Below are positions 1-64,000 of a stretch of DNA of 64,000 nt, piece by piece (positions within the stretch are counted from its first letter, which is position 1; each line of letters begins with the position of its first letter). The DNA is taken from contig SCUJ01000006.1 of the NCBI GenBank assembly GCA_004297165.1, forward strand, positions 434,001-498,000, in the 5' to 3' direction. Below the pieces are notes generated by a model. That model did no database searches. It had not been told where the DNA came from and saw only the letters and a program-made list of their open reading frames with translations. Source of the stretch: Gammaproteobacteria bacterium. GTDB taxonomy: Bacteria; Pseudomonadota; Gammaproteobacteria; Eutrophobiales; Eutrophobiaceae. A program made the translations under genes and the position numbers.

Positions 1-1
1 T

Positions 2-133
2 GAGGAATTCTACGGCCTGTACCGCAGCCTGAATGCCTATCGGCAGAGTTTCAACAGCGGCAAGGACATGATGTTGTTAAAACCAGACTCCGATTTCTTC
101 AAATACTTCAACGATCCCGACGGCAGGAAATAA
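2..133 (+). CDS. hflC: HflC protease modulator, C-terminal end (partial)
   Basis: This is the last 43 codons of a gene that begins left of the window; it ends at TAA 131-133. The visible tail includes FYGLYRSLNAYRQSF and then a PDSDFFKYF stretch, which is typical of the C terminus of HflC. HflC is a stomatin/prohibitin (SPFH) protein that forms the periplasmic HflKC complex around the FtsH protease in the inner membrane. A DUF2065 gene and purA follow, the usual order after hflC in gammaproteobacteria, and this supports the call. Only the tail is visible, so the SPFH domain cannot be checked. Confidence 0.85.
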   Translation, partial: EEFYGLYRSLNAYRQSFNSGKDMMLLKPDSDFFKYFNDPDGRK

Positions 134-208
134 GCAGCAATATTTTCTGATGGATTTGTTGAGTTGGATCGGCGGATCCTGGATTTCCGCGGTGAGCGGC
201 CAAGAATA

Positions 209-394
209 ATGTGGACAGATCTGTTTTCCGCCCTTGCCCTGGTGCTGGTGCTGGAGGGGATATTGCCATTCGTCGCTCCAGAAAGCCTGAAGCGGATGTA
301 TCTCGCTGCCGCGCAAATGAACGATTCAACCTTGAGAATAATGGGTCTGATATGCATGATCTTTGGGGTATTAATGCTGTATTTCATACGCTGA
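209..394 (+). CDS. DUF2065 (YjeT-like) small membrane protein
   Basis: A 61-residue protein starting at ATG 209; a longer in-frame start at 164 adds 15 residues unlike the family. It has two hydrophobic segments, about residues 3-22 and 42-60, joined by a short polar loop containing PESLKRMYL. The motif WTDLFSALALVLVLEGILPF is typical of DUF2065. The family is regularly found between hflC and hisZ/purA, as here. Its function is not established; an inner-membrane location is inferred from the two segments. It ends 4 bases before hisZ, so the two are probably co-transcribed. Confidence 0.85.
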   Translation: MWTDLFSALALVLVLEGILPFVAPESLKRMYLAAAQMNDSTLRIMGLICMIFGVLMLYFIR

Positions 395-398
395 TGCC

Positions 399-1583
399 AT
401 GACTACCGACAATCGCTGGCTTTTGCCCGAAGGCATTGAAGAAGTTTTACCGCCAACGGCGGCTGAACTCGATCGGGTGTGCCGGAGGATCCTGGATCTT
501 TATGCCAGCTTCGGGTATGAACTGGTGATCCCGCCATTGATTGAGCACCTGGAATCGCTGCTCACGGGCACCGGCGAGGACCTGGAGTTGCAGACCTTCA
601 AGCTCACGGATCAACTCAGCGGCAGAACCCTCGGCGTGCGCGCCGATTCCACTCCTCAGGTGGTCCGGATCGATGTACACAACCTCAAACGGCGGTGTCC
701 CACACGGTTGTGCTACCTCGGCCCGGTTTTGCACACCCGGCCAACCGGGCGGGGCGGGGCGCGTGAGTTGCTACAAACCGGCGCGGAGCTTTACGGATCG
801 TCCTCGCGCGAGAGCGAGGCGGAAATCATCGTCCTGATGTTGAAGACATTGGCATGCGCGGGATTGAAGGAAATTCATATCGATCTCGGACATGTCGGCA
901 TTTACCGGGGCATCACCGACAGGCTCGGTCTGGCGAAGGCCCAGGCACAGATTTTATTCGATATCTTGCAGCGCAAGGCAACTGCGGAATTAAGAGAGGT
1001 TATCGAACAATGGACGATACCGGCTGCCGCAGGCGAGGCCCTGCTGACGGTCGTGGACTTGAACGGCGACAGCGCCGTGCTCGAATCGGCGAGTAGGGTC
1101 TTGGCGGGGCAGGGCGATGAAGTATTACGCAGTATCGAGGAACTCCGGCAGACGGCTTCGCTTGTGAACAGGCGCTACCCGAACGCGCCGATATATTTCG
1201 ATCTCGCCGAACTGCGCGGTTACCACTATTACACCGGCATGAGCTTCGCGGCGTACATCCCAGGACTAGGCCAGGGCATCGCCTTCGGCGGACGCTATGA
1301 CGACATCGGCAAGGCCTTCGGGACGGCGAGGCCCGCGATCGGTTTCAGCGCGGACATCCGGGCGCTATTCGGCTTGGCCGCCCGGCCGCTGCATCCGCCC
1401 AGAGGCGTCTTCGCACCTGTATCGGAGGACCCGGAATGTCAACGTATGATTGATCATCTGCGCGACCAGAATGAAAGAGTGGTTTGCGCGTTGCCGGATC
1501 AGGCGGACAATGCCGTCGATCATGGCTGTGATCGCATCCTGATCCGGAAAGAAGGCATCTGGAAAGTGCGCGATCTCGGTTGA
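399..1583 (+). CDS. hisZ: ATP phosphoribosyltransferase regulatory subunit HisZ
   Basis: A 394-residue class II aminoacyl-tRNA synthetase-like protein related to HisRS but with no catalytic role of its own. HisZ binds the short form of HisG to make the octameric ATP phosphoribosyltransferase that opens histidine biosynthesis, and it mediates feedback inhibition. The N terminus reads WLLPEGIEEVLPP; around residues 80-100 are VRADSTPQVVRID and further on YLGPVLHTRP, the motif-2 region of the family. The later RGYHYYTGMSFAAY and FGGRYDD stretches match the histidine-binding fold. The length is usual for HisZ. It lies 4 bases after the DUF2065 gene and 52 bases before purA. Its presence predicts a short HisG elsewhere in the genome. 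Confidence 0.95.
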   Translation: MTTDNRWLLPEGIEEVLPPTAAELDRVCRRILDLYASFGYELVIPPLIEHLESLLTGTGEDLELQTFKLTDQLSGRTLGVRADSTPQVVRIDVHNLKRRCPTRLCYLGPVLHTRPTGRGGARELLQTGAELYGSSSRESEAEIIVLMLKTLACAGLKEIHIDLGHVGIYRGITDRLGLAKAQAQILFDILQRKATAELREVIEQWTIPAAAGEALLTVVDLNGDSAVLESASRVLAGQGDEVLRSIEELRQTASLVNRRYPNAPIYFDLAELRGYHYYTGMSFAAYIPGLGQGIAFGGRYDDIGKAFGTARPAIGFSADIRALFGLAARPLHPPRGVFAPVSEDPECQRMIDHLRDQNERVVCALPDQADNAVDHGCDRILIRKEGIWKVRDLG

Positions 1584-1629
1584 TGACCGCACGCCGCATA
1601 CAAAATCATAACTTAACATTTTTGGATAA

Positions 1630-2928
<1,299 letters not shown>

Positions 2929-3003
2929 GAGTAACGCGCGCGGCGTGCGAAAGGATGACCGTCGTTTTTGAACTATGGGATAGAATGGCGCCGGGGATCG
3001 GCA

Positions 3004-3090
3004 TGGTGCCGAGAAGAGGACTTGAACCTCCACTGGGTTGCCCCAACTAGCACCTGAAGCTAGCGCGTCTACCAATTCCGCCATCTCGGC
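3004..3090 (-). tRNA. tRNA-Leu (anticodon CAG)
   Basis: Read on the minus strand it folds as a class II tRNA. The acceptor stem is GCCGAGA/TCTCGGC, and the D arm contains GGCGGAATTGGTAGACGCG as in tRNA-Leu. The anticodon stem CTAGC/GCTAG encloses the loop TTCAGGT with anticodon CAG. A long variable arm TTGGGGCAACCCA and the T loop GGTTCAAGTCC follow. The 3' CCA is encoded (3004-3006). The gene is monocistronic between purA and rnr, opposite to both. Confidence 0.97.
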
Positions 3091-3108
3091 CCGGCTTGAG
3101 AGACGCGG

Positions 3109-3137
3109 ACTTTACCGATCCCATCCGGACTTGTCAA
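3109..3137 (-). promoter_or_regulatory. Sigma-70 promoter of tRNA-Leu
   Basis: On the minus strand TTGACA (3132-3137) is followed after exactly 17 bases by TAAAGT (3109-3114), 18 bases before the first base of the mature tRNA. A GC-rich discriminator lies between the -10 box and the expected start, as is usual for stable-RNA genes under stringent control (the control is inferred). On the plus strand the same DNA is the leader of rnr. Confidence 0.8.
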
Positions 3138-3150
3138 TGTACGCGCCAAT

Positions 3151-5310
3151 ATGAGCAAACGAGAACACCGCAAGCGATCAGCACCCGAGTACGAACACCA
3201 TATCCCCGAGCGTCGGGAGGTATTGGAATTCCTCCGGACGGTCAACAAGCCGCGTAACTTGAAGCATATCGCCGCGGCGCTCGGGGTCGATTCTCCCGCC
3301 CGGCAGGCCGCGCTGAAAAAACGTCTTAATGCCATGGTGCGCGATGGCGAGATCATAAAAAACCGCAAGGAAGGCTTCGGACTTACCGAGAAAATGGATC
3401 TCATTGTGGGCGAGGTCATAGGGCATACCGATGGCTATGGTTTCCTCCGTCCTGACCATGGACCGCCCGATCTTTTTCTATCCGCGCGCGAGATGCAAGT
3501 TCTGATGCATGGCGATCGGGTGGCGGTAAGGATCAGCGGGATCGGGCGCAGGAATCAGCCTGAAGGCGCCGTGGTGGAGATCCTGGAGCGCGCGAACCGC
3601 AAGGTGGTGGGTCGTTATTTCCGGGAAGGTCAGCTTGGTTTTGTTGCGCCTGACAACAAACGCCTGCATCAGGATGTCCTCATCCCGGCGGGTGACGAGG
3701 GCAAGGCAAAATCCGGACAGTATGTGGTGGCGGATATCACCAGATACCCGGATCGACACACTCAACCCGTAGGCAAGATCACCGAAATACTTCGGCAGGA
3801 CACCTATGTCGAGATGGCGACCGAGATCGCCATCAGGGCGCACGACATACCTTGGGAATGGCCCGAGGAGATCGAACGCGAACTGGCGGCGATTGGCTCG
3901 AAAAAGATTGGCGCCAAAGACCGAAACGATCTGCGTGAGTTGCCTTTCGTAACCATCGATGGCGAAGACGCCAGGGATTTTGACGATGCCGTATGTTGCG
4001 CGAAAACGGCTATCGGCTGGAAGTTGTATGTCGCCATCGCCGATGTTTCCGCTTATGTGCCTGTTGGCGGCGCGCTCGACCGTGAAGCTACGAACCGCGG
4101 GACCTCCGTGTATTTTCCGCAGCGGGTCGTGCCGATGTTGCCGGAATTGCTGTCCAACGATCTCTGTTCCCTCAAACCGGAAGTGGACCGACCCTGTCTG
4201 GTCTGCGAGATATCGATCGACAGACGCGGCATGGTCAAGGAGTCGCGCTTTACGCGGGCCTTGATCCATTCCCGTCGCCGAATGACCTACACGGAGATGG
4301 CGGCAGCCGTAGTGGCTAAGGATGCCGGCCTGCGTCAGGCGTTGGGGCCGCTTATCGAACATCTGGATAAGTTATATCAACTGTTCCGTTTGCTGCATGG
4401 CGCGCGGATGAAACGCGGCATCCTGGAATTCGGCGCGACCGAGACCCGCATGGAGTTCGATAATAAAGGACGCATCCGGCAGATCAGTCCATTGATCCGC
4501 AATGATGCCCATCGCTTGATTGAAGAATTCATGTTGACCGCCAATGTCGCCGCCGCCGAACTACTCGAAAAACAGGAACTGCCGTCCCTGTATCGCAATC
4601 ATGAACCGCCAAATCCGGAAAAATTGGCGGATCTGCGGGAATTTCTGGCCGGATTCGGCTTGGAACTCGGGGGCGGTGATAAACCCGACGTAGAAGATTA
4701 CAAGAAGGTGCTTGAGGCCGTCAGCGACAAAGGCCATGCCCATCTGGTGGAGACCGTGTTATTGCGCAGCATGAATCTGGCTGTTTATGAGGCCGTAAAC
4801 AAAGGGCATTTTGGTCTGGCCTTCGCCCGCTATACTCATTTCACCTCGCCCATCAGGCGCTATCCGGATCTGCTGGTGCACCGCGCCATCAGTCATGCGA
4901 TCAAGGGGACTCCTTATCATTACTCGCTGCCCGATATGCACAACCTGGGGGCGCACTGTTCCCGGACGGAACGGCGCGCGGATGACGCCACCCGGGACGT
5001 GGCGCAGCACCTCAAATGCGAATTCATGGAGGATCGTATTGGCGAGGTTTTTAACGGCACGGTCAGCGGGGTAACCGCCTTCGGCCTGTTCGTGGAACTG
5101 GATGATGTGCTGGTGGAGGGCCTGGTGCATGTCACCGCGTTGCCCAACGATTATTATCATTTCGATGCGACTACCCGTAGTCTGCGGGGCGAACGCAGCG
5201 GCCACAGGTTTCATCTCGCGGATCGTGTCCGGGTATCGGTAAGCCGGGTGGATATTGACGAGAAAAAGATCGATCTCGAACTCGTCGACGGGCGGAAATC
5301 CCGTAAATAG
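3151..5310 (+). CDS. rnr: Ribonuclease R
   Basis: A 719-residue 3'-5' processive exoribonuclease of the RNase II/R family, which degrades structured RNA, rRNA fragments and mRNA. The N terminus is a winged-helix-like domain (about residues 20-90). Two cold-shock domains follow, then the RNB catalytic domain with IDGEDARDFDDA near residue 268; its Asp cluster binds the catalytic metal. The HFTSPIRRYPDL motif follows, and a C-terminal S1 domain containing VTAFGLFVEL closes the protein. The E. coli enzyme is longer because of a Lys-rich tail, which is almost absent here (the protein ends KSRK). rlmB follows after 40 bases, the usual rnr-rlmB pair. Confidence 0.96.
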   Translation: MSKREHRKRSAPEYEHHIPERREVLEFLRTVNKPRNLKHIAAALGVDSPARQAALKKRLNAMVRDGEIIKNRKEGFGLTEKMDLIVGEVIGHTDGYGFLRPDHGPPDLFLSAREMQVLMHGDRVAVRISGIGRRNQPEGAVVEILERANRKVVGRYFREGQLGFVAPDNKRLHQDVLIPAGDEGKAKSGQYVVADITRYPDRHTQPVGKITEILRQDTYVEMATEIAIRAHDIPWEWPEEIERELAAIGSKKIGAKDRNDLRELPFVTIDGEDARDFDDAVCCAKTAIGWKLYVAIADVSAYVPVGGALDREATNRGTSVYFPQRVVPMLPELLSNDLCSLKPEVDRPCLVCEISIDRRGMVKESRFTRALIHSRRRMTYTEMAAAVVAKDAGLRQALGPLIEHLDKLYQLFRLLHGARMKRGILEFGATETRMEFDNKGRIRQISPLIRNDAHRLIEEFMLTANVAAAELLEKQELPSLYRNHEPPNPEKLADLREFLAGFGLELGGGDKPDVEDYKKVLEAVSDKGHAHLVETVLLRSMNLAVYEAVNKGHFGLAFARYTHFTSPIRRYPDLLVHRAISHAIKGTPYHYSLPDMHNLGAHCSRTERRADDATRDVAQHLKCEFMEDRIGEVFNGTVSGVTAFGLFVELDDVLVEGLVHVTALPNDYYHFDATTRSLRGERSGHRFHLADRVRVSVSRVDIDEKKIDLELVDGRKSRK

Positions 5311-5350
5311 TTGCAACTGTCATGACCATCGGGAATTCAGGAGACTGTGG

Positions 5351-6118
5351 GTGATACAGCAGAGTGCTTCTTCTGGCGAAGTGATCTTCGGTATCCATGC
5401 TGTACGCCACGCCCTCTTGAAGGCCCCGGAAGATTGCCGGGAACTGTGGATCCACGAGGGACGCATGAAAGGCCCTGGGTTCGCGGAGATTATGCAACTG
5501 GCCACGCGGGCGGGGCTAAGGATCAGCCGTATTCCGGTCGAGCGGCTGGATCGCATGAGCCAGGGCGCGGTCCATCAGGGCGTGATCCTGGAGCGAAGGT
5601 CATCTGCACGCCCGCCCACGGATCTGGAGACCATCCTGGGAACGCAAGCCCCTCCCACGACCCTGTTACTGATCCTGGACGGCGTTCAGGATCCGCAAAA
5701 CCTCGGCGCCTGTCTGCGCACGGCGAATGCGGTCGGCGCGGTTGCCGTGATTACGCCGAAACACGAAACGGCGAGGCTGACTGACACTGTTCGCAAGGTG
5801 GCCTGTGGAGCGGCCGAATCGACCCCCGTCATCACGGTGACCAATCTTGCGCGTTGCCTGGAAGGGTTGAAACAGAAAGGCGTCTGGATTATCGGCACAG
5901 ATGCCGTTGCGGGGCAGAGCCTCTACGATGCGGATCTCACGGTACCGCTGGCCATAGTGCTGGGCAGCGAAGGCTCGGGATTGCGGCAGAATACGAAACA
6001 ACATTGCGATTCCCTGATCCGCTTGCCCATGTTTGGCGCCGTGGAAAGCCTCAATGTCTCGGTTACGGCCGGAGTGTGTTTATACGAGGTAGTCCGGCAA
6101 CGCAGCAGGACTTACTGA
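5351..6118 (+). CDS. rlmB: 23S rRNA (guanosine-2251-2'-O)-methyltransferase RlmB
   Basis: A SpoU/TrmH-family (SPOUT) methyltransferase that 2'-O-methylates G2251 in the P loop of 23S rRNA, using S-adenosylmethionine. The N-terminal substrate-binding domain opens IFGIHAVRHAL. The catalytic half has LDGVQDPQNLGACLRTA (motif 1), VLGSEGSGLR (motif 2) and the C-terminal SLNVSVTAGVCLYE (motif 3) with the knot. I chose GTG 5351 (255 residues) because AGGAG (5339-5343) lies 7 bases upstream and the length matches the family; an in-frame start at 5255 would lie inside rnr. It follows rnr and precedes the S6 operon promoter. Confidence 0.93.
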   Translation: MIQQSASSGEVIFGIHAVRHALLKAPEDCRELWIHEGRMKGPGFAEIMQLATRAGLRISRIPVERLDRMSQGAVHQGVILERRSSARPPTDLETILGTQAPPTTLLLILDGVQDPQNLGACLRTANAVGAVAVITPKHETARLTDTVRKVACGAAESTPVITVTNLARCLEGLKQKGVWIIGTDAVAGQSLYDADLTVPLAIVLGSEGSGLRQNTKQHCDSLIRLPMFGAVESLNVSVTAGVCLYEVVRQRSRTY

Positions 6119-6135
6119 CAACAGGTATGACTGAT

Positions 6136-6164
6136 TTGCAAATGACCAACCGATACTCTAGAAT
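6136..6164 (+). promoter_or_regulatory. Sigma-70 promoter of the rpsF operon
   Basis: TTGCAA (6136-6141), a 17-base spacer and TAGAAT (6159-6164) lie just after the rlmB stop. The predicted start near 6171 gives a leader of about 60 bases that contains the hairpin at 6185-6209. This is a sequence match only. Confidence 0.65.
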
Positions 6165-6184
6165 CTGCGCCCTTCATATTCCTT

Positions 6185-6209
6185 GCCCCACCGCCTCGCA
6201 ACGGGGGGC
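6185..6209 (+). promoter_or_regulatory. rpsF leader hairpin, candidate S6:S18 autoregulatory element
   Basis: The leader can fold as GCCCC-A-CCG / CGG-GGGGC, an 8-bp stem with one bulged A and an 8-base loop, ending 21 bases before the rpsF start. Many bacteria carry an rpsF leader in which the S6:S18 dimer binds a stem with a conserved CCG element and represses its own operon. Position and CCG content fit, but I could not compare it with the published consensus. Confidence 0.4.
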
Positions 6210-6230
6210 TTCATCCATGAGGAACAATCA

Positions 6231-6710
6231 ATGCGACATTATGAAATAGTCATCTTGGTCCATCCGGATCAGAGCGAACAAGTACCCGCCATGGTGGAAC
6301 GCTACCGTTCCCTGATTGAATCCTCGGGTGGAGCGATTCATCGTCTGGAAGACTGGGGTCGCCGCCAGCTCGCCTATACCATCAATAAAGTGCATAAAGC
6401 GCATTATGTGTTGATGAACATCGAATGCAGCGATGAAGTGCTGCAACAATTGCACAGCGCCTTCCGCTTCAACGACGCGGTGATACGCAACCTGATCATT
6501 AACCGCAAATCGGCGGATACAGGTCAATCTCCCCTGTTCAAGATCAAGGAGCAGGATGAGAATGAAGTCCAGCGCAATAAAGACCCGGAAGATAATGCCG
6601 CCGCCGATCAGAATGGTGAAAAGGACATCGTCGATGAGGCAGGCGATGCAGGACTCCCGGAAGATCGGGATGAAGCCGTATCCGAACCCGGCGCCGGCGG
6701 ATCTGAATAA
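6231..6710 (+). CDS. rpsF: 30S ribosomal protein S6 with an acidic C-terminal tail
   Basis: S6 binds the 16S rRNA platform as a dimer with S18. The fold starts [18 protein letters not shown] and includes [16 protein letters not shown], both diagnostic. The ATG at 6231 is chosen because the family begins exactly there and AGGA lies just upstream; an upstream in-frame ATG (6183) only adds leader sequence. The conserved domain ends near residue 105. The remaining roughly 55 residues are rich in Glu, Asp, Asn and Gly, giving 159 residues against about 131-135 in E. coli. In E. coli a much shorter S6 tail is glutamylated by RimK; whether that applies here is unknown. rpsR follows after 38 bases. 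Confidence 0.96.
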
Positions 6711-6748
6711 CCCGATTTAATACGTTCGAAAGTCGCGAGGAACTCCAA

Positions 6749-6982
6749 ATGTCACGTTATTTCAGACGCAGGCGCTTTTGCAAATTTACCGCGGATGGCG
6801 TCGTAGAGATCGATTACAAGGACATCAACACCCTGAAGAACTATATCACGGAGACCGGCAAGATAGTGCCAAGCAGGATCTCCGGCACCAAGGCCAGGTA
6901 TCAGAGGCAACTCGCCACCGCCATCAAGCGCGCCCGGTTTCTGGCCCTGCTCCCCTACAGCGATTCGCACGACAACCACTGA
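6749..6982 (+). CDS. rpsR: 30S ribosomal protein S18
   Basis: A 77-residue S18 with the typical opening [10 protein letters not shown], then the [20 protein letters not shown] core and a basic [24 protein letters not shown] end. It binds S6 and the central domain of 16S rRNA. A good AGGA Shine-Dalgarno sequence lies about 8 bases upstream. The order rpsF-rpsR-DUF2232-rplI is the common gammaproteobacterial variant of the S6 operon in which a membrane-protein gene lies between S18 and L9. Confidence 0.97.
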
Positions 6983-7054
6983 TTCTACAATCCGGTCCGC
7001 CGGATTGTTTTACTGTCAAGTCAGCGTCCTTTCCGGATCCAACATTTGCCGGTC

Positions 7055-7954
7055 ATGCGCGCTCTAGGAAATTACCTTACCAGGGGGAGTCTACAGGCGA
7101 CTGGCTTTATCAGCCTCCTGGCGGTGCTCATCCTGCTGCTGCCTATTGCCTTGTACCCGTTGATCTATCCGCTTTGCGGGGTTCCATTAGCGCTGGTAAC
7201 GATGCGGCGCGGACCGTTCGCCGGATTACAGGCGTTTTTGGGAAGTTGCGCCTTGTCAGGAATTTTTTACTGGCTGCTCGGTATCGGACTGGATCCGATA
7301 CTGATGATCGTTGCTACGATCTGGCTGCCGGTGCTCGGTTGCGCGATTGTCCTGCGTCTCACGAATGACCAGGGCTGGATGATGCTGGCGGCAGTGGTTG
7401 TCGGTTGCGCCGTCCTGACAGGTCTGTGGATCTATATGAATGACCCCGCCGAATGGTGGCGGAACGAGTTGGGGCCGGTGTTGCAGGATGTCTTCGCCGC
7501 CATGACCCAGGAGCAGCCTCAGACTGTACTGGAAACATTGCTGCCACTCATGAATGCCTTGTTAATCTCCGGGATGATGGTGAACCTGATCACCACGACG
7601 CTCCTGGCGCGATGGTGGCAGTCGATCTTGTTCAATCCCGGCGGATTCGGGACCGAGTTCGCCGCAATCATGTTGCCGCGGGCGATATTGTTGTTGATGG
7701 CGGCGATTGTCGTGTCATTGTTCCTGCTGGGGGTGGAACAACACTTACTCCTGCGCGATATCCTGATTGCATTGATTATTCCGTATATCTTTCAGGGGGT
7801 TGCGGTGGCGCATCGCGCGGTGCGGTCGAAAAAGTTGTCAGTCTACTGGCTGGTATGCATGTATGTACTGATGTTCAATCTGCCCATGCTGTTGCTTATC
7901 GCCTGTCTGGGCATAATGGATTCGTTGTTCAATAAAAGAAACGCCCATCCCTGA
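7055..7954 (+). CDS. DUF2232 (YybS-like) multi-pass membrane protein
   Basis: About 299 residues, very hydrophobic, with roughly eight predicted membrane segments. They include the first near residues 15-45, a Leu/Val-rich pair in the middle around the GCAIVLRLTNDQGWMM loop, and a final pair near the C terminus. The location between rpsR and rplI is the hallmark of this DUF2232 gene in gammaproteobacteria. The biochemical role is unknown; membrane location is inferred from hydropathy. ATG 7055 is preferred over TTG 7046, although neither has a strong Shine-Dalgarno sequence. No catalytic motif was recognised. Confidence 0.8.
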   Translation: MRALGNYLTRGSLQATGFISLLAVLILLLPIALYPLIYPLCGVPLALVTMRRGPFAGLQAFLGSCALSGIFYWLLGIGLDPILMIVATIWLPVLGCAIVLRLTNDQGWMMLAAVVVGCAVLTGLWIYMNDPAEWWRNELGPVLQDVFAAMTQEQPQTVLETLLPLMNALLISGMMVNLITTTLLARWWQSILFNPGGFGTEFAAIMLPRAILLLMAAIVVSLFLLGVEQHLLLRDILIALIIPYIFQGVAVAHRAVRSKKLSVYWLVCMYVLMFNLPMLLLIACLGIMDSLFNKRNAHP

Positions 7955-8012
7955 TAACTAATCGCGGGTGAGGTGGTATGATCGGCAATCAACTTAAGAA
8001 GAGGTTTTTAAG

Positions 8013-8465
8013 ATGGAAGTAATACTCCTGGAGAAAATCCACAACTTGGGCAATCTCGGTCAGAAGGTGAAGGTGAAACCGGGATACGGCAGAAATTTCC
8101 TGGTTCCGCGCGGCAAGGCTGTCCCGGCGACTGAGGCAAACCTGGCTTACTTTGAGAGCCGTCGTCTGGAACTTGAAAAGGCGCAGGCGGATGCATTGGG
8201 CAAGGCCGAGGCCCGCGCCCGCGAGCTTGAAGGCTTCAATGTCGAGATTCGCCGCAAGGCGGGCGAAGAGGGGAAACTCTATGGTTCGGTAGGGACCGTC
8301 GATATCGCCGAGGCTGTTAGCGCGATCGGGAAGACACTGGCGAAACATGAAGTCAGGTTGCCGGAAGGACCGTTCCGGATGCTCGGCGAGTATGAAGTCA
8401 TATTGCAACTACACGCCGATGTCACTGCCACGATCAAGCTTACAATCGCTGCGGAAAGCGACTGA
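8013..8465 (+). CDS. rplI: 50S ribosomal protein L9
   Basis: A 150-residue L9. The N-terminal rRNA-binding domain reads MEVILLEKIHNLGNLGQ with the GYGRNFLVPRGKA loop. A long charged connecting helix (about residues 40-75) and the C-terminal domain with GKLYGSVG follow. L9 binds domain V of 23S rRNA near the L1 stalk and helps keep the reading frame. AAGAAGAGG ends about 9 bases before the ATG, a good Shine-Dalgarno sequence. dnaB follows after 57 bases. Confidence 0.97.
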   Translation: MEVILLEKIHNLGNLGQKVKVKPGYGRNFLVPRGKAVPATEANLAYFESRRLELEKAQADALGKAEARARELEGFNVEIRRKAGEEGKLYGSVGTVDIAEAVSAIGKTLAKHEVRLPEGPFRMLGEYEVILQLHADVTATIKLTIAAESD

Positions 8466-8522
8466 CTCCTGTTGACCGTCGACGGCAGCCTGATTGGGAA
8501 AATTTTGCGATATTTTTAAAAA

Positions 8523-9920
8523 ATGGCTGAAGGGGTAAAGACGGGTACGGACACTGAAACGGGGCTTCTGAAACTGCCGCCCCACTCGCTGGAGGCGGAA
8601 CAGGCGGTGCTGGGCGGCATCCTCCTCGATGGCGAGTCCTGGGTGAAAGTGGTCGAGCGGGTCCGGCAGAACGATTTCTATCGCAAGGATCATCGCATCA
8701 TCTTCAATGCGATCACCTCGCTTGAGGCGGAAGGCAAACCCTTCGATATCGTCACCGTGGCCGAATGGCTGGAAAGCCATCAACAACTCGATGCCGCGGG
8801 CGGGCTCTCTTACCTCGCGGCGCTGGCGGAAAACACGCCCAGCGTGAGCAACATCCAGGCATACGCGGATATCGTCCGCAAACGTTCCATACTCCGCCAG
8901 TTGATCCAGGTGACCACCAAGATCAGCGAATCGGTATACAACCCTCAGGGGCGCACCAGTGAGGAGATCCTGGACCACGCCGAACAGGCCGTCTTCGAGA
9001 TCGCCGAGCAGGAAAACCGCGGCCGGCGCGATTTTCAACAGATTAATGGTCTGTTGTCTTCCGCCCTTGACCGGATAGACGAGTTATTCCGGAAGAAGAA
9101 TCCGATCACCGGGGTAGAGACGGGTTTCAACGATTTCGACAAGCAGACCGCAGGTTTGCAACCATCCGATCTGATCATCATTGCCGGCCGGCCATCCATG
9201 GGCAAGACAGCGTTCGCGATCAACATCGCGGAAAATGCCGCGATCAAGAATAACTTGTCTGTGGCGATATTCAGCATGGAGATGTCCGGTGAGCAGTTGG
9301 CCATGCGCATGATGGCGTCGCTGGCGCGAATCAATCAGCAAAAGATCAGAACCGGCCGGCTTGACAGCGACGACGACTGGGCCCGGCTGGTATCCACCGT
9401 GTCGATGATGCAGGACAAGAAGATGTTCATTGACGACACCCCGGCACTGACCCCGGCGGAACTCCGGGCGCGCTGTCGGCGGTTGTATCGGGAACAGGGA
9501 CTTGACCTGGTCATAATCGATTACCTCCAACTGATGCAGGTGCCCGGCAGCAAGGAGAACCGCGCCACGGAGATCTCCGAGATCTCGCGTACATTAAAGG
9601 CCATGGCTAAGGAGCTGCGCGTCCCGGTCATCGCGCTGTCGCAGTTGAACCGCAGTCTGGAAGGACGCCCCAACAAACGACCGGTCATGTCGGATCTCCG
9701 CGAATCCGGTGCCATCGAACAGGATGCGGATGTCATCACCTTCATTTATCGGGATGAAGTTTATAACGAGGACTCTCCCGACAAGGGCAAGGCGGAGATC
9801 ATCATCGGCAAACAGCGCAATGGCCCGATCGGAACGGTGACGCTGGCCTTTCTCGGCCAATACACGCGTTTTGAAAACTACACCGATAGCGTGGCTTACC
9901 ACCCGGGGTTCGATGCATGA
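8523..9920 (+). CDS. dnaB: Replicative DNA helicase DnaB
   Basis: A 465-residue hexameric 5'-3' helicase that unwinds the fork and recruits primase. The N-terminal primase-interacting domain contains PPHSLEAEQAVLGGILLDG. The RecA-like core has Walker A GRPSMGKTAFA near residue 224, a Walker B-like stretch LDLVIIDYLQLM, and the QLNRSLEGRPNKRPVMSDLR arginine-finger region. No intein interrupts the P-loop, a common insertion site in this family. The stop overlaps the alr start by 4 bases, so the two are translationally coupled. Confidence 0.98.
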   Translation: MAEGVKTGTDTETGLLKLPPHSLEAEQAVLGGILLDGESWVKVVERVRQNDFYRKDHRIIFNAITSLEAEGKPFDIVTVAEWLESHQQLDAAGGLSYLAALAENTPSVSNIQAYADIVRKRSILRQLIQVTTKISESVYNPQGRTSEEILDHAEQAVFEIAEQENRGRRDFQQINGLLSSALDRIDELFRKKNPITGVETGFNDFDKQTAGLQPSDLIIIAGRPSMGKTAFAINIAENAAIKNNLSVAIFSMEMSGEQLAMRMMASLARINQQKIRTGRLDSDDDWARLVSTVSMMQDKKMFIDDTPALTPAELRARCRRLYREQGLDLVIIDYLQLMQVPGSKENRATEISEISRTLKAMAKELRVPVIALSQLNRSLEGRPNKRPVMSDLRESGAIEQDADVITFIYRDEVYNEDSPDKGKAEIIIGKQRNGPIGTVTLAFLGQYTRFENYTDSVAYHPGFDA

Positions 9921-11014
9921 CCCGGCCTGCGAGGGTCATCATCGATCTGCCCGCCCTCCGACATAACTTTAACCGCGTCAGGCAGATTGCCCCGCGCAGC
10001 AGGATCATTGCCGTCGTCAAGGCGGATGCCTATGGCCACGGCCTGCTGCGCACGGCCAGAACGCTGGCGGCGGCGGACGCCTTTGGCGTGGCTTGTCTGG
10101 AGGAGGCAGCGCAACTGCGCGAGGCAGACATAACCAACCCTATCTTACTGCTTGAAGGACCTTACTCCGCCTCGGAACTGCCACAGATAACCGCCTGGGA
10201 TCTCCAAATCGTAGTGCATGATGATAGTCAGATAGCCATGCTGGAGCACGCCCGACCGCCGCAACCCTTCAAGGTCTGGCTCAAGATCGACAGCGGGATG
10301 CACCGGTTGGGTTTCCCGCCTGCAGAGACCAGGCGGGTTTGGCAGAAACTAATGTCGCTGTCCTCGGTGGCGCCCGGTATCCGCCTGATGACTCATCTGG
10401 CAACCGCCAATGAACCGGACAATCCCATGACGGAACGTCAGTTGCAGGTTTTTAAATCGGCAGGCGAGGGGATAGAGGCGGAACGCAGCAGCGCCAATTC
10501 CGCCGGTATCCTGCTGTGGCCGGAAAGTCATCTGGATTGGGTAAGACCGGGACTGATGATGTATGGAATCTCGCCCGTTGAGGGTAAGTCATCCCGTGAG
10601 TTAGGTCTCGAGCCTGTGATGTCATTGCAGTCCAGTCTGATTGCGGTCAAGTCATTACGCCGAGGGGATGTGGTGGGATATGGGGCCAGTTGGTTTTGCC
10701 CCGAGGATATGCGTATCGGGGTCGTCGCCGCAGGTTATGGCGACGGCTTTCCCAGACATTCCAGTTCCGGTTGCCCAATCCTCGTGAAGGACATTCGTAC
10801 TCGGATAACCGGACATGCCTCGATGGACATGCTCTGCGTGGACCTGCGCAACATCCCGGACGTGAAGGTGGGGGACCCGGTGGAACTCTGGGGCGCACAA
10901 CTGCCGATCGAGGAGGTGGCGAGTCATGCCGGTACGATCCCGTATGAATTGATGTGCGGGATCAACAAACGTCTGCGCTGCGAAGAACATGGCCAAAGCG
11001 AAAATCCGCTATAA
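9917..11014 (+). CDS. alr: Alanine racemase
   Basis: A 365-residue PLP enzyme of fold type III that makes D-alanine for peptidoglycan. The PLP lysine lies in AVVKADAYGHG near residue 34 and the second catalytic residue (Tyr) in the GYGASW region near residue 255. The MDMLCVD stretch and VELWG motif complete the C-terminal beta domain. It overlaps dnaB by 4 bases and radA by 26 bases, so it sits inside a tight operon with replication and repair genes; this dnaB-alr-radA order is common in gammaproteobacteria. Confidence 0.97.
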   Translation: MTRPARVIIDLPALRHNFNRVRQIAPRSRIIAVVKADAYGHGLLRTARTLAAADAFGVACLEEAAQLREADITNPILLLEGPYSASELPQITAWDLQIVVHDDSQIAMLEHARPPQPFKVWLKIDSGMHRLGFPPAETRRVWQKLMSLSSVAPGIRLMTHLATANEPDNPMTERQLQVFKSAGEGIEAERSSANSAGILLWPESHLDWVRPGLMMYGISPVEGKSSRELGLEPVMSLQSSLIAVKSLRRGDVVGYGASWFCPEDMRIGVVAAGYGDGFPRHSSSGCPILVKDIRTRITGHASMDMLCVDLRNIPDVKVGDPVELWGAQLPIEEVASHAGTIPYELMCGINKRLRCEEHGQSENPL

Positions 11015-12362
11015 CTGCAATGTCTGTGGCGGCATCAGCCCCAAGTGGACGGGGCAATGCCCGGACTGTAATGCCTGGAACACCCTTGAGGAAGTTGTGG
11101 TTGCGGCGAACGGCGGCAACCGGTCGGCGCGATTGCAAGAGGGGGTGATGAATCCACCGAAAGTTTCACGTCTGGATAAAGTCAACGCGACACGGGAAAT
11201 TCGAACCGCGACGGGCATCGGTGAACTCGATCGAGTCCTTGGAGGCGGCCTGGTTCACGGCTCGGTCACGCTGATTGGCGGCGATCCAGGGATCGGGAAA
11301 TCCACTCTCCTGATCCAGACCCTGGCCGCGATGGCGGATCGCGCATCAGAATCGACCCTCTATATCAGCGGCGAGGAATCGGCGGATCAGATCAGCCTGC
11401 GAGCCCGCCGACTGGGACTGGATCTCGCCAAATTGAATGTCCTCACGGAAAACAATCTCGAACGGATCCTGCCTTTAATCCTGCATGCGCAACCGGGGGT
11501 GATCGTGTTCGACTCCATCCAGACAGCGTATACGGATCTATTGCAATCCGCGCCCGGCTCGGTCGGACAGGTGCGCGAGTGCGCCGCGCAACTGGTGCAA
11601 CTCGCCAAACAGTCCGGTATCTCGGTGTTTCTGGTGGGGCATGTCACCAAGGATGGCGCGATTGCAGGTCCCAGGGTGCTGGAGCACATGGTGGACACCG
11701 TACTATATTTTGAAGGCGATCCCGGTAGCCGTCACAGGGTAATTCGGTCGATCAAGAATCGCTTCGGCGCGGTAAACGAGCTTGGCGTCTTCGCCATGAC
11801 TGACAAGGGACTGCGTGAAGTCAGCAATCCTTCGGCAATCTTCCTGTCCCGGCACGATTCCCAAGTGCCAGGTAGCGTCATCACCGTAACACGGGAAGGC
11901 ACGCGCCCGCTCCTGGTGGAGATCCAGGCATTGGTGGACTCCACCGCCCTGGCGAATCCGCGTCGTGTGACGGTGGGCTTGGAACAGAATCGCCTCGCCA
12001 TGCTGCTCGCCGTGTTGCATCGTCATGCCGGCGTATTCAGCGGCGATCAGGATATCTTCATCAATGCCGTCGGCGGCGTCAGAATCACCGAGACGAGTGC
12101 GGATTTGCCGGTGCTGTTGGCAGTCTTATCCAGCCTGCGCAATGTCCCGTTGCCCGAGGGTCTGGTGACGTTTGGCGAGATTGGGCTCTCCGGAGAAGTG
12201 CGTCCTGTGCAGAACGGTCCGGAGCGTCTGAATGAAGCGAGCAAACATGGGTTTCGCATCGCCATTGTCCCGCAGGGAAATAGTTCTCCCAAGGGAATCC
12301 AGGGAATGGAGATAATCCCGGTGACAAGACTCACCAAGGTGCTGGAACTGCTTTTCAAATAA
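10989..12362 (+). CDS. radA: DNA repair protein RadA (Sms)
   Basis: A 457-residue RecA-like branch-migration helicase acting in recombination. It opens with a four-Cys zinc finger (CNVCG...CPDCNAW, residues 8-30). Walker A GGDPGIGKST is near residue 99 and the RadA-specific KNRFG motif is in the middle. The C-terminal Lon-protease-like domain (IFINAVGGVRI onward) lacks the Lon catalytic dyad, as usual for RadA. The ATG at 10989 lies inside the alr reading frame and places the zinc finger at the N terminus, as in homologues. It ends 24 bases before the convergent hemerythrin gene. Confidence 0.97.
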   Translation: MAKAKIRYNCNVCGGISPKWTGQCPDCNAWNTLEEVVVAANGGNRSARLQEGVMNPPKVSRLDKVNATREIRTATGIGELDRVLGGGLVHGSVTLIGGDPGIGKSTLLIQTLAAMADRASESTLYISGEESADQISLRARRLGLDLAKLNVLTENNLERILPLILHAQPGVIVFDSIQTAYTDLLQSAPGSVGQVRECAAQLVQLAKQSGISVFLVGHVTKDGAIAGPRVLEHMVDTVLYFEGDPGSRHRVIRSIKNRFGAVNELGVFAMTDKGLREVSNPSAIFLSRHDSQVPGSVITVTREGTRPLLVEIQALVDSTALANPRRVTVGLEQNRLAMLLAVLHRHAGVFSGDQDIFINAVGGVRITETSADLPVLLAVLSSLRNVPLPEGLVTFGEIGLSGEVRPVQNGPERLNEASKHGFRIAIVPQGNSSPKGIQGMEIIPVTRLTKVLELLFK

Positions 12363-12386
12363 GTTCAGGTGGCCAAGGTGTTCGTG

Positions 12387-13019
12387 TCACTGAACGGGAT
12401 TTTCTGTGACAGCCTGGGCCATGATGGACTTGTAGAGAGACTGATATTCCCCGACGAGGGCGTTGCCGAACAGAGGGTCTTCACAGGTCTTGATGGCCTG
12501 GACGATCTCTTGCCAGTCGGCAGGAGTCAAGGATTGCTCCGCCCGCTGAAACAACTGCCTTTCCTCCGTTTCGATGTGGGTTTTGTATGCCTCGATGTAG
12601 GCATGCAACAGAGCGCTGAGATCCATTCGCGAGAAGATTGCGTTGCCCTGGATCTGTTTGACGTCATCCAGTATTCGGGCGCCATTCTTGGCGATTTGGT
12701 TGTGTTCTGCCGTGATCTTGTCGATTGTCCCACCGGTTTCCGGGAGACGGTTCCGCAACAGTTTGAAGATCTGTTCCTCGCAAGGGTGATGGTGAATATC
12801 GGGGTAGTTGATGAAGTACTGCATGATCTCGGCAAGAAGTTGATAATTGATGTACTCACCCTTCGCCAGAAGTGCGGCCTGAGCGGAAAGTTGCTGCAAC
12901 AATTTGGCGATGTTCGTGTGATCCGCCCGCAGATTGGAGATGATTTCTAGCATAGATTGGTTTGTGTTGACGCGGCGCTGGATGTTGTCCCGGGTGATAA
13001 GGTCAGTATATTCCGGCAT
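12387..13019 (-). CDS. Hemerythrin-like (HHE) domain protein
   Basis: About 210 residues forming a four-helix bundle with candidate di-iron ligands: His34, His76-78 in DIHHHPCEEQIF with Glu81/82, His106 in ITAEHNQ, and His148/Glu152 in THIETEERQLF. Proteins of this kind bind non-haem iron and serve in O2/NO sensing or iron-sulphur repair; the exact role is not shown here. The N-terminal 22 residues before MLEIISNLRADH may be an over-extension, as no clear Shine-Dalgarno sequence marks either start. It converges with radA and diverges from the membrane-protein gene at 13102. A 193-codon open frame on the opposite strand is its shadow. Confidence 0.85.
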   Translation of the reverse strand: MPEYTDLITRDNIQRRVNTNQSMLEIISNLRADHTNIAKLLQQLSAQAALLAKGEYINYQLLAEIMQYFINYPDIHHHPCEEQIFKLLRNRLPETGGTIDKITAEHNQIAKNGARILDDVKQIQGNAIFSRMDLSALLHAYIEAYKTHIETEERQLFQRAEQSLTPADWQEIVQAIKTCEDPLFGNALVGEYQSLYKSIMAQAVTENPVQ

Positions 13020-13101
13020 ATGTTATATTGCCAATTGTTCGAGTTGTTGATCGAAGTATTGTGCCGGGTGTTAAGACATCATTCCCTTGGAGGTTGATCC
13101 C

Positions 13102-13875
13102 TTGAACGAGCAGAATTCTCCCAGACTGACACCGATCTCCGTGAATGCAGGACAAGGCGTAACCTGGTTGACCGAGGCCTTCAGTTTGTGGGTAAAAAAC
13201 TGGATGCCGTGGACGATCATCATACTGGTGTTTATCGGCGGCAATATCGTCATCAACATGATCCCCTTCGGCGGATTGGCCAGCCAATTATTTTATCCGG
13301 CGATCCTCGCTGGCCTTATGCTGGTATGCCATGAATCCGCAACAGGGACACCTGATATACCGGATTCGTTCGCGCGAGGTTTCACCAAAGACCTCGCACA
13401 ATGCCTGGTTCTTGGCGTGGTCTACATCGGCGGTATTTTTGTAATCGCAATCGCAGTCATGGTTTATTTGGTTGTCTCCCTTGGAGGTATCGCGGTGATT
13501 CAAGGGTTGATGTCCGGCAATACCGATATCCTGGCCCCGGCCTTGTTTTTGCATATCCTTCTGGCAGCGCTCATTGCATTATTAGCTTATGTGCCGCTGT
13601 TAATGGCGACTTGGTTTGCCCCGGCGCTGATCGTACTGGGCGGCCAGCAGACAGTCCCCGCCATGATTGCCAGTTTCCGGGCTTGCTTGGCCAATATTGT
13701 TCCTTTTCTCGTCTATGGTTTAATCGGCCTGGTGGCTTGCGTCCTGGCGACCATACCGATTTTGCTCGGTTGGTTAATTTTGATGCCGGTGTTGATAGTT
13801 AGTATTTATACCTCTTACCGCGACATTTTTAAGGTAAATATTTCAGGTGATGATCAGGACGCGATGGCTTCCTGA
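13102..13875 (+). CDS. BPSS1780-like multi-pass membrane protein
   Basis: About 257 residues, starting at TTG 13102 because GGAGG (13089-13093) lies 8 bases upstream; another TTG at 13087 would overlap that site. A short polar N terminus leads to WLTEAFSLWVKNWMPW and then about six hydrophobic segments, with a polar loop GTPDIPDSFARGF after the second. The overall pattern and WV.NW...I motif resemble the BPSS1780 family of uncharacterised proteobacterial membrane proteins. No catalytic motif was seen. msrA follows after 18 bases, suggesting co-transcription. Confidence 0.7.
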   Translation: MNEQNSPRLTPISVNAGQGVTWLTEAFSLWVKNWMPWTIIILVFIGGNIVINMIPFGGLASQLFYPAILAGLMLVCHESATGTPDIPDSFARGFTKDLAQCLVLGVVYIGGIFVIAIAVMVYLVVSLGGIAVIQGLMSGNTDILAPALFLHILLAALIALLAYVPLLMATWFAPALIVLGGQQTVPAMIASFRACLANIVPFLVYGLIGLVACVLATIPILLGWLILMPVLIVSIYTSYRDIFKVNISGDDQDAMAS

Positions 13876-13893
13876 TACACAGGATTTGCAGTA

Positions 13894-14532
13894 ATGGAAA
13901 AATCCAGTATGCCAACTGCCGAGGAACTCTTGCCCGGACGCGCCGTACCCATACCGACGGCAACGCATCACTATGTGAACGGCAACCCTTTACAGCCGCC
14001 TTTCCCCAATGGCGCTCACAAGGCGATCTTTGGTATGGGGTGTTTCTGGGGAGCGGAGAAACGTTTCTGGAATCTACCCGGCGTACATTTAACGGCAGTC
14101 GGATATGCTGGAGGAGGCACGCCTAATCCGACCTATATGGAAGTCTGTACCGGTTGCACCGGGCACGCCGAAGTGGTGCTAATTGTTTATGCGCCTGAAG
14201 ATATCGGCTTTCAGGATTTGCTCAAGGTATTTTGGGAATTCCACGATCCGACCCAGGGTATGCGACAGGGAAATGACATCGGCACCCAATACCGTTCTGC
14301 CATTTATCCATGTTCCCAGGTTCAGCAGTCGGAGGCACTCTGGAGCCGAGACGCGTATACGCGTGTTTTAAAGGCGGCGGGGTATCCAGAAGTGACGACT
14401 GAGATCGTGAGGGCGCCGGAATTTTATTACGCCGAAGACTACCATCAACAGTACCTGGCAAAAAACCCTGCTGGTTATTGCGGAATGGGTGGTACAGGGA
14501 TTTCCTGTGACCTGAAAAGCAGATTCTTATAG
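13894..14532 (+). CDS. msrA: Peptide methionine-(S)-sulfoxide reductase MsrA
   Basis: A 212-residue enzyme that reduces free and protein-bound methionine-S-sulfoxide with thioredoxin. The catalytic Cys50 is in [13 protein letters not shown]. The TGHAEVV and [19 protein letters not shown] stretches are signature motifs. Resolving cysteines lie near the C terminus in [10 protein letters not shown] and GISCDL. The long N-terminal arm ([19 protein letters not shown]) is that of the E. coli-type MsrA. Its last 6 bases overlap the end of the convergent PilZ gene. Confidence 0.97.
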
Positions 14533-15060
14533 AGTTGGGACTTTGGCCGCGTAGGCGGCGATCCATTCCCGGGTCAGACGATCCCGGTTACAGGAATAGG
14601 GGCCATCCGTAAATTTCTTTTGCCGCATGTAAGTTTCGATGTGACAAATCTGCTCCACGATTCTGAGACGACTCGCGGCTTCCGAGCCCGAGAGACAAAA
14701 TCCTATCTCGTAATGATCGATACATTGCCTGACAAGGACTACTCGACCAATAAAAATCTCCATGGTATCTGGCAGGTTGATTGTCACTTCCAGTAACTGG
14801 CCCGGTTTGATATAAACATCTGAATGAAATATCAGACCAAAATACGGATCTGTGGATAAATCATCCGAGTTTCTATTTTTGCAATCATCGACGGGAGTAA
14901 ATCTGATGGGGGAACCCGATGGATGGTTGATGAATCCGGTTTGCTCGTCTAGCAAAGGACGCTGGTCTTGCAAGAGTAGCGCGCCCGCACGGGTGCAGTC
15001 TTGTCCATGCGTCTTTGTTTGTCTGCTAACCTTATGATTGAACAAACTATTACCGCTCAC
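14527..15060 (-). CDS. PilZ domain protein, probable c-di-GMP receptor
   Basis: About 177 residues. The middle (residues 50-130) has a PilZ-like beta-barrel: [13 protein letters not shown], then [21 protein letters not shown], then [20 protein letters not shown]. The canonical RxxxR and D/NxSxxG pair is weak (the second appears as STDPYFGL), so c-di-GMP binding is not certain. The C-terminal tail [14 protein letters not shown]...[12 protein letters not shown] resembles the tail seen on a class of gammaproteobacterial PilZ proteins. It converges on msrA with a 6-base overlap and faces away from the YiiX-like gene across an AT-rich gap (15061-15245). Confidence 0.7.
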
Positions 15061-15245
15061 TAGTTTTGTTTATAGGTCCAGTAAGACTAGGAAAACTTTA
15101 TTACGAAATCAAGGACAATTTCCTTATAAATCTGGTAATTATATTAGATTAATGAGAACCTGACTTAGGAATTTACGGAAGTGTTTTTATAACCGATTGA
15201 TAAATGAAGTGATTAATTATATTTAACTTGAAGTATTGAATATAT

Positions 15246-16118
15246 ATGGGTATCAAATCATACCTCAGCGGCAGGCTCGCCGTGTTCCTCAACAGAGAAA
15301 AGCCAGTTCCTCCTGGCAGTCTGCCAATGACCGATTATGAGCGTTTATCGGAAGAGGTGCGACGGGCGGATGTACTGCTTGTGGAAGGGCAATCCAGGGT
15401 CAGCGAAGTTATCAAGATCATTACCAACAGTTCCTGGACGCACGCCGCCATATACGTTGGAAGGTTCGACGAGATCCAGGAGGGTGTGTTACAGAATAAA
15501 GTGGCGGAACATTTTTCAGGAGACCCTAATGAACAATTAATCATCGAGGTGCTACTTGGGCGGGGAACCATAATTGCACCGCTGCGCAAATATGCCGGCA
15601 AGCACTTGCGAATCTGCCGCCCGCGCAGTCTCTCGCGCAATGATCGGGATCAGGTTATCGCCTTTGCGATTAATCAACTAGGACATGATTACGATATTCG
15701 CCAGATGCTCGATCTCGCCAGGTTCATGCTGCCTTACTCGATTATACCCCGACGCTGGCGTTCGACATTATTCGAGCATAATCCCGGCGATAGCACCAGG
15801 AATGTCTGTTCTTCAATGCTGGCCGCGGCATTCGATTCGGTAAGATATCCGATATTGCCAATCGCCCGCTTGATGCAGGATGGCAGTGTCCAATTATTGC
15901 GTCGCAACGTGAAACTGAATACGCCGAAAGATTTCGATTACTCACCGTATTTCGACATCATCAAACATCCCTATTTCAACTTTGACGAGATTGCCGCCTA
16001 TCGATCGCTGCCGTGGGACAAACAGGGCGTAATTTGCAACGTGGAAGGCGACTGCTTTATACCGAGTCAATCCCTAACAGCCGCGAGCGAAACGCAGGAT
16101 GCAGATCGAAGTCGATAA
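15246..16118 (+). CDS. YiiX/YebB-like permuted NlpC/P60 cysteine hydrolase
   Basis: About 290 residues with a circularly permuted papain-like fold. The catalytic His66 is in SSWTHAAIYVG and the Cys188 in NVCSSMLAAAF, the His-before-Cys order of the YiiX/YebB group. The stretch LLVEGQSRVSEVIKIITNSSW before the His matches the family. No signal peptide is obvious, so a cytoplasmic or peripheral site is likely. Members of this clan act on amide or acyl bonds, in some cases of lipids; the substrate here is unknown. It stands after a 185-base AT-rich spacer and before the nucleotide-sugar cluster. Confidence 0.75.
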   Translation: MGIKSYLSGRLAVFLNREKPVPPGSLPMTDYERLSEEVRRADVLLVEGQSRVSEVIKIITNSSWTHAAIYVGRFDEIQEGVLQNKVAEHFSGDPNEQLIIEVLLGRGTIIAPLRKYAGKHLRICRPRSLSRNDRDQVIAFAINQLGHDYDIRQMLDLARFMLPYSIIPRRWRSTLFEHNPGDSTRNVCSSMLAAAFDSVRYPILPIARLMQDGSVQLLRRNVKLNTPKDFDYSPYFDIIKHPYFNFDEIAAYRSLPWDKQGVICNVEGDCFIPSQSLTAASETQDADRSR

Positions 16119-16231
16119 GTCATCTAGGGTATAATCTTCCAATCTTGCCCTCGATCGATCATCAAGGGAATGCGCAGGGTCTCGATGTCCCTTGAAGAAA
16201 CAAGTATAAGAATGAGTTGGAGCACAACATA

Positions 16232-17239
16232 ATGAAAATATTGGTCACGGGCGTCGCAGGTTTCATAGGGTATAGCGTCGCAAAATACCTCCTTACCGAG
16301 GGCCATCAGGTGACAGGCGTCGACAACCTGAACGATTATTACGATGTCCAACTGAAAAAGGATCGTTTGGCGCAATTACAACCCCATGGAAACTTCTCCT
16401 TTTTCTTGCAGGACCTTGCTAACACCAGCGCCGTACTAAAACTTTTCACCGATCTAAATCCGGAACGTGTCGTGCACATGGCGGCGCAAGCCGGTGTGAG
16501 ATATTCGCTGGAAAATCCCCATGCCTACATCAATGCTAATCTCGTGGCATTTACCAACATACTCGAAGGGTGTCGTCACGGCAAGGTGGAACATCTGGTT
16601 TATGCCTCATCCAGCTCAGTCTATGGTGCGAATACCAAGATGCCGTTTTCCGTGCATGACAATGTCGATCACCCGGTATCGCTCTATGCGGCGACCAAGA
16701 AGGCAAATGAGTTGATGGCGCATACCTACAGCCATCTGTATCAACTACCGACCACAGGCCTGCGGTTCTTCACCGTGTATGGACCCTGGGGCAGACCCGA
16801 TATGTCATTATTCCTGTTTGCCCGAAACATTCTGGATGGCAAACCTATCGAGATCTTCAATCATGGCCATCATCGCCGCGATTTCACCTTCATCGATGAC
16901 ATAGTTAACGGCGTTGTGCGCGTTTTACACCGCATACCGGAATCCAACTTGGCTTGGTCGAGCGACAATCCGGATCCCGGCACGAGCAAAGCACCCTTCA
17001 AAATTTATAACATCGGCAATAACCAGCCGGTGGAGTTGCTACGCTTCATTGAAGTGATTGAACAGTGTTTGAATCAAAAGGCAATCAGAAAATTTCTGCC
17101 GATACAACCAGGAGATGTCCCGGAAACCTATGCGAATATCGATGACCTGATCAGGGACATCGGTTACAAGCCGTCCACAACCATCGAAACGGGAGTGGAA
17201 CGATTCGTCGATTGGTATAGAAACTATTACAAGGTCTGA
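16232..17239 (+). CDS. NAD-dependent UDP-glucuronate 4-epimerase (CapI-like)
   Basis: About 335 residues, an extended short-chain dehydrogenase. The NAD-binding GVAGFIG is at the N terminus and the catalytic YxxxK is in [15 protein letters not shown]. The [14 protein letters not shown] stretch and [17 protein letters not shown] are typical of UDP-glucuronate 4-epimerases, which make UDP-galacturonate. ATG 16232 is preferred because GGAG (16219-16222) lies 9 bases upstream. The next gene starts 2 bases after its stop. With the UDP-glucose dehydrogenase at 18551 it would give the route UDP-Glc to UDP-GlcA to UDP-GalA. Confidence 0.88.
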
Positions 17240-17241
17240 AT

Positions 17242-18528
17242 ATGGCGCACACAAGGAAAATATCGGTCATTGGCTTGGGATATGTGGGGTTACCGGTCGC
17301 GGTTGCCTTTGGCAGGAAGGGCAAGGTCATCGGATTTGACATCAATGGAAACCGGATTGCAGAGTTGCAAAGAAATCATGATCTCACCCGTGAGGTAAGC
17401 AGCGAGGAGTTGCAATCCACGAACATCATGTTCACCTCAAATCCTGATGACCTCAAACAGGCCGATTTTCATATCGTTGCCGTGCCGACTCCCATCAATG
17501 CCGCCAAACAACCGGATTTGGGCGCCTTGCTCAGTGCTTCCAGATTGCTTGGCAGTAGGCTGAAACGCGGCGACATTGTGGTCTATGAATCCACAGTCTA
17601 TCCGTCAGCCACCGAAGAGGATTGCCTCCCGGTGCTGGAACGCGAATCCGGATTGCGGGCGGGAAAGGATTTTTTCCTCGGCTATTCTCCTGAGCGCATC
17701 AACCCGGGCGATCGGGAGCATGGTTTTACTTCCATAAAGAAAGTGGTATCGGCCGCAGGAGAAGGGATCCTGGATATAGTTGCGGAGGTTTATGGTTCGG
17801 TAGTGACCGCCGGCATCCACAAGGCCCCAACCATCAAAGTCGCGGAGGCGGCGAAGGTCATCGAAAACACCCAGAGGGATCTTAATATCGCCCTGATGAA
17901 CGAGTTGGCGATCATTTTTGAAAAAATGAATATCGATACTGGCGATGTCCTTGCCGCCGCATCCAGCAAATGGAATTTTCTGCCGTTTCGTCCCGGACTT
18001 GTGGGTGGACACTGCATCGGCGTGGATCCGTATTATCTAACCCATAAGGCATCGATCCTTGGTTATATCCCCCAGGTGATATTGGCCGGACGCAGCATCA
18101 ACGATGGCATGGGTAAATATGTTGCAGCGGAAGTGGTGAAAACAATGATCCGGCAAGGGAGCAGGGTCAACGGCAGCCTGGTCACCATTCTCGGTTTTAC
18201 CTTCAAGGAGAATGTAACGGACACCCGCAATACACGGGTTATAGATATCATCAAGGAACTGGTGGAATACAAGATCCAGGTGCAGGTGCATGATGCCATG
18301 GCTGATAAATCGGAGGCGCAGCATGAATACGGTATTGCCCTGACTGAACAAAGCTCATTGCAACCGGCCGAGGCCGTCATACTTGCGGTAGCGCACAAGA
18401 CCTATGTGGGTCAGGGTTGGAATCTGGTTCACTCGCTCCTCAAGGACGGCAGGGGCGTGGTCTTTGATGTCAACAGAATTCTTGACAGACACGCCATCCC
18501 AGAAGGGATTTGTCTGGTCAGACTGTAA
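17242..18528 (+). CDS. tviB: UDP-N-acetylhexosamine 6-dehydrogenase (TviB/WbpO type)
   Basis: A 428-residue UDP-sugar dehydrogenase that oxidises C6 of UDP-GlcNAc or UDP-GalNAc to the uronate. NAD binding is by VIGLGYVGLPVA at residue 8. The central helix includes VAEAAKVIENTQRDLNIALMNE, and the catalytic Cys is in GLVGGHCIGVDPYYL near residue 260. The VPTPI and YESTVYPSATEE stretches place it with TviB/WbpO rather than with UDP-glucose dehydrogenase. It is sandwiched between the epimerase and ugd in one operon and would supply an aminouronic acid for a surface polysaccharide. Which HexNAc it uses cannot be read from sequence. Confidence 0.85.
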   Translation: MAHTRKISVIGLGYVGLPVAVAFGRKGKVIGFDINGNRIAELQRNHDLTREVSSEELQSTNIMFTSNPDDLKQADFHIVAVPTPINAAKQPDLGALLSASRLLGSRLKRGDIVVYESTVYPSATEEDCLPVLERESGLRAGKDFFLGYSPERINPGDREHGFTSIKKVVSAAGEGILDIVAEVYGSVVTAGIHKAPTIKVAEAAKVIENTQRDLNIALMNELAIIFEKMNIDTGDVLAAASSKWNFLPFRPGLVGGHCIGVDPYYLTHKASILGYIPQVILAGRSINDGMGKYVAAEVVKTMIRQGSRVNGSLVTILGFTFKENVTDTRNTRVIDIIKELVEYKIQVQVHDAMADKSEAQHEYGIALTEQSSLQPAEAVILAVAHKTYVGQGWNLVHSLLKDGRGVVFDVNRILDRHAIPEGICLVRL

Positions 18529-18550
18529 GCTAACGTAAGGAATTATATCT

Positions 18551-19858
18551 ATGAATGTGACGATGATCGGCAGCGGGTACGTGGGTCTGGTATCCGGCGC
18601 CTGTTTTGCGGAATTTGGCGCCCATGTAACCTGCCTTGATGTAGACAAAAAGAAGATCGCCGATCTGAATACCGGGAAAATTCCGATTTATGAGCCAGGT
18701 CTCGAGAATCTGGTGCGGGAAAATATTCGAAAGGGACAACTGCAATTTACCGACAGTTATGGAGATTTCATCGGCCAGAGCGACTTGGTTTTTATTGCGG
18801 TTGGCACTCCATCGAGACATGGCGACGGACACGCGGATTTGACTTATGTGTACAAAGCGGCCCGCGAACTCGCAAAACACTTGCGTGGTTATACAGTCGT
18901 TGTGGACAAATCCACGGTCCCCATAGGCACTGCGAAGCATGTGAAAAGGATCATTGCCGAAGAGAATCCGGCTGCCGATTTCGATGTTGCATCGAATCCG
19001 GAATTTCTGCGTGAGGGTGCGGCCATCTCTGACTTCATGCGGCCCGATCGTGTCGTGATTGGTGTGGAGACAGAGCGGGCGGCGGCGTTGTTGCGGGAGC
19101 TGTATCGCCCGTTGAATCTGATCGAAACACCAATCGTTACCACCGGACTGGAGAGCGCGGAACTGATTAAATATGCGGCAAATGCATTTTTGGCGACCAA
19201 GATCAGTTTTATAAATGAAATATCCATGCTGTGCGAAGCGGTTGGCGCCGATGTGCACGCCGTGGCTAAAGGCATGGGATTGGATGGTCGGATTGGCCGG
19301 AAATTTTTGCACGTCGGCCCAGGTTACGGGGGGTCCTGTTTCCCCAAGGACACCAAGGCCCTGGTACGTATCGCTCAGGAGAATGGCGCCACCATACGGA
19401 TTGTGGAATCGGTCATCGAGGTCAACGAAGCGCAGAAAGCCAGGATGATTAACAAAATCCGGAATGCGCTCGGCGGATCAGTCACCGGCAAGACCCTGTC
19501 TGTTCTCGGTCTGACCTTCAAACCGGAAACCGACGACATGCGGGATGCGCCAGCCCTGACCATTCTGCCCAAATTACTTGATAACGGCGCAATCATCCGG
19601 GCTCATGACCCCAAAGGGATGAATGAGGCCAGGACTGTGCTTCCAGAAACTGTCCGATACTTTGACGATATATACGCCACTTTGGAGCAAGCTGATGCTG
19701 TGATAATCCTGACCGAATGGAATGCATATCGTGGCCTGGATTTAGCGCGCATTAAGAAAAATATGCGCGGGAGTGTCTTTCTGGATCTCCGCAATATCTA
19801 CGAACCGGCACGCATGCGCGAATTGGGCTTCGAATACCATTGCATCGGCCGCCTCTGA
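18551..19858 (+). CDS. ugd: UDP-glucose 6-dehydrogenase
   Basis: A 435-residue enzyme that makes UDP-glucuronate. NAD binding is by MIGSGYVGLVSGACFAEFG at the N terminus, followed by IPIYEPGLENLV. The catalytic Cys is in HVGPGYGGSCFPKDTKAL near residue 260. The length matches single-domain-set bacterial enzymes. AAGGA lies near the ATG at 18551. It is 22 bases after the TviB-type gene and 40 bases before manC. Two UDP-sugar dehydrogenases of different specificity side by side suggest a polymer with both hexuronic and aminouronic acids, which is inference. Confidence 0.93.
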   Translation: MNVTMIGSGYVGLVSGACFAEFGAHVTCLDVDKKKIADLNTGKIPIYEPGLENLVRENIRKGQLQFTDSYGDFIGQSDLVFIAVGTPSRHGDGHADLTYVYKAARELAKHLRGYTVVVDKSTVPIGTAKHVKRIIAEENPAADFDVASNPEFLREGAAISDFMRPDRVVIGVETERAAALLRELYRPLNLIETPIVTTGLESAELIKYAANAFLATKISFINEISMLCEAVGADVHAVAKGMGLDGRIGRKFLHVGPGYGGSCFPKDTKALVRIAQENGATIRIVESVIEVNEAQKARMINKIRNALGGSVTGKTLSVLGLTFKPETDDMRDAPALTILPKLLDNGAIIRAHDPKGMNEARTVLPETVRYFDDIYATLEQADAVIILTEWNAYRGLDLARIKKNMRGSVFLDLRNIYEPARMRELGFEYHCIGRL

Positions 19859-19898
19859 AACACTGTATGTGGTTTCAAGACTGAGCATAAAACACGCC

Positions 19899-21341
19899 AT
19901 GAATACAATTCGACCAATCATACTGGCGGGCGGCGGCGGCATGCGGCTCTGGCCGTTATCACGAGATCTTTATCCAAAGCAGTTCCTGAGTTTCGGCGAT
20001 GAACACTCGATGCTGCAATTGACTTTGAAGCGCCTCGAAGGTCTGGAACAGACGATTCCAATGGCCGTACCTCTGGCAATATGCAATGAAGAACATCGCT
20101 TTCTCATTGAAGAGCACGCGGAACAAATCGACTGGCGGTTCGACAAAATCATCCTGGAGCCGGAAGGCCGGAATACCGCGCCTGCCCTGACCATGGCGGC
20201 GTTGCTGACTGCTGTTGAGGACCCTGTGCTTCTGATGATGCCCGCGGATCATCTGATCCGGGATGTCCCGGCATTCCATAACAGTGTTGTGAAGGCAAGC
20301 CGGCTAGCGGAGGAGGGTTGGTTAATCTGCTTCGGGATAAAGCCTGATCGACCAGAGACCGGTTTCGGATACATCCACCGTGGAGAGGCGCTCAACGATG
20401 AGGATCCGATCGCCGCCCGCATCGAACGATTTGTGGAAAAACCCGATCATAAGCTCGCGGAAAAATACGTAGCGTCCGGCGATTATTACTGGAACAGCGG
20501 CATGTTCATGATGCGGGCCTCTGTCTGGATAAACGCGGTGAAGATTTTTCAACCGGAAATGTATGCAGCCTGTCTGAGTGCCTGTGAAAGGGGCAAGTCC
20601 GACGCCCTGTTTTTCCGTCCGGACCGCGAAAGCTTTCGCGCCTGTCCGTCCGATTCGGTGGACTACGCGGTCATGGAGAAAATCAGCACTGAGTCTGAAT
20701 TCAAGGCCGGGGTCGTCGAACTTGATGCCGGTTGGTCCGATATCGGTTCGTGGTCAGCGGTCTGGACACATAATCCCAAGGATGAGCATGAAAATGTCTT
20801 GCTGGGTGATGTGATCGCCAGCTCAACCCGTAAAACATATATTTCATCGAACGATCGGCTAGTGGCGGTGATCGGCTGCGAAGACCTGGTGATCGTGGAG
20901 ACAGCAGACGCTGTTTTGATTGTCAATCGCCACCATACGCAGGACGTGAAGAAGGTAACGGACAAACTGAAGGAACACACGCGGCCTGAGCGGGTAGTGC
21001 ATACGCGGGTATATCGTCCTTGGGGGAGTTACGAAACTCTGGATCAGGGCGATGAATATCAGGTCAAACGCCTGACAGTGAAACCGGGAAAGAAGCTTTC
21101 GCTGCAATTACATCACCAACGGTCAGAACATTGGGTCGTGGTGAGAGGAGTAGCCACAGTCACCTGCGGCGACCGCGTAAGTAAACTCCAGCCCAATGAA
21201 TCATCCTACATTCCGAAAGAGACAAAGCATCGTCTGTCAAATGACGGAACCGCCGAACTGGAGGTTATCGAAGTGCAATCCGGCGCCTATCTGGGCGAGG
21301 ATGATATCGTGCGCTTCGAGGATGATTTCGGGCGGAATTAA
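19899..21341 (+). CDS. manC: Mannose-1-phosphate guanylyltransferase / mannose-6-phosphate isomerase
   Basis: A 480-residue bifunctional enzyme (ManC/AlgA/XanB type). The N-terminal nucleotidyltransferase has PIILAGGGGMRLWPLSRDLY and FVEKPD, while the C-terminal cupin isomerase has RPWGSYETLDQGD and LSLQLHHQRSEHW. It converts fructose-6-P to mannose-6-P and mannose-1-P to GDP-mannose. ATG 19899 is used because the family begins at this point; an in-frame upstream ATG (19773) would lie inside ugd. No phosphomannomutase (manB) is in the window. It closes the cluster before the tRNA-Asn. Confidence 0.94.
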   Translation: MNTIRPIILAGGGGMRLWPLSRDLYPKQFLSFGDEHSMLQLTLKRLEGLEQTIPMAVPLAICNEEHRFLIEEHAEQIDWRFDKIILEPEGRNTAPALTMAALLTAVEDPVLLMMPADHLIRDVPAFHNSVVKASRLAEEGWLICFGIKPDRPETGFGYIHRGEALNDEDPIAARIERFVEKPDHKLAEKYVASGDYYWNSGMFMMRASVWINAVKIFQPEMYAACLSACERGKSDALFFRPDRESFRACPSDSVDYAVMEKISTESEFKAGVVELDAGWSDIGSWSAVWTHNPKDEHENVLLGDVIASSTRKTYISSNDRLVAVIGCEDLVIVETADAVLIVNRHHTQDVKKVTDKLKEHTRPERVVHTRVYRPWGSYETLDQGDEYQVKRLTVKPGKKLSLQLHHQRSEHWVVVRGVATVTCGDRVSKLQPNESSYIPKETKHRLSNDGTAELEVIEVQSGAYLGEDDIVRFEDDFGRN

Positions 21342-21373
21342 CCTGAACGATTTCGTGGGGCCATGAAAGGATA

Positions 21374-21449
21374 TGGCTCCCCGGGACGGGCTCGAACCGC
21401 CGACCTAGTGATTAACAGTCACCCGCTCTACCGACTGAGCTACCGAGGA
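21374..21449 (-). tRNA. tRNA-Asn (anticodon GTT)
   Basis: Minus-strand cloverleaf of 76 bases including the encoded CCA. The acceptor stem is TCCTCGG paired with CCGGGGA (one G-U), the D arm GCTCAGTCGGTAGAGC, the anticodon stem-loop GTGACTGTTAATCAC with anticodon GTT, and the T arm with GGTTCGAGCCC. It sits between manC and uvrB with its own promoter at 21465-21493. Confidence 0.97.
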
Positions 21450-21464
21450 ACGATTGGGCTGTGT

Positions 21465-21493
21465 ATATTACTGATGCGGTCTATCAGCGTCAA
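21465..21493 (-). promoter_or_regulatory. Sigma-70 promoter of tRNA-Asn
   Basis: On the minus strand TTGACG (21488-21493), a spacer of 17 bases and TAATAT (21465-21470) lie 15 bases upstream of the tRNA. The DNA beyond it carries the oppositely directed uvrB control region. Confidence 0.7.
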
Positions 21494-21505
21494 TGCCCGG
21501 AAGCG

Positions 21506-21521
21506 CTGTCTGACCACACAG
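21506..21521 (+). promoter_or_regulatory. Candidate LexA (SOS) box of uvrB
   Basis: The 16 bases CTGTCTGACCACACAG fit the gammaproteobacterial LexA half-site rule CTG-N10-CAG, with ACAG matching the CTGT arm as an inverted repeat. A TATAAT -10 box lies at 21526-21531, so a bound repressor would cover the -35 region. uvrB is a known SOS gene in E. coli. The start codon of uvrB is 37 bases downstream. Confidence 0.65.
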
Positions 21522-21558
21522 CAACTATAATCCCGCTGGTAAACATCAGACTGATTTT

Positions 21559-23571
21559 ATGACTGTTGAAACCTTTACCCTGGAGGCCAATTATCAGCCG
21601 GCAGGCGATCAACCGCAGGCCATCGCGAAGTTGATTGAGGGATTACGGGATGGCCTGGCGCAACAGACGCTGCTTGGTGTCACAGGCTCCGGCAAGACCT
21701 TCACACTCGCCAACGTTATCGCCGCACTGCAACGCCCCACCCTGATCCTGGCGCCGAACAAGACCCTGGCAGCCCAGTTATATGGCGAGATGAAGGAATA
21801 TTTTCCCCGCAACGCGGTGGAGTACTTCGTATCCTATTACGATTATTACCAACCCGAGGCCTATGTGCCTTCGACGGACACGTATATCGAAAAAGATGCA
21901 TCTATCAACGAACACATCGAACAGATGCGCTTGTCCGCCACCAAGGCTCTCCTGGAACGCAGCGATGCAATCATCGTCGCCACTGTTTCCGCCATCTACG
22001 GTTTGGGCGATCCGGAAAGTTTCCTACGTATGTCCATGCATCTCGTGCGGGGCGACCATGTGGATCAGCGTTCCATCCTGCGTCGACTCGCGGAGATGCA
22101 GTACAGCCGCAATGAGATAGAGTTGCATCGCGGCACTTACCGGGTCAGGGGCGATGTAATTGACATATATCCGGCTGAATCCGAATGTGAGGCGGTCCGG
22201 ATAACCTTGTTCGATGATGAGATCGAATTATTGCAGTGGTTTGATCCCCTGACCGGAGAGACGGTGCGACCGGCAGCCAGGTTGACCATCCACCCCAAGA
22301 CTCATTATGTGACGGATCGGGAGACAATCCTTCAAGCGGTCGACGCCATCCGCTTGGAGCTGGCGGACCGCTTGGAGATTCTGCGCCAGGCCAATAAATT
22401 GGTCGAGGCGCAACGCCTTGAACAACGCACCCGCTTCGATATCGAGATGATGCTTGAGATCGGATATTGCTCGGGCATAGAGAATTATTCTCGTCATCTA
22501 TCAGGTCGGCAACCGGGGGAGCCACCACCGACGTTGTTTGATTATCTCCCGGACAGTGCGTTGTTGTTCGTGGATGAGAGTCACGTGACGATACCTCAAC
22601 TCGGCGGGATGTACCGGGGAGACCGTTCGCGCAAGGAAACCCTGGTGGACTATGGATTCCGCTTGCCGTGCGCCCTGGATAACCGACCCCTGCGGTTTGA
22701 CGAGTTTGAACGGCTGTCGCCGCAGACGATTTATGTCTCGGCAACCCCGGGCAATTACGAACGAGGACATTCCGGACAAGTGGTGGAACTGGTGGTCAGA
22801 CCGACAGGTTTGGTGGATCCGGCCGTCTCGGTGCGACCGGCATCGACCCAGGTTGATGATCTCTTACCCGAAATCCACAAGCGGATTGCCATGAGTGAAA
22901 GGGTGTTGGTCACCACACTGACCAAACGCATGGCTGAAGACCTGACCGAATATCTGGCGGGACATGGCATACGCGTACGGTATCTGCATTCGGACATCGA
23001 AACCGTAGAGCGGGTTGAGATCATCCGCGATCTCCGACTTGGCAGTTTCGATGTGCTGGTCGGAATCAATCTCTTGCGTGAGGGGCTGGACATGCCCGAG
23101 GTCTCTCTGGTAGCGATCCTCGATGCGGATAAGGAAGGATTCCTGCGTTCCGAGACAACCTTGATCCAGACCATTGGCCGGGCGGCAAGAAACATCAACG
23201 GGATGGCGATCCTCTATGCCGATGTCATCACCGGGTCCATGCGGCGGGCATTGGACGAGACCGATCGCCGACGCGAGAAACAGAAATCCTATAATACGAT
23301 TCATGGCATCACTCCCAAAGGAATCATTAAGGCGGTCACCGAGATCCTGGATACCGGAAGATCTGTGGCTGGTCGGACCCGGGGGGGAGTACGGGAAGAA
23401 CGGAAAGATTGGAAGCATACATACACGGAACTCGATGTGAAAAGAATCGCCCGACTCGAAACGGAGATGTATCGGCATGCCCGCGACCTGGAGTTTGAGG
23501 AGGCAGCCAGGTTGCGCGATGAGATCCGGCGCCTTCGCGATGGGGTTATGGGGTTGACCGGGATCGATTGA
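21559..23571 (+). CDS. uvrB: Excinuclease ABC subunit B
   Basis: A 670-residue helicase-like subunit of nucleotide excision repair that loads onto damaged DNA with UvrA and recruits UvrC. Walker [13 protein letters not shown] is near residue 39. The beta-hairpin [21 protein letters not shown] inserts between the strands. The DEAD-like box is FVDESHVT, the helicase C motif is [13 protein letters not shown], then QTIGRAARN. The C-terminal UVR domain ([24 protein letters not shown]) contacts UvrC. All key motifs are intact. A LexA-like site precedes it. Confidence 0.98.
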
Positions 23572-23604
23572 GGCAACCATGATCGCTAGGGGGGCGCGGA
23601 CAGC

Positions 23605-24006
23605 TTGAAAATCTTCCGGCATTTGGCCGCTAACTTTAGGGGGTTGTTGCACAAACAAGAACCATTCACTTGCGTTAATCTGATAACCCTCTACGACAAG
23701 GAACGTTATACCGTCAATCGCGAGACACCCAGCATCACCATCGGTCGCATCGAAAACAACAAAATTGTCATCCCCGACGAACGGGTCTCCCGTCTGCATT
23801 GCCGTATCGATTACTCTGAAGGCATCGGCGTGCAGATCACTGATTACAGCAAAAACGGCACCTGGATAACGGATTCGGACTTAAAATCCGAAATCTATCT
23901 GCTCAATAAATCAGGCTGGTTTCAGATCAGCCAGGGATACATTTTCCTGGGTCTGCCGCCCGCTAGCGGCCTGAACATGACCCGGATCCAGTTTTTCTGC
24001 TTTTAA
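23605..24006 (+). CDS. Small FHA domain protein
   Basis: 133 residues, starting at TTG 23605 after a G-rich Shine-Dalgarno region. Residues 40-110 form an FHA domain with the phosphothreonine-binding residues in place: Arg48 (TIGRIENNKIVI), Ser62 and His65 (RVSRLHCRI) and Asn84 (SKNGTW). No other domain is attached, so it would act as a phospho-peptide adaptor whose kinase and partner are not visible here. It lies 33 bases after uvrB and may be co-transcribed with it. A tRNA-Val promoter follows. Confidence 0.75.
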   Translation: MKIFRHLAANFRGLLHKQEPFTCVNLITLYDKERYTVNRETPSITIGRIENNKIVIPDERVSRLHCRIDYSEGIGVQITDYSKNGTWITDSDLKSEIYLLNKSGWFQISQGYIFLGLPPASGLNMTRIQFFCF

Positions 24007-24058
24007 AGCTCGATGAATTAATTCGGCGCAAAAGCATAAATTAATGGGGGTATGGGGC

Positions 24059-24087
24059 TTGAGCACGGACGCAGGGGTAGGTATCCT
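24059..24087 (+). promoter_or_regulatory. Sigma-70 promoter of tRNA-Val
   Basis: TTGAGC (24059-24064), a 17-base spacer and TATCCT (24082-24087) lie 15 bases before the tRNA-Val gene. The boxes are imperfect, but the spacing and position match the other tRNA promoters of the window. Confidence 0.55.
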
Positions 24088-24102
24088 ATGCACGCCTTTT
24101 TT

Positions 24103-24179
24103 AGGCGCGTAGCTCAGCTGGTTAGAGCACCACCTTGACATGGTGGGGGTCGTTGGTTCGAGTCCAATCGCGCCTACCA
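24103..24179 (+). tRNA. tRNA-Val (anticodon GAC)
   Basis: 77-base cloverleaf with encoded CCA. The acceptor stem is AGGCGCG/CGCGCCT, the D arm GCTCAGCTGGTTAGAGC, the anticodon stem-loop CCACCTTGACATGGTGG with anticodon GAC, and the T arm with GGTTCGAGTCC. The first base pair is A-T. It lies between the FHA gene and thrS. Confidence 0.97.
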
Positions 24180-24190
24180 GTTACCACAAG

Positions 24191-24217
24191 CAGGCAGGAA
24201 TCCTCCAAGCCTGCCTG
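24191..24217 (+). promoter_or_regulatory. Hairpin in the thrS leader
   Basis: CAGGCAGG (24191-24198) can pair with CCTGCCTG (24210-24217) around an 11-base loop, 58 bases before the thrS start. No T-run follows, so it is not a plain terminator. In E. coli thrS is autoregulated through tRNA-like stems in its leader; whether this stem serves that role is a guess. Confidence 0.35.
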
Positions 24218-24274
24218 ATTCCTTGAAAACATGTGGCCTGTTGTGGGGGCCACCACTGCTTATGAGGAGCGACC

Positions 24275-26215
24275 ATGCCTGTAATCACTCTGCCTGACGG
24301 CAGTCAACGCGCATTCGCGAAACCTGTATCCGTACTTGAAGTCGCCCGTGAGATCGGGCCAGGCCTCGCTAAAGCAACCCTGGCAGGGGAAGTCAACGGG
24401 AAGCTGGTAGATGCCAACTGTGTGATGATCGAAAACGCTACCGTGCGCATAATCACCGATAAGGATTCAGAGGGACTGGAGATCATCCGGCATTCCTGTG
24501 CGCACCTGCTGGCGCAGGCGGTAAAAATCCTGTTCCCATCAGCGCAAGTAACCATAGGTCCGGTTGTGGAAAATGGATTTTATTACGATTTTGCTTACGA
24601 ACGACCATTTACGCCGGATGACCTTACCGCCATTGAGGCCAAGATGTTCGAATTGGCGGCTCTGGATCAGCCAATCGAACGGCTAGTCCGGGGTAGAAAC
24701 GAGGCGGTCGCCTTTTTCCGGCAATTGGGTGAACGGTATAAGGCAGAAATCATCGCCGACATTCCGGCAGATGCTGAAATCTCCCTGTATAAACAAGGCG
24801 ATTTCATCGACCTTTGCCGCGGTCCGCACGTCCCGAGCACCGGGCGCCTGCTAGCCTTCAAACTGACCAAGCTGGCAGGGGCGTATTGGCGCGGGGATCC
24901 CGCCAATGAAATGCTACAAAGAATCTACGGTACGGCATGGGCGGACAAAAAATCCCTCAAGACCTATCTGCAGCGGCAGGAAGAAGCGGAAAAGCGCGAT
25001 CATCGCAAGCTCGGCCGCCGGCTGGAATTGTTTCATTTCCAGGAAGAAGCGCCCGGCATGCCTTTCTGGCATGCCCATGGTTGGACGATATACCGGCTGC
25101 TAATGGATTACATTCGTGAAAAATTACGGGATCGAGCCTATCTTGAGGTCCACACGCCACAAGTCATTGACAGGATATTGTGGGAAAAATCTGGCCATAT
25201 GGAAAAATTCAGTCATGACATGTTCATGACCAGTTCGGAGAACCGGGAGTATGCAATCAAACCGATGAATTGCCCCGCACATGTCCAGATTTACAACCAG
25301 GGACTCAAGAGCTATCGGGACCTCCCATTGCGCCTGGCGGAATTCGGCTGCTGTCATCGGAATGAGCAATCCGGCGCCCTGCATGGCTTGATGCGGGTGC
25401 GAACTATGACTCAGGATGACGCACACATTTTTTGCACAGAGGATCAGATCCAGGCGGAAGTCTCACATTTCATAGACCTGCTATACGAGGTCTACGCTGA
25501 CTTCGGTTTTAACGAGGTTCAGATCCGACTGGCAACGCGTCCTCCACAACGGGTTGGGAGTGATGAGGTTTGGGACAAGGCGGAGACTGCTTTGGCGACT
25601 GCATTGAATGAAAAACACCTGTCCTGGACATTCAATCGCGGAGAAGGCGCGTTTTATGGGCCAAAGATCGAATTTTCGCTCAAAGATTCCCTGGAAAGGA
25701 TCTGGCAGTGTGGAACAATACAGGTGGATTTCTCAATGCCAGGAAGGTTGGGAGCAACGTATATCAATGAACGCAGCGAGAAGGCGGTGCCGGTAATGCT
25801 GCATCGGGCGGTATTGGGTTCTCTGGAACGATTTATCGGAATTCTAATTGAGGAATATGCCGGAGCCTTTCCCGCCTGGCTGGCGCCAGTACAGGCCGTG
25901 GTTCTCTCGATCACCGAAAAACAGGCTACAAGCGCAGAAATTATTGCAAAAACATTGAAAAACCAGGGGTTCCGGGTCGAGTCAGACTTGAGAAATGAAA
26001 CGATCAGCCTTAAAATTCGAGACCACGCCATGCAGCGCGTACCTTATCAGATCATCATCGGCGCGCGTGAGGTGGAAAACAATGTCCTGGCCGTGCGTAC
26101 GCGTGCTGGCGACGATCTTGGGAACATGACCCTGGATACATTCTCGGATCGTCTGAAGTCAGATATCGCGTGCCGCGGTCGTAATGTTTTTGGAGGTAAA
26201 GAATATAGTCGCTGA
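24275..26215 (+). CDS. thrS: Threonyl-tRNA synthetase
   Basis: A 646-residue class II synthetase that charges tRNA-Thr. The N-terminal TGS domain ([22 protein letters not shown]) is followed by the editing domain with [12 protein letters not shown]. The catalytic core has [25 protein letters not shown] (motif 2) and a C-terminal anticodon-binding domain. A GAGGAG Shine-Dalgarno sequence precedes the ATG by 6 bases. The last 11 bases overlap infC, whose start is inside this frame. This heads the thrS-infC-rpmI-rplT-pheST-ihfA block. Confidence 0.98.
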
Positions 26216-26720
26216 AAAAACTAATCGTTTGAATGAGGAGATCACCGTTTCGAACGTGCGTCTGATTGGCTCTGACGGAGAGCAAATCGGAGTAGTACCC
26301 ATAGCGGTGGCACAGGGCAAGGCCGATGAAGCGGAACTGGACCTGGTGGAGATAGCTCCGAATTCAAACCCTCCGGTTTGCCGAATTATGGATTATGGCA
26401 AATTCCTATTCGAGCAAAGCAAGAAAAAACATGCCGCCAAGAGGAAACAAAAGCAAATTCATGTCAAGGAAGTCAAGTTCAGACCGGGCACCGAAGCAGG
26501 TGATTATCAGGTCAAACTGAGGAATCTGGTCAAGTTTCTTACCAACGGCGACAAAGTTAAGGTGACACTCAGATTCCGTGGACGGGAGATGGCCCATCCG
26601 GAACTCGGCGGTAAAATGCTGGACCGCATCAAAGAAGACCTCCAGACTTTTGGGCTCATAGAACAATTCCCGAAAATGGAAGGTAGACAGATGGTCATGG
26701 TCATGGCGCCAAAGAAATGA
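26205..26720 (+). CDS. infC: Translation initiation factor IF-3 (ATA start)
   Basis: About 171 residues. IF-3 keeps the 30S subunit free and rejects non-canonical starts. The N domain begins near [19 protein letters not shown], the linker is Lys-rich ([22 protein letters not shown]) and the C domain ends in MVMVMAPKK. The start is taken as ATA at 26205, because a perfect GGAGGT (26192-26197) lies 7 bases upstream. The nearest ATG (26184) would put that site inside the coding region and add 7 atypical residues. Rare AUU/AUA/AUC starts are the established feature of infC and give autoregulation by IF-3. It overlaps thrS by 11 bases. Confidence 0.93.
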
Positions 26721-26746
26721 CGATTGAAGTTGTATGGAGAAAATGA

Positions 26747-26944
26747 ATGCCTAAGATGAAGACTAACAGAGGAGCGGCCAAACGTTTCTCTAAGACCGCT
26801 TCCGGGAAGTTTACGCACCGGCAGTCGTACCGTAGCCATATCCTGACCAAGAAGAGCAGTAAACGTAAACGTCAATTGCGTGGCCTCACGGCGGTGCATG
26901 ACAGCGATCAGCGGGCAATCGCCAGACTGGTCCCCTATCTTTAA
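26747..26944 (+). CDS. rpmI: 50S ribosomal protein L35
   Basis: 65 residues, highly basic. The opening [21 protein letters not shown] and the [17 protein letters not shown] core are diagnostic of L35. It lies 26 bases after infC and 14 before rplT. In E. coli L20 represses translation of this pair by binding the infC-rpmI mRNA; the equivalent RNA fold was not identified here. Confidence 0.97.
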
Positions 26945-26958
26945 TACGAGGTTTCACG

Positions 26959-27318
26959 ATGGCAAGAGTTAAACGAGGTGTCATTGCTCATGCGAGGCAC
27001 AAATCTGTAATTTCGCGCGCCAGGGGTTATAGCGGGCGGCGAAAAAATGTCTTCCGGGTTGCAACTCAGGCGGTCACCAAAGCCGGGCAATATGCCTATC
27101 GCGATAGGCGCCAGAAGAAACGGCAGTTCCGTTCTTTATGGATCGCCAGGATTAATGCCGCAATAAGAGAATGTGGCATGTCTTACAGTAATTTCATCAA
27201 CGGCCTGAATCGATCCGCCATAGCGATCGACCGTAAAGTATTGGCGGATCTTGCGGTGCGGGACAAACAGGCGTTTGCCCGACTGGCTGAACAGGCCAGA
27301 TCCTCGCTCGCGAACTGA
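26959..27318 (+). CDS. rplT: 50S ribosomal protein L20
   Basis: 119 residues, an rRNA-binding assembly protein of the 50S subunit. The N-terminal basic extension [23 protein letters not shown] and the [18 protein letters not shown] motif are typical. A Shine-Dalgarno sequence (ACGAGG) lies about 9 bases upstream. It is followed by a strong terminator-like hairpin and then pheS. Confidence 0.98.
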
Positions 27319-27325
27319 TTAATAA

Positions 27326-28378
<1,053 letters not shown>

Positions 28379-28425
28379 AACAACCGAATGCTCCGGACCT
28401 TGAGCAACACAAAGAAAAACATACC

Positions 28426-30795
28426 ATGAAATTCAATATCCAATGGTTGCGGGAGTGGGTTAACCCGCCGCTCACTACAGAGGAATTGGTGAATAAATTA
28501 ACCATGGCCGGTCTTGAAGTTGAAGTTGTAGAGCCTCAACAAAGTAACTTTAGCGGTGTAATCGTGGCTCGTTTGAATGATATAACAAATCACCCAACCG
28601 CCGCGAAATTAAAAATCTGCACTCTGCAAGTGGGAGATGAGGTTCATAACGTAATCAGTGGCGCTCCAAATCTGCATATCGGCGCCTGCTATGCATTGGC
28701 ATTGCCTGGTGCGCGCTTGCCAAACGGGAGGCTTATCCAACAAACTGCAATAAAAGGTAATGTGTCACAGGGAATGCTTTGCAGCGCGGCGGAACTTGGT
28801 TTGAATGGAGAGACAAATTCTCTTCTGGAACTCGATAAAAGCGCACAATTGGGAGTGATGTTGGAAGAATACCTTGGCCTGCCAGATGAAATTATTGATC
28901 TTGCCTTAACGCCAAATCGAGGGGATTGCCTGGGAATCCGCGGAATTGCCAGAGAAGTCGGTGTATTAACTAAAACTAAGGTTGAATCTCCGTCGATCCC
29001 GATCATTACACCCTCTATCGGCGGTGCAAGAGAAGTAAGACTGGATGATCCCACCGCCTGTCCCCGCTATTTGGGGAGGGTGATCCAAGGCGTTGATATA
29101 TGCCGCAAGACGCCTGACTGGCTTAATGAGCGATTGCGTCGCTGCGGACTACGCAGTATTAATAATGTCGTCGATATCACCAATTACATCATGCTGGAAC
29201 TCGGGCAACCGATGCACGCCTTTGATAACGCACGCTTATCAGGAGATATTTGCGTGCGCTGGGCAGAGAAAAGTGAGCGACTGATTTTACTGGATGGGCA
29301 GGAATGTAGCCTGTCAGCCAATACACTGGTGATCGCCGATGTATCCGGACCGATCGCAATGGCCGGCATTATCGGTGGCAATCTGACCGCAGTTACCGAG
29401 TCGACCACAGATTTGTTCTTGGAATGCGCTTATTTTTCTCCTGACGCTATTCAGGGCAGGGCAAGACAATACGGCTTGCATACCGATTCGTCGCATCGTT
29501 ATGAACGAGGCGTGGACTTTGAGCTTCAGCAATTGGCAATGGAGCGCGCCACGGATCTGATCCTGAAAATCTGTGGTGGTCAGGCCGGACCTTTAACTCA
29601 TGCATTCAGTGGGAAGCATCTTCCATCTCGTACAGCTATCGTGCTAAGGAAAACGCGACTGGAAAAAGTGCTAGGAACACAGATCGATACCCAGATGTGT
29701 ACAGATATTTTAACGCGGCTGGAATGTGCGGTAATTGACAAAACAGATAGGTGGGAAGTGACGTCGCCATCATTTCGTTTTGACATTAATCTTGAAGTGG
29801 ATTTGATTGAAGAAATCGCTCGCGTCCATGGATACTCGAATATACCTAGCAGCGCGATTCCCGCAGTTTTGAGGATTGCGAAGCGTGCATCAGACACTCA
29901 ATTCAACCAGATAAAATATTTGCTGGTGGCGCGCGGGTACCATGAGGCGATCACCTACAGCTTCATTGACCATGCCATGCAAAAGTCTTTTGCCGATGCT
30001 GAATTGGGGATTCGGCTTACTAATCCAATCTCTTCAGAACATGACGAGATGCGTCAAAGCCTCATACCGGGACTTGTGTCTGTCTTAACCCGAAATATAA
30101 ATCGACAACAAAATCGTGTACGGATCTTTGAAATTGGTCGAACTTATACACAAAATCCTGAGTTGGAGCAACCCCGAGTCGTAGCTGGAATTTCATTTGG
30201 TAATATTTATAATAAACAATGGGATGGAAATAATATATGTAGTAATTTCTATAATATGAAATCTGACGTAGAAGCCATCCTGGCCCCCTATGTAAACCTC
30301 AGTTCCATACGGTATGCTCAATCGTCCTTAAAGGCTTTGCATCCCCATCGTTCGGCAGGAATATTCCTTGGAAACCAACATATTGGCGTGATGGGAATGA
30401 TAAATCCATCAATAATGCAAGAGGTCAATATTACTAATGATATCTACATATTTGAGATAAACCTTGAGAAGATATTCTATAAATTTCCAGTAAAATACAA
30501 GATCGTCTCCAAATACCCTGCAATTAGAAGAGATATGGCGATAGTTTTGGATGAAAACACTACATTTATTGATGTTGCGGATTCAATACAAAAAAGTGCT
30601 TCAGGCTATTTAGAAAACCTAGAGTTGTTTGACGTATATCGAGGGGAAGGTATTGATATTGGGAAAAAAAGTCTGGCTTTGGGCTTGACCTTTCAAGTAA
30701 CTTCTAGCACTCTTACTGACAGTGTCGTTGAAGAATTGTTCAACAAAGTCTTGTCTGCGCTCACAACAGATTTCGGAGCAAAACTGAGAGAGTAA
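28426..30795 (+). CDS. pheT: Phenylalanyl-tRNA synthetase beta subunit
   Basis: A 789-residue tRNA-binding and editing subunit. Domains in order are the EMAP-like tRNA-binding domain (about residues 40-150, with HPTAAKLKICTLQVG), the B3/B4 editing domain, the B5 DNA-binding-like domain, a catalytic-like core with RYERGVDFELQQLAMERA ahead of it, and the C-terminal anticodon-binding (FDX-ACB) domain with SKYPAIRRDMAIVLDE. Length and order are normal. The last third (about 30190-30795) is clearly richer in A/T than the front and than most of the window, though the frame is intact. ihfA starts 3 bases after the stop. Confidence 0.98.
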   Translation: MKFNIQWLREWVNPPLTTEELVNKLTMAGLEVEVVEPQQSNFSGVIVARLNDITNHPTAAKLKICTLQVGDEVHNVISGAPNLHIGACYALALPGARLPNGRLIQQTAIKGNVSQGMLCSAAELGLNGETNSLLELDKSAQLGVMLEEYLGLPDEIIDLALTPNRGDCLGIRGIAREVGVLTKTKVESPSIPIITPSIGGAREVRLDDPTACPRYLGRVIQGVDICRKTPDWLNERLRRCGLRSINNVVDITNYIMLELGQPMHAFDNARLSGDICVRWAEKSERLILLDGQECSLSANTLVIADVSGPIAMAGIIGGNLTAVTESTTDLFLECAYFSPDAIQGRARQYGLHTDSSHRYERGVDFELQQLAMERATDLILKICGGQAGPLTHAFSGKHLPSRTAIVLRKTRLEKVLGTQIDTQMCTDILTRLECAVIDKTDRWEVTSPSFRFDINLEVDLIEEIARVHGYSNIPSSAIPAVLRIAKRASDTQFNQIKYLLVARGYHEAITYSFIDHAMQKSFADAELGIRLTNPISSEHDEMRQSLIPGLVSVLTRNINRQQNRVRIFEIGRTYTQNPELEQPRVVAGISFGNIYNKQWDGNNICSNFYNMKSDVEAILAPYVNLSSIRYAQSSLKALHPHRSAGIFLGNQHIGVMGMINPSIMQEVNITNDIYIFEINLEKIFYKFPVKYKIVSKYPAIRRDMAIVLDENTTFIDVADSIQKSASGYLENLELFDVYRGEGIDIGKKSLALGLTFQVTSSTLTDSVVEELFNKVLSALTTDFGAKLRE

Positions 30796-30798
30796 ATT

Positions 30799-31104
30799 AT
30801 GGGAGCACTTACAAAAGCGGATATGGCTGAAAGGCTCTATGAAGAACTTGGTCTGAACAAACGTGAAGCAAAAGAAATTGTGGAAATGTTCTTTGAGGAA
30901 GTTCGAGCGGCGCTGGAATCTGGTTACCAGGTAAAATTATCCGGGTTTGGAAATTTCGATCTCAGAAATAAAAACCAACGCCCTGGCAGAAATCCAAAAA
31001 CCGGAGAGGAAATACCCATTTGTGCGCGTAGAGTGGTGACCTTCCGTCCCGGTCAAAAATTAAAAGCGAGAGTTGAAGCGTATGCTGGAAGCATCCAACA
31101 ATAG
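30799..31104 (+). CDS. ihfA: Integration host factor alpha subunit
   Basis: 101 residues, the HU/IHF fold: [28 protein letters not shown] then [27 protein letters not shown] with the DNA-intercalating Pro in the [10 protein letters not shown] arm. It bends DNA as a heterodimer with the beta subunit. It is immediately downstream of pheT, its conserved place, and its last 23 bases overlap the next gene. Like the end of pheT, its sequence is relatively A/T-rich. Confidence 0.97.
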
Positions 31105-31438
31105 CGAATTACCTGCAATCCCGGGTAAACGTTATTTCACCATCGGTGAAGTCAGCAGTCTATGCTCAGTAAAGCCACATGTTCTACGGTACTGGGAGCA
31201 GGAATTTCCACAACTTAAACCACTGAAGCGGCGGGGGAACCGTCGTTATTACCAACGTCATGACGTGATTTTAATACGACAGATTAGAAGTCTTCTGTAT
31301 GAAGAGGGTTTCACGATTGGTGGTGCCAGACAGCGTCTGTCTGGTACGGAAGCCAGGGACGATTCCAATCAGAGTCAACAAATAATCCGTCAATTACGTT
31401 CCGAACTCGAGGAAATACTCGATATTCTCAGACGCTAG
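31082..31438 (+). CDS. MerR-family transcriptional regulator
   Basis: 118 residues with an N-terminal MerR winged helix: [26 protein letters not shown] followed by [23 protein letters not shown] and then a short coiled coil ([16 protein letters not shown]). No effector-binding cysteines or large C-terminal domain are present. A MerR-like gene after ihfA is a recurrent arrangement in gammaproteobacteria. ATG 31082 is chosen over TTG 31073, since GAGAG lies about 9 bases before it. It overlaps ihfA by 23 bases, so the two are coupled. Targets are unknown. Confidence 0.88.
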
Positions 31439-31502
31439 TTGTATTTATTTAGTCGTTTGTCGCTATGCGTTTTATCGGAATGTTTGTCATAAAGAAATTC
31501 TC

Positions 31503-31533
31503 TTCTCAATGTATCCATAGAGTCCGTTATAAT
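31503..31533 (+). promoter_or_regulatory. Probable promoter of tRNA-Pro
   Basis: A perfect TATAAT (31528-31533) lies 23 bases before the tRNA. The best -35 candidate, TTCTCA (31503-31508), has a long 19-base spacer, so the -35 assignment is weak. Confidence 0.5.
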
Positions 31534-31556
31534 GCTTTTGTTTTCTTACTGATCGA

Positions 31557-31633
<77 letters not shown>

Positions 31634-31682
31634 GTATGCAGAGCATATCCGACTTAAGTTCTCGCTGGGAGCTGGATACAGT

Positions 31683-33515
31683 ATGTGTGGAATCGTAGGT
31701 GCCGTAGCGCAAAGAGATGTCAGTCCGATATTGATCGAAGGGTTACGACGGCTTGAGTATCGCGGATATGATTCGGCGGGCATTGCAATACTTGGGCAAG
31801 CCAAACAGATCCAACGACGCCGCGTTCTCGGTAAGGTAAGCCAACTTGCTTTAGCGCTGGGAGCCGAGCCTCTTAATGGAGGTACAGGCATAGCACACAC
31901 ACGCTGGGCAACTCACGGCAAGCCAAGTGTAGACAATGCCCATCCACATGTTAGCCGGGATGAGGTTGCGCTCGTCCATAACGGTATCATTGAAAACCAT
32001 CTCGAATTGAAGGAGCGGCAAATCGCGATAGGCTATACCTTCTACTCTCAAACGGATACCGAGGTCGTTGCCAACCAAGTGCATCACTTCCTGAAGACCG
32101 AGGGTGATTTATTACACGCTGTTCATCGCGCCTGTCAGATGTTGAAAGGTGCATATGCCCTTGGAGTAATATCCGCTTCCCAACCCAATCTTCTCGTGGC
32201 GACACGTTCGGGGAGTCCTCTGGTGATCGGTGTAGGCATAGGCGAACATTTCATCGCCTCGGACGTGTTCGCTCTGTTACCAGTAACTCAACGGTTTATT
32301 ATCCTGCAGGAAGGTGATTTTGCCGAGATTAGTAAAGATCAGATAAAAATATTTAACAAGGATCTGAAGCCAGTAGAAAGACCGATAATCACCTCCAGTC
32401 TTTCTGCCGAAGTCGCCGACAAATCAGGGTATCGGCATTACATGTTGAAAGAGATCTTCACTCAACCACGCGCTGTCGCGGATACATTGGAAGGTTGTTT
32501 GTCGGAAGGTCACATTGTTGAGCAATCTTTCGGCATGGTTGCAGGTGAGATTTTCGACAAGACTCGAGCCGTACAGATTGTAGCCTGCGGCACAAGTTAT
32601 CATGCGGGACTGATCGCGGGTTATTGGCTGGAGTCCATCGCAGGGATACCTTGTCGCGTCGAAGTCGCCAGTGAATTCAGATATAGGAAAACCGCTCGGC
32701 AAACCGACACCCTGTTTGTGGCAATCTCCCAGTCAGGTGAGACAGCGGATACGCTCGCTGCCCTTGGGTTGGCAAAATCCTTGAACTACGTTGGAACTTT
32801 GGGCATTTGCAATGTCCCTGAGAGTACCTTGACGCGAGAAGCGGAGCTGGTCTTTCTGACCCATGCCGGACCAGAAATTGGAGTCGCATCTACGAAAGCG
32901 TTTACCACACAGTTGACAGCCCTGTTGTTACTGGTAACGTTGTTGTCGCGACGGACCAACCCGAATCCCTCTACTGAACAGAAGATTGTCGGCTTGCTTG
33001 AAAGTCTTCCCGGCCGTATCAATCTAGTGCTCGAGTTAAACCGGCAATTGGAACAGATCGCGCAAAGCTTTGCAGGAAAACATCATGCGCTGTACCTAGG
33101 ACGCGGCACGATGTTGCCCGTCGCGATGGAAGGGGCGCTTAAATTGAAGGAAATTTCCTATATTCATGCCGAAGCGTATCCCGCTGGCGAATTGAAGCAT
33201 GGCCCCCTGGCGCTAGTGGATGATGATATGCCGGTGATAGCAATTGCGCCTAATAATCAGTTACTCGAAAAACTCAAATCCAATTTACAGGAAGTCAGAG
33301 CCCGGAATGGAGAACTTTATGTCTTCGCGGATGCTGAAGTCGCGATGGAATCCTCTGAGGGGATTCATGTTATTCCATTGGTTCCGGTGGATGATACGAT
33401 CGCCCCAATCATTTATACGATCCCATTACAGTTATTCGCCTACCACGTAGCCGTGACCAAGGGGGCGGATGTGGATCAACCCCGTAATCTGGCGAAATCA
33501 GTTACAGTTGAATGA
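31683..33515 (+). CDS. glmS: Glucosamine-fructose-6-phosphate aminotransferase (isomerising)
   Basis: A 610-residue enzyme that makes glucosamine-6-phosphate from fructose-6-phosphate and glutamine, the entry to UDP-GlcNAc. The N-terminal glutamine amidotransferase starts MCGIVGAVAQ with catalytic Cys2 after Met removal, then RGYDSAGIA and THTRWATHG-like motifs. Two SIS domains follow, with ACGTSYHAGLIAGYW and AISQSGETADTLAAL, and the C terminus ends DQPRNLAKSVTVE. All are intact. Just downstream lies a regulator of the GlrR type, the family that in E. coli controls glmS through small RNAs. No glmS ribozyme or GlmZ target was recognised. Confidence 0.98.
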   Translation: MCGIVGAVAQRDVSPILIEGLRRLEYRGYDSAGIAILGQAKQIQRRRVLGKVSQLALALGAEPLNGGTGIAHTRWATHGKPSVDNAHPHVSRDEVALVHNGIIENHLELKERQIAIGYTFYSQTDTEVVANQVHHFLKTEGDLLHAVHRACQMLKGAYALGVISASQPNLLVATRSGSPLVIGVGIGEHFIASDVFALLPVTQRFIILQEGDFAEISKDQIKIFNKDLKPVERPIITSSLSAEVADKSGYRHYMLKEIFTQPRAVADTLEGCLSEGHIVEQSFGMVAGEIFDKTRAVQIVACGTSYHAGLIAGYWLESIAGIPCRVEVASEFRYRKTARQTDTLFVAISQSGETADTLAALGLAKSLNYVGTLGICNVPESTLTREAELVFLTHAGPEIGVASTKAFTTQLTALLLLVTLLSRRTNPNPSTEQKIVGLLESLPGRINLVLELNRQLEQIAQSFAGKHHALYLGRGTMLPVAMEGALKLKEISYIHAEAYPAGELKHGPLALVDDDMPVIAIAPNNQLLEKLKSNLQEVRARNGELYVFADAEVAMESSEGIHVIPLVPVDDTIAPIIYTIPLQLFAYHVAVTKGADVDQPRNLAKSVTVE

Positions 33516-33585
33516 AGTAGTGTGTTTGTACTCAACTCGGTAATCGGAACAGTCAAACCGCCAAATATGGGACAACTCCAAGATT

Positions 33586-34947
33586 ATGAAGAGTAGCAAA
33601 TCATATCGGATTATGATTGTTGATGACGATCCGGATATCCTGTTACTTTTCTCCCGCTGGCTCTCCGCCGAGGGTTTCGACGTGGTGACCGCCGCTTCGG
33701 GAGAAGCAGCGCTGGAGAGACTGCACATAGATGTTCCAAGGCTCGTGATCACCGACCTCTTCATGGGTGAAATGAGTGGTATGGATCTGCTTGCCAGTAT
33801 CCATGCGGACAATCCACTGCTGCCTGTAATCATGCTGAGCGGGCAGGCGCAAATACCAGACGCAGTCAAGGCGACTCACATGGGATCATCCGCCTTTCTC
33901 ATCAAACCGGTAAAACAGCCAGAACTCATCGACAATGTGAAACGTGCTCTACGCATCGGCCCCGAACTTCAAGACCACAATTCCATTGCTGATGCAATTA
34001 TCTATAAGAGCAAAAAGATGGGGGAGTTGATTGAGTTGGCGCAAATGGTGGCGGACAGCGACATCACTGTTTTTATCAGCGGCGCTACAGGGACTGGCAA
34101 GGAAATTCTCGCAAAAGCCATCCACAAGGCCAGTCCCCGGAGAGATTACCCATTTGTGGCCGTTAATTGTGGCGCCATCCCGGAACAACTGTTGGAGTCG
34201 GAGTTGTTTGGCCATGAAAAAGGCGCTTTCACAGGGGCCAATGTGAAGCATGAAGGTTTGTTTAAATCCGCTGATAAAGGCACCATCTTCCTCGATGAAA
34301 TCGGGGATATGCCGCTATCGCTGCAGGTGAAGTTGCTGAGGGTACTGCAGGATCTGGAGGTTCGTCCCGTAGGCTCCACCCGATCCTATCCGATAAATGT
34401 GAGAATTATTTCAGCAACTCACAGGGACTTGGACGCCATCGTAAAGCAGGGTGAATTTCGGGAAGATCTGTATTACCGATTGAAGGTCGTGCCATTGCAA
34501 ATGATGTCGCTTTCCGAACGACGTGAGGATATTCCCTTGTTAGCCGCGCATTTTCTCCAGCGGCACAATAAACCAGGCGTGAAGAAGCAGAAGAATTTTG
34601 CTCCCGAAGCATTGGAGTACCTGACACAGGCCCCGTGGCCTGGGAATATTAGGCAATTGATTAACATAGTGGATCAGTGCGCCACGTTATCCAAGACCGG
34701 AACGATAACCCTGAACCTCGTGCAGCGGGCGCTGCAATGCGAACCTGCCAGAATCCAGACGCTCAAGAATGCCAAACAGGAATTTGAACGCAATTATCTC
34801 GTCAGTGTAATGAAAATAACCAATGGCCACGTTGCAAATGCGGCGAAAATCGCCGGCAAGAACAGAACGGAATTCTACAAACTGTTAAACCAATACGAAA
34901 TCGAAGCGGATGAATTCAGATCAAACAGTAGCGTCATTGAAGGGTAG
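33586..34947 (+). CDS. GlrR-like sigma-54-dependent response regulator
   Basis: 453 residues of the NtrC class. The receiver has the acidic pocket IMIVDDDPD with phospho-acceptor Asp57 in VITDLFMGEMSG. The AAA+ domain has Walker A GATGTGKE at about residue 166 and the sigma-54-contacting GAFTGA at about 213, then FLDEIGDMP. The C-terminal Fis-type helix-turn-helix is NAAKIAGKNRTEFYKLLNQYE. The HTH and the EARNQFE-like linker closely resemble E. coli GlrR. It follows glmS by 70 bases. No GlrK-like kinase is nearby; instead an HPt protein and a hybrid kinase follow, so phosphate would come through a relay. Confidence 0.9.
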   Translation: MKSSKSYRIMIVDDDPDILLLFSRWLSAEGFDVVTAASGEAALERLHIDVPRLVITDLFMGEMSGMDLLASIHADNPLLPVIMLSGQAQIPDAVKATHMGSSAFLIKPVKQPELIDNVKRALRIGPELQDHNSIADAIIYKSKKMGELIELAQMVADSDITVFISGATGTGKEILAKAIHKASPRRDYPFVAVNCGAIPEQLLESELFGHEKGAFTGANVKHEGLFKSADKGTIFLDEIGDMPLSLQVKLLRVLQDLEVRPVGSTRSYPINVRIISATHRDLDAIVKQGEFREDLYYRLKVVPLQMMSLSERREDIPLLAAHFLQRHNKPGVKKQKNFAPEALEYLTQAPWPGNIRQLINIVDQCATLSKTGTITLNLVQRALQCEPARIQTLKNAKQEFERNYLVSVMKITNGHVANAAKIAGKNRTEFYKLLNQYEIEADEFRSNSSVIEG

Positions 34948-34975
34948 GCGTACACGAAGCTGAGGCGACAGATCC

Positions 34976-35281
34976 ATGAATCAAGAAATAATAATAGTCA
35001 CCATAGATAAAGATCTGGAGGATTTAATCCCAGGTTTCATGGCTAATCGCAATAAGGAATTACAACTCCTGCAAAACGCGCATGCCTCCAGCGATTTTTC
35101 CACGATTCAATCCATCGGGCATGGTCTTAAAGGAGTCGGCGGCGGTTATGGTTTTGATCGAATGTCTGAGTTAGGCGCGGAGATCGAAATTGCCGCCAAG
35201 GGCAAAAAACTTGACCGCCTTAAGGAACTGATTGAGTCTTATGCTAGTTATCTCTCCAGAGTAGAAATCAGATTTGCGTAA
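34976..35281 (+). CDS. Stand-alone HPt (histidine phosphotransfer) protein
   Basis: 101 residues, with the HPt signature [15 protein letters not shown] giving phospho-accepting His49. It is a four-helix bundle with no other domain. It sits 28 bases after the sigma-54 regulator and 14 before the hybrid kinase, so it is the natural middle step of a His-Asp-His-Asp relay from the kinase receivers to the regulator. The partners are inferred from gene order only. Confidence 0.85.
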
Positions 35282-35295
35282 TCTCGCCTTGGATT

Positions 35296-37887
35296 ATGCA
35301 ACTGAGTAATGAAAGGCAGATTGCAAGCTGGTTTGTTTATACAGTTGTCTTCAGCCTCGGGTTGGGATTCAGTTCCATCTTGTTATGGATAACTTGGAAT
35401 AACGCTGTCGACAAGGTTATCCAGGACTTCACTCTGCAATCGGTGCTTCTGAAAGAGCAGGTCAATCGAAACATCCGGGCAGCGAATGATGAAATTATCG
35501 ATTTCTCAAACTACATAGCCTCATCGCCTGGAGTCACGGATGAACAATTTAATGATCTATTTCGTGCAATTCATGAAAATCATCCCTTTATTCAAGCGGC
35601 GATATACTCACCACAGACTGGTTCGGCGTTTATTGCCAACGATACGCCCAGACAGCTTCCAAAGAATAACAATCTAGAACAATCATTCCCGGTTGAATAT
35701 GCGGCTGCGGCTGTATCGACTGACCATATTGTTCCTCCAAGATTTACTGATCTCCGTGGTCTTGACGACTTTAGTGACGCCATCGACACTGCGATACACA
35801 CCGATGCTGTGGTAGCGACCATTGTTACAACCAATAATGCATCCAGCAAGGATTATTGGTTGCTTAAGGTATTGACAGCCCGCGATGAACCCGCTCTCTA
35901 CACCAGTAAAGAGATTGCCGCACTGATTGCCATACGCATATCATCCGAAATGCTAGGCGCGACCAAGAGTGGTTTGCGGCTCATTATGACCAATGACTAT
36001 TCCAGTCTTAGTAGTCGCCAGACTTTATTCGAGGCAACTGCTGAACGAGGTGTTGATGATAACTGGATGATTGATGTCCTGAGGGACGAAAGCGTAACGC
36101 AGTTCCCAAAATATTCCATTAAATGGAGTCTTAATAAGAACCTCTATTGGGATGATCTCGACAAATCAGGGATATATATCGCCGTGATAATCGGTTTCGG
36201 CGTCACTCTGTTATTGATCGCATTAGTCCAAGCCAAGGAGACCCAATCGAGGGAATTACGGGAGCGCAACCGGGTCATTGAATATCAGGTAGAACAGCAA
36301 ACCAAGGAACTGGCCTTGGCCCGCGATCAGGCATTGGATGCATCCCGGGTAAAATCGGAATTTCTGGCCAGTATGAGCCACGAGATTCGTACGCCTTTGA
36401 ACGCGATCATCGGCATGTCAGAATTGCTGAAGGAAACCAACCTAACCGAAGAACAGGAAAAGTACATAGGAATCTTCAGGAAAGCTGGCGATACCCTGCT
36501 GGCGCTGGTAAACGATATCCTCGACTTATCCAAAATTGAAGCGAAACAACTGGTGCTCGAGCGGATTAACTTCAATCTCATTGAAGTCATCGAGGAATCC
36601 GTCGAAATCTATGCCCTGAAAGCGGCCGAGAAAAAAATAGAGCTCCTCGCTCACATCGATCCGATGGTCAATCCGCAGCGTTGTGGAGATCCCGCAAGAT
36701 TGCGTCAGATCCTTCTCAATCTGATCAGCAACGCCATGAAATTTACCGATGCGGGTGAAATTGCGGTCAATGTAACGAGGGATGAAAGTGAAAAAGATGC
36801 GCACAACTGGCTGCACTTCTCAGTCTCAGATACCGGTATTGGAATCCCGGATAATAAATTGGAGGCTATATTCGCCAGTTTCACCCAGGCGGATTCCTCG
36901 ACCACACGCAAATATGGCGGTACCGGATTGGGTCTGACCATCTCCCGCAGTCTCACTCAAATGATGGGCGGTAAGATTTGGGTTGAAAGTACGTTGGGGA
37001 AAGGAAGCACTTTCCACTTTATTGTGCGTCTGGAAGTTGGAGACTCGGTAACCAACATTGAGAAGAAACCTGTCAATCTTTCGGGTAAACGAATCCTGAT
37101 TGTTGACGACAATGCAGCTAACAGGCTGATTCTTGGTAAACAGTTGAGTGGCAATGGCGGGATAATCGATGAGGCGGACAGCGCCGAGCAGGCATTACAA
37201 TTATTGGCTGGCAAGCGCTACGATGTCCATCTCGTGGATTGTTGCATGCCGATCATGGATGGCTTCCAGTTGATAGAAGCGATGGCGAACCGGGGCATGG
37301 ATTTGAAATCAACGATTATGCTCAGTTCCGCTGACCTGTATAGTAATCTTGCCAAAGCAAAGGAGAAAGGCATTGCCGGATATCTCAATAAACCGGTCAA
37401 AATTGCGGAATTAACTCGAGAAATAGATAAAATATTATCTGGATCGTTTGTGGAAATCGCCCCGACGGGAGATTCCGTTACCGCTCCGTTAACGGTTGAT
37501 GCTGACACGAAAATAAGAATATTGCTCGTGGATGACAACCCAGATAACCGACTGCTGGTGAACGCCTATCTCAAGAAATTGCCCTACACAATCATCGAGG
37601 CGGAGAACGGCAAAGATGCCGTGGAGAAATTCAAGCAAACGGATTTTGGTGTCGTGTTGATGGACGTCCAGATGCCGATAATGGACGGTCATGAAGCTAC
37701 GCGTATGATCCGCGCTTGGGAGGTTGAATCTGGTAAGCCACGCACCCCCATCATTTCACTGACCGCGCATGCAATCAAGGAAGAGATCGACAAATGCATG
37801 GCGGCGGGCTGTGACACCCATCTTAGCAAACCGGTTAAAAAGGGAGATCTGATCGAAACAATTAGCAGATACGTCAAGACGGCGTAA
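35296..37887 (+). CDS. Hybrid sensor histidine kinase with two receiver domains
   Basis: 863 residues. Membrane segments lie at about residues 12-34 and 293-315, enclosing a periplasmic sensor region of about 255 residues that I do not recognise. The kinase has His362 in [20 protein letters not shown] box [20 protein letters not shown] and GGTGLGL. REC1 starts at about 599 ([13 protein letters not shown]) with Asp648; REC2 starts at about 739 ([12 protein letters not shown]) with Asp790. It lacks a fused HPt; the separate one at 34976 supplies it. The signal it senses is unknown. Confidence 0.92.
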
Positions 37888-37897
37888 GCAAGTTCAG

Positions 37898-38479
37898 CTA
37901 CCTGATTCTTGCCTGGATATCCTTGAAACTCTCATGTTTTGAATCCTGTAACCATTCAAACAGGATTGATTCAGTTACGCTGACTATGATCCCTTCTGCC
38001 GCCATCCTTTGAATGGCAACCTCGTAGTTGTCACGGTGGCGGGAACATACCGCATCTGCGACGACGAAGACCGTAGCTCCCAACTGCATCAGATCGAGGG
38101 CGGTTTGCAGTACACAAACATGCGTTTCCATGCCTGTGAGAATGATTTGTTTTCGTTTGAGTAATTCAAAATCACTTACGAAATCAGGGGCGCCCGCGCA
38201 AGAGAACGTTGTTTTTTCATAGCGGCGGGCGCCTTTCGGGAGGAGTTCAACAAGACTGGGTTCCATCGAGCCCAGCCCTTTAGGGTATTGCTCTGTCGCA
38301 ATTACCGGTATCTGCAACAGGTCAGCGGCTTTGAGGAGAGTCTCAACGTTCCGTTGAATTCGAGCTAAAACCTTGGCTGGCATCGCCGCAGTCAGTCGAT
38401 TCTGTATGTCGACAACCAGGAGCGCGGATTGGTCGGCGTGGCATAACCTTGCAGTCGATACTGATTCCATGGGGGTCAT
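37898..38479 (-). CDS. Isochorismatase-fold cysteine hydrolase (YcaC-like)
   Basis: About 193 residues of the isochorismatase-like hydrolase family. The catalytic triad is visible as the Asp in SALLVVDIQNRL, the Lys in RYEKTTFSCAG and the Cys in GMETHVCVLQTALDL. Ends near SKHESFKDIQARIR. Family members act on amide or pyrazinamide-like bonds; the substrate is unknown. The start is uncertain: ATG 38479 is used, while TTG 38509 and ATG 38470 are also open. It is the last gene of the PCMT-like / tolC operon, whose tolC stop lies 35 bases upstream. Confidence 0.8.
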   Translation of the reverse strand: MTPMESVSTARLCHADQSALLVVDIQNRLTAAMPAKVLARIQRNVETLLKAADLLQIPVIATEQYPKGLGSMEPSLVELLPKGARRYEKTTFSCAGAPDFVSDFELLKRKQIILTGMETHVCVLQTALDLMQLGATVFVVADAVCSRHRDNYEVAIQRMAAEGIIVSVTESILFEWLQDSKHESFKDIQARIR

Positions 38480-38513
38480 GGCCCCGTACCTATGTGTAGC
38501 GATCAACAAGTCC

Positions 38514-39869
38514 TTAATTCAGCCATTGATTCACCCTGGCAAGGTCCTCCGAGGAGATGATGCCGGCGGCGCGCTTGAGACGTAATGTGTCCAGAAGATA
38601 GTCATAGCGTGCGCGGGCATATTCTCTTCGCGCCTGGGAGGTGGCTCGTTGCGCGGTAACGACGTCCACGGCTGTACGGGTGCCTACCTCGAAACCTGCT
38701 TCGGTCGCTTCCAAGGCGGTTTCGGCAGAGACCAACGCCTGCTTGAATGCCTCCACTTCACTGATCCCTGAGATGATGCCGAGATAGGCTTGACGGGTCT
38801 GGCTTTGGGCGGTGCGGTGCGCCTGCTCGAGACGTTGCATCTGTTCTTCCAAGCGTTGTACTGATTCCCGTGTGCGCGCAGTGACAAAGCCACCTTGATA
38901 GATAGGAACGTTCAACTGCACGCTTATGGTATTGGAATGCGATTTACTGGAACCGAAACTACCACCATCGCTCCGGCTGTAGCCGGCGCTCCCATCCAGA
39001 TTCAGGGTCGGGAGATGTGCAGAACGTTGAATGCTGATCTCATCGCGGGCGTTCTCAACGGCGTAGCGGCTGGCGACGACTTCCAGGCTTTGCTCCAGAG
39101 CTGTGTTGGTCCAATCGTCAATATTCTCCGGCTCAGGTCTGAGTAATGGCAATTCCTGGGCCAATTTCTTGAATTCGAAGATATACTCTCCAATGATCTC
39201 ACGTAGGGCCTCGCGGGCATTATCTACGCCATTTGTGGCGCCAATCTCCGCGGCGACGGCGCGATCATATCCCGCTTGTTGCTCCTGGACGTCAGTGATG
39301 GCAGTCAGGCCGACCTCGAAGCGTTGTTTGGCTTGTTCCAGTTGGCGACTGAGAGCGAGTTTATCGGCTTGGGCGAATTCGAGATTATCCACCGCGGCCA
39401 GCATGCCGAAATAGGCCTCAGCCACACGGACGACCAAACTCTGCTGCATGCCAAGCAGTTCGGAATCGGATTGCGCGATTATGTTGTCAGTTTGACGAAA
39501 ATCCAGGTACAGATCCCAGCGAAACAGGGGCTGGCTCAGGTTGAGAGAATAGTTATGACTATCAGAGACAAACACGGAACTTGTCAACCCGACGATTGTA
39601 CTCGACCGGCTGATATCGTCCTCAGATCGACTGGCACCAGCGCTTAGGCTGAGGGTGGGCAACATCCGCGACAGGGCCATCGGCCGTTGCTGGTGTATGG
39701 CCAGATTTGCGGCAATGGCCTGCTTATATTGGGGGTCATGTTGTTCAGCCAGGGTATAAATCTCCAGCAAATCCGCAGCAGCAACAGGCATTGTCAAGGC
39801 CGCAAGCAGAGGCAAGCAGGCGAAGCGACAGTATTTGGCATACGAGGTTTTTCTTTGATGTTGTTTCAT
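38514..39869 (-). CDS. tolC: TolC family outer membrane efflux protein
   Basis: 451 residues. An N-terminal signal peptide (CLPLLAALTMPVAAA) is followed by the mature start DLLEIYTLAEQHDPQYKQAIAAN, characteristic of TolC. Two OEP repeats follow, rich in Gln, Ala and Leu coiled coil, with SLSAGASRSEDD and the second LNVPIYQGGFVTARTRESVQ. It forms the outer membrane end of type I secretion or multidrug efflux. The inner membrane and adaptor parts are not in the window. It follows the PCMT-like gene by 42 bases. Confidence 0.93.
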   Translation of the reverse strand: MKQHQRKTSYAKYCRFACLPLLAALTMPVAAADLLEIYTLAEQHDPQYKQAIAANLAIHQQRPMALSRMLPTLSLSAGASRSEDDISRSSTIVGLTSSVFVSDSHNYSLNLSQPLFRWDLYLDFRQTDNIIAQSDSELLGMQQSLVVRVAEAYFGMLAAVDNLEFAQADKLALSRQLEQAKQRFEVGLTAITDVQEQQAGYDRAVAAEIGATNGVDNAREALREIIGEYIFEFKKLAQELPLLRPEPENIDDWTNTALEQSLEVVASRYAVENARDEISIQRSAHLPTLNLDGSAGYSRSDGGSFGSSKSHSNTISVQLNVPIYQGGFVTARTRESVQRLEEQMQRLEQAHRTAQSQTRQAYLGIISGISEVEAFKQALVSAETALEATEAGFEVGTRTAVDVVTAQRATSQARREYARARYDYLLDTLRLKRAAGIISSEDLARVNQWLN

Positions 39870-39911
39870 GGCGTTCGGTCCTTACGGCTGCTTCAGGTAT
39901 TCAAAAAAATA

Positions 39912-40565
39912 TCAGAAATTAAACGTTGGTTGTCGAATTGCCCCGATCAATGGGGGCAGATCGGTTTCGAATAAATCCTCATGAGACCATTCTTCCTCTC
40001 CCAGTCGTCTGATGAGTTTAACTTGCATTGCCGGCGATGTACCGATGATCATAAATAATCTGCCACCGGTTTTTAATTGTAACTGGAAGGCATCGTTTAG
40101 CACTGGCATCGAACCAGTTATCGCGATAACGTCATAAGGGGCATGTACCGCCCAACCGTTGATGGCGTCACCTGTGTGCAAGACCACGTTGTGCAAATTG
40201 TAGAGTTTCAGAGCTGTCGCGGCCATCGCCGTAAATTCAGGATAGATATCGACGCTGTGCACGACTCCCCCAAGTTTCGCCAACAGGGCGGTCAGATAAC
40301 CACAACCAGTGCCAATTTCCAGGATCTGGTCATTCCCTTGTATCGCCAGACTTTGCAATAAACGGGCTTCGATTTTCGGCGCCATGGTGACCTGGCCATG
40401 GAGTAGTGGGATGTTGATGTCCGCCAAGGCCAGATTCCGGTAGGGGGCCGGGATGAAATCCTCGCGATGGATCTCGGTCACCAAGTCCAGAGTCTGCGCG
40501 TCACACACATGCCAAGGCCGAAACTGTTGTTTGATCATATTGTAACGCGCTTGCTCGAAATTCAT
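39912..40565 (-). CDS. Protein-L-isoaspartate O-methyltransferase-like protein
   Basis: 217 residues of the PCMT family. It begins MNFEQARYNMIKQQFRPWHV, then IPAPYRNLALADINIPL, and has the SAM-binding motif ILEIGTGCGYLTALLA near residue 82, followed by VHSVDIYPE. The active-site loop is QVTMAPKIEARLLQ rather than the QTISQP of the true Pcm at 54021, so its methyl acceptor may differ. A PCMT-like gene just upstream of tolC is common in gammaproteobacteria. It diverges from glnE across 199 bases that carry no recognised gene. Confidence 0.85.
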   Translation of the reverse strand: MNFEQARYNMIKQQFRPWHVCDAQTLDLVTEIHREDFIPAPYRNLALADINIPLLHGQVTMAPKIEARLLQSLAIQGNDQILEIGTGCGYLTALLAKLGGVVHSVDIYPEFTAMAATALKLYNLHNVVLHTGDAINGWAVHAPYDVIAITGSMPVLNDAFQLQLKTGGRLFMIIGTSPAMQVKLIRRLGEEEWSHEDLFETDLPPLIGAIRQPTFNF

Positions 40566-40764
40566 TTTAATATCCTTGATAGATGCACATTCTTATCATA
40601 AATGTTTACAGTAGTTGTTGAGCCGCGACCATTATATATCGGTTCATATCCGCCTGGGATTATATCCTGACATTCGCATTCCTCGGTGACAGCAACTTAC
40701 CCAATCCTGTATTCTTTATGCCTTCGATTGTGCCAAATTTTCATCTACGAGTTGATCTCAAAAC

Positions 40765-42075
40765 GTGGTAAGCAACCTCGATAGCCTGATAGAGGCATCC
40801 CCCGATCCCCAGACCACAGCGTTCAGGTTTGAACGTCTGTCCGAAGATCGGGAGATCATGAATAGTATCGTGAGACTTCCTCAGGAATTACTTGCCAGTT
40901 TCATTAAAATTATCAGTATCTCGAAGTTCTTGTTCCACTTTATCTGCCGCCATCCGGATGCCATCGATCAGTTGGGAGTCCGGTACGTGGGCGATGGAAA
41001 TTCGCTGGCAAAGATTGTCAGTCTGGACGAGTTGAGAATACACAAGTATTACGAACTATTCAAAATCACCTGGATGGATCTCGCCGGGGCCTGTAAATAC
41101 CAGGAAATTCTGCACGCACTTAGCGATTTGGCTGTAACAATTACGCAAAAGACCCTGGAACTTTGTACCAGAATGGAACATCGTGAAATCGTCACCAAGT
41201 CGATGACAGTGATGGCATTGGGTAAACTCGGCGCTTGTGAGCTGAATTACAGCTCCGATATCGACTTGATCTTCGTGACGGTCAACCCGGAAGATTCCCC
41301 GGATGATTACCAAGTCTTGCAGGGTTTGCTTATTGATGCCCTGCGATCCATGAATCGGGCCCTGGAGCAAAAGACCGCGGAAGGCTTTTTATATCGCGTC
41401 GATATGAAGCTCAGACCTTGGGGGCGCAGCGGTCCCCTGGTAATGGCTATTGACGACACGGAGAATTATTACGCGGCCAGTTCCGAGCCCTGGGAGCGCT
41501 TTGCCTGGCTGCGCGCCCGCCCCATAGCCGGGTCCGTAGATCTTGCCGCGGATTTATTGACCCGTCTGCATCCTTTCGTATTCAAACGATCCCTGGGCAG
41601 TGATGACCTGCAACATTTTGTGGAGATAAAGGACAACATGAGCAAGGCGCGGCGCCGACAGGGACATTGGAACGTGAAGGTCGGCAGGGGCGGAATCAGG
41701 GACGTAGAATTCTTTATTCAAATCCTGCAACTCGTCAATGCGGGCAGGCATGCGGTTTTGCAAACCACCAGCACCTTGACTGCCTTGTTGGGACTGCGCG
41801 CCTGCGGTCTGATCAGCGTCGAGGAGGAACATGAGCTGCACGAGAGTTACATATTCTTGCGCCGATTGGAAAACCGCTTGCAGATGTTTGAGGAAAACCA
41901 GACCCATGACCTACCGGATGAACGGAACCGGCGTCTGATATTGGCCCGATCGCTCACACGCAGCGCCACGAACATGGATAACGACCAAATTTTAAATGAG
42001 TTTGAAGAAGAATTAATCGCGCACCAGTCCATCGCCGCCAAATATTTCGAACGGGTACTCCCCGCGAAAGATTGA
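40765..42075 (+). CDS. glnE: GlnE adenylyl-removing half (split by an in-frame TGA)
   Basis: 436 residues matching the N-terminal half of GlnE, the enzyme that adenylylates and de-adenylylates glutamine synthetase. The nucleotidyltransferase signature is MALGKLGACELNYSSDIDLIF with Asp165/Asp167. Then come RVDMKLRPWGRSGPLV, LHPFVFKR, GRGGIRDVEFFIQI and ENRLQMFEENQTHDLP. It starts at GTG 40765, with an upstream stop at 40753 ruling out a longer form. The frame is closed by TGA 42073-42075; after one TTT codon the second half starts at ATG 42079 in the same frame. Joined, the two give about 874 residues, near a whole GlnE. It may be a true fission, a nonsense mutation or a sequencing error. Confidence 0.88.
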   Translation: MVSNLDSLIEASPDPQTTAFRFERLSEDREIMNSIVRLPQELLASFIKIISISKFLFHFICRHPDAIDQLGVRYVGDGNSLAKIVSLDELRIHKYYELFKITWMDLAGACKYQEILHALSDLAVTITQKTLELCTRMEHREIVTKSMTVMALGKLGACELNYSSDIDLIFVTVNPEDSPDDYQVLQGLLIDALRSMNRALEQKTAEGFLYRVDMKLRPWGRSGPLVMAIDDTENYYAASSEPWERFAWLRARPIAGSVDLAADLLTRLHPFVFKRSLGSDDLQHFVEIKDNMSKARRRQGHWNVKVGRGGIRDVEFFIQILQLVNAGRHAVLQTTSTLTALLGLRACGLISVEEEHELHESYIFLRRLENRLQMFEENQTHDLPDERNRRLILARSLTRSATNMDNDQILNEFEEELIAHQSIAAKYFERVLPAKD

Positions 42076-42078
42076 TTT

Positions 42079-43389
42079 ATGAACCAGCCGTTTACCCCAG
42101 AGATGGAACAAGCGATTACCGCAGCCTGGCACCTGGACTCGGCACGGGCCAGCCTCACCCGATGGCTGGAAGTGCGGAGAAAGGAACAATGGGGCGAAAT
42201 TCCCGCCTCCATGTCGTTGCTGGTAAAGCTCTTCGGCGCCAGTTGGTACTTTACCCGATACCTGTTCTTCCGCGGTCCGAAAGGCGCAGAATTGGTCGAT
42301 CACGCACTTGCGGAGAATTTCTCGTCCGATCGTTTGAGGACTCGTCTGGCGCTTGCATTACAGGAACCGGACCCCGAACAAGGATTCGAGCGGTTGCGTC
42401 TGTTGAAGAATGAAATCATGCTGCAAATCCTGCTCGTCCATCTTAATGGCAGGCTGGATCAGGAACAGACGGAGGGACACCTGACCATGCTCGCCGATCT
42501 TACTCTGGAAATGGCTCTCCAAATATCGGGGTTGCATGAGGTCGCCGGTTGTCGTCTGGCCGTGCTTGGCATGGGCCGTATGGCCGGTTATGAAATGACC
42601 TTCGGCTCGGATCTCGATCTCATTTTTTTATTTGAGGCGGAGACGGATGAGATCGTTGCCGCTACCTCGCGCAAGGTCCGATTGTTGCTCAGACATCTCG
42701 CGGTGGCATCCTCAGCCGGCTTGTTGTACGAGGTGGACTTGCGCCTGCGCCCCCATGGTACGGCGGGTGCCTTGCTGACCGCCAACCGGGCATTCCTCGA
42801 ATACCACCGGGCGGAAAAGGAGATCTGGGAACGGCAGATGATGACCCGTTGCCGTTGTGTGTATGACGAACGCCACCTTGGTCGGGACACCCTGGCACTG
42901 GTACTGCCCCATATCTATGCGAGTTATGATGCGGAAGATTTACGTCGGGAAATCGCCGCCATGCGCCAGAGGGTGTTAACTGAAAAAGGAAGTCCGAGAA
43001 ACAAGCTCGATATCAAGCGCGGCAAGGGCGGCATCATGGATATCGATTTTCTAACTCATTACCTCCAACTTAAACATGGCGCCGAGGTGACTGGTCTCAG
43101 GACTTGTAGCACCCGTCATGCCTTGCGGGTATTGGCTGAGTCACGCATGCTTGCGCCGGAAACGGTGGTGACACTCTTGCAGGCCTACGCTTTTCTGAAG
43201 TCGGTCGAATCCTGTGTCCGGATTTTTGACATGAAACCCATCAGTACCATCCCAGCCGATCATCGTGAAAATGTCGCCGCGGCCATGGCCACCGGCTTCG
43301 GCCGGGATACCGAGGCGTTCATGGAGAATTATCTTGCCGTCACCAGGGAAGTCAGAAGCGAATTCGAGATAGTCTTCGCGGAGCGCTAG
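42079..43389 (+). CDS. glnE: GlnE adenylyl-transferring half (split)
   Basis: 436 residues matching the C-terminal half of GlnE. The signature is VLGMGRMAGYEMTFGSDLDLIF with Asp178/Asp180, followed by YEVDLRLRPHGTAGALL, WERQMMTRCR, KLDIKRGKGGIMDIDFLTHY and an ENYLAVTREVRSEFE end. It lies in the same frame as the first half and is separated from it only by TGA TTT, so termination and re-initiation at ATG 42079 is possible. No Shine-Dalgarno sequence of its own is evident. Both catalytic signatures survive, which argues against old decay. It ends 13 bases before the convergent aas gene. Confidence 0.88.
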   Translation: MNQPFTPEMEQAITAAWHLDSARASLTRWLEVRRKEQWGEIPASMSLLVKLFGASWYFTRYLFFRGPKGAELVDHALAENFSSDRLRTRLALALQEPDPEQGFERLRLLKNEIMLQILLVHLNGRLDQEQTEGHLTMLADLTLEMALQISGLHEVAGCRLAVLGMGRMAGYEMTFGSDLDLIFLFEAETDEIVAATSRKVRLLLRHLAVASSAGLLYEVDLRLRPHGTAGALLTANRAFLEYHRAEKEIWERQMMTRCRCVYDERHLGRDTLALVLPHIYASYDAEDLRREIAAMRQRVLTEKGSPRNKLDIKRGKGGIMDIDFLTHYLQLKHGAEVTGLRTCSTRHALRVLAESRMLAPETVVTLLQAYAFLKSVESCVRIFDMKPISTIPADHRENVAAAMATGFGRDTEAFMENYLAVTREVRSEFEIVFAER

Positions 43390-43402
43390 TTACTCTCTTC
43401 TT

Positions 43403-45667
43403 TCAGAGCCCATCCTGTCTTGTTGCGTGACCTCCCGCCGCCGCTTCCTCATGCCCGGGCTTTCTGAGCAATCCGCCGAATTTCGCCAGCCAACCGTGCC
43501 CATCCAAATCTTCAGCGCTCACCAGTTCGGCGAGCCTGATGTAATTGATCTTGCCAGTCCCCAGGATCGGCAGTTCTTCCATGATGAGCACATGCTTCGG
43601 GATCGAGAGTTCACTGTGGTGCAGTCGGCGCGCCGCATCTTGAAGCTGTTTACGATCGGCCTGCCGATAGTCGGTAACCAGTATTATTATTTCCCCCTTC
43701 TTTTCATCCGGCAGGTTTATCGCCGCGTGATTGAATCCAGGCCAGGTTTGCATCGCCAATTCTTCGACGACAGTCAGCGAAACCATTTCTCCGCCCAGTT
43801 TGGCAAAGCGCCGCGCCCGGCCCTGGATATGGATATACCCCTCAGCATCAATATCGGCGATATCGCCTGTGTCATGCCAGCCGATTCCGCGACTCGTCTG
43901 CGGAGGGACAATCTTTCCAGGTGAATCCGGGAGCAGGTAGCCCAACATAATATTGGGACCTTGAACCACGAGTCGGCCTCCCGACTGAATGCCAGCCACG
44001 GGTTCGAGGTAGTACTTGATCCCGGGGAGGATCCTGCCCACCGAACCCGGTTTATGCATTATGGGCGTATTTACGGACAATACCGGGCTCGTTTCTGTGA
44101 CGCCATAGCCTTCCAGGATCCTGATGCCGAATTTTTCCATCCACAAATGGAGGGTATCTTCGCGAAGTTTTTCCGCCCCGGCGACGGTAAAGCGCAAGGA
44201 TCTGAAGTCATAGGGATGGGCGTGGTGCGCATAGCCCTTGAAGAAAGTGCTCGTGCCGAAGAGTATCGTTGCTTCAATTTCATAAATCAGCTCGGGGATG
44301 ATCCGGTAATGCAAGGGGGTTGGATAGATGAATACCTTGCTGCCGCCAAGCAATGGCATCAATGTGCCGGCATTCAACCCGAAGGAATGGAACAGAGGCA
44401 GACAGGTAAACACCGTATCTGAGGGGCTGAAATTGATATGACAGCGAACCTGGGCATAGTTGGCGAGAATATTGCGATGACTCAAAACCACGCCCTTCGG
44501 CGAGCCTTCCGAACCGGAGGTGAAGAGGATCACCGCCGGGCTATCCGGGTTCCGCAACTTAACCGGTCGCCTGCGGAGCCAGCGAGGGCAGTGAGTCAGC
44601 GCCAATCCAGCGAGTTTATCCGCGAGTGTTAATTGACCGCGCAGGTCCTCCAGGTAAACCAGACGTATTTGCGTATTCAGTCCCACCGCGAGTTTCTCCA
44701 ACCCGGCGCTTTCAATGAAGCGTTTCGAAGTGTAGATAGTGTCGATCTTACCTGTGGCGCAGGCGGCGCCGAGGGCCTGGATGCCCGCCGTGTAATTAAG
44801 CATGGCGGGAATGCGTCCGAGATATTGCAACGCGAGGAAACAAACTACCGTGGCGTTGGTATTGGGCAGCAACAATCCAACATGCTCCCCATTCGCAGTA
44901 TCCTGTTTCAGCAAGCGGGATAAGGTGAATAGTCTTGTTAGAAGCTGCCGGTAGGAGAGCGGTTCCCGATTGAAATCCTCCAGGATTACGCTGTTACAAC
45001 CATACATTTCGCAAGCCTGAAGAAACGCGGTAAATAAATCCCGGCCGGTATCGAAGGCGGAATAATAAAGTTGATACATGATGTCCTGCATGGCCAAGGT
45101 GGCCGCGATCCGTCGTTCATGGCCGGTAAGATTTGGTGCAATGTCCAGGCGTTGAGGTGGCAGAACACGTATGTTGATCCGCGGAAACAGGATTACCCGG
45201 CCGAGTCCCTTCATGTATGAAAAGGGGCTGAGATGGGCGCCATCTATGACAATGGGCAGGACCAAGGCCCCGGCCTTGTCAGCGACAAGACCGGGCCCCT
45301 CGTAGATCTTCATCAGCGTTCCGGTTACTGTGATTCTCCCTTCGGGGAAGATGACGGCCTTTTTGTTTTGCCGCAACATCCTGACCATGGATTTCACGGA
45401 CAGTGGACTGTTCGTGTCCATTACAAAGAGATCGACAAAACGGAGGAAGAAACGAAATTGTTTTTTCTGGGCGATGCGTGTATTGATGGCGAAAGTGGGT
45501 GTTTCCGGCAACCAGGCATAAAGCAGGACGCCGTCCAGCAATGAACTGTGGTTGGCCACGATCAATACGCGATCGCCAGCCAGGTGGAAATTCTCCATGC
45601 CCTCGGCCCTGACCCGATATAAAAGACGGAGCAGGCAACGAAGAGAGAATTTCAGGAGGCGGATCAT
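43403..45667 (-). CDS. aas: Bifunctional acyltransferase / acyl-ACP synthetase (Aas-like)
   Basis: 754 residues. The N-terminal 1-acylglycerophosphate-type acyltransferase has NHSSLLDGVLLYAWLP with the H(x4)D catalytic pair and FPEGRITVTG. The C-terminal AMP-binding enzyme has PAVILFTSGSEGSPKGVVLSH, then GYGVTETSPVLSVN and GRARRFAKLGGEMVSL. This is the layout of E. coli Aas (about 719 residues), which re-acylates lysophospholipid. The partner transporter LplT is not adjacent. It overlaps mltD by 4 bases on the same strand. Confidence 0.9.
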   Translation of the reverse strand: MIRLLKFSLRCLLRLLYRVRAEGMENFHLAGDRVLIVANHSSLLDGVLLYAWLPETPTFAINTRIAQKKQFRFFLRFVDLFVMDTNSPLSVKSMVRMLRQNKKAVIFPEGRITVTGTLMKIYEGPGLVADKAGALVLPIVIDGAHLSPFSYMKGLGRVILFPRINIRVLPPQRLDIAPNLTGHERRIAATLAMQDIMYQLYYSAFDTGRDLFTAFLQACEMYGCNSVILEDFNREPLSYRQLLTRLFTLSRLLKQDTANGEHVGLLLPNTNATVVCFLALQYLGRIPAMLNYTAGIQALGAACATGKIDTIYTSKRFIESAGLEKLAVGLNTQIRLVYLEDLRGQLTLADKLAGLALTHCPRWLRRRPVKLRNPDSPAVILFTSGSEGSPKGVVLSHRNILANYAQVRCHINFSPSDTVFTCLPLFHSFGLNAGTLMPLLGGSKVFIYPTPLHYRIIPELIYEIEATILFGTSTFFKGYAHHAHPYDFRSLRFTVAGAEKLREDTLHLWMEKFGIRILEGYGVTETSPVLSVNTPIMHKPGSVGRILPGIKYYLEPVAGIQSGGRLVVQGPNIMLGYLLPDSPGKIVPPQTSRGIGWHDTGDIADIDAEGYIHIQGRARRFAKLGGEMVSLTVVEELAMQTWPGFNHAAINLPDEKKGEIIILVTDYRQADRKQLQDAARRLHHSELSIPKHVLIMEELPILGTGKINYIRLAELVSAEDLDGHGWLAKFGGLLRKPGHEEAAAGGHATRQDGL

Positions 45668-47565
45668 GCTTCCTGGGTATACAGGATCAATTTCTGTCCA
45701 GGGTGAATCCGGTTATTCTCGTTAAGATTGTTCCATTTACGCAGCAGGGCAACGGTAATGCCGAAGCGTTTCGAGATATTCCACAACGAATCGCCCTTTT
45801 TTACGATGTAATTCACGGCTGCGGATTGATCAATAACCGCATCAGGCTGAACGTTGGCCTCGGTGGATGAGAGATTTACGGCATAGAAATAGTCCGGTGC
45901 GGCAGGGGCCTGCAAACTGATTACCTGTCCAGGTTGCAATTTGGTATTTTTGGTTAGCGCATTCCAACTGGCGAGTTTGGACACGGTGGTATTGTTTCTT
46001 CGGGCGATCAGCCAGAGGGAGTCGCCTGGCCGTACGGTATAGGAAGTCGCAGTAACGTTTTCGACAGGCGTTGATGCAGTGGCTGACGACAGGGTTCGAC
46101 CTGGGTTCGGAGGTAAGGAGTTCTTGGGTTGTTGTTTCTCGATCCCCAGTTTGAGTTTCTGCCCCTGCCTCAGCACAGTGCTCGAGTTGATGCCATTCCA
46201 GGAGGTCAATTGGGCAATGGTCACCCCATATTTCCGGCCGATGTCCCAGAGTGTGTCTCCCTGACGGACGGTATGAACAGTCCCCAGACCCGCAGGCGAT
46301 TCCCCTGTATCCGAGGAGAACCCTCTTCCTGCCAGGCTGAGGGTATAGTGGGATTGAGGTTGCTGCGCCAGGGGGATCAACAGGCTGCCTCCTTCAGGTA
46401 TCAAATTGTCATGCAAGTTGTTTACCTGTTGCAGGGCAGCTATTGTCGTCTTGTAATTTGTGGCGATCTGACCCAGCGTCTCGCCCTTTTTAACGATGTG
46501 TCTGTCCCAGCGCATCCGTTCGCCGTCGGACAGGGTTGCGAGTTTATCCTGAAAATTTTTCTCGACTTCCAGAGCTACGAGGATGCGGTGCGGTCCTTCA
46601 GGATCGGTCGCCCATTGATTAAACCCCGGGTTCAACAAATAAAGTTCATCCATGCTCATGTCCGCAAGTTCGGCCGCCATGGCCAGGTCTATCTGCGAGC
46701 CTGTTTCAACAATACCGAAATATGGCGTATCGGGTATCGGTTGCCACTTTATGCCGTACTTTTCCGGATTGGCGAGGATCTCCGCTATAGCGAGCAGACT
46801 GGGGACATAGCCTTGGGTTTCCCGGTGCAGGCGCAACGACCAGAAATCCGTGCGTTTGCCAGACTGGCGGTTGCGATCCACGGCCCTCGCCACATTGCGC
46901 TCACCGGTGTTGTAGGCAGCCAGTGTAAGCAACCAGTCGCCGCCGAATTCTTTGTTTAATTTTTCCAGATAATCAAGTGCCGCCCTGGTACCATCGATGA
47001 TGTCCCGGCGACCATCAAACCACCAGTTTTGCTTTAACCCGTAGCGCTTGCCAGTGGCTGGAATGAATTGCCATATCCCGGAGGCGCGACTGGGTGAGTA
47101 AGCGAAGGGGTTATAGGCGCTCTCCACTACCGGCAGTAACGCCAGATCGAGAGGCATCTTTCTTTTGGCCAGTTCAGTGGTGATGTAGTAGAGATATAAT
47201 GTCGCGCGTCCGGTCACCCTGTCCAGGTATTCCTGATTTTTGCTATACCAGCGGATCTTTTCTTGAACGACACGGTCTTCGATATGGCGGTTGAATACCA
47301 GGCTGTCCCGGACCCGATTCCATAAGTTACCGTATTTTTGCACCTTGGCGTCATTGTTTAGCGTTAGCTGAAGATCGGAAGTTACCTCGGGTTTCTGTTG
47401 TGTCCTGTAAGGACCGAAGAGCCCTTGGTTCCTTTTTTGCACCATACGTGTATGTGGATTATCGACGCCAATCCCCGAAGAACGCAGACGTTCCGAATCG
47501 CACGCGGTAAGCAGCAACCCGATGAAGAGTAAGATGGTGATTCTATGCATGACTGTTATTTTCAT
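45664..47565 (-). CDS. mltD: Membrane-bound lytic transglycosylase MltD with LysM repeats
   Basis: About 633 residues, a lipoprotein with lipobox GLLLTAC after ILLFI. The transglycosylase domain (about residues 90-320) has LPVVESAYNPFAYS with the catalytic Glu, ASGIWQFIPATGKRYGL and LLTLAAYNTGERNV. Four LysM repeats follow (KGETLGQIA, QGDTLWDIG, PGDSLWLIA, KGDSLWNIS), two more than E. coli MltD. It cleaves glycan strands of peptidoglycan. The start is uncertain; 47565 is used, while 47550 and 47610 are open. The gloB-mltD neighbourhood is conserved. Confidence 0.93.
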   Translation of the reverse strand: MKITVMHRITILLFIGLLLTACDSERLRSSGIGVDNPHTRMVQKRNQGLFGPYRTQQKPEVTSDLQLTLNNDAKVQKYGNLWNRVRDSLVFNRHIEDRVVQEKIRWYSKNQEYLDRVTGRATLYLYYITTELAKRKMPLDLALLPVVESAYNPFAYSPSRASGIWQFIPATGKRYGLKQNWWFDGRRDIIDGTRAALDYLEKLNKEFGGDWLLTLAAYNTGERNVARAVDRNRQSGKRTDFWSLRLHRETQGYVPSLLAIAEILANPEKYGIKWQPIPDTPYFGIVETGSQIDLAMAAELADMSMDELYLLNPGFNQWATDPEGPHRILVALEVEKNFQDKLATLSDGERMRWDRHIVKKGETLGQIATNYKTTIAALQQVNNLHDNLIPEGGSLLIPLAQQPQSHYTLSLAGRGFSSDTGESPAGLGTVHTVRQGDTLWDIGRKYGVTIAQLTSWNGINSSTVLRQGQKLKLGIEKQQPKNSLPPNPGRTLSSATASTPVENVTATSYTVRPGDSLWLIARRNNTTVSKLASWNALTKNTKLQPGQVISLQAPAAPDYFYAVNLSSTEANVQPDAVIDQSAAVNYIVKKGDSLWNISKRFGITVALLRKWNNLNENNRIHPGQKLILYTQEA

Positions 47566-47646
47566 ATGCAAATGATGGGTTAAGTGAAACAACGCGTTCC
47601 CTTCGGTCATGAGCCGAAGAGGCCATTTGTTCGACTAAAATCATAT

Positions 47647-48417
47647 TCAGAAAGAATCCTTCCATTTACGGATCGTCGCGAGTACTTCCACCGCGTTTTC
47701 GAGGGCATATCCGGCATGGCGGCTGGCTGCCGCTCTTACCGAATGTTGATCGGTCCGGAGAAATGGATTTGTAAGTTTTTCTTCTCCAAGCGTAGCGGGG
47801 ACAGTCGGGCGGTCTTCTTTTCGCAGTCTGTCACAGACACCGAGACGGTATGTAATGGCCGGGTTATCCGGTTCAACTATCTTGGCGAATGCCAGGTTCG
47901 ACAAAGTGTATTCGTGAGCGCAGTAGATCATGGTCGAATTCGGTAATTTTTTAATTTTCTCCAGAGAATCATGGAGTTGCTCGGGTGTACCTTCGAAGAG
48001 TCTCCCGCATCCCGCGGTAAACAAGGTATCTCCGGTAAACGCAGCGCCTGCGCCATTATAGGCGAGTGCGCCTAGCGTGTGTCCTGGGACCTCCAGAACA
48101 GAAAATCTGACCCCGATGCCTTCCAGGTACACTGCATCCCCTTCGTGTAACGGTTTGGTGATTGCAGGGATATCCTCATTCGCCGGTCCGTACACGGGGA
48201 CCGTATAATTTTCCAACAGCCCGGCAATCCCTCCGACATGATCTTGATGATGATGCGTAACCAGGATAGCTATGGGTTGCAGCCCCTGTTCATATAATCG
48301 CTCCAGTACTGGGACTGCCTCACCCGGGTCCACGACCGCCACACGGTTGTTTTCAGAGTTGCCAATCAACCAGATATAGTTATCCCTGAATGCCTTGACA
48401 GGTCTGACTTCAATCAT
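47647..48417 (-). CDS. gloB: Hydroxyacylglutathione hydrolase (glyoxalase II)
   Basis: 256 residues of the metallo-beta-lactamase fold. The metal site THHHQDHVGG is near residue 53, the second His is in LEVPGHTLGALAY, and FTGDTLFTAGCGRLFEG carries the bridging Asp. YCAHEYTLSNLAFA and the C-terminal substrate-binding FLRTDQHSVRAAA match glyoxalase II. It hydrolyses S-lactoylglutathione. It is upstream of mltD on the same strand and divergent from the yafS-like gene across 161 bases. Confidence 0.97.
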   Translation of the reverse strand: MIEVRPVKAFRDNYIWLIGNSENNRVAVVDPGEAVPVLERLYEQGLQPIAILVTHHHQDHVGGIAGLLENYTVPVYGPANEDIPAITKPLHEGDAVYLEGIGVRFSVLEVPGHTLGALAYNGAGAAFTGDTLFTAGCGRLFEGTPEQLHDSLEKIKKLPNSTMIYCAHEYTLSNLAFAKIVEPDNPAITYRLGVCDRLRKEDRPTVPATLGEEKLTNPFLRTDQHSVRAAASRHAGYALENAVEVLATIRKWKDSF

Positions 48418-48578
48418 GGGCCCCCCGAATCTGGCCGTTTACTATAAAAGCATTGAGGTTTGATGGCAATGATAAATGCCATAAGGCACAGATAATTCTC
48501 AGGATTATGGCGGATGCATGCGCATGAGATCATAATGCGTTGGTTGAACTATAGGGTAATATACGACGTTAAATAAGG

Positions 48579-49355
48579 ATGGAAATCAAAAGTCTAATGC
48601 ACGACATCCGCTCGCGACGATTGTTCAACGAATGGTATGAATCACCCTTGGGCGCGGAACTGATGCGCATGGAGAAAGAAGTCACGGATCGTGCGGTTGC
48701 CAATCTGTTCGGGTATTACATTATTCAATTGGGTTGTCTGGGCCATGGGACGTTCATGCAAAACACCCGCATTGCCACGCGGATGACGGTCTATCTTGAA
48801 CAGGACATCGAGGCGCCAGGGGAGGGTAGTTTCGTTTGCGCAGGTGACGCCCTTGCGGTTGCCTCCGACAGCATTGACACCGTAGTATTACCGCATATCC
48901 TTGAATATACGAACAATCCACATGGGATTTTACGTGAAACAGAGCGGGTGTTGATTGGCGATGGCCATCTCATCATTATTGGTTTCAATCCCTGGAGTTT
49001 GTGGGGCATGGCGAGGTTCATGCTGGCTTGGCGGGATATGCCCCCCTGGTCAGGCAAATTTTACGGACTCATGCGCATCAAGGACTGGTTGACCCTGCTG
49101 GGCTTCGAGGTGTTGGCCACGGAACGGATATTCTTCAGGCCGCCATTGCAAAAACAAAGAGTTATGAAACTTCTCTCGTTTCTGGAGAAGCTCGGTAAAT
49201 ACTGCTGGTCATGGTTCGGCGGCATCTACATCATCACAGCCAGGAAACGCGTGTTCCCCGTGAATCCCATAAAGCTCAACTGGCTGGAGAAGCGCCGCTT
49301 GATAGCCTCAGGCTTGGTAAGACCGAGCATGCATATACAGGATGGAAGCCATTGA
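48579..49355 (+). CDS. yafS: YafS-like SAM-dependent methyltransferase
   Basis: 258 residues. The SAM-binding region is degenerate: [13 protein letters not shown] near residue 50, and [25 protein letters not shown] carries the acidic turn. The C-terminal part has GFNPWSLWG and [10 protein letters not shown]. Its place between gloB and rnhA-dnaQ is the same as yafS in E. coli, and that is the main ground for the name. The substrate is unknown. Its stop overlaps the rnhA start (TTGA). Confidence 0.8.
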
Positions 49356-49816
49356 AAACTGAATTGGTCAAGATACATACAGATGGCGCATGCCGCGGCA
49401 ACCCGGGGCCCGGGGGATGGGGTGTGTTATTGGAATATAAGGGGGTTCGAAAGGAGCTTTATGGATCGGAAGCGGATTCCACCAACAACCGAATGGAACT
49501 GATGGCCGCTATCCGGGCCCTGGAATCCCTTAAACGACCATGCCGTGTTCAACTCACCACCGATTCCGTCTATGTGAAGAAAGGGATCACAGACTGGCTC
49601 GGCAACTGGAAAAGGAAGGGCTGGAAGACCGCGGCTGGCAAGCCGGTCAAAAATCTCGATTTATGGCAACGACTGGATTCGGTAAGCGCTAGGCATGAGG
49701 TTGACTGGCATTGGGTCAAGGGACACGATGGCGACCCCGGTAACGAACATGCCGATTCCCTCGCCAATCGCGCGATCGATGAGTTGAAGAGACAAAACCA
49801 CAGCAAGGCATCTTGA
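49352..49816 (+). CDS. rnhA: Ribonuclease HI
   Basis: About 154 residues. [19 protein letters not shown] opens the fold with the first catalytic Asp. [10 protein letters not shown] carries the Glu, [16 protein letters not shown] the second Asp, and [11 protein letters not shown] the last, so all four metal ligands are present. TTG 49352 is taken as the start because AGGATGGAAG is just upstream, the length then equals E. coli RNase HI (155), and it overlaps the yafS stop. It removes RNA from RNA-DNA hybrids. dnaQ follows after 19 bases. Confidence 0.95.
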
Positions 49817-49835
49817 GGCGCTAAAACGCACCATC

Positions 49836-50564
49836 ATGAGACAGATAGTTCTTGATACTGAAACCACCGGCCTGGACGCCGCGCATGGGGATCGAATCAT
49901 TGAAGTTGGCGCCGTGGAACTGAAGGACCGGAAACTGACCGGCCAGACCTTCCATGTATATCTCAATCCCGAGCGCACCATAGAAGATGGCGCCTTCGAT
50001 GTCCACGGTATCAGCAACGAGTTCTTGGCGGACAAACCTCGCTTCGGAGAAATCGCCGCCGAGTTAATCCAGTTCGTACGGGGTGGTGAACTGATCATTC
50101 ACAATGCCCCATTCGATACCGGTTTCCTCAATGCCGAATTTGCCATTTTGGGCAAGCGATGGGGGAGGATCGAGGATTATTGCAACATCGTGGACAGCTT
50201 GAGGATCGCCAGGGATAAACATCCGGGCCAGAAAAACAGCCTGGACGCCCTGTGCAGCCGTTATTTGGTGGATAATTCAGGAAGGGAATACCACGGGGCC
50301 TTGTTGGACGCGAGAATTCTCGCGGAAGTCTACCTGGCGATGACGGGTGGACAAACCAGCCTCCTGTTACTGGATGAACCACTCCGTGGTGCTGCCGGCG
50401 GCGCTGAGAAAACCACCTGGTCCAGGAACGAACGCATGGCGCTGCGCATCATCCAGCCGAATGCAGCGGAACTGGAGTCGCATAACCGGAGCCTGTCCGT
50501 TATCGATAAAGCGAGCGGCGGAAAGTGCATCTGGCGCTCAGCCTTGCCAGATGCACCCAGTTGA
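49836..50564 (+). CDS. dnaQ: DNA polymerase III epsilon subunit (proofreading exonuclease)
   Basis: 242 residues. Exo I motif is VLDTETTGLDAAHGDRIIEVGAVE, Exo II HNAPFDTGFLNAEF, and Exo III YHGALLDARILAEVYLAM, with the DEDDh His in place. The C terminus after residue 190 is the polymerase-binding tail, without the E. coli sequence. It proofreads within the core polymerase. The rnhA-dnaQ pair is codirectional here, whereas in E. coli the two are divergent. Confidence 0.96.
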   Translation: MRQIVLDTETTGLDAAHGDRIIEVGAVELKDRKLTGQTFHVYLNPERTIEDGAFDVHGISNEFLADKPRFGEIAAELIQFVRGGELIIHNAPFDTGFLNAEFAILGKRWGRIEDYCNIVDSLRIARDKHPGQKNSLDALCSRYLVDNSGREYHGALLDARILAEVYLAMTGGQTSLLLLDEPLRGAAGGAEKTTWSRNERMALRIIQPNAAELESHNRSLSVIDKASGGKCIWRSALPDAPS

Positions 50565-50587
50565 CCGGTGCCCGGAAATTGGTTGGC

Positions 50588-50911
50588 CTATCGGGCGCCG
50601 GCCGCGGATAACATCTTCTCGAGTTCCCCTTTCTGGTAAAGGTCGACCACGATATCGCAACCACCGATCAATTCGCCTCGAATGAACAATTGGGGAAAGG
50701 TTGGCCAGTTGGAATACGACGGGAGATTGGCCCTGATTTCAGGCGAGGCCAGGATATCGATGTAGGTAAATTTGGCGTCACAGGCACGCAAGGCCTCCGC
50801 AGCCTTCATGGAAAAACCACATTGAGGGAAGTCCGGTGTGCCTTTCATGAAGAGCACGACGGGATTCTCATTTATCGTCTGTTCGATCTCTGCCAACGCA
50901 TCCATCTTCAT
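50588..50911 (-). CDS. grxD: Monothiol glutaredoxin (GrxD)
   Basis: 107 residues, a CGFS-type glutaredoxin that carries Fe2S2 clusters. MKGTPDFPQCGFSMKA has the active Cys; SNWPTFPQLFIRGELIGGCDI holds the glutathione-binding TVP-like region, here TFP. It works in iron-sulphur cluster transfer with BolA-type partners. It is convergent with dnaQ and diverges from argD. Confidence 0.97.
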   Translation of the reverse strand: MKMDALAEIEQTINENPVVLFMKGTPDFPQCGFSMKAAEALRACDAKFTYIDILASPEIRANLPSYSNWPTFPQLFIRGELIGGCDIVVDLYQKGELEKMLSAAGAR

Positions 50912-51000
50912 AACCTCATAATATTAATGGAAAACTGATCATCGTTTATCGGCAGTCTATACCCCTTCCAGGTTCTCGTGAAGGAATACGGAACGCAACA

Positions 51001-51017
51001 CGTGTAGGATCTACACG
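51001..51017. promoter_or_regulatory. Perfect inverted repeat upstream of argD
   Basis: CGTGTAG and CTACACG are perfect 7-base arms around GAT. The repeat lies between the divergent grxD and argD genes, 25 bases upstream of a TATAAT box. Its position suits an operator, but the arms do not resemble an ArgR box, and no regulator is assigned. Confidence 0.45.
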
Positions 51018-51042
51018 ATGGAATTTAACGGAAGTAACCTTG

Positions 51043-51048
51043 TATAAT
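51043..51048 (+). promoter_or_regulatory. Probable -10 box of the argD operon
   Basis: A perfect TATAAT, 68 bases before the argD start. No good -35 box lies at the right distance (the best is TGGAAT at 51019-51024), so activation or an extended element may be needed. Confidence 0.5.
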
Positions 51049-51071
51049 CCCACTCCCATTTAAGTATCCCA

Positions 51072-51091
51072 AACCCGGCTTCAGCCGGGTT
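51072..51091 (+). promoter_or_regulatory. Strong hairpin in the argD leader
   Basis: AACCCGGC and GCCGGGTT form a perfect 8-bp stem with a TTCA loop, followed by CATTATTT. The tail lacks a clean T-run. It lies in the predicted argD leader, 24 bases before the start, where it could attenuate transcription. Confidence 0.5.
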
Positions 51092-51115
51092 CATTATTTA
51101 TGACTTGACGGTGAG

Positions 51116-52312
51116 ATGGACCCGATGAGCGAGATGAAGGCCGCTGTGATGAATACCTATAAAAGGCAACCCATAGCTTTCGTACGCGGAGAAGGCGCGT
51201 GGCTGTTCGATTCACGCAGTGAAAAATATCTCGATGCACTCAGCGGCATCTCGGTGTGCAGCATCGGCCATGCCAACCCGGATGTAACTCAGGCACTTAG
51301 CGAGCAGGCCGGCACTCTGATCCATACATCCAATCTTTATCGCATTCCGTTACAGGAAACGCTCGCGGAGAAACTTTGCGACGTGTCCGGCATGAATAAG
51401 GTGTTTTTCTGCAACTCCGGCGCGGAAGCGAATGAGGCAGCCATAAAGATATGCCGGCGTCATACAGCGAATCGGGGCATCAAAAATCCTTTAATCGTAG
51501 TTATGGCAGGTGGTTTTCATGGACGGACGCTCGCGACACTCAGCGCCACCGGCAATCCGAAGGTAAGGGAGGGATTCGATCCTCTAGTACAGGGATTTGT
51601 CAGGATCCCGTATGGGGATGCCCAGGCCCTGCGGCGCTTGGCGGGGGAGCGGCACGATATTGTCGCGGTGATGCTGGAACCGGTCCTTGGTGAGGGTGGC
51701 ATAGTCATACCACCCAAGGGATATCTCCGGGAGGTGCGCGATCTCTGCGATGAAAATGGGTGGTTAATGGTCCTGGACGAGATTCAGTCCGGGATGGCCA
51801 GGACTGGACGCTGGTTCGCTTGGCAGCATGAGGAAACCCGCCCGGACATCATGACGCTGGCAAAGGCCCTCGGCAACGGCATTCCAATTGGCGCCTGCCT
51901 GGCTGCCGGGCATTGCGCGGAGATATTCACGCCCGGGAATCATGGATCCACATTCGGCGGCAACCCGTTCGCGGCCAGGGCAGGGATCGCCGTACTCGAT
52001 TACATAGAGCGTCATGATTTGCTTGCCAGGGCAAAAATCCTTGGCGAGAGGATGTTATCCGGTTTCAAGGAAGCGTTAGGCATGACCCCAGGAGTGAAAG
52101 AGATCCGGGGGTTGGGATTGATGCTGGGGATCGAACTCGACAGGGATTGCGGCGACCTGGTCAGCCGGGCCTTGCAAGAACATCTCCTGATCAATGTCAC
52201 AGCAGGTAACGTCGTTCGCCTCTTGCCGCCGTTGATTATCAGTGACGCGGAAGCGGAATTGATCGTGCAGCGCACCGTAGCCTCGATAAAGGCTTTTCTA
52301 AGCGGGGGATGA
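51116..52312 (+). CDS. argD: Acetylornithine aminotransferase
   Basis: 398 residues, a fold-type I PLP transaminase that converts N-acetylglutamate semialdehyde to N-acetylornithine. The fold reads [14 protein letters not shown] near residue 101, [12 protein letters not shown], and the PLP Lys in [16 protein letters not shown] near residue 248. ATG 51116 is used; ATG 51125 is also possible, with GGTGAG at a better distance. argF overlaps its end by 4 bases, so the two arginine genes are coupled. Confidence 0.95.
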
Positions 52313-53217
52313 CTGTGACGATTCGGCATTTTCTCTCGCTGCACGACCTGACCAGTACCGAATTCGAGAGACTCATCCAACGGGCCTGCGAATTGAAACG
52401 CGAATTCAGGTCGGGCCGGCGTTACGAGCCGTTCAAGGGCAGGACTCTGGGCATGATCTTCGAAAAGTCCTCCACCAGAACCCGCGTTTCATTCGAATCG
52501 GCGATGGCCCAGCTTGGCGGTCATGCCATTTTCATGTCTCCCAGGGATACCCAATTGGGTCGGGGGGAACCATTGGAGGATATGGCGAGGGTGCTCTCCA
52601 AAATGGTCGACTGCATCATGGTAAGGACCTTCGAACATGACAAGCTGGTGCGTTTTTCCACGTATTCCGATGTGCCCGTGATCAACGGTCTGACGGATAG
52701 CTATCACCCTTGCCAATTACTGGCGGACATGCAGACCTACTACGAATACAAAGGCAGTATCAAGGGGCGTCAGGTAGCCTGGGTCGGGGATGGCAATAAC
52801 ATGTGCAATTCCTATATCGAGGCGGCGAAGTTACTGGATTTCAAACTGCGTATCGCCTGTCCGGAAGACTATCTGCCAGAACCGGAGATGCTGAAGGATT
52901 CCGGAGCGCAGGTAAGCATATTTCAAGATCCTGCCGAAGCTGTCGCCGATGCGGACTTGATCGTTACCGATGTCTGGGCCAGCATGGGGCAGGAACAGGA
53001 AGGCAAGGAGCGCGCCAGTGCGTTTAGACCATATCAAGTGAATCGCAAGTTGTTATCCCTGGCTCATCCAGAGGCGTTGTTCATGCATTGTCTGCCCGCG
53101 CATCGGGGGGAAGAGGTGACCGCGGATGTCATCGACGGCCCCCAAAGCGTTGTTTGGGAAGAAGCGGGGAACCGTCTGCATTCGCAAAAAGCCCTGCTGG
53201 AATTCCTGCTCATATAA
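52309..53217 (+). CDS. argF: Ornithine carbamoyltransferase
   Basis: 302 residues. The carbamoyl-phosphate site is [13 protein letters not shown] near residue 52, with the MVRTFEHD and [13 protein letters not shown] ornithine loop, the ornithine-binding [13 protein letters not shown], and the catalytic [12 protein letters not shown]. It makes citrulline. It overlaps argD by 4 bases, so an argDF unit is likely. Confidence 0.97.
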
Positions 53218-53268
53218 TTGAGGTATGCCTTGATAAATGGCGCTGAGCTTGATCGGAATACGGGCCAG

Positions 53269-54024
53269 ATGCACTTCCTGCTGAGTAACGATGACGGTTA
53301 TCAAGCCCAAGGGATAGCAATCCTGGCGGAATATCTGGCGAAACTCGGTAAAGTCACGGTTGTCGCCCCGGATCGGAACCGGAGCGGCGCCAGCAACTCC
53401 CTTACCCTCGATATCCCGTTGCATGTCAAAACCGCAGTCAACGGTTTCATCTTTGTGAATGGCACTCCGACCGATTGCGTGCATCTCGCCATTACCGGTC
53501 TACTCGACAGCGAGCCTGACATGGTGGTCAGTGGCATTAACGCGGGACCAAACCTCGGCGATGACGTGCTGTATTCTGGAACGGTCGCCGCCGCCATGGA
53601 AGGCAGGTATCTGGGCAGAACGGGAATAGCCATTTCCCTCGCTGGCGATCCACCGACACACTACGATTCCGCCGCGATCGTTGCCAGTTGCCTGATCCGG
53701 AATATAATCTCAGCACCATTCACATCCGAATCGTTATTGAACGTGAATGTGCCCGATCTGCCGTTCGTTAAAATCCGGGGAATGGAGGTCACGCGTCTGG
53801 GGCAGCGACACAAATCCAAGCCCGCGATTAAAATGAGCGATCCGAGAAATAACCCCATTTACTGGGTCGGACCTTCGGGGGAAGGTGCGGATGCCGGTCC
53901 CGGCACGGATTTCTTTGCGCTGGCCAACGACAGAGTCTCCATTACACCGTTGCAATACGATATGACGCGCTACAGCGCGTTGGAGACCCTCGATCATTGG
54001 GTTAAGGGCGTATCCTGGCGATGA
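53269..54024 (+). CDS. surE: 5'-nucleotidase SurE
   Basis: 251 residues. The metal-binding MHFLLSNDDGYQAQGI opens the fold, with PDRNRSGASNSLT, SGINAGPNLGDDVLYSGTV and the C-terminal GTDFFALANDRVSITPL. ATG 53269 is chosen because homologues start at this point; the frame is open further to TTG 53218 right after argF. It is a survival-linked nucleotidase. surE-pcm overlap by 4 bases, beginning the surE-pcm-nlpD-rpoS block. Confidence 0.95.
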   Translation: MHFLLSNDDGYQAQGIAILAEYLAKLGKVTVVAPDRNRSGASNSLTLDIPLHVKTAVNGFIFVNGTPTDCVHLAITGLLDSEPDMVVSGINAGPNLGDDVLYSGTVAAAMEGRYLGRTGIAISLAGDPPTHYDSAAIVASCLIRNIISAPFTSESLLNVNVPDLPFVKIRGMEVTRLGQRHKSKPAIKMSDPRNNPIYWVGPSGEGADAGPGTDFFALANDRVSITPLQYDMTRYSALETLDHWVKGVSWR

Positions 54025-54680
54025 GTAACGAACTTCTGGGAATCGGCATGACCTCGCAGCGATCGAGAAATCGATTGGTCGATCGCCTGCGGGAAATGGG
54101 CATCGCCTCCGAGATCGTGCTTGAAACCATCCGCAATACGCCACGACACATTTTCGTCGATGAGGCGCTGGCCACCAGGGCATACGACAACACGGCCCTG
54201 CCCATCGGCCATAACCAGACTATTTCCCAACCGTACATCGTCGCGCGCATGATCGAGGCCCTGCTGGAGGGCAAGGTGCCGGCAACCGTTTTGGAGATTG
54301 GCACGGGTTGCGGCTACCAGACGGCAATCCTGGCGCGGCTGGTCAACAAGGTATATACCCTGGAGCGAATCGACGCCCTTTTGAACCGGGCCAGGGATAA
54401 TTTTATCCGTCTGGGCTATACGAACATCAGAACCAAACACACGGATGGAAACCTTGGCTGGCCTGAGTACAGTCCGTTTGAAGGCATCATCGTTTCGGCG
54501 GCGCCGAATGAGATACCCGAGAAATTGTTGGAGCAACTGGCGCCCGGGGGGAGATTGGTGATTCCAGTCGGGCGGAGCGGAGAACAGGAATTGCTCACCA
54601 TCGTACGAGAAGAGCGGGGGTTCTCTGAAAAACGACTCGACTGGGTGAGTTTTGTGCCCATGCTGGAGGGGCTTGGGTAG
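54021..54680 (+). CDS. pcm: Protein-L-isoaspartate O-methyltransferase
   Basis: 219 residues. It has GHNQTISQPYIVARM (active-site loop), VLEIGTGCGYQTAILARLV (SAM motif) and LERIDALLNRARDNFI. It repairs isoaspartyl damage in proteins. The QTISQP loop marks it as the true Pcm, unlike the tolC-linked paralogue at 39912. It overlaps surE by 4 bases, and nlpD follows closely. Confidence 0.96.
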   Translation: MSNELLGIGMTSQRSRNRLVDRLREMGIASEIVLETIRNTPRHIFVDEALATRAYDNTALPIGHNQTISQPYIVARMIEALLEGKVPATVLEIGTGCGYQTAILARLVNKVYTLERIDALLNRARDNFIRLGYTNIRTKHTDGNLGWPEYSPFEGIIVSAAPNEIPEKLLEQLAPGGRLVIPVGRSGEQELLTIVREERGFSEKRLDWVSFVPMLEGLG

Positions 54681-54684
54681 CACA

Positions 54685-55512
54685 ATGATCCACAGGTGTT
54701 TGCCATTCGTCCTTATTTTTCTGGGCGCCTGTTCCTCCGGCGTCAAGGCCCCCGTGACTTCGGCGAATCAAGTTCCGGTGGAAAACAGAACCACCGTTAT
54801 ACGCGCCCAACCCGCGGTCAGGGAAACAGACGGCGTCCATGTAGTGCGCAGCGGCGACACGTTATATGCGATCGCATGGAAATATTCCCGCGATTATCGG
54901 GAGGTCGCCTCGTGGAACAATATCAAATCGCCATATACGATTTACCCCGGTCAGCGGATTAAAATCCAACCTGAGACAGGCACATCGAAGTCCTCCAGCG
55001 CAGGTCGCCAGTCGACGCAGCGTCGGAACAACACGCGACCCACCATCATCAAACAGCGGCCGGCCCTATCGCCACCGCCCGGACAAAAACCGAATCCGCC
55101 AACTGACGAGCGGGAAGACGAGGTAATGAACGGGTCAGCCCCAGTCAATCCGGCGTGGCGCTGGCCGACAGAAGGAAAGCTAGTCAGACTGGACACGCCC
55201 ACAATGGAGAAAGGCGCCAATATTTCGGGCAAGGCGGGTCAACCGGTCCTGGCGGCCGCGGATGGCGAGATTGTGTACAGCGGCAGTGGACTTTTGGGAT
55301 ACGGTAAGCTTATCATCATCAAGCATAATGCCACATACCTTAGCGCATATGCTCATAATCATGAGATATTTAAGAGCGAAGGGAACCGGGTAAAAAGTGG
55401 CGAGATGATCGCAACCATGGGGACACTGACGGACGGATTGCCGATTCTCCATTTTGAGATACGCAAAAACGGCAAGGTCGTCGATCCAATGGGTTATCTC
55501 CCAAAGAAATAA
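54685..55512 (+). CDS. nlpD: NlpD-like lipoprotein with LysM and M23 peptidase domain
   Basis: 275 residues, with a lipobox in [13 protein letters not shown] LysM domain ([26 protein letters not shown]) near residue 55 is followed by a Ser/Thr/Pro/Arg-rich linker and a C-terminal M23 domain (about 160-275). The domain has [23 protein letters not shown] and [12 protein letters not shown]. Typical M23 metal ligands appear partly replaced: where active enzymes have HGxxxxTxYAHL, here it is [16 protein letters not shown]. So it is probably an amidase activator, as NlpD is, not a protease. rpoS lies 22 bases downstream. Confidence 0.94.
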
Positions 55513-55534
55513 GAGATACCCGCAAGATTACCAA

Positions 55535-56548
55535 ATGAGCAATACGGGCAAACCAACCTCGGATGAAGAAAACGACGACTGCGTCGAATTTCAACTGGAG
55601 GACATCGTTGAGACAGAGGAATCGCCGGAGCCGTTATTCGACGAACTCATCGAACCGGAACAGAAGTCCGCAAAACCCATCGAAAATCACGCCGAAGTTG
55701 TCACCGAGGGGGATCTGGACGCCACTCGAATCTATCTCAGTGAAATAGGTTTTTCTCCCTTGCTGAGCGCAGAAGAAGAAGTCTATTTCTCCCGCAAGGC
55801 CCGCCAGGGTGATGAAGAATCACGCAAACGGATGATCGAGAGTAATCTCAGGTTGGTCGTCAAAATCGCGCGTCGATACATGAACCGTGGTCTGGCGCTC
55901 CTCGATCTAATTGAAGAAGGCAATCTCGGGCTGATACGAGCGGTTGAGAAATTCGATCCGGAAAAGGGCTTCCGGTTTTCCACATATGCCACTTGGTGGA
56001 TCCGTCAGACGATCGAACGTGCATTGATGAATCAGACCAGGACAGTGCGCTTGCCGATTCATGTCGTGAAGGAAATCAACATCTATCTTCGCGCCGCGCG
56101 GAAACTCTCACAGACATTGGACCGCGATCCAAATCCCGAAGACGTGGCGGAAATGCTCGACAAGCCGATCGAGGAGGTCAAGCATATGCTGGGGCTTAAT
56201 GAACGCAGCACCTCAGTGGACTCGCCGTCCAATATCAACTCCGACAAGTCCTTGTTGGATACCATTCCCGATGAACAAAACACAGACCCATCGCTGATTC
56301 TTCAGAATTCCGATGTACAAGACCATATCGATATATGGTTGAATCTGCTTAGCGACAAACAACGGGCCGTGGTCGAACGGAGATTCGGGCTGCATGGCAG
56401 CGAAGTAGCTACGCTGGAAGATATTGGCAAGGAATTGGGAGTCACCAGGGAACGAGTCCGGCAGATACAGATCGAGGCGATTAAAAGATTACGCCAAATT
56501 CTTGAGCGTGAGGGGTATTCCCTCGAGGCGTTATTCAACGAAAATTAA
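55535..56548 (+). CDS. rpoS: RNA polymerase sigma factor RpoS
   Basis: 337 residues, the stationary-phase sigma factor. An acidic N terminus (region 1.1-like) is followed by [21 protein letters not shown] (1.2), [39 protein letters not shown] (2.1-2.2), the [17 protein letters not shown] (2.3-2.4), region 3 and the 4.2 helix-turn-helix [23 protein letters not shown] 55535 is used because the family begins MSN here; an in-frame ATG at 55454 lies inside nlpD. Its end overlaps the next gene on the other strand by 4 bases. Confidence 0.96.
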
Positions 56549-56934
56549 ATCACGCTTGGCTCAATCATAAGTAAAGCAGCCGCTACATCACGCCCTTCGT
56601 CGACCAGATAATTATAGGTTCGGCAGGCTGCCCCGGTATCCATCACCTCACATCCGATGCTTGCCCGCTGGAGCGGTAGTGTTATTTCCTGATTAAGGAA
56701 CTCAAGTTTCCGGCCAGTGCCAATCAACAACACCTCAGGCTTGAGTTCGAGGAACAGCGAAAAATGTTCAGACCGCATATCAGTGTGCCGCTCGGGAGGC
56801 CAGTCAGAGATCAATGAAGATCGCATGAGTATCAGACTGCTCGTGTAATCGCGCCCTGCGATAATAATTTTCCCGGCGGAATAGCCTTGAATTTTGTTAT
56901 ATCCTTTCGGGTTATAATCGATATCAATCTTCAT
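56545..56934 (-). CDS. Mth938-like (DUF498) protein
   Basis: 129 residues of the Mth938/NDUFAF3-like fold, with [19 protein letters not shown] and [15 protein letters not shown] in the middle, then [30 protein letters not shown]. Bacterial members are small and of unknown function; the human relative helps complex I assembly. It converges on rpoS with a 4-base overlap and diverges from adk by 58 bases. Confidence 0.85.
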
Positions 56935-56989
56935 GGTCGGATTCCCGACGAGGAAATGAGTTTCAGCTTAACACCTAGAGGAACCATAA

Positions 56990-57676
<687 letters not shown>

Positions 57677-57774
57677 ACAACCAAATCGGTACGCGCGAAA
57701 ATATTATTTCGATTGATTTCGATGTTCGCGCAGTGTGTGAAGTTGATCGCTCACCATCGTGAATGAAAAAAAAA

Positions 57775-57803
57775 TTTCCAATTCGCGAAAACATTACTAT
57801 AAT
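57775..57803 (+). promoter_or_regulatory. Promoter of the histone-like gene
   Basis: TTTCCA (57775-57780, 4/6), a 17-base spacer and a perfect TATAAT (57798-57803) lie 75 bases before the ATG at 57879. The predicted leader is about 70 bases. Confidence 0.6.
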
Positions 57804-57878
57804 GTCGCATAGTTGTATTATGTTGCGAGATGTAGTAATCGTTATTTTCATCCATCAGGTTCAGGGGAGTCTAACGTT

Positions 57879-57995
57879 ATGGCAAAGAAAACTGCAAAGA
57901 AGAAAGTGGCAAAGAAGAAGGTAGCGAAGAAGAAAGTTGCGAAGAAAAAAGTCGCCAAGAAAGCGGCTAAGAAAAAGACAGCGAAAAAAAAATAA
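57879..57995 (+). CDS. Lys/Ala-rich histone H1-like mini-protein
   Basis: 38 residues, almost entirely Lys, Ala and Val, with about four repeats of the period KKKVA (15 bases in the DNA) and a C-terminal AKKAAKKKTAKKK. GGGGAG lies 9 bases before ATG 57879, so the start is well supported. The type is like the C-terminal tails of bacterial histone H1-like DNA-binding proteins. It ends at TAA 57993 directly after a run of nine A (57984-57992). If one A were absent, the frame would run on for another 39 codons to TAG 58110 as a Lys/Arg/Ala-rich helix (see findings). DNA binding is inferred from composition. Confidence 0.75.
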   Translation: MAKKTAKKKVAKKKVAKKKVAKKKVAKKAAKKKTAKKK

Positions 57996-58161
57996 CCAGC
58001 AATCTCTAACGGTAAAACAGCTTCAAATCAAACGCGTCGTTATCGCCAGAGCTGAAATAGCAGCCAGGAAAAAGAGACGGCAAGCGCTTGCCAGGAAGCT
58101 GATGCAGTAGAGACGATAGCTAGCGTTCTAGCTGGAGAGGATAGTATCCCTCTTCAATAAT

Positions 58162-58191
58162 AAGCCCCGTGCCTCACGGGGCTTTTTATTT
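58162..58191 (+). terminator. Rho-independent terminator after the histone-like gene
   Basis: A perfect 10-bp stem AAGCCCCGTG/CACGGGGCTT with a CCT loop and a T-rich tail. It ends 18 bases before the convergent AmmeMemoRadiSam gene and could also act on that transcript, though the T-run is weaker in that direction. Confidence 0.92.
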
Positions 58192-58208
58192 GCACCCTCG
58201 AACTAGAT

Positions 58209-59588
58209 TTATTCGATATGCACGGCGTGGTATCGCCATGCCTTGTCCGGGAGTATCGAGGGTGATATCCCCGCCTTGATTTTTAAATGTTTGAGGAAAT
58301 CCCCTGGCATCGGGAGCGAGTCCCAAACTTCGGGTAGGAAGGTGGCGCGATGCGCACCGGATTCTATTATCAATCCATCTATTCCAGGTTCAATGCTTTC
58401 CAACAATTCGGTCTCACTGGAAAATTGCAGGGGTGCTGGTTTAGTAAGCACGGAGATGCTGATATCGATTTGCGGTAATTCATCTGCGCTTAGCGGTTCA
58501 AAACGAGGATCCCGAAACGCCGCATTGTATGCGTTCATCGCCACACATCTGGCCAGACACTCCTCTACCTGCGTGGTGCCGATGCACCCACGCAACTGAC
58601 CCTTTATTTTCAAAGTGACGAATGCCGCGCCTGATTCCAGCAAGGCCGGGTCCAGATCGTCAGGGTTAATAGGCACCGGCCTTGAATTGGTCAGTCCTTC
58701 GACGATGCTGGCGCGCGCCAAAGCCAAAAGCTGGCATTTTTGCAGTTCCGTGAATTGCCGATCCGCATACACTGCGAATGCGCCATAACCGACCACGCGG
58801 TCTTGTGGTCCCGCGGTATCGCCAGAATTGCGCAGATCCAATTCGACCACCCACATGCCGTTGGAATGAGCAAATTGCAATCCCCCGCGCAGGCCGACAA
58901 ATCCACATGCCTGATCCGGTCCGATAGCGTCAAGATTGAACGATCTGATCGCGGCGCTGGTAGCCGTGTCCATTCGCTGCGCCTCTTTATAGCCGTGGTA
59001 GTGACTAAGATCGGAACTGATTACTATGAGAAGGTGTTTCTCGTGACGCAGGCGCTCAAAAATCTCCGTGATATCCCTGATGGAAGCCATACCTACAACG
59101 AGCGGCAGAATACTGAAATCTTCGAGTACGGTTTGCAGGAAGGGCAGTTGTACTTCCAGACTATGTTCTTGTGCATGTGCCTCCGCATTTATGCTTACCT
59201 GCGGAAGCTGTAGAACTTGTTTCGCCATAGACTTGTCGACGGGGATTTCCCCGAGTGGAGTGGCAAGTAAATCGGCGTCGGGTAGCGCCAGACCGTTCAG
59301 ATAAACCCGGTGCGCCGGTCCGAACAGAACAACCTTCCTGATCGTCCCAGAGTGTTTTTTCAGGCATGCATAAGCCCGACCGGCCACGGCGCCGGAATAG
59401 ATATATCCGGCATGCGGCACAACCAGGATCCTTGGTTGTGCCGCGAATTTCGCCGCGGCAGCGGTAAAACCTGCCACCACCCGGGCTAACTCCCGCGGCT
59501 CTTCAGGATAGAACATGCCCGCCACGGCCGGGAATCGTACCTTCGCCCTGAGCGCGCCCAACCTGATATCCGGATCGGTGATATTCAT
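58209..59588 (-). CDS. Fused AmmeMemoRadiSam proteins B (Memo-like) and A (AMMECR1)
   Basis: 459 residues. The N-terminal two-thirds is Memo-like (AmrB): VRFPAVAGMFYPEEPREL, ILVVPHAGYIYSGAVAG, FGPAHRVYL, AEAHAQEHSLEVQLPFLQ and SSDLSHYHGY. The C-terminal third is AMMECR1 (AmrA): GAAFVTLKIKGQLRGCIGT with the family's LRGCIG, and RDPRFEPLSADELPQIDISISVL. The two are separate genes in many genomes but fused here. With the divergent radical SAM gene it forms the three-part AmmeMemoRadiSam system, whose biochemical function is unresolved. The start is only 3 bases from the start-side neighbour frame and diverges from it. Confidence 0.92.
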   Translation of the reverse strand: MNITDPDIRLGALRAKVRFPAVAGMFYPEEPRELARVVAGFTAAAAKFAAQPRILVVPHAGYIYSGAVAGRAYACLKKHSGTIRKVVLFGPAHRVYLNGLALPDADLLATPLGEIPVDKSMAKQVLQLPQVSINAEAHAQEHSLEVQLPFLQTVLEDFSILPLVVGMASIRDITEIFERLRHEKHLLIVISSDLSHYHGYKEAQRMDTATSAAIRSFNLDAIGPDQACGFVGLRGGLQFAHSNGMWVVELDLRNSGDTAGPQDRVVGYGAFAVYADRQFTELQKCQLLALARASIVEGLTNSRPVPINPDDLDPALLESGAAFVTLKIKGQLRGCIGTTQVEECLARCVAMNAYNAAFRDPRFEPLSADELPQIDISISVLTKPAPLQFSSETELLESIEPGIDGLIIESGAHRATFLPEVWDSLPMPGDFLKHLKIKAGISPSILPDKAWRYHAVHIE

Positions 59589-59677
59589 GAATGAGTAAGC
59601 CTCGCGCGAACGCAGTTATCCTTCTTGAATTATACTATCTATATAGCTTATTTCATGCGTATCCAAGGGCTGACATA

Positions 59678-60745
59678 ATGACAGATGTTGCAACCCGTTA
59701 CTGGCATAGCCTGGATGATGGCCGCGTACAGTGCGACCTGTGCCCGCGGGCGTGCAAGATGCATGAAGGTCAACGGGGTTTATGTTTTATCCGCGCCTGT
59801 AAGGACGGACGCATCATTCTTACCTCCTACGGCAGATCGAGCGGTTTTTGCCTTGATCCGGTGGAAAAAAAGCCCCTTAATCATTTTCTGCCCGGGACCC
59901 CGGTCTTATCTTTCGGCACGGCAGGGTGCAATCTTGCCTGCAAGTTCTGCCAGAATTGGGATATCAGCAAATCTCGAGAGCTGGATATCCTCGCCGACGC
60001 GGCCTCTCCTGAACAACTTGCCACTGCGGCGCACCAATACGAGTGCAGCGCTGTGGCCTTCACCTATAACGACCCTGTGATCTTTCATGAGTATGCCATT
60101 GACGTCGCCAAGGCCTGCCGGAAAAAAAATATCCGTACTATTGCGGTAACTGCGGGTTATGTTTGCCCTGAACCAAGGAAGGAGTTTTATCGACACATGG
60201 ACGCCGCCAACGTCGATCTGAAATCTTTCCGTGATGAATTTTATCGCGATTACGCTGGAGGCAGGCTTGGCCCGGTTTTGGACACGTTGTCGTATATCCG
60301 GAACGAGACTTCTGTCTGGCTTGAAATCACCACGCTGCTCATACCGGGGCTGAATGATTCGGATCAGGAATTAACCGACCTGTGCAATTGGATTGCCGGC
60401 AATCTGGGAGCGGACGTGCCGCTGCATTTTTCAGCCTTTCATCCGGATTGGAAACTGCTGGATCGTCCACAGACACCTCCGGAAACTCTCCACCGGGCCA
60501 GAAACATCGCCATGAGCGCGGGCCTGAACTTCGTATACACAGGCAACTTGCACGATCCGGAAGGCGGCACGACATACTGCAAACATTGTCATGCCGTTTT
60601 GGTTGTTCGTGACTGGTATGTGATCAAGTCATGGCGTCTTGACGAACAGGGAAATTGTCCGGATTGCGGAACCCGGTGTCCCGGGGTATATCAGGGACTC
60701 CCAGGAAGTTGGGGGGCGCGGCGCATGCCTGTCAGACTCTCCTGA
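59678..60745 (+). CDS. amrS: AmmeMemoRadiSam radical SAM enzyme (AmrS)
   Basis: About 355 residues. The radical SAM motif is FGTAGCNLACKFCQNWDIS, the CxxxCxxC that holds the 4Fe4S cluster. Ahead is VQCDLCPRACKMHEGQRGLC, a second Cys group, and a C-terminal Cys cluster lies in TYCKHCHAVL and CPDCGTRCPG. ATG 59678 is preferred because AAGGG (59664-59668) is 9 bases upstream; an open frame back to 59591 has no support. It faces the fused B-A gene. The substrate is not known. Confidence 0.92.
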   Translation: MTDVATRYWHSLDDGRVQCDLCPRACKMHEGQRGLCFIRACKDGRIILTSYGRSSGFCLDPVEKKPLNHFLPGTPVLSFGTAGCNLACKFCQNWDISKSRELDILADAASPEQLATAAHQYECSAVAFTYNDPVIFHEYAIDVAKACRKKNIRTIAVTAGYVCPEPRKEFYRHMDAANVDLKSFRDEFYRDYAGGRLGPVLDTLSYIRNETSVWLEITTLLIPGLNDSDQELTDLCNWIAGNLGADVPLHFSAFHPDWKLLDRPQTPPETLHRARNIAMSAGLNFVYTGNLHDPEGGTTYCKHCHAVLVVRDWYVIKSWRLDEQGNCPDCGTRCPGVYQGLPGSWGARRMPVRLS

Positions 60746-60778
60746 TTCCAATGTTTCCGGGAATCGTGGAATACCACC

Positions 60779-60807
60779 TTGAAAATAGCAGGTATGCAAG
60801 GTAGTAT
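60779..60807 (+). promoter_or_regulatory. Sigma-70 promoter of the tRNA-fMet-rimP-nusA-infB operon
   Basis: TTGAAA (60779-60784), a 17-base spacer and TAGTAT (60802-60807) lie 13 bases before the tRNA. Confidence 0.65.
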
Positions 60808-60820
60808 GCGCCTCCGTTGA

Positions 60821-60897
60821 TGCGGGGTGGAGCAGTCTGGCAGCTCGTCGGGCTCATAACCCGAAGGTCGCAGGTTCAAATCCTGCCCCCGCTACCA
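60821..60897 (+). tRNA. metY: Initiator tRNA-fMet (anticodon CAT)
   Basis: 77 bases with encoded CCA. The anticodon stem TCGGG/CCCGA carries the three consecutive G-C pairs of initiator tRNAs around CTCATAA. Base 1 is T (60821) and base 72 is T (60893), so the first acceptor pair is mismatched, as needed for formylation; the usual mismatch is C1-A72. Its place before rimP-nusA-infB matches metY in E. coli. Confidence 0.97.
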
Positions 60898-60913
60898 GTT
60901 TAGAATCAGCAAT

Positions 60914-60935
60914 GCCCCGTCTAGGGGCTTTTTTT
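60914..60935 (+). terminator. Terminator after tRNA-fMet
   Basis: GCCCC and GGGGC around GTCTA, followed by seven T. The stem is short (5 bp), and readthrough into rimP is expected, as in the E. coli metY operon. Confidence 0.75.
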
Positions 60936-61027
60936 CAGGTGTTGATGTATCCGGGCCGGCTGCCCCGTAGATTGGCAGATGCCTGGCAGATAGCTATACT
61001 AACCAGCAGGTTAGAAGCGATATTTGG

Positions 61028-61052
61028 AAGTGGGCCTCGCGCCCACTTTTTT
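61028..61052 (+). terminator. Second terminator-like hairpin, just before rimP
   Basis: AAGTGGGC and GCCCACTT form a perfect 8-bp stem with a CTCGC loop and a T-rich tail (TTTTTTC). It ends 10 bases before the rimP ATG and contains the only GGA-like ribosome-binding candidate, so it could act on transcription and on translation. Confidence 0.75.
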
Positions 61053-61062
61053 CTTTCAGCAT

Positions 61063-61536
61063 ATGATTAATCAGGAAGCGACCTTGGTAGTAATGTTGCA
61101 GCCCATAGTGAATGCCATGGGTTACGATCTGTGGGGTATCGAACGCTCCGGCGGCGCCCGTGGCTCGTTGCTGCGCATATATATAGATAATGTTACAGGG
61201 ATAACCCTGAATGATTGCGAACGGGTCAGCGACCAGGTGGCAGGCATTCTCGATGTCAAGGATTCGATCCATGGGCCATACACCTTGGAAGTGTCCTCAC
61301 CCGGTCTGGATCGGCCCTTGTTTACGAAGGAACATTTCGATCTCTACAAGGAACATACTGTCCGGGTACGGTTACAGGGGAAACTCCATGGAAGGACCAA
61401 TGTCGTCGGTAAACTCACGGCGGTAACCGATGAGTCAGTATCCATAAAAGACCAGGATGAAACTTTTATCATTCCGCTGCAGATGATCGGCAAGGCAAAT
61501 CTTGTTCATCAAACGTCACGCAGCGTAGCAAGGTAA
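61063..61536 (+). CDS. rimP: Ribosome maturation factor RimP
   Basis: 157 residues, needed for 30S assembly. It has [39 protein letters not shown] and the C-terminal KANLVHQ region. The start at ATG 61063 follows the N-terminal alignment with E. coli RimP. It begins the rimP-nusA-infB set; nusA starts 8 bases after its stop. Confidence 0.96.
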
Positions 61537-61544
61537 GTACACAT

Positions 61545-63053
61545 ATGAACAAAGAAATACTCATGGTTGTCGAAGTCGTCTCGAACGAGAAAGGCGTTTC
61601 GAAGGAGATCATATTCGGCGCTATCGAAGCGGCCCTGGCCAGCGCCACTAAAAAACGCAACCGTGAAGATATCGAAGTCAGGGTGGCCATCGATACTAAA
61701 ACTGGCGACTATGAGACGTTCAGACGTTGGGAAGTCGTGGATGATGCCGTCGAACAACTCGAATTCCCCACGCGTCAGATTCGGTTGGAAGATGCGAAGA
61801 AACAAAACCCTGAGATTAAGGTCGGCGATTTCATCGAAGAACCGATGGAATCCGTTGAATTCGGACGGATAGCCGCCCAGACCGCTAAGCAGGTGATCGT
61901 CCAGAAGGTCAGAGAGGCCGAAAGGAACAAAGTCCTGGAGACTTACAAGGACAGAGTTGGCCAAATGGTTAGCGGTGTGGTGAAGCGGCTGGAACGGGGT
62001 AGTGTCATCGTTGATCTCGGTAATAACGCCGAGGCCCTCATCTCCAGGGAACATCTGATCCCGCGCGAGGCCATTCGTCCGGGCGATCGTTTACGGGCAT
62101 ACCTTTATGAAGTAAGACCGGAAACCCGCGGTCCGCAGTTATTTCTCAGCCGGACTGCCCCGGAACTCCTGATTGAACTGTTCAAAATCGAGGTTCCCGA
62201 GATTAATGAAGGCATGATTGAGATCATAAATGGGGCGAGAGATCCGGGCTCCCGGGCGAAGATAGCCGTCCGCACCCGCGACCCGAGAATCGATCCAATC
62301 GGCGCCTGCGTCGGCATGCGCGGTTCCCGTGTGCAGGCCGTATCTAACGAACTGGGCGGCGAGCGAATCGACATCATACTTTGGGATGAAAACCCGGCCC
62401 AATTCGTAATCAACGCTATGGCGCCGGCGGAGATCGCCTCAATCCTGGTGGACGAGGATTCTCACAGCATGGATGTGGCCGTTGCCGAGGAGAATCTCTC
62501 GCAGGCAATCGGGCGGGGCGGTCAGAACGTAAAGTTGGCGAGTGAGTTGACCGGTTGGGATCTGAATATAATGTCAGTCGAGCAGGCGGAAGAAAAAACC
62601 GAAAGCGAAGCGCAGAACCTGCTGAAGATGTTCATGGACCAACTTGATGTTGACGAAGAAATCGCCAATATTCTGGTGCAGGAAGGGTTTTCCAGTATTG
62701 ATGAAGTGGCTTACGTCCCGGAGAACGAGATCCGGGAGATCGAAGAATTCGACGAAGATCTCGTCAACGAACTGCGCAACCGGGCGCGCGATGTCCTGTT
62801 AACCCGCGCAATTGTCAACGAAGAGAAACTTTCGGACGCCAAGCCGGCAGCCGACCTTCTGAATATGAAAGGGATGGACGAAGCCTTGGCATATGAACTG
62901 GCTGGCAGGGGGGTCATCACCATGGAAGATCTGGCGGAACAATCCGTCGACGATCTCCTGGTTATAGAAGACCTCGACGCCGAACGCGCGGGCAAATTAA
63001 TCATGACGGCGAGAATACCCTGGTTTGAGAAAGACAACCCGGCGAGGGATTAG
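61545..63053 (+). CDS. nusA: Transcription termination/antitermination factor NusA
   Basis: 502 residues. It has an N-terminal RNA polymerase-binding domain, an S1 domain ([23 protein letters not shown]), two KH domains ([24 protein letters not shown] and [23 protein letters not shown]), and two C-terminal acidic repeats ([20 protein letters not shown]-like near residue 370 and [19 protein letters not shown]). infB starts 3 bases after its stop. Length matches E. coli NusA (495). Confidence 0.98.
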
Positions 63054-63056
63054 TCA

Positions 63057-64000
63057 ATGCCCGAAGTGACGATAAAACAGTATGCGAGCACCATCAATAT
63101 ACCCATCGACAGGTTATTGGAGCAACTGAACGATGCAGGTATCAGGGGCAAAGCCGCCGACGATCTAATCTCGGACTCGGAAAAGGCCGAATTGCTGGGT
63201 TTCCTGCGCCGCAAACACGGCAAGGACGAAAAATCCGAACCTAAAAAAATCACCCTTCGCCGCAAATCGGTCAGCGAAATAAAGGTGCCCGTCGCCACCG
63301 CCGCGCGTAACAAGGCGCGATCCAAGACCATAAATGTTGAATATCGCAAGAAACGCACCTACGTAAAACGCAGCGTTATCGAAGATGAGGCCGCCGAAAA
63401 GGCCGCCGAGGAGGCCAGACTTCAGGAGGAAGCCGAAGCTGTCGAGCAGGCGCGTCTCGCTGAGGCCGCAGCTCAAACGGCGGCGATCGAATCGCAATCG
63501 GCAACGGACATGGCGTCGGCGCAACTGTTGGATGAGGCAAAAGCCGAGACGGATCAAGAAACCGAACAGAAGGTACAGGATCTCGCAAACCGACCTGGCG
63601 CAATTGCCGACCTTGGTATAGCGCCGATCCGGACGGTCGAACCGGCAGCCAAGACTATTCCCCCGACAGAGGAGGGCGCTAAAGTATCTCGCGAAGCACG
63701 TGAGAAAAATTATCGTCCTCATCAGGAAGAAGAAGGTCATGCTTTTCATAGGAAAGAGCTGCACGTCGCTTCGGACAAATCTGGACGCCGCAAGAAAAAG
63801 TCCAAGAATCTGCGTCCGGTGGTAAAACAGGCCCCGCAACACATTTTCGAGAAGCCTACGGAACCCATCGTTCGGGAAGTGGAAATTCCCGAGAGCATCA
63901 CTGTTGCCGAACTAGCCCAACGGATGTCGATCAAGGGGATCGAAGTCGTCAAGGTCATGTTGAATATGGGCAGCATGGTTACCATCAACCAGACCATCGA
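63057..64000 (+). CDS. infB: Translation initiation factor IF-2, N-terminal part (partial)
   Basis: About 314 codons are visible before the window ends; the frame stays open. The start [24 protein letters not shown] is the IF2 N-terminal domain. A middle region rich in Ala/Glu/Lys with RRKKKSKN is the variable linker. The second N-terminal domain begins near [26 protein letters not shown]. The GTPase domain lies beyond the right edge. IF-2 brings fMet-tRNA to the 30S subunit; its position in the operon with tRNA-fMet is conserved. Confidence 0.96.

What the first reader, a model, noticed from the sequence alone, without database searches (positions are those of the whole stretch)
40765..43389. 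glnE split into two complete halves by a single in-frame TGA
The two ORFs are in the same frame and are separated only by TGA TTT before an ATG. Each keeps its own nucleotidyltransferase Asp-x-Asp signature, the first like the adenylyl-removing and the second like the adenylyl-transferring half of GlnE. Two separately translated halves would be a real fission. A single nonsense change or base error would instead be recent damage. TGATTTATG also suits termination and re-initiation.
Basis: partly seen in the sequence, partly recalled or inferred. Interest (0 to 1): 0.6.

Follow-up and report, generated by a model that had tools for sequence, protein, structure and literature searches.

The report
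Ancient two-gene split of GlnE
In a little-known group of gammaproteobacteria, the enzyme that puts a chemical 'off' tag on glutamine synthetase and also removes it appears to be encoded by two adjacent genes instead of one, a very old split that has been kept intact and occasionally undone, so nature may run this textbook switch without the link between its two halves.

Summary
In detail: 40765-42075 and 42079-43389 are two 436-aa ORFs in one frame, separated by TGA-TTT before ATG, orthologous to the adenylyl-removing (AR) and adenylyl-transferring (AT) halves of GlnE. It is not recent damage. Of 34 genomes of the same family with a GlnE, 25 have it split, 8 have one ORF, 1 is undetermined (Ns). 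Four genomes of two other families are split too. Stops, spacing and frame at the junction differ between relatives, and the same-genus sibling is in another frame, so the in-frame TGA here is incidental. All 35 aligned clade members, one-ORF ones included, lack a ~52-residue linker that 11 of 11 outgroup proteins have. One fission and three re-fusions (one of them possibly a sequence error) fit the tree; fission alone needs at least ten events. Both halves keep the catalytic Asp residues and are under purifying selection. No other glnE was found in the genome; glnA with the target Tyr, glnD and PII genes are present. Best reading: an ancient two-subunit GlnE, probably made by termination-reinitiation. 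The AT-class glycine is replaced in 34 of 35. New variant of a known enzyme; activity, association and PII control are untested.

The parts
40765..42075 (+). GlnE N-half: adenylyl-removing (AR) orthologue, 436 aa, GTG start, TGA stop
   Evidence: PF03710 E 2.2e-43 and PF08335 E 1.4e-22; phmmer 1V4A E 6e-52; groups with AR halves, SH-aLRT 99; AF2 pLDDT 93.5, VIA-align Z 44.0, rmsd 2.2 over 400 residues to 1V4A
42079..43389 (+). GlnE C-half: adenylyl-transferring (AT) orthologue, 436 aa, ATG start
   Evidence: PF03710 E 1.9e-36 and PF08335 E 1.3e-17; phmmer 3K7D E 8.4e-39 against 2.4e-26 for 1V4A; groups with AT halves, SH-aLRT 99; AF2 pLDDT 93.6, Z 39.5 to 1V4A and 38.0 to 3K7D
42073..42081 (+). 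junction: stop TGA, 3-nt spacer TTT, start ATG
   Evidence: sequence; homologous junctions in relatives vary in stop, spacing and frame
41245..41265 (+). AR active-site strand: Asn161 (equivalent of E. coli N169), Asp165, Asp167
   Evidence: Asn in 35 of 35 clade rows and 11 of 11 outgroup rows; both Asp in 35 of 35 and 11 of 11
41401..41403 (+). third AR catalytic-triad Asp (residue 213)
   Evidence: 35 of 35 clade, 11 of 11 outgroup rows
42598..42618 (+). AT active-site strand: Thr174 (position of E. coli G697), Asp178, Asp180
   Evidence: Both Asp 35 of 35; the AT-class Gly in 1 of 35 clade rows against 8 of 11 outgroup rows
42736..42738 (+). third AT catalytic-triad Asp (residue 220)
   Evidence: 35 of 35 clade, 11 of 11 outgroup rows
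39912..40565 (-). divergent neighbour: PCMT-type methyltransferase, conserved context marker
   Evidence: PF01135 E 5.3e-33; a homologue (48% identity or more) in 26 of 36 clade loci, f97 and f140 included; no match in 13 outgroup upstream regions of 4.6-11.5 kb
38514..39869 (-). TolC-like outer membrane efflux protein, conserved context marker
   Evidence: PF02321 E 4.5e-59; homologue in 29 of 36 clade loci; no match in 13 outgroup upstream regions

Best explanation
This is an ancient, functional fission of the bifunctional glutamine synthetase adenylyltransferase/adenylyl-removing enzyme (GlnE) into two adjacent genes. The ancestor of this gammaproteobacterial clade lost about 52 residues of the linker between the two duplicated catalytic halves, and translation there came to stop and restart (shown by comparison of relatives; that loss and fission belong together is inferred). 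The halves are translated separately from one mRNA by termination-reinitiation across closely spaced or overlapping stop and start codons (inferred from spacing), which would keep their amounts linked. ORF 1 removes AMP from GlnA and ORF 2 adds it (inferred from orthology, conserved catalytic Asp residues and the presence of GlnA with the target Tyr). PII, PII-UMP and glutamine would select the direction through non-covalent association of the halves or by acting on each separately (not shown). In two or three lineages the two ORFs have been joined again, which suggests that the halves still work together (inferred).
For: Only this pair matches PF03710 in the own genome. Family tally: 25 split, 8 one-ORF, 1 undetermined of 34 genomes with GlnE; families f97 (3 genomes) and f140 (1) are split too. 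Profile A2 over 369 class genomes: the only matches above 207.5 bits are in G000 (663), G191 (600), G148 (442), G366 (411) and G268 (410), all in open frames of 437-490 aa. Junctions use TGA 14, TAA 8, TAG 2 of 24 and differ in frame. AU test rejects split rows as one clade (p 8e-51); 55 of 68 ingroup rootings give split as the ancestral state, and fission alone needs at least 10 events against 3 changes inside the clade. Linker: 0-4 residues in 35 of 35 clade rows (one-ORF ones included), 49-52 in 11 of 11 outgroup rows. Six catalytic Asp in 35 of 35. dN/dS 0.06-0.21 in 13 of 18 estimates, the other 5 saturated. Confident stand-alone folds for both halves. GlnA with Tyr398, GlnD and three PII proteins with the T-loop Tyr. 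In 33 good family genomes GlnE goes with canonical GlnA: 22 of 22 with GlnE, 4 of 11 without, Fisher p 8e-5. Shared TolC/PCMT context.
Against: No Shine-Dalgarno enrichment at the C-half start against internal ATGs (medians -2.3 and -2.3, p 0.50), so efficient reinitiation is not demonstrated. The AT-class glycine is replaced in 34 of 35 members, so unchanged adenylylation activity is not assured. GlnA keeps Tyr in all 10 examined genomes without GlnE too, so the target site does not discriminate. The GlnE/GlnA association is not corrected for relatedness, and of all 34 GlnE-bearing genomes 5 drafts (G014, G017, G031, G060, G071) show no full canonical GlnA. Trees are 'quick' trees with 12 of 43 inner branches open; the branch to the outgroup is long (1.65) and 13 of 68 rootings do not give split alone as ancestral (10 one-ORF, 3 ambiguous). 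f140 and f97 rows fall among f1 genera (f1 as one clade not rejected, p 0.12). All evidence is sequence; most genomes are drafts of many contigs.
Confidence: 0.8

Rival explanations
1. Recent nonsense mutation, sequencing error or assembly error in this genome.
For: In the window the halves are in one frame, as a point nonsense change would leave them.
Against: 24 other family genomes and 4 genomes of two other families are split independently of this assembly; the same-genus sibling is split in another frame; linker residues are missing; purifying selection on both halves.
Confidence: 0.02
2. The stop is read through or frameshifted by programme, so that a full-length GlnE is also made.
For: The frame is continuous in the window apart from the stop; some lineages encode one ORF.
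Against: All three stop codons and all three frame relations occur at the junction, so a recoding signal shared by the clade is unlikely. TGA is an ordinary stop in this window. Recoding elements were not searched for.
Confidence: 0.03
3. One-ORF GlnE is ancestral in the clade and was split many times independently at one spot, with no re-fusion.
For: 13 of 68 possible ingroup rootings do not give split alone as ancestral state; the 13 outgroup GlnE read here are single-chain.
Against: Needs 10-15 fissions depending on the rooting, against 3 changes inside the clade. Frame +2 in 18 of 24 split rows is not what repeated point nonsense changes would give. One-ORF L064 keeps an ATG where its split relatives start.
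Confidence: 0.07
4. The pair no longer regulates glutamine synthetase; the halves have taken another nucleotidyltransferase task.
For: The clade is strongly diverged (window N-half 31-40%, C-half 26-32% identical to 13 outgroup GlnE; each half below the NCBIfam GlnE cut-off) and the AT-class Gly is gone in 34 of 35.
Against: GlnE is kept together with canonical GlnA (22 of 22 against 4 of 11); GlnA keeps the Tyr; GlnD and PII are present; AR-class Asn and all catalytic Asp are kept.
Confidence: 0.08

Closest known systems
Escherichia coli GlnE (GS adenylyltransferase/adenylyl-removing enzyme; structures 1V4A, 3K7D)
   Same: Orthologous halves in the same order; same architecture per half; all six catalytic Asp; AR-class Asn
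   Different: Two genes instead of one chain; ~52 linker residues missing; AT-class Gly replaced by Thr; 2 x 436 aa against 946 positions of the NCBIfam model
Engineered unidirectional adenylyltransferases (truncated GlnE; passages of PMC9249168 seen)
   Same: An AT half without the AR half, reported there to drive GS adenylylation in a glnE deletion strain
   Different: Those are laboratory truncations; here both halves are natural, adjacent genes kept over long evolution
GlnD (PII uridylyltransferase)
   Same: Shares the PF08335 domain
   Different: The genome has its own GlnD-type match at C13:754356 (897-aa frame); the pair here matches GlnE models far better than GlnD models
Geobacter sulfurreducens glnE with a ~45-codon deletion (passage of PMC2700814 seen)
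   Same: A glnE altered by an internal deletion
   Different: That deletion is in the C-terminal domain and the gene is called possibly inactive there; here the loss is at the inter-half linker and both active sites are kept

Membership tests
GlnE (GS-ATase), classical single-chain enzyme | Two tandem GlnE nucleotidyltransferase halves, each PF03710 + PF08335 | tested here: met
   Each ORF has both domains above cut-off, in AR-AT order
GlnE (GS-ATase), classical single-chain enzyme | One polypeptide carrying both halves joined by a central linker/regulatory region | tested here: not met
   Two ORFs; linker 0-4 residues in 35 of 35 clade rows against 49-52 in 11 of 11 outgroup rows. Hence filed as a two-subunit variant, not as classical GlnE
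GlnE (GS-ATase), classical single-chain enzyme | Score above the NCBIfam equivalog cut-off (NF008292, 487 bits) | tested here: not met
   266.8 and 202.3 bits for the halves scanned apart; a joined sequence was not scanned
GlnE AR half | Catalytic Asp triad and class-specific Asn169 (class rule from PMC4454073) | tested here: met
   35 of 35 clade rows
GlnE AR half | Phylogenetic grouping with AR halves | tested here: met
   18 clade N-halves (of 35 available) + 11 outgroup AR halves on one side, SH-aLRT 99, quick tree
GlnE AT half | Catalytic Asp triad | tested here: met
   35 of 35 clade rows
GlnE AT half | Phylogenetic grouping with AT halves | tested here: met
   18 clade C-halves (of 35 available) + 11 outgroup AT halves on the other side of the same branch, SH-aLRT 99
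GlnE AT half | Class-specific Gly697 ('usually' glycine, PMC4454073) | tested here: not met
   Thr in the window; N 16, T 10, I 6, S 2, G 1 of 35 in the clade; G 8, S 3 of 11 outgroup
GlnE (GS-ATase), function | Target and signal proteins present: GlnA with the adenylylated Tyr, PII and GlnD | tested here: met
   One GlnA with Tyr398; PII with T-loop Tyr; GlnD-type match
GlnE (GS-ATase), function | Adenylylation and deadenylylation of GS under PII/glutamine control | not testable with these tools
   Needs purified proteins

The most novel reading that the evidence does not exclude
A natural, long-lived two-protein form of the GS adenylylation switch in which opposing writer and eraser are separate proteins, so that their coordination, described as intramolecular for E. 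coli (title of Jaggi 1997), must be intermolecular: a reassembling heterodimer, or independent PII control of each. With the AT-class glycine replaced in 34 of 35 members, by Asn (the AR-class residue) in 16, the C-subunit may have a changed or partly dual activity, and the clade could be a natural experiment in dissolving and rebuilding a bifunctional regulator.
Probability: 0.35. Interest if true: 0.7.

Novelty: new variant of a known kind. Interest (0 to 1): 0.5.

Why it matters
GlnE is a textbook case of two opposing activities in one chain with signal transfer between the halves. A clade that has kept the halves apart over large divergence (window halves about 40-59% identical to those of other genera of the family) and re-joined them in two or three lineages makes a direct question testable: is covalent linkage needed for PII- and glutamine-dependent choice of direction? 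It also supplies natural stand-alone AR and AT enzymes, relevant to the uAT constructs used to make ammonia-excreting diazotrophs, and a case of re-fusion after an ancient fission. Annotation pipelines may misread such pairs as a broken glnE.

Tried and rejected
Recent damage or base error: rejected by the family-wide and wider distribution. A second glnE in the genome: none. Shine-Dalgarno signal at the C-half start: tested, no enrichment. GlnA Tyr as a marker of GlnE function: not discriminating, Tyr is also in all 10 examined genomes without GlnE. Horizontal transfer to f97/f140: their rows fall among f1 genera, but f1 as one clade is not rejected (p 0.12), so transfer is not claimed. Other clade members in a wider sample: A2 over 398 phylum genomes found none besides the window's own; the next score is 247.6 bits. 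Whether other independent splits exist outside the clade was not settled: match lists are cut off, and short open frames seen there and (some at contig ends) were not followed up. My first synteny control (19 outgroup loci) had only about 1-3 kb upstream of glnE, too little; it was repeated on 13 outgroup upstream regions of 4.6-11.5 kb, without a match at E 1e-3. Literature: nine searches showed no natural two-gene GlnE in the titles and abstract starts of the rows listed; several lists were cut (25 of 99, 12 of 234, 12 of 44, 10 of 13, 12 of 230) and the library is open-access only, so this is weak. Of papers I saw passages only, except section 8 of PMC4454073, read whole. Jaggi 1997 is not held; only its title was seen, in reference lists. 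The first GlnA extraction script missed most proteins through a bad pattern; redone (stopped by an error after writing the set).
Full report
WHAT IS THERE. The window holds two ORFs, 40765-42075 and 42079-43389, each 436 aa, in one frame and separated by TGA TTT before an ATG. Each carries PF03710 and PF08335. ORF 1 best matches the E. coli AR structure 1V4A (E 6e-52), ORF 2 the AT structure 3K7D (E 8e-39). A quick tree of 58 half-proteins (18 clade members of 35 available and 11 outgroups, two halves each) separates the clade N-halves with AR from the C-halves with AT, SH-aLRT 99. The own genome (3.53 Mb, 13 contigs, 98.95% complete) has no other PF03710 match.

IT IS NOT DAMAGE. Of 53 genomes held for the family (f1, own included), 35 have a PF03710 match; one of these (G059) has a single weak match (1e-10) in an 817-aa frame, which I take for GlnD and do not count. 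I read the junction in the other 34: 24 split with complete halves, G017 split at TAATG with its C-half cut by the contig end, 8 one-ORF (six genomes of genus g16, one of g2, one of g11), and G015 undetermined because of Ns at the junction. Split genes occur in 14 genera. The 24 complete junctions use TGA 14 times, TAA 8, TAG 2; the C frame relative to N is +2 in 18, 0 in 4 and +1 in 2. So the in-frame TGA of the window is one of several states of an old junction.

HOW FAR IT REACHES. Three genomes of family f97 and one of f140, listed as same class but outside the family, are split as well. With a C-half profile (A2), a class sample of 369 genomes gives a clean gap: G000 663 bits, G191 600, G148 442, G366 411, G268 410, all in open frames of 437-490 aa, then 207.5 bits and below. 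A phylum sample of 398 genomes shows no further member; the next score is 247.6 bits. Of 36 clade loci, 26 have a PCMT homologue and 29 a TolC homologue beside glnE, f97 and f140 included; the six with neither (L052, L058, L072, L074, L082, L197) end within about 2.3 kb upstream of glnE. In 13 outgroup upstream regions of 4.6-11.5 kb neither is found.

ONE FISSION, THEN RE-FUSIONS. In a 46-row tree (quick method; 27 split, 8 one-ORF, 11 outgroup rows) one-ORF members fall among split ones in three places (the same count in a first tree). Holding the split rows together is rejected (p-AU 8e-51). Inside the clade three changes suffice under each of 68 rootings; split is the only ancestral state under 55, one-ORF under 10, ambiguous under 3; fission without re-fusion needs 10-15 events. 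All 35 clade rows, the 8 one-ORF ones included, have 0-4 residues where 11 of 11 outgroup rows have 49-52, just after the junction (L086 residues 475-526). The one-ORF gene of G031 (L064) keeps an ATG where its split relatives start and, read by eye, is one base longer there than its split relative L058, in an A/G-rich run. As G031 is a 63% complete draft, this 'fusion' could be a sequence error. The g16 fusion, seen in six genomes, hardly can be.

BOTH HALVES ARE KEPT. The three catalytic Asp of each half are present in 35 of 35 clade rows and 11 of 11 outgroup rows. Pairwise dN/dS is 0.06-0.21 for 13 of 18 half-comparisons (nine pairs), the other five being saturated at synonymous sites; 9 of the 13 dS values exceed 0.9, so these are rough. 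AlphaFold2 gives confident stand-alone folds (mean pLDDT 93.5 and 93.6). ORF 1 aligns to 1V4A with Z 44.0, rmsd 2.2 over 400 residues. ORF 2 aligns to 1V4A (Z 39.5, rmsd 2.8, 413 residues) about as well as to 3K7D (Z 38.0, 4.0, 410): without the linker the AT half has the plan of the AR half. I infer that the pair resembles the two products of the duplication thought to have made GlnE (PMC4454073, passages and section 8).

CONTEXT. The genome has one GlnA with the adenylylatable Tyr (residue 398), a GlnD-type match in an 897-aa frame, and three PII proteins with the T-loop Tyr plus a weaker PII-like match. In 33 family genomes at least 90% complete and at most 5% contaminated, 22 of 22 with GlnE have a canonical GlnA (E at most 1e-110) and 4 of 11 without GlnE do (my tally; Fisher p 8e-5). 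This is not corrected for relatedness; among all 34 GlnE-bearing genomes five drafts show no full canonical GlnA. GlnA keeps the Tyr in 29 of 30 GlnE-bearing genomes examined, the thirtieth locus being cut before the site, and in 10 of 10 without GlnE.

HOW IT PROBABLY WORKS. In the 24 junctions the start lies from 4 nt overlapping to 12 nt beyond the stop, when the start nearest to the stop is taken, which biases the distance downward. That suits termination-reinitiation. SD-like pairing upstream of the C start is no stronger than at 1403 internal ATGs (median -2.3 for both, p 0.50), and weak in the window (-0.9); efficiency is therefore unproven. I infer separate AR and AT proteins made from one message. 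That an AT half can work alone is reported for engineered uATs (passages of PMC9249168). How PII selects direction without the covalent linker is open; the adjacency of the two genes in the 29 split loci read (25 of f1, 4 of f97/f140) and the in-frame re-joining suggest that they still act together.

AN ODDITY. [quoted passage not shown] The clade keeps the Asn in 35 of 35 AR halves, but the AT position is N 16, T 10, I 6, S 2, G 1; outgroup AT halves have G 8, S 3 of 11. Thus ORF 2 is an AT by descent, but whether its activity is that of a standard AT is untested.

NOVELTY. Nine paper searches showed no natural two-gene GlnE in the rows listed, in an open-access library and partly cut lists. 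I rate it a new variant of a known kind: a two-subunit GlnE.

Noticed in passing
family f1 genomes, e.g. G004, G007, G019, G021, G029, G069, G073: Among 11 good family genomes without GlnE, these 7 lack a canonical GlnA too (best Gln-synt_C match E 2e-17 to 7e-92), whereas genomes of genus g18 and G066, G070, G072, G025 keep GlnA without GlnE. Glutamine synthetase and its regulation seem to be lost or exchanged in parts of this family.
   Followed up: partly
L156 (Desulfobacterales bin36), about 5001-6179: A GlnE-like half in a 648-aa open frame with no second half found within the 11-kb locus: possibly a lone half-GlnE outside this clade.
   Followed up: no
L057 2689-4575; window 40566-40764: In L057 a 629-aa ORF, which looks like ThiC by a recalled motif, lies between the PCMT gene and glnE; in the window that gap is about 200 bp and in its sibling L073 about 285 bp.
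   Followed up: no
G000:C13:1748058-1750984 (L098-L100): Three PII-family genes lie within 3 kb of each other in the window's genome, each with the T-loop stretch ELYRGAEY.
   Followed up: no
L196, L197, L199 (families f97, f140): GlnE of these families falls among f1 genera in the quick tree though they are listed outside the family; f1 as one clade is not rejected. Either rooting noise or an old transfer.
   Followed up: partly
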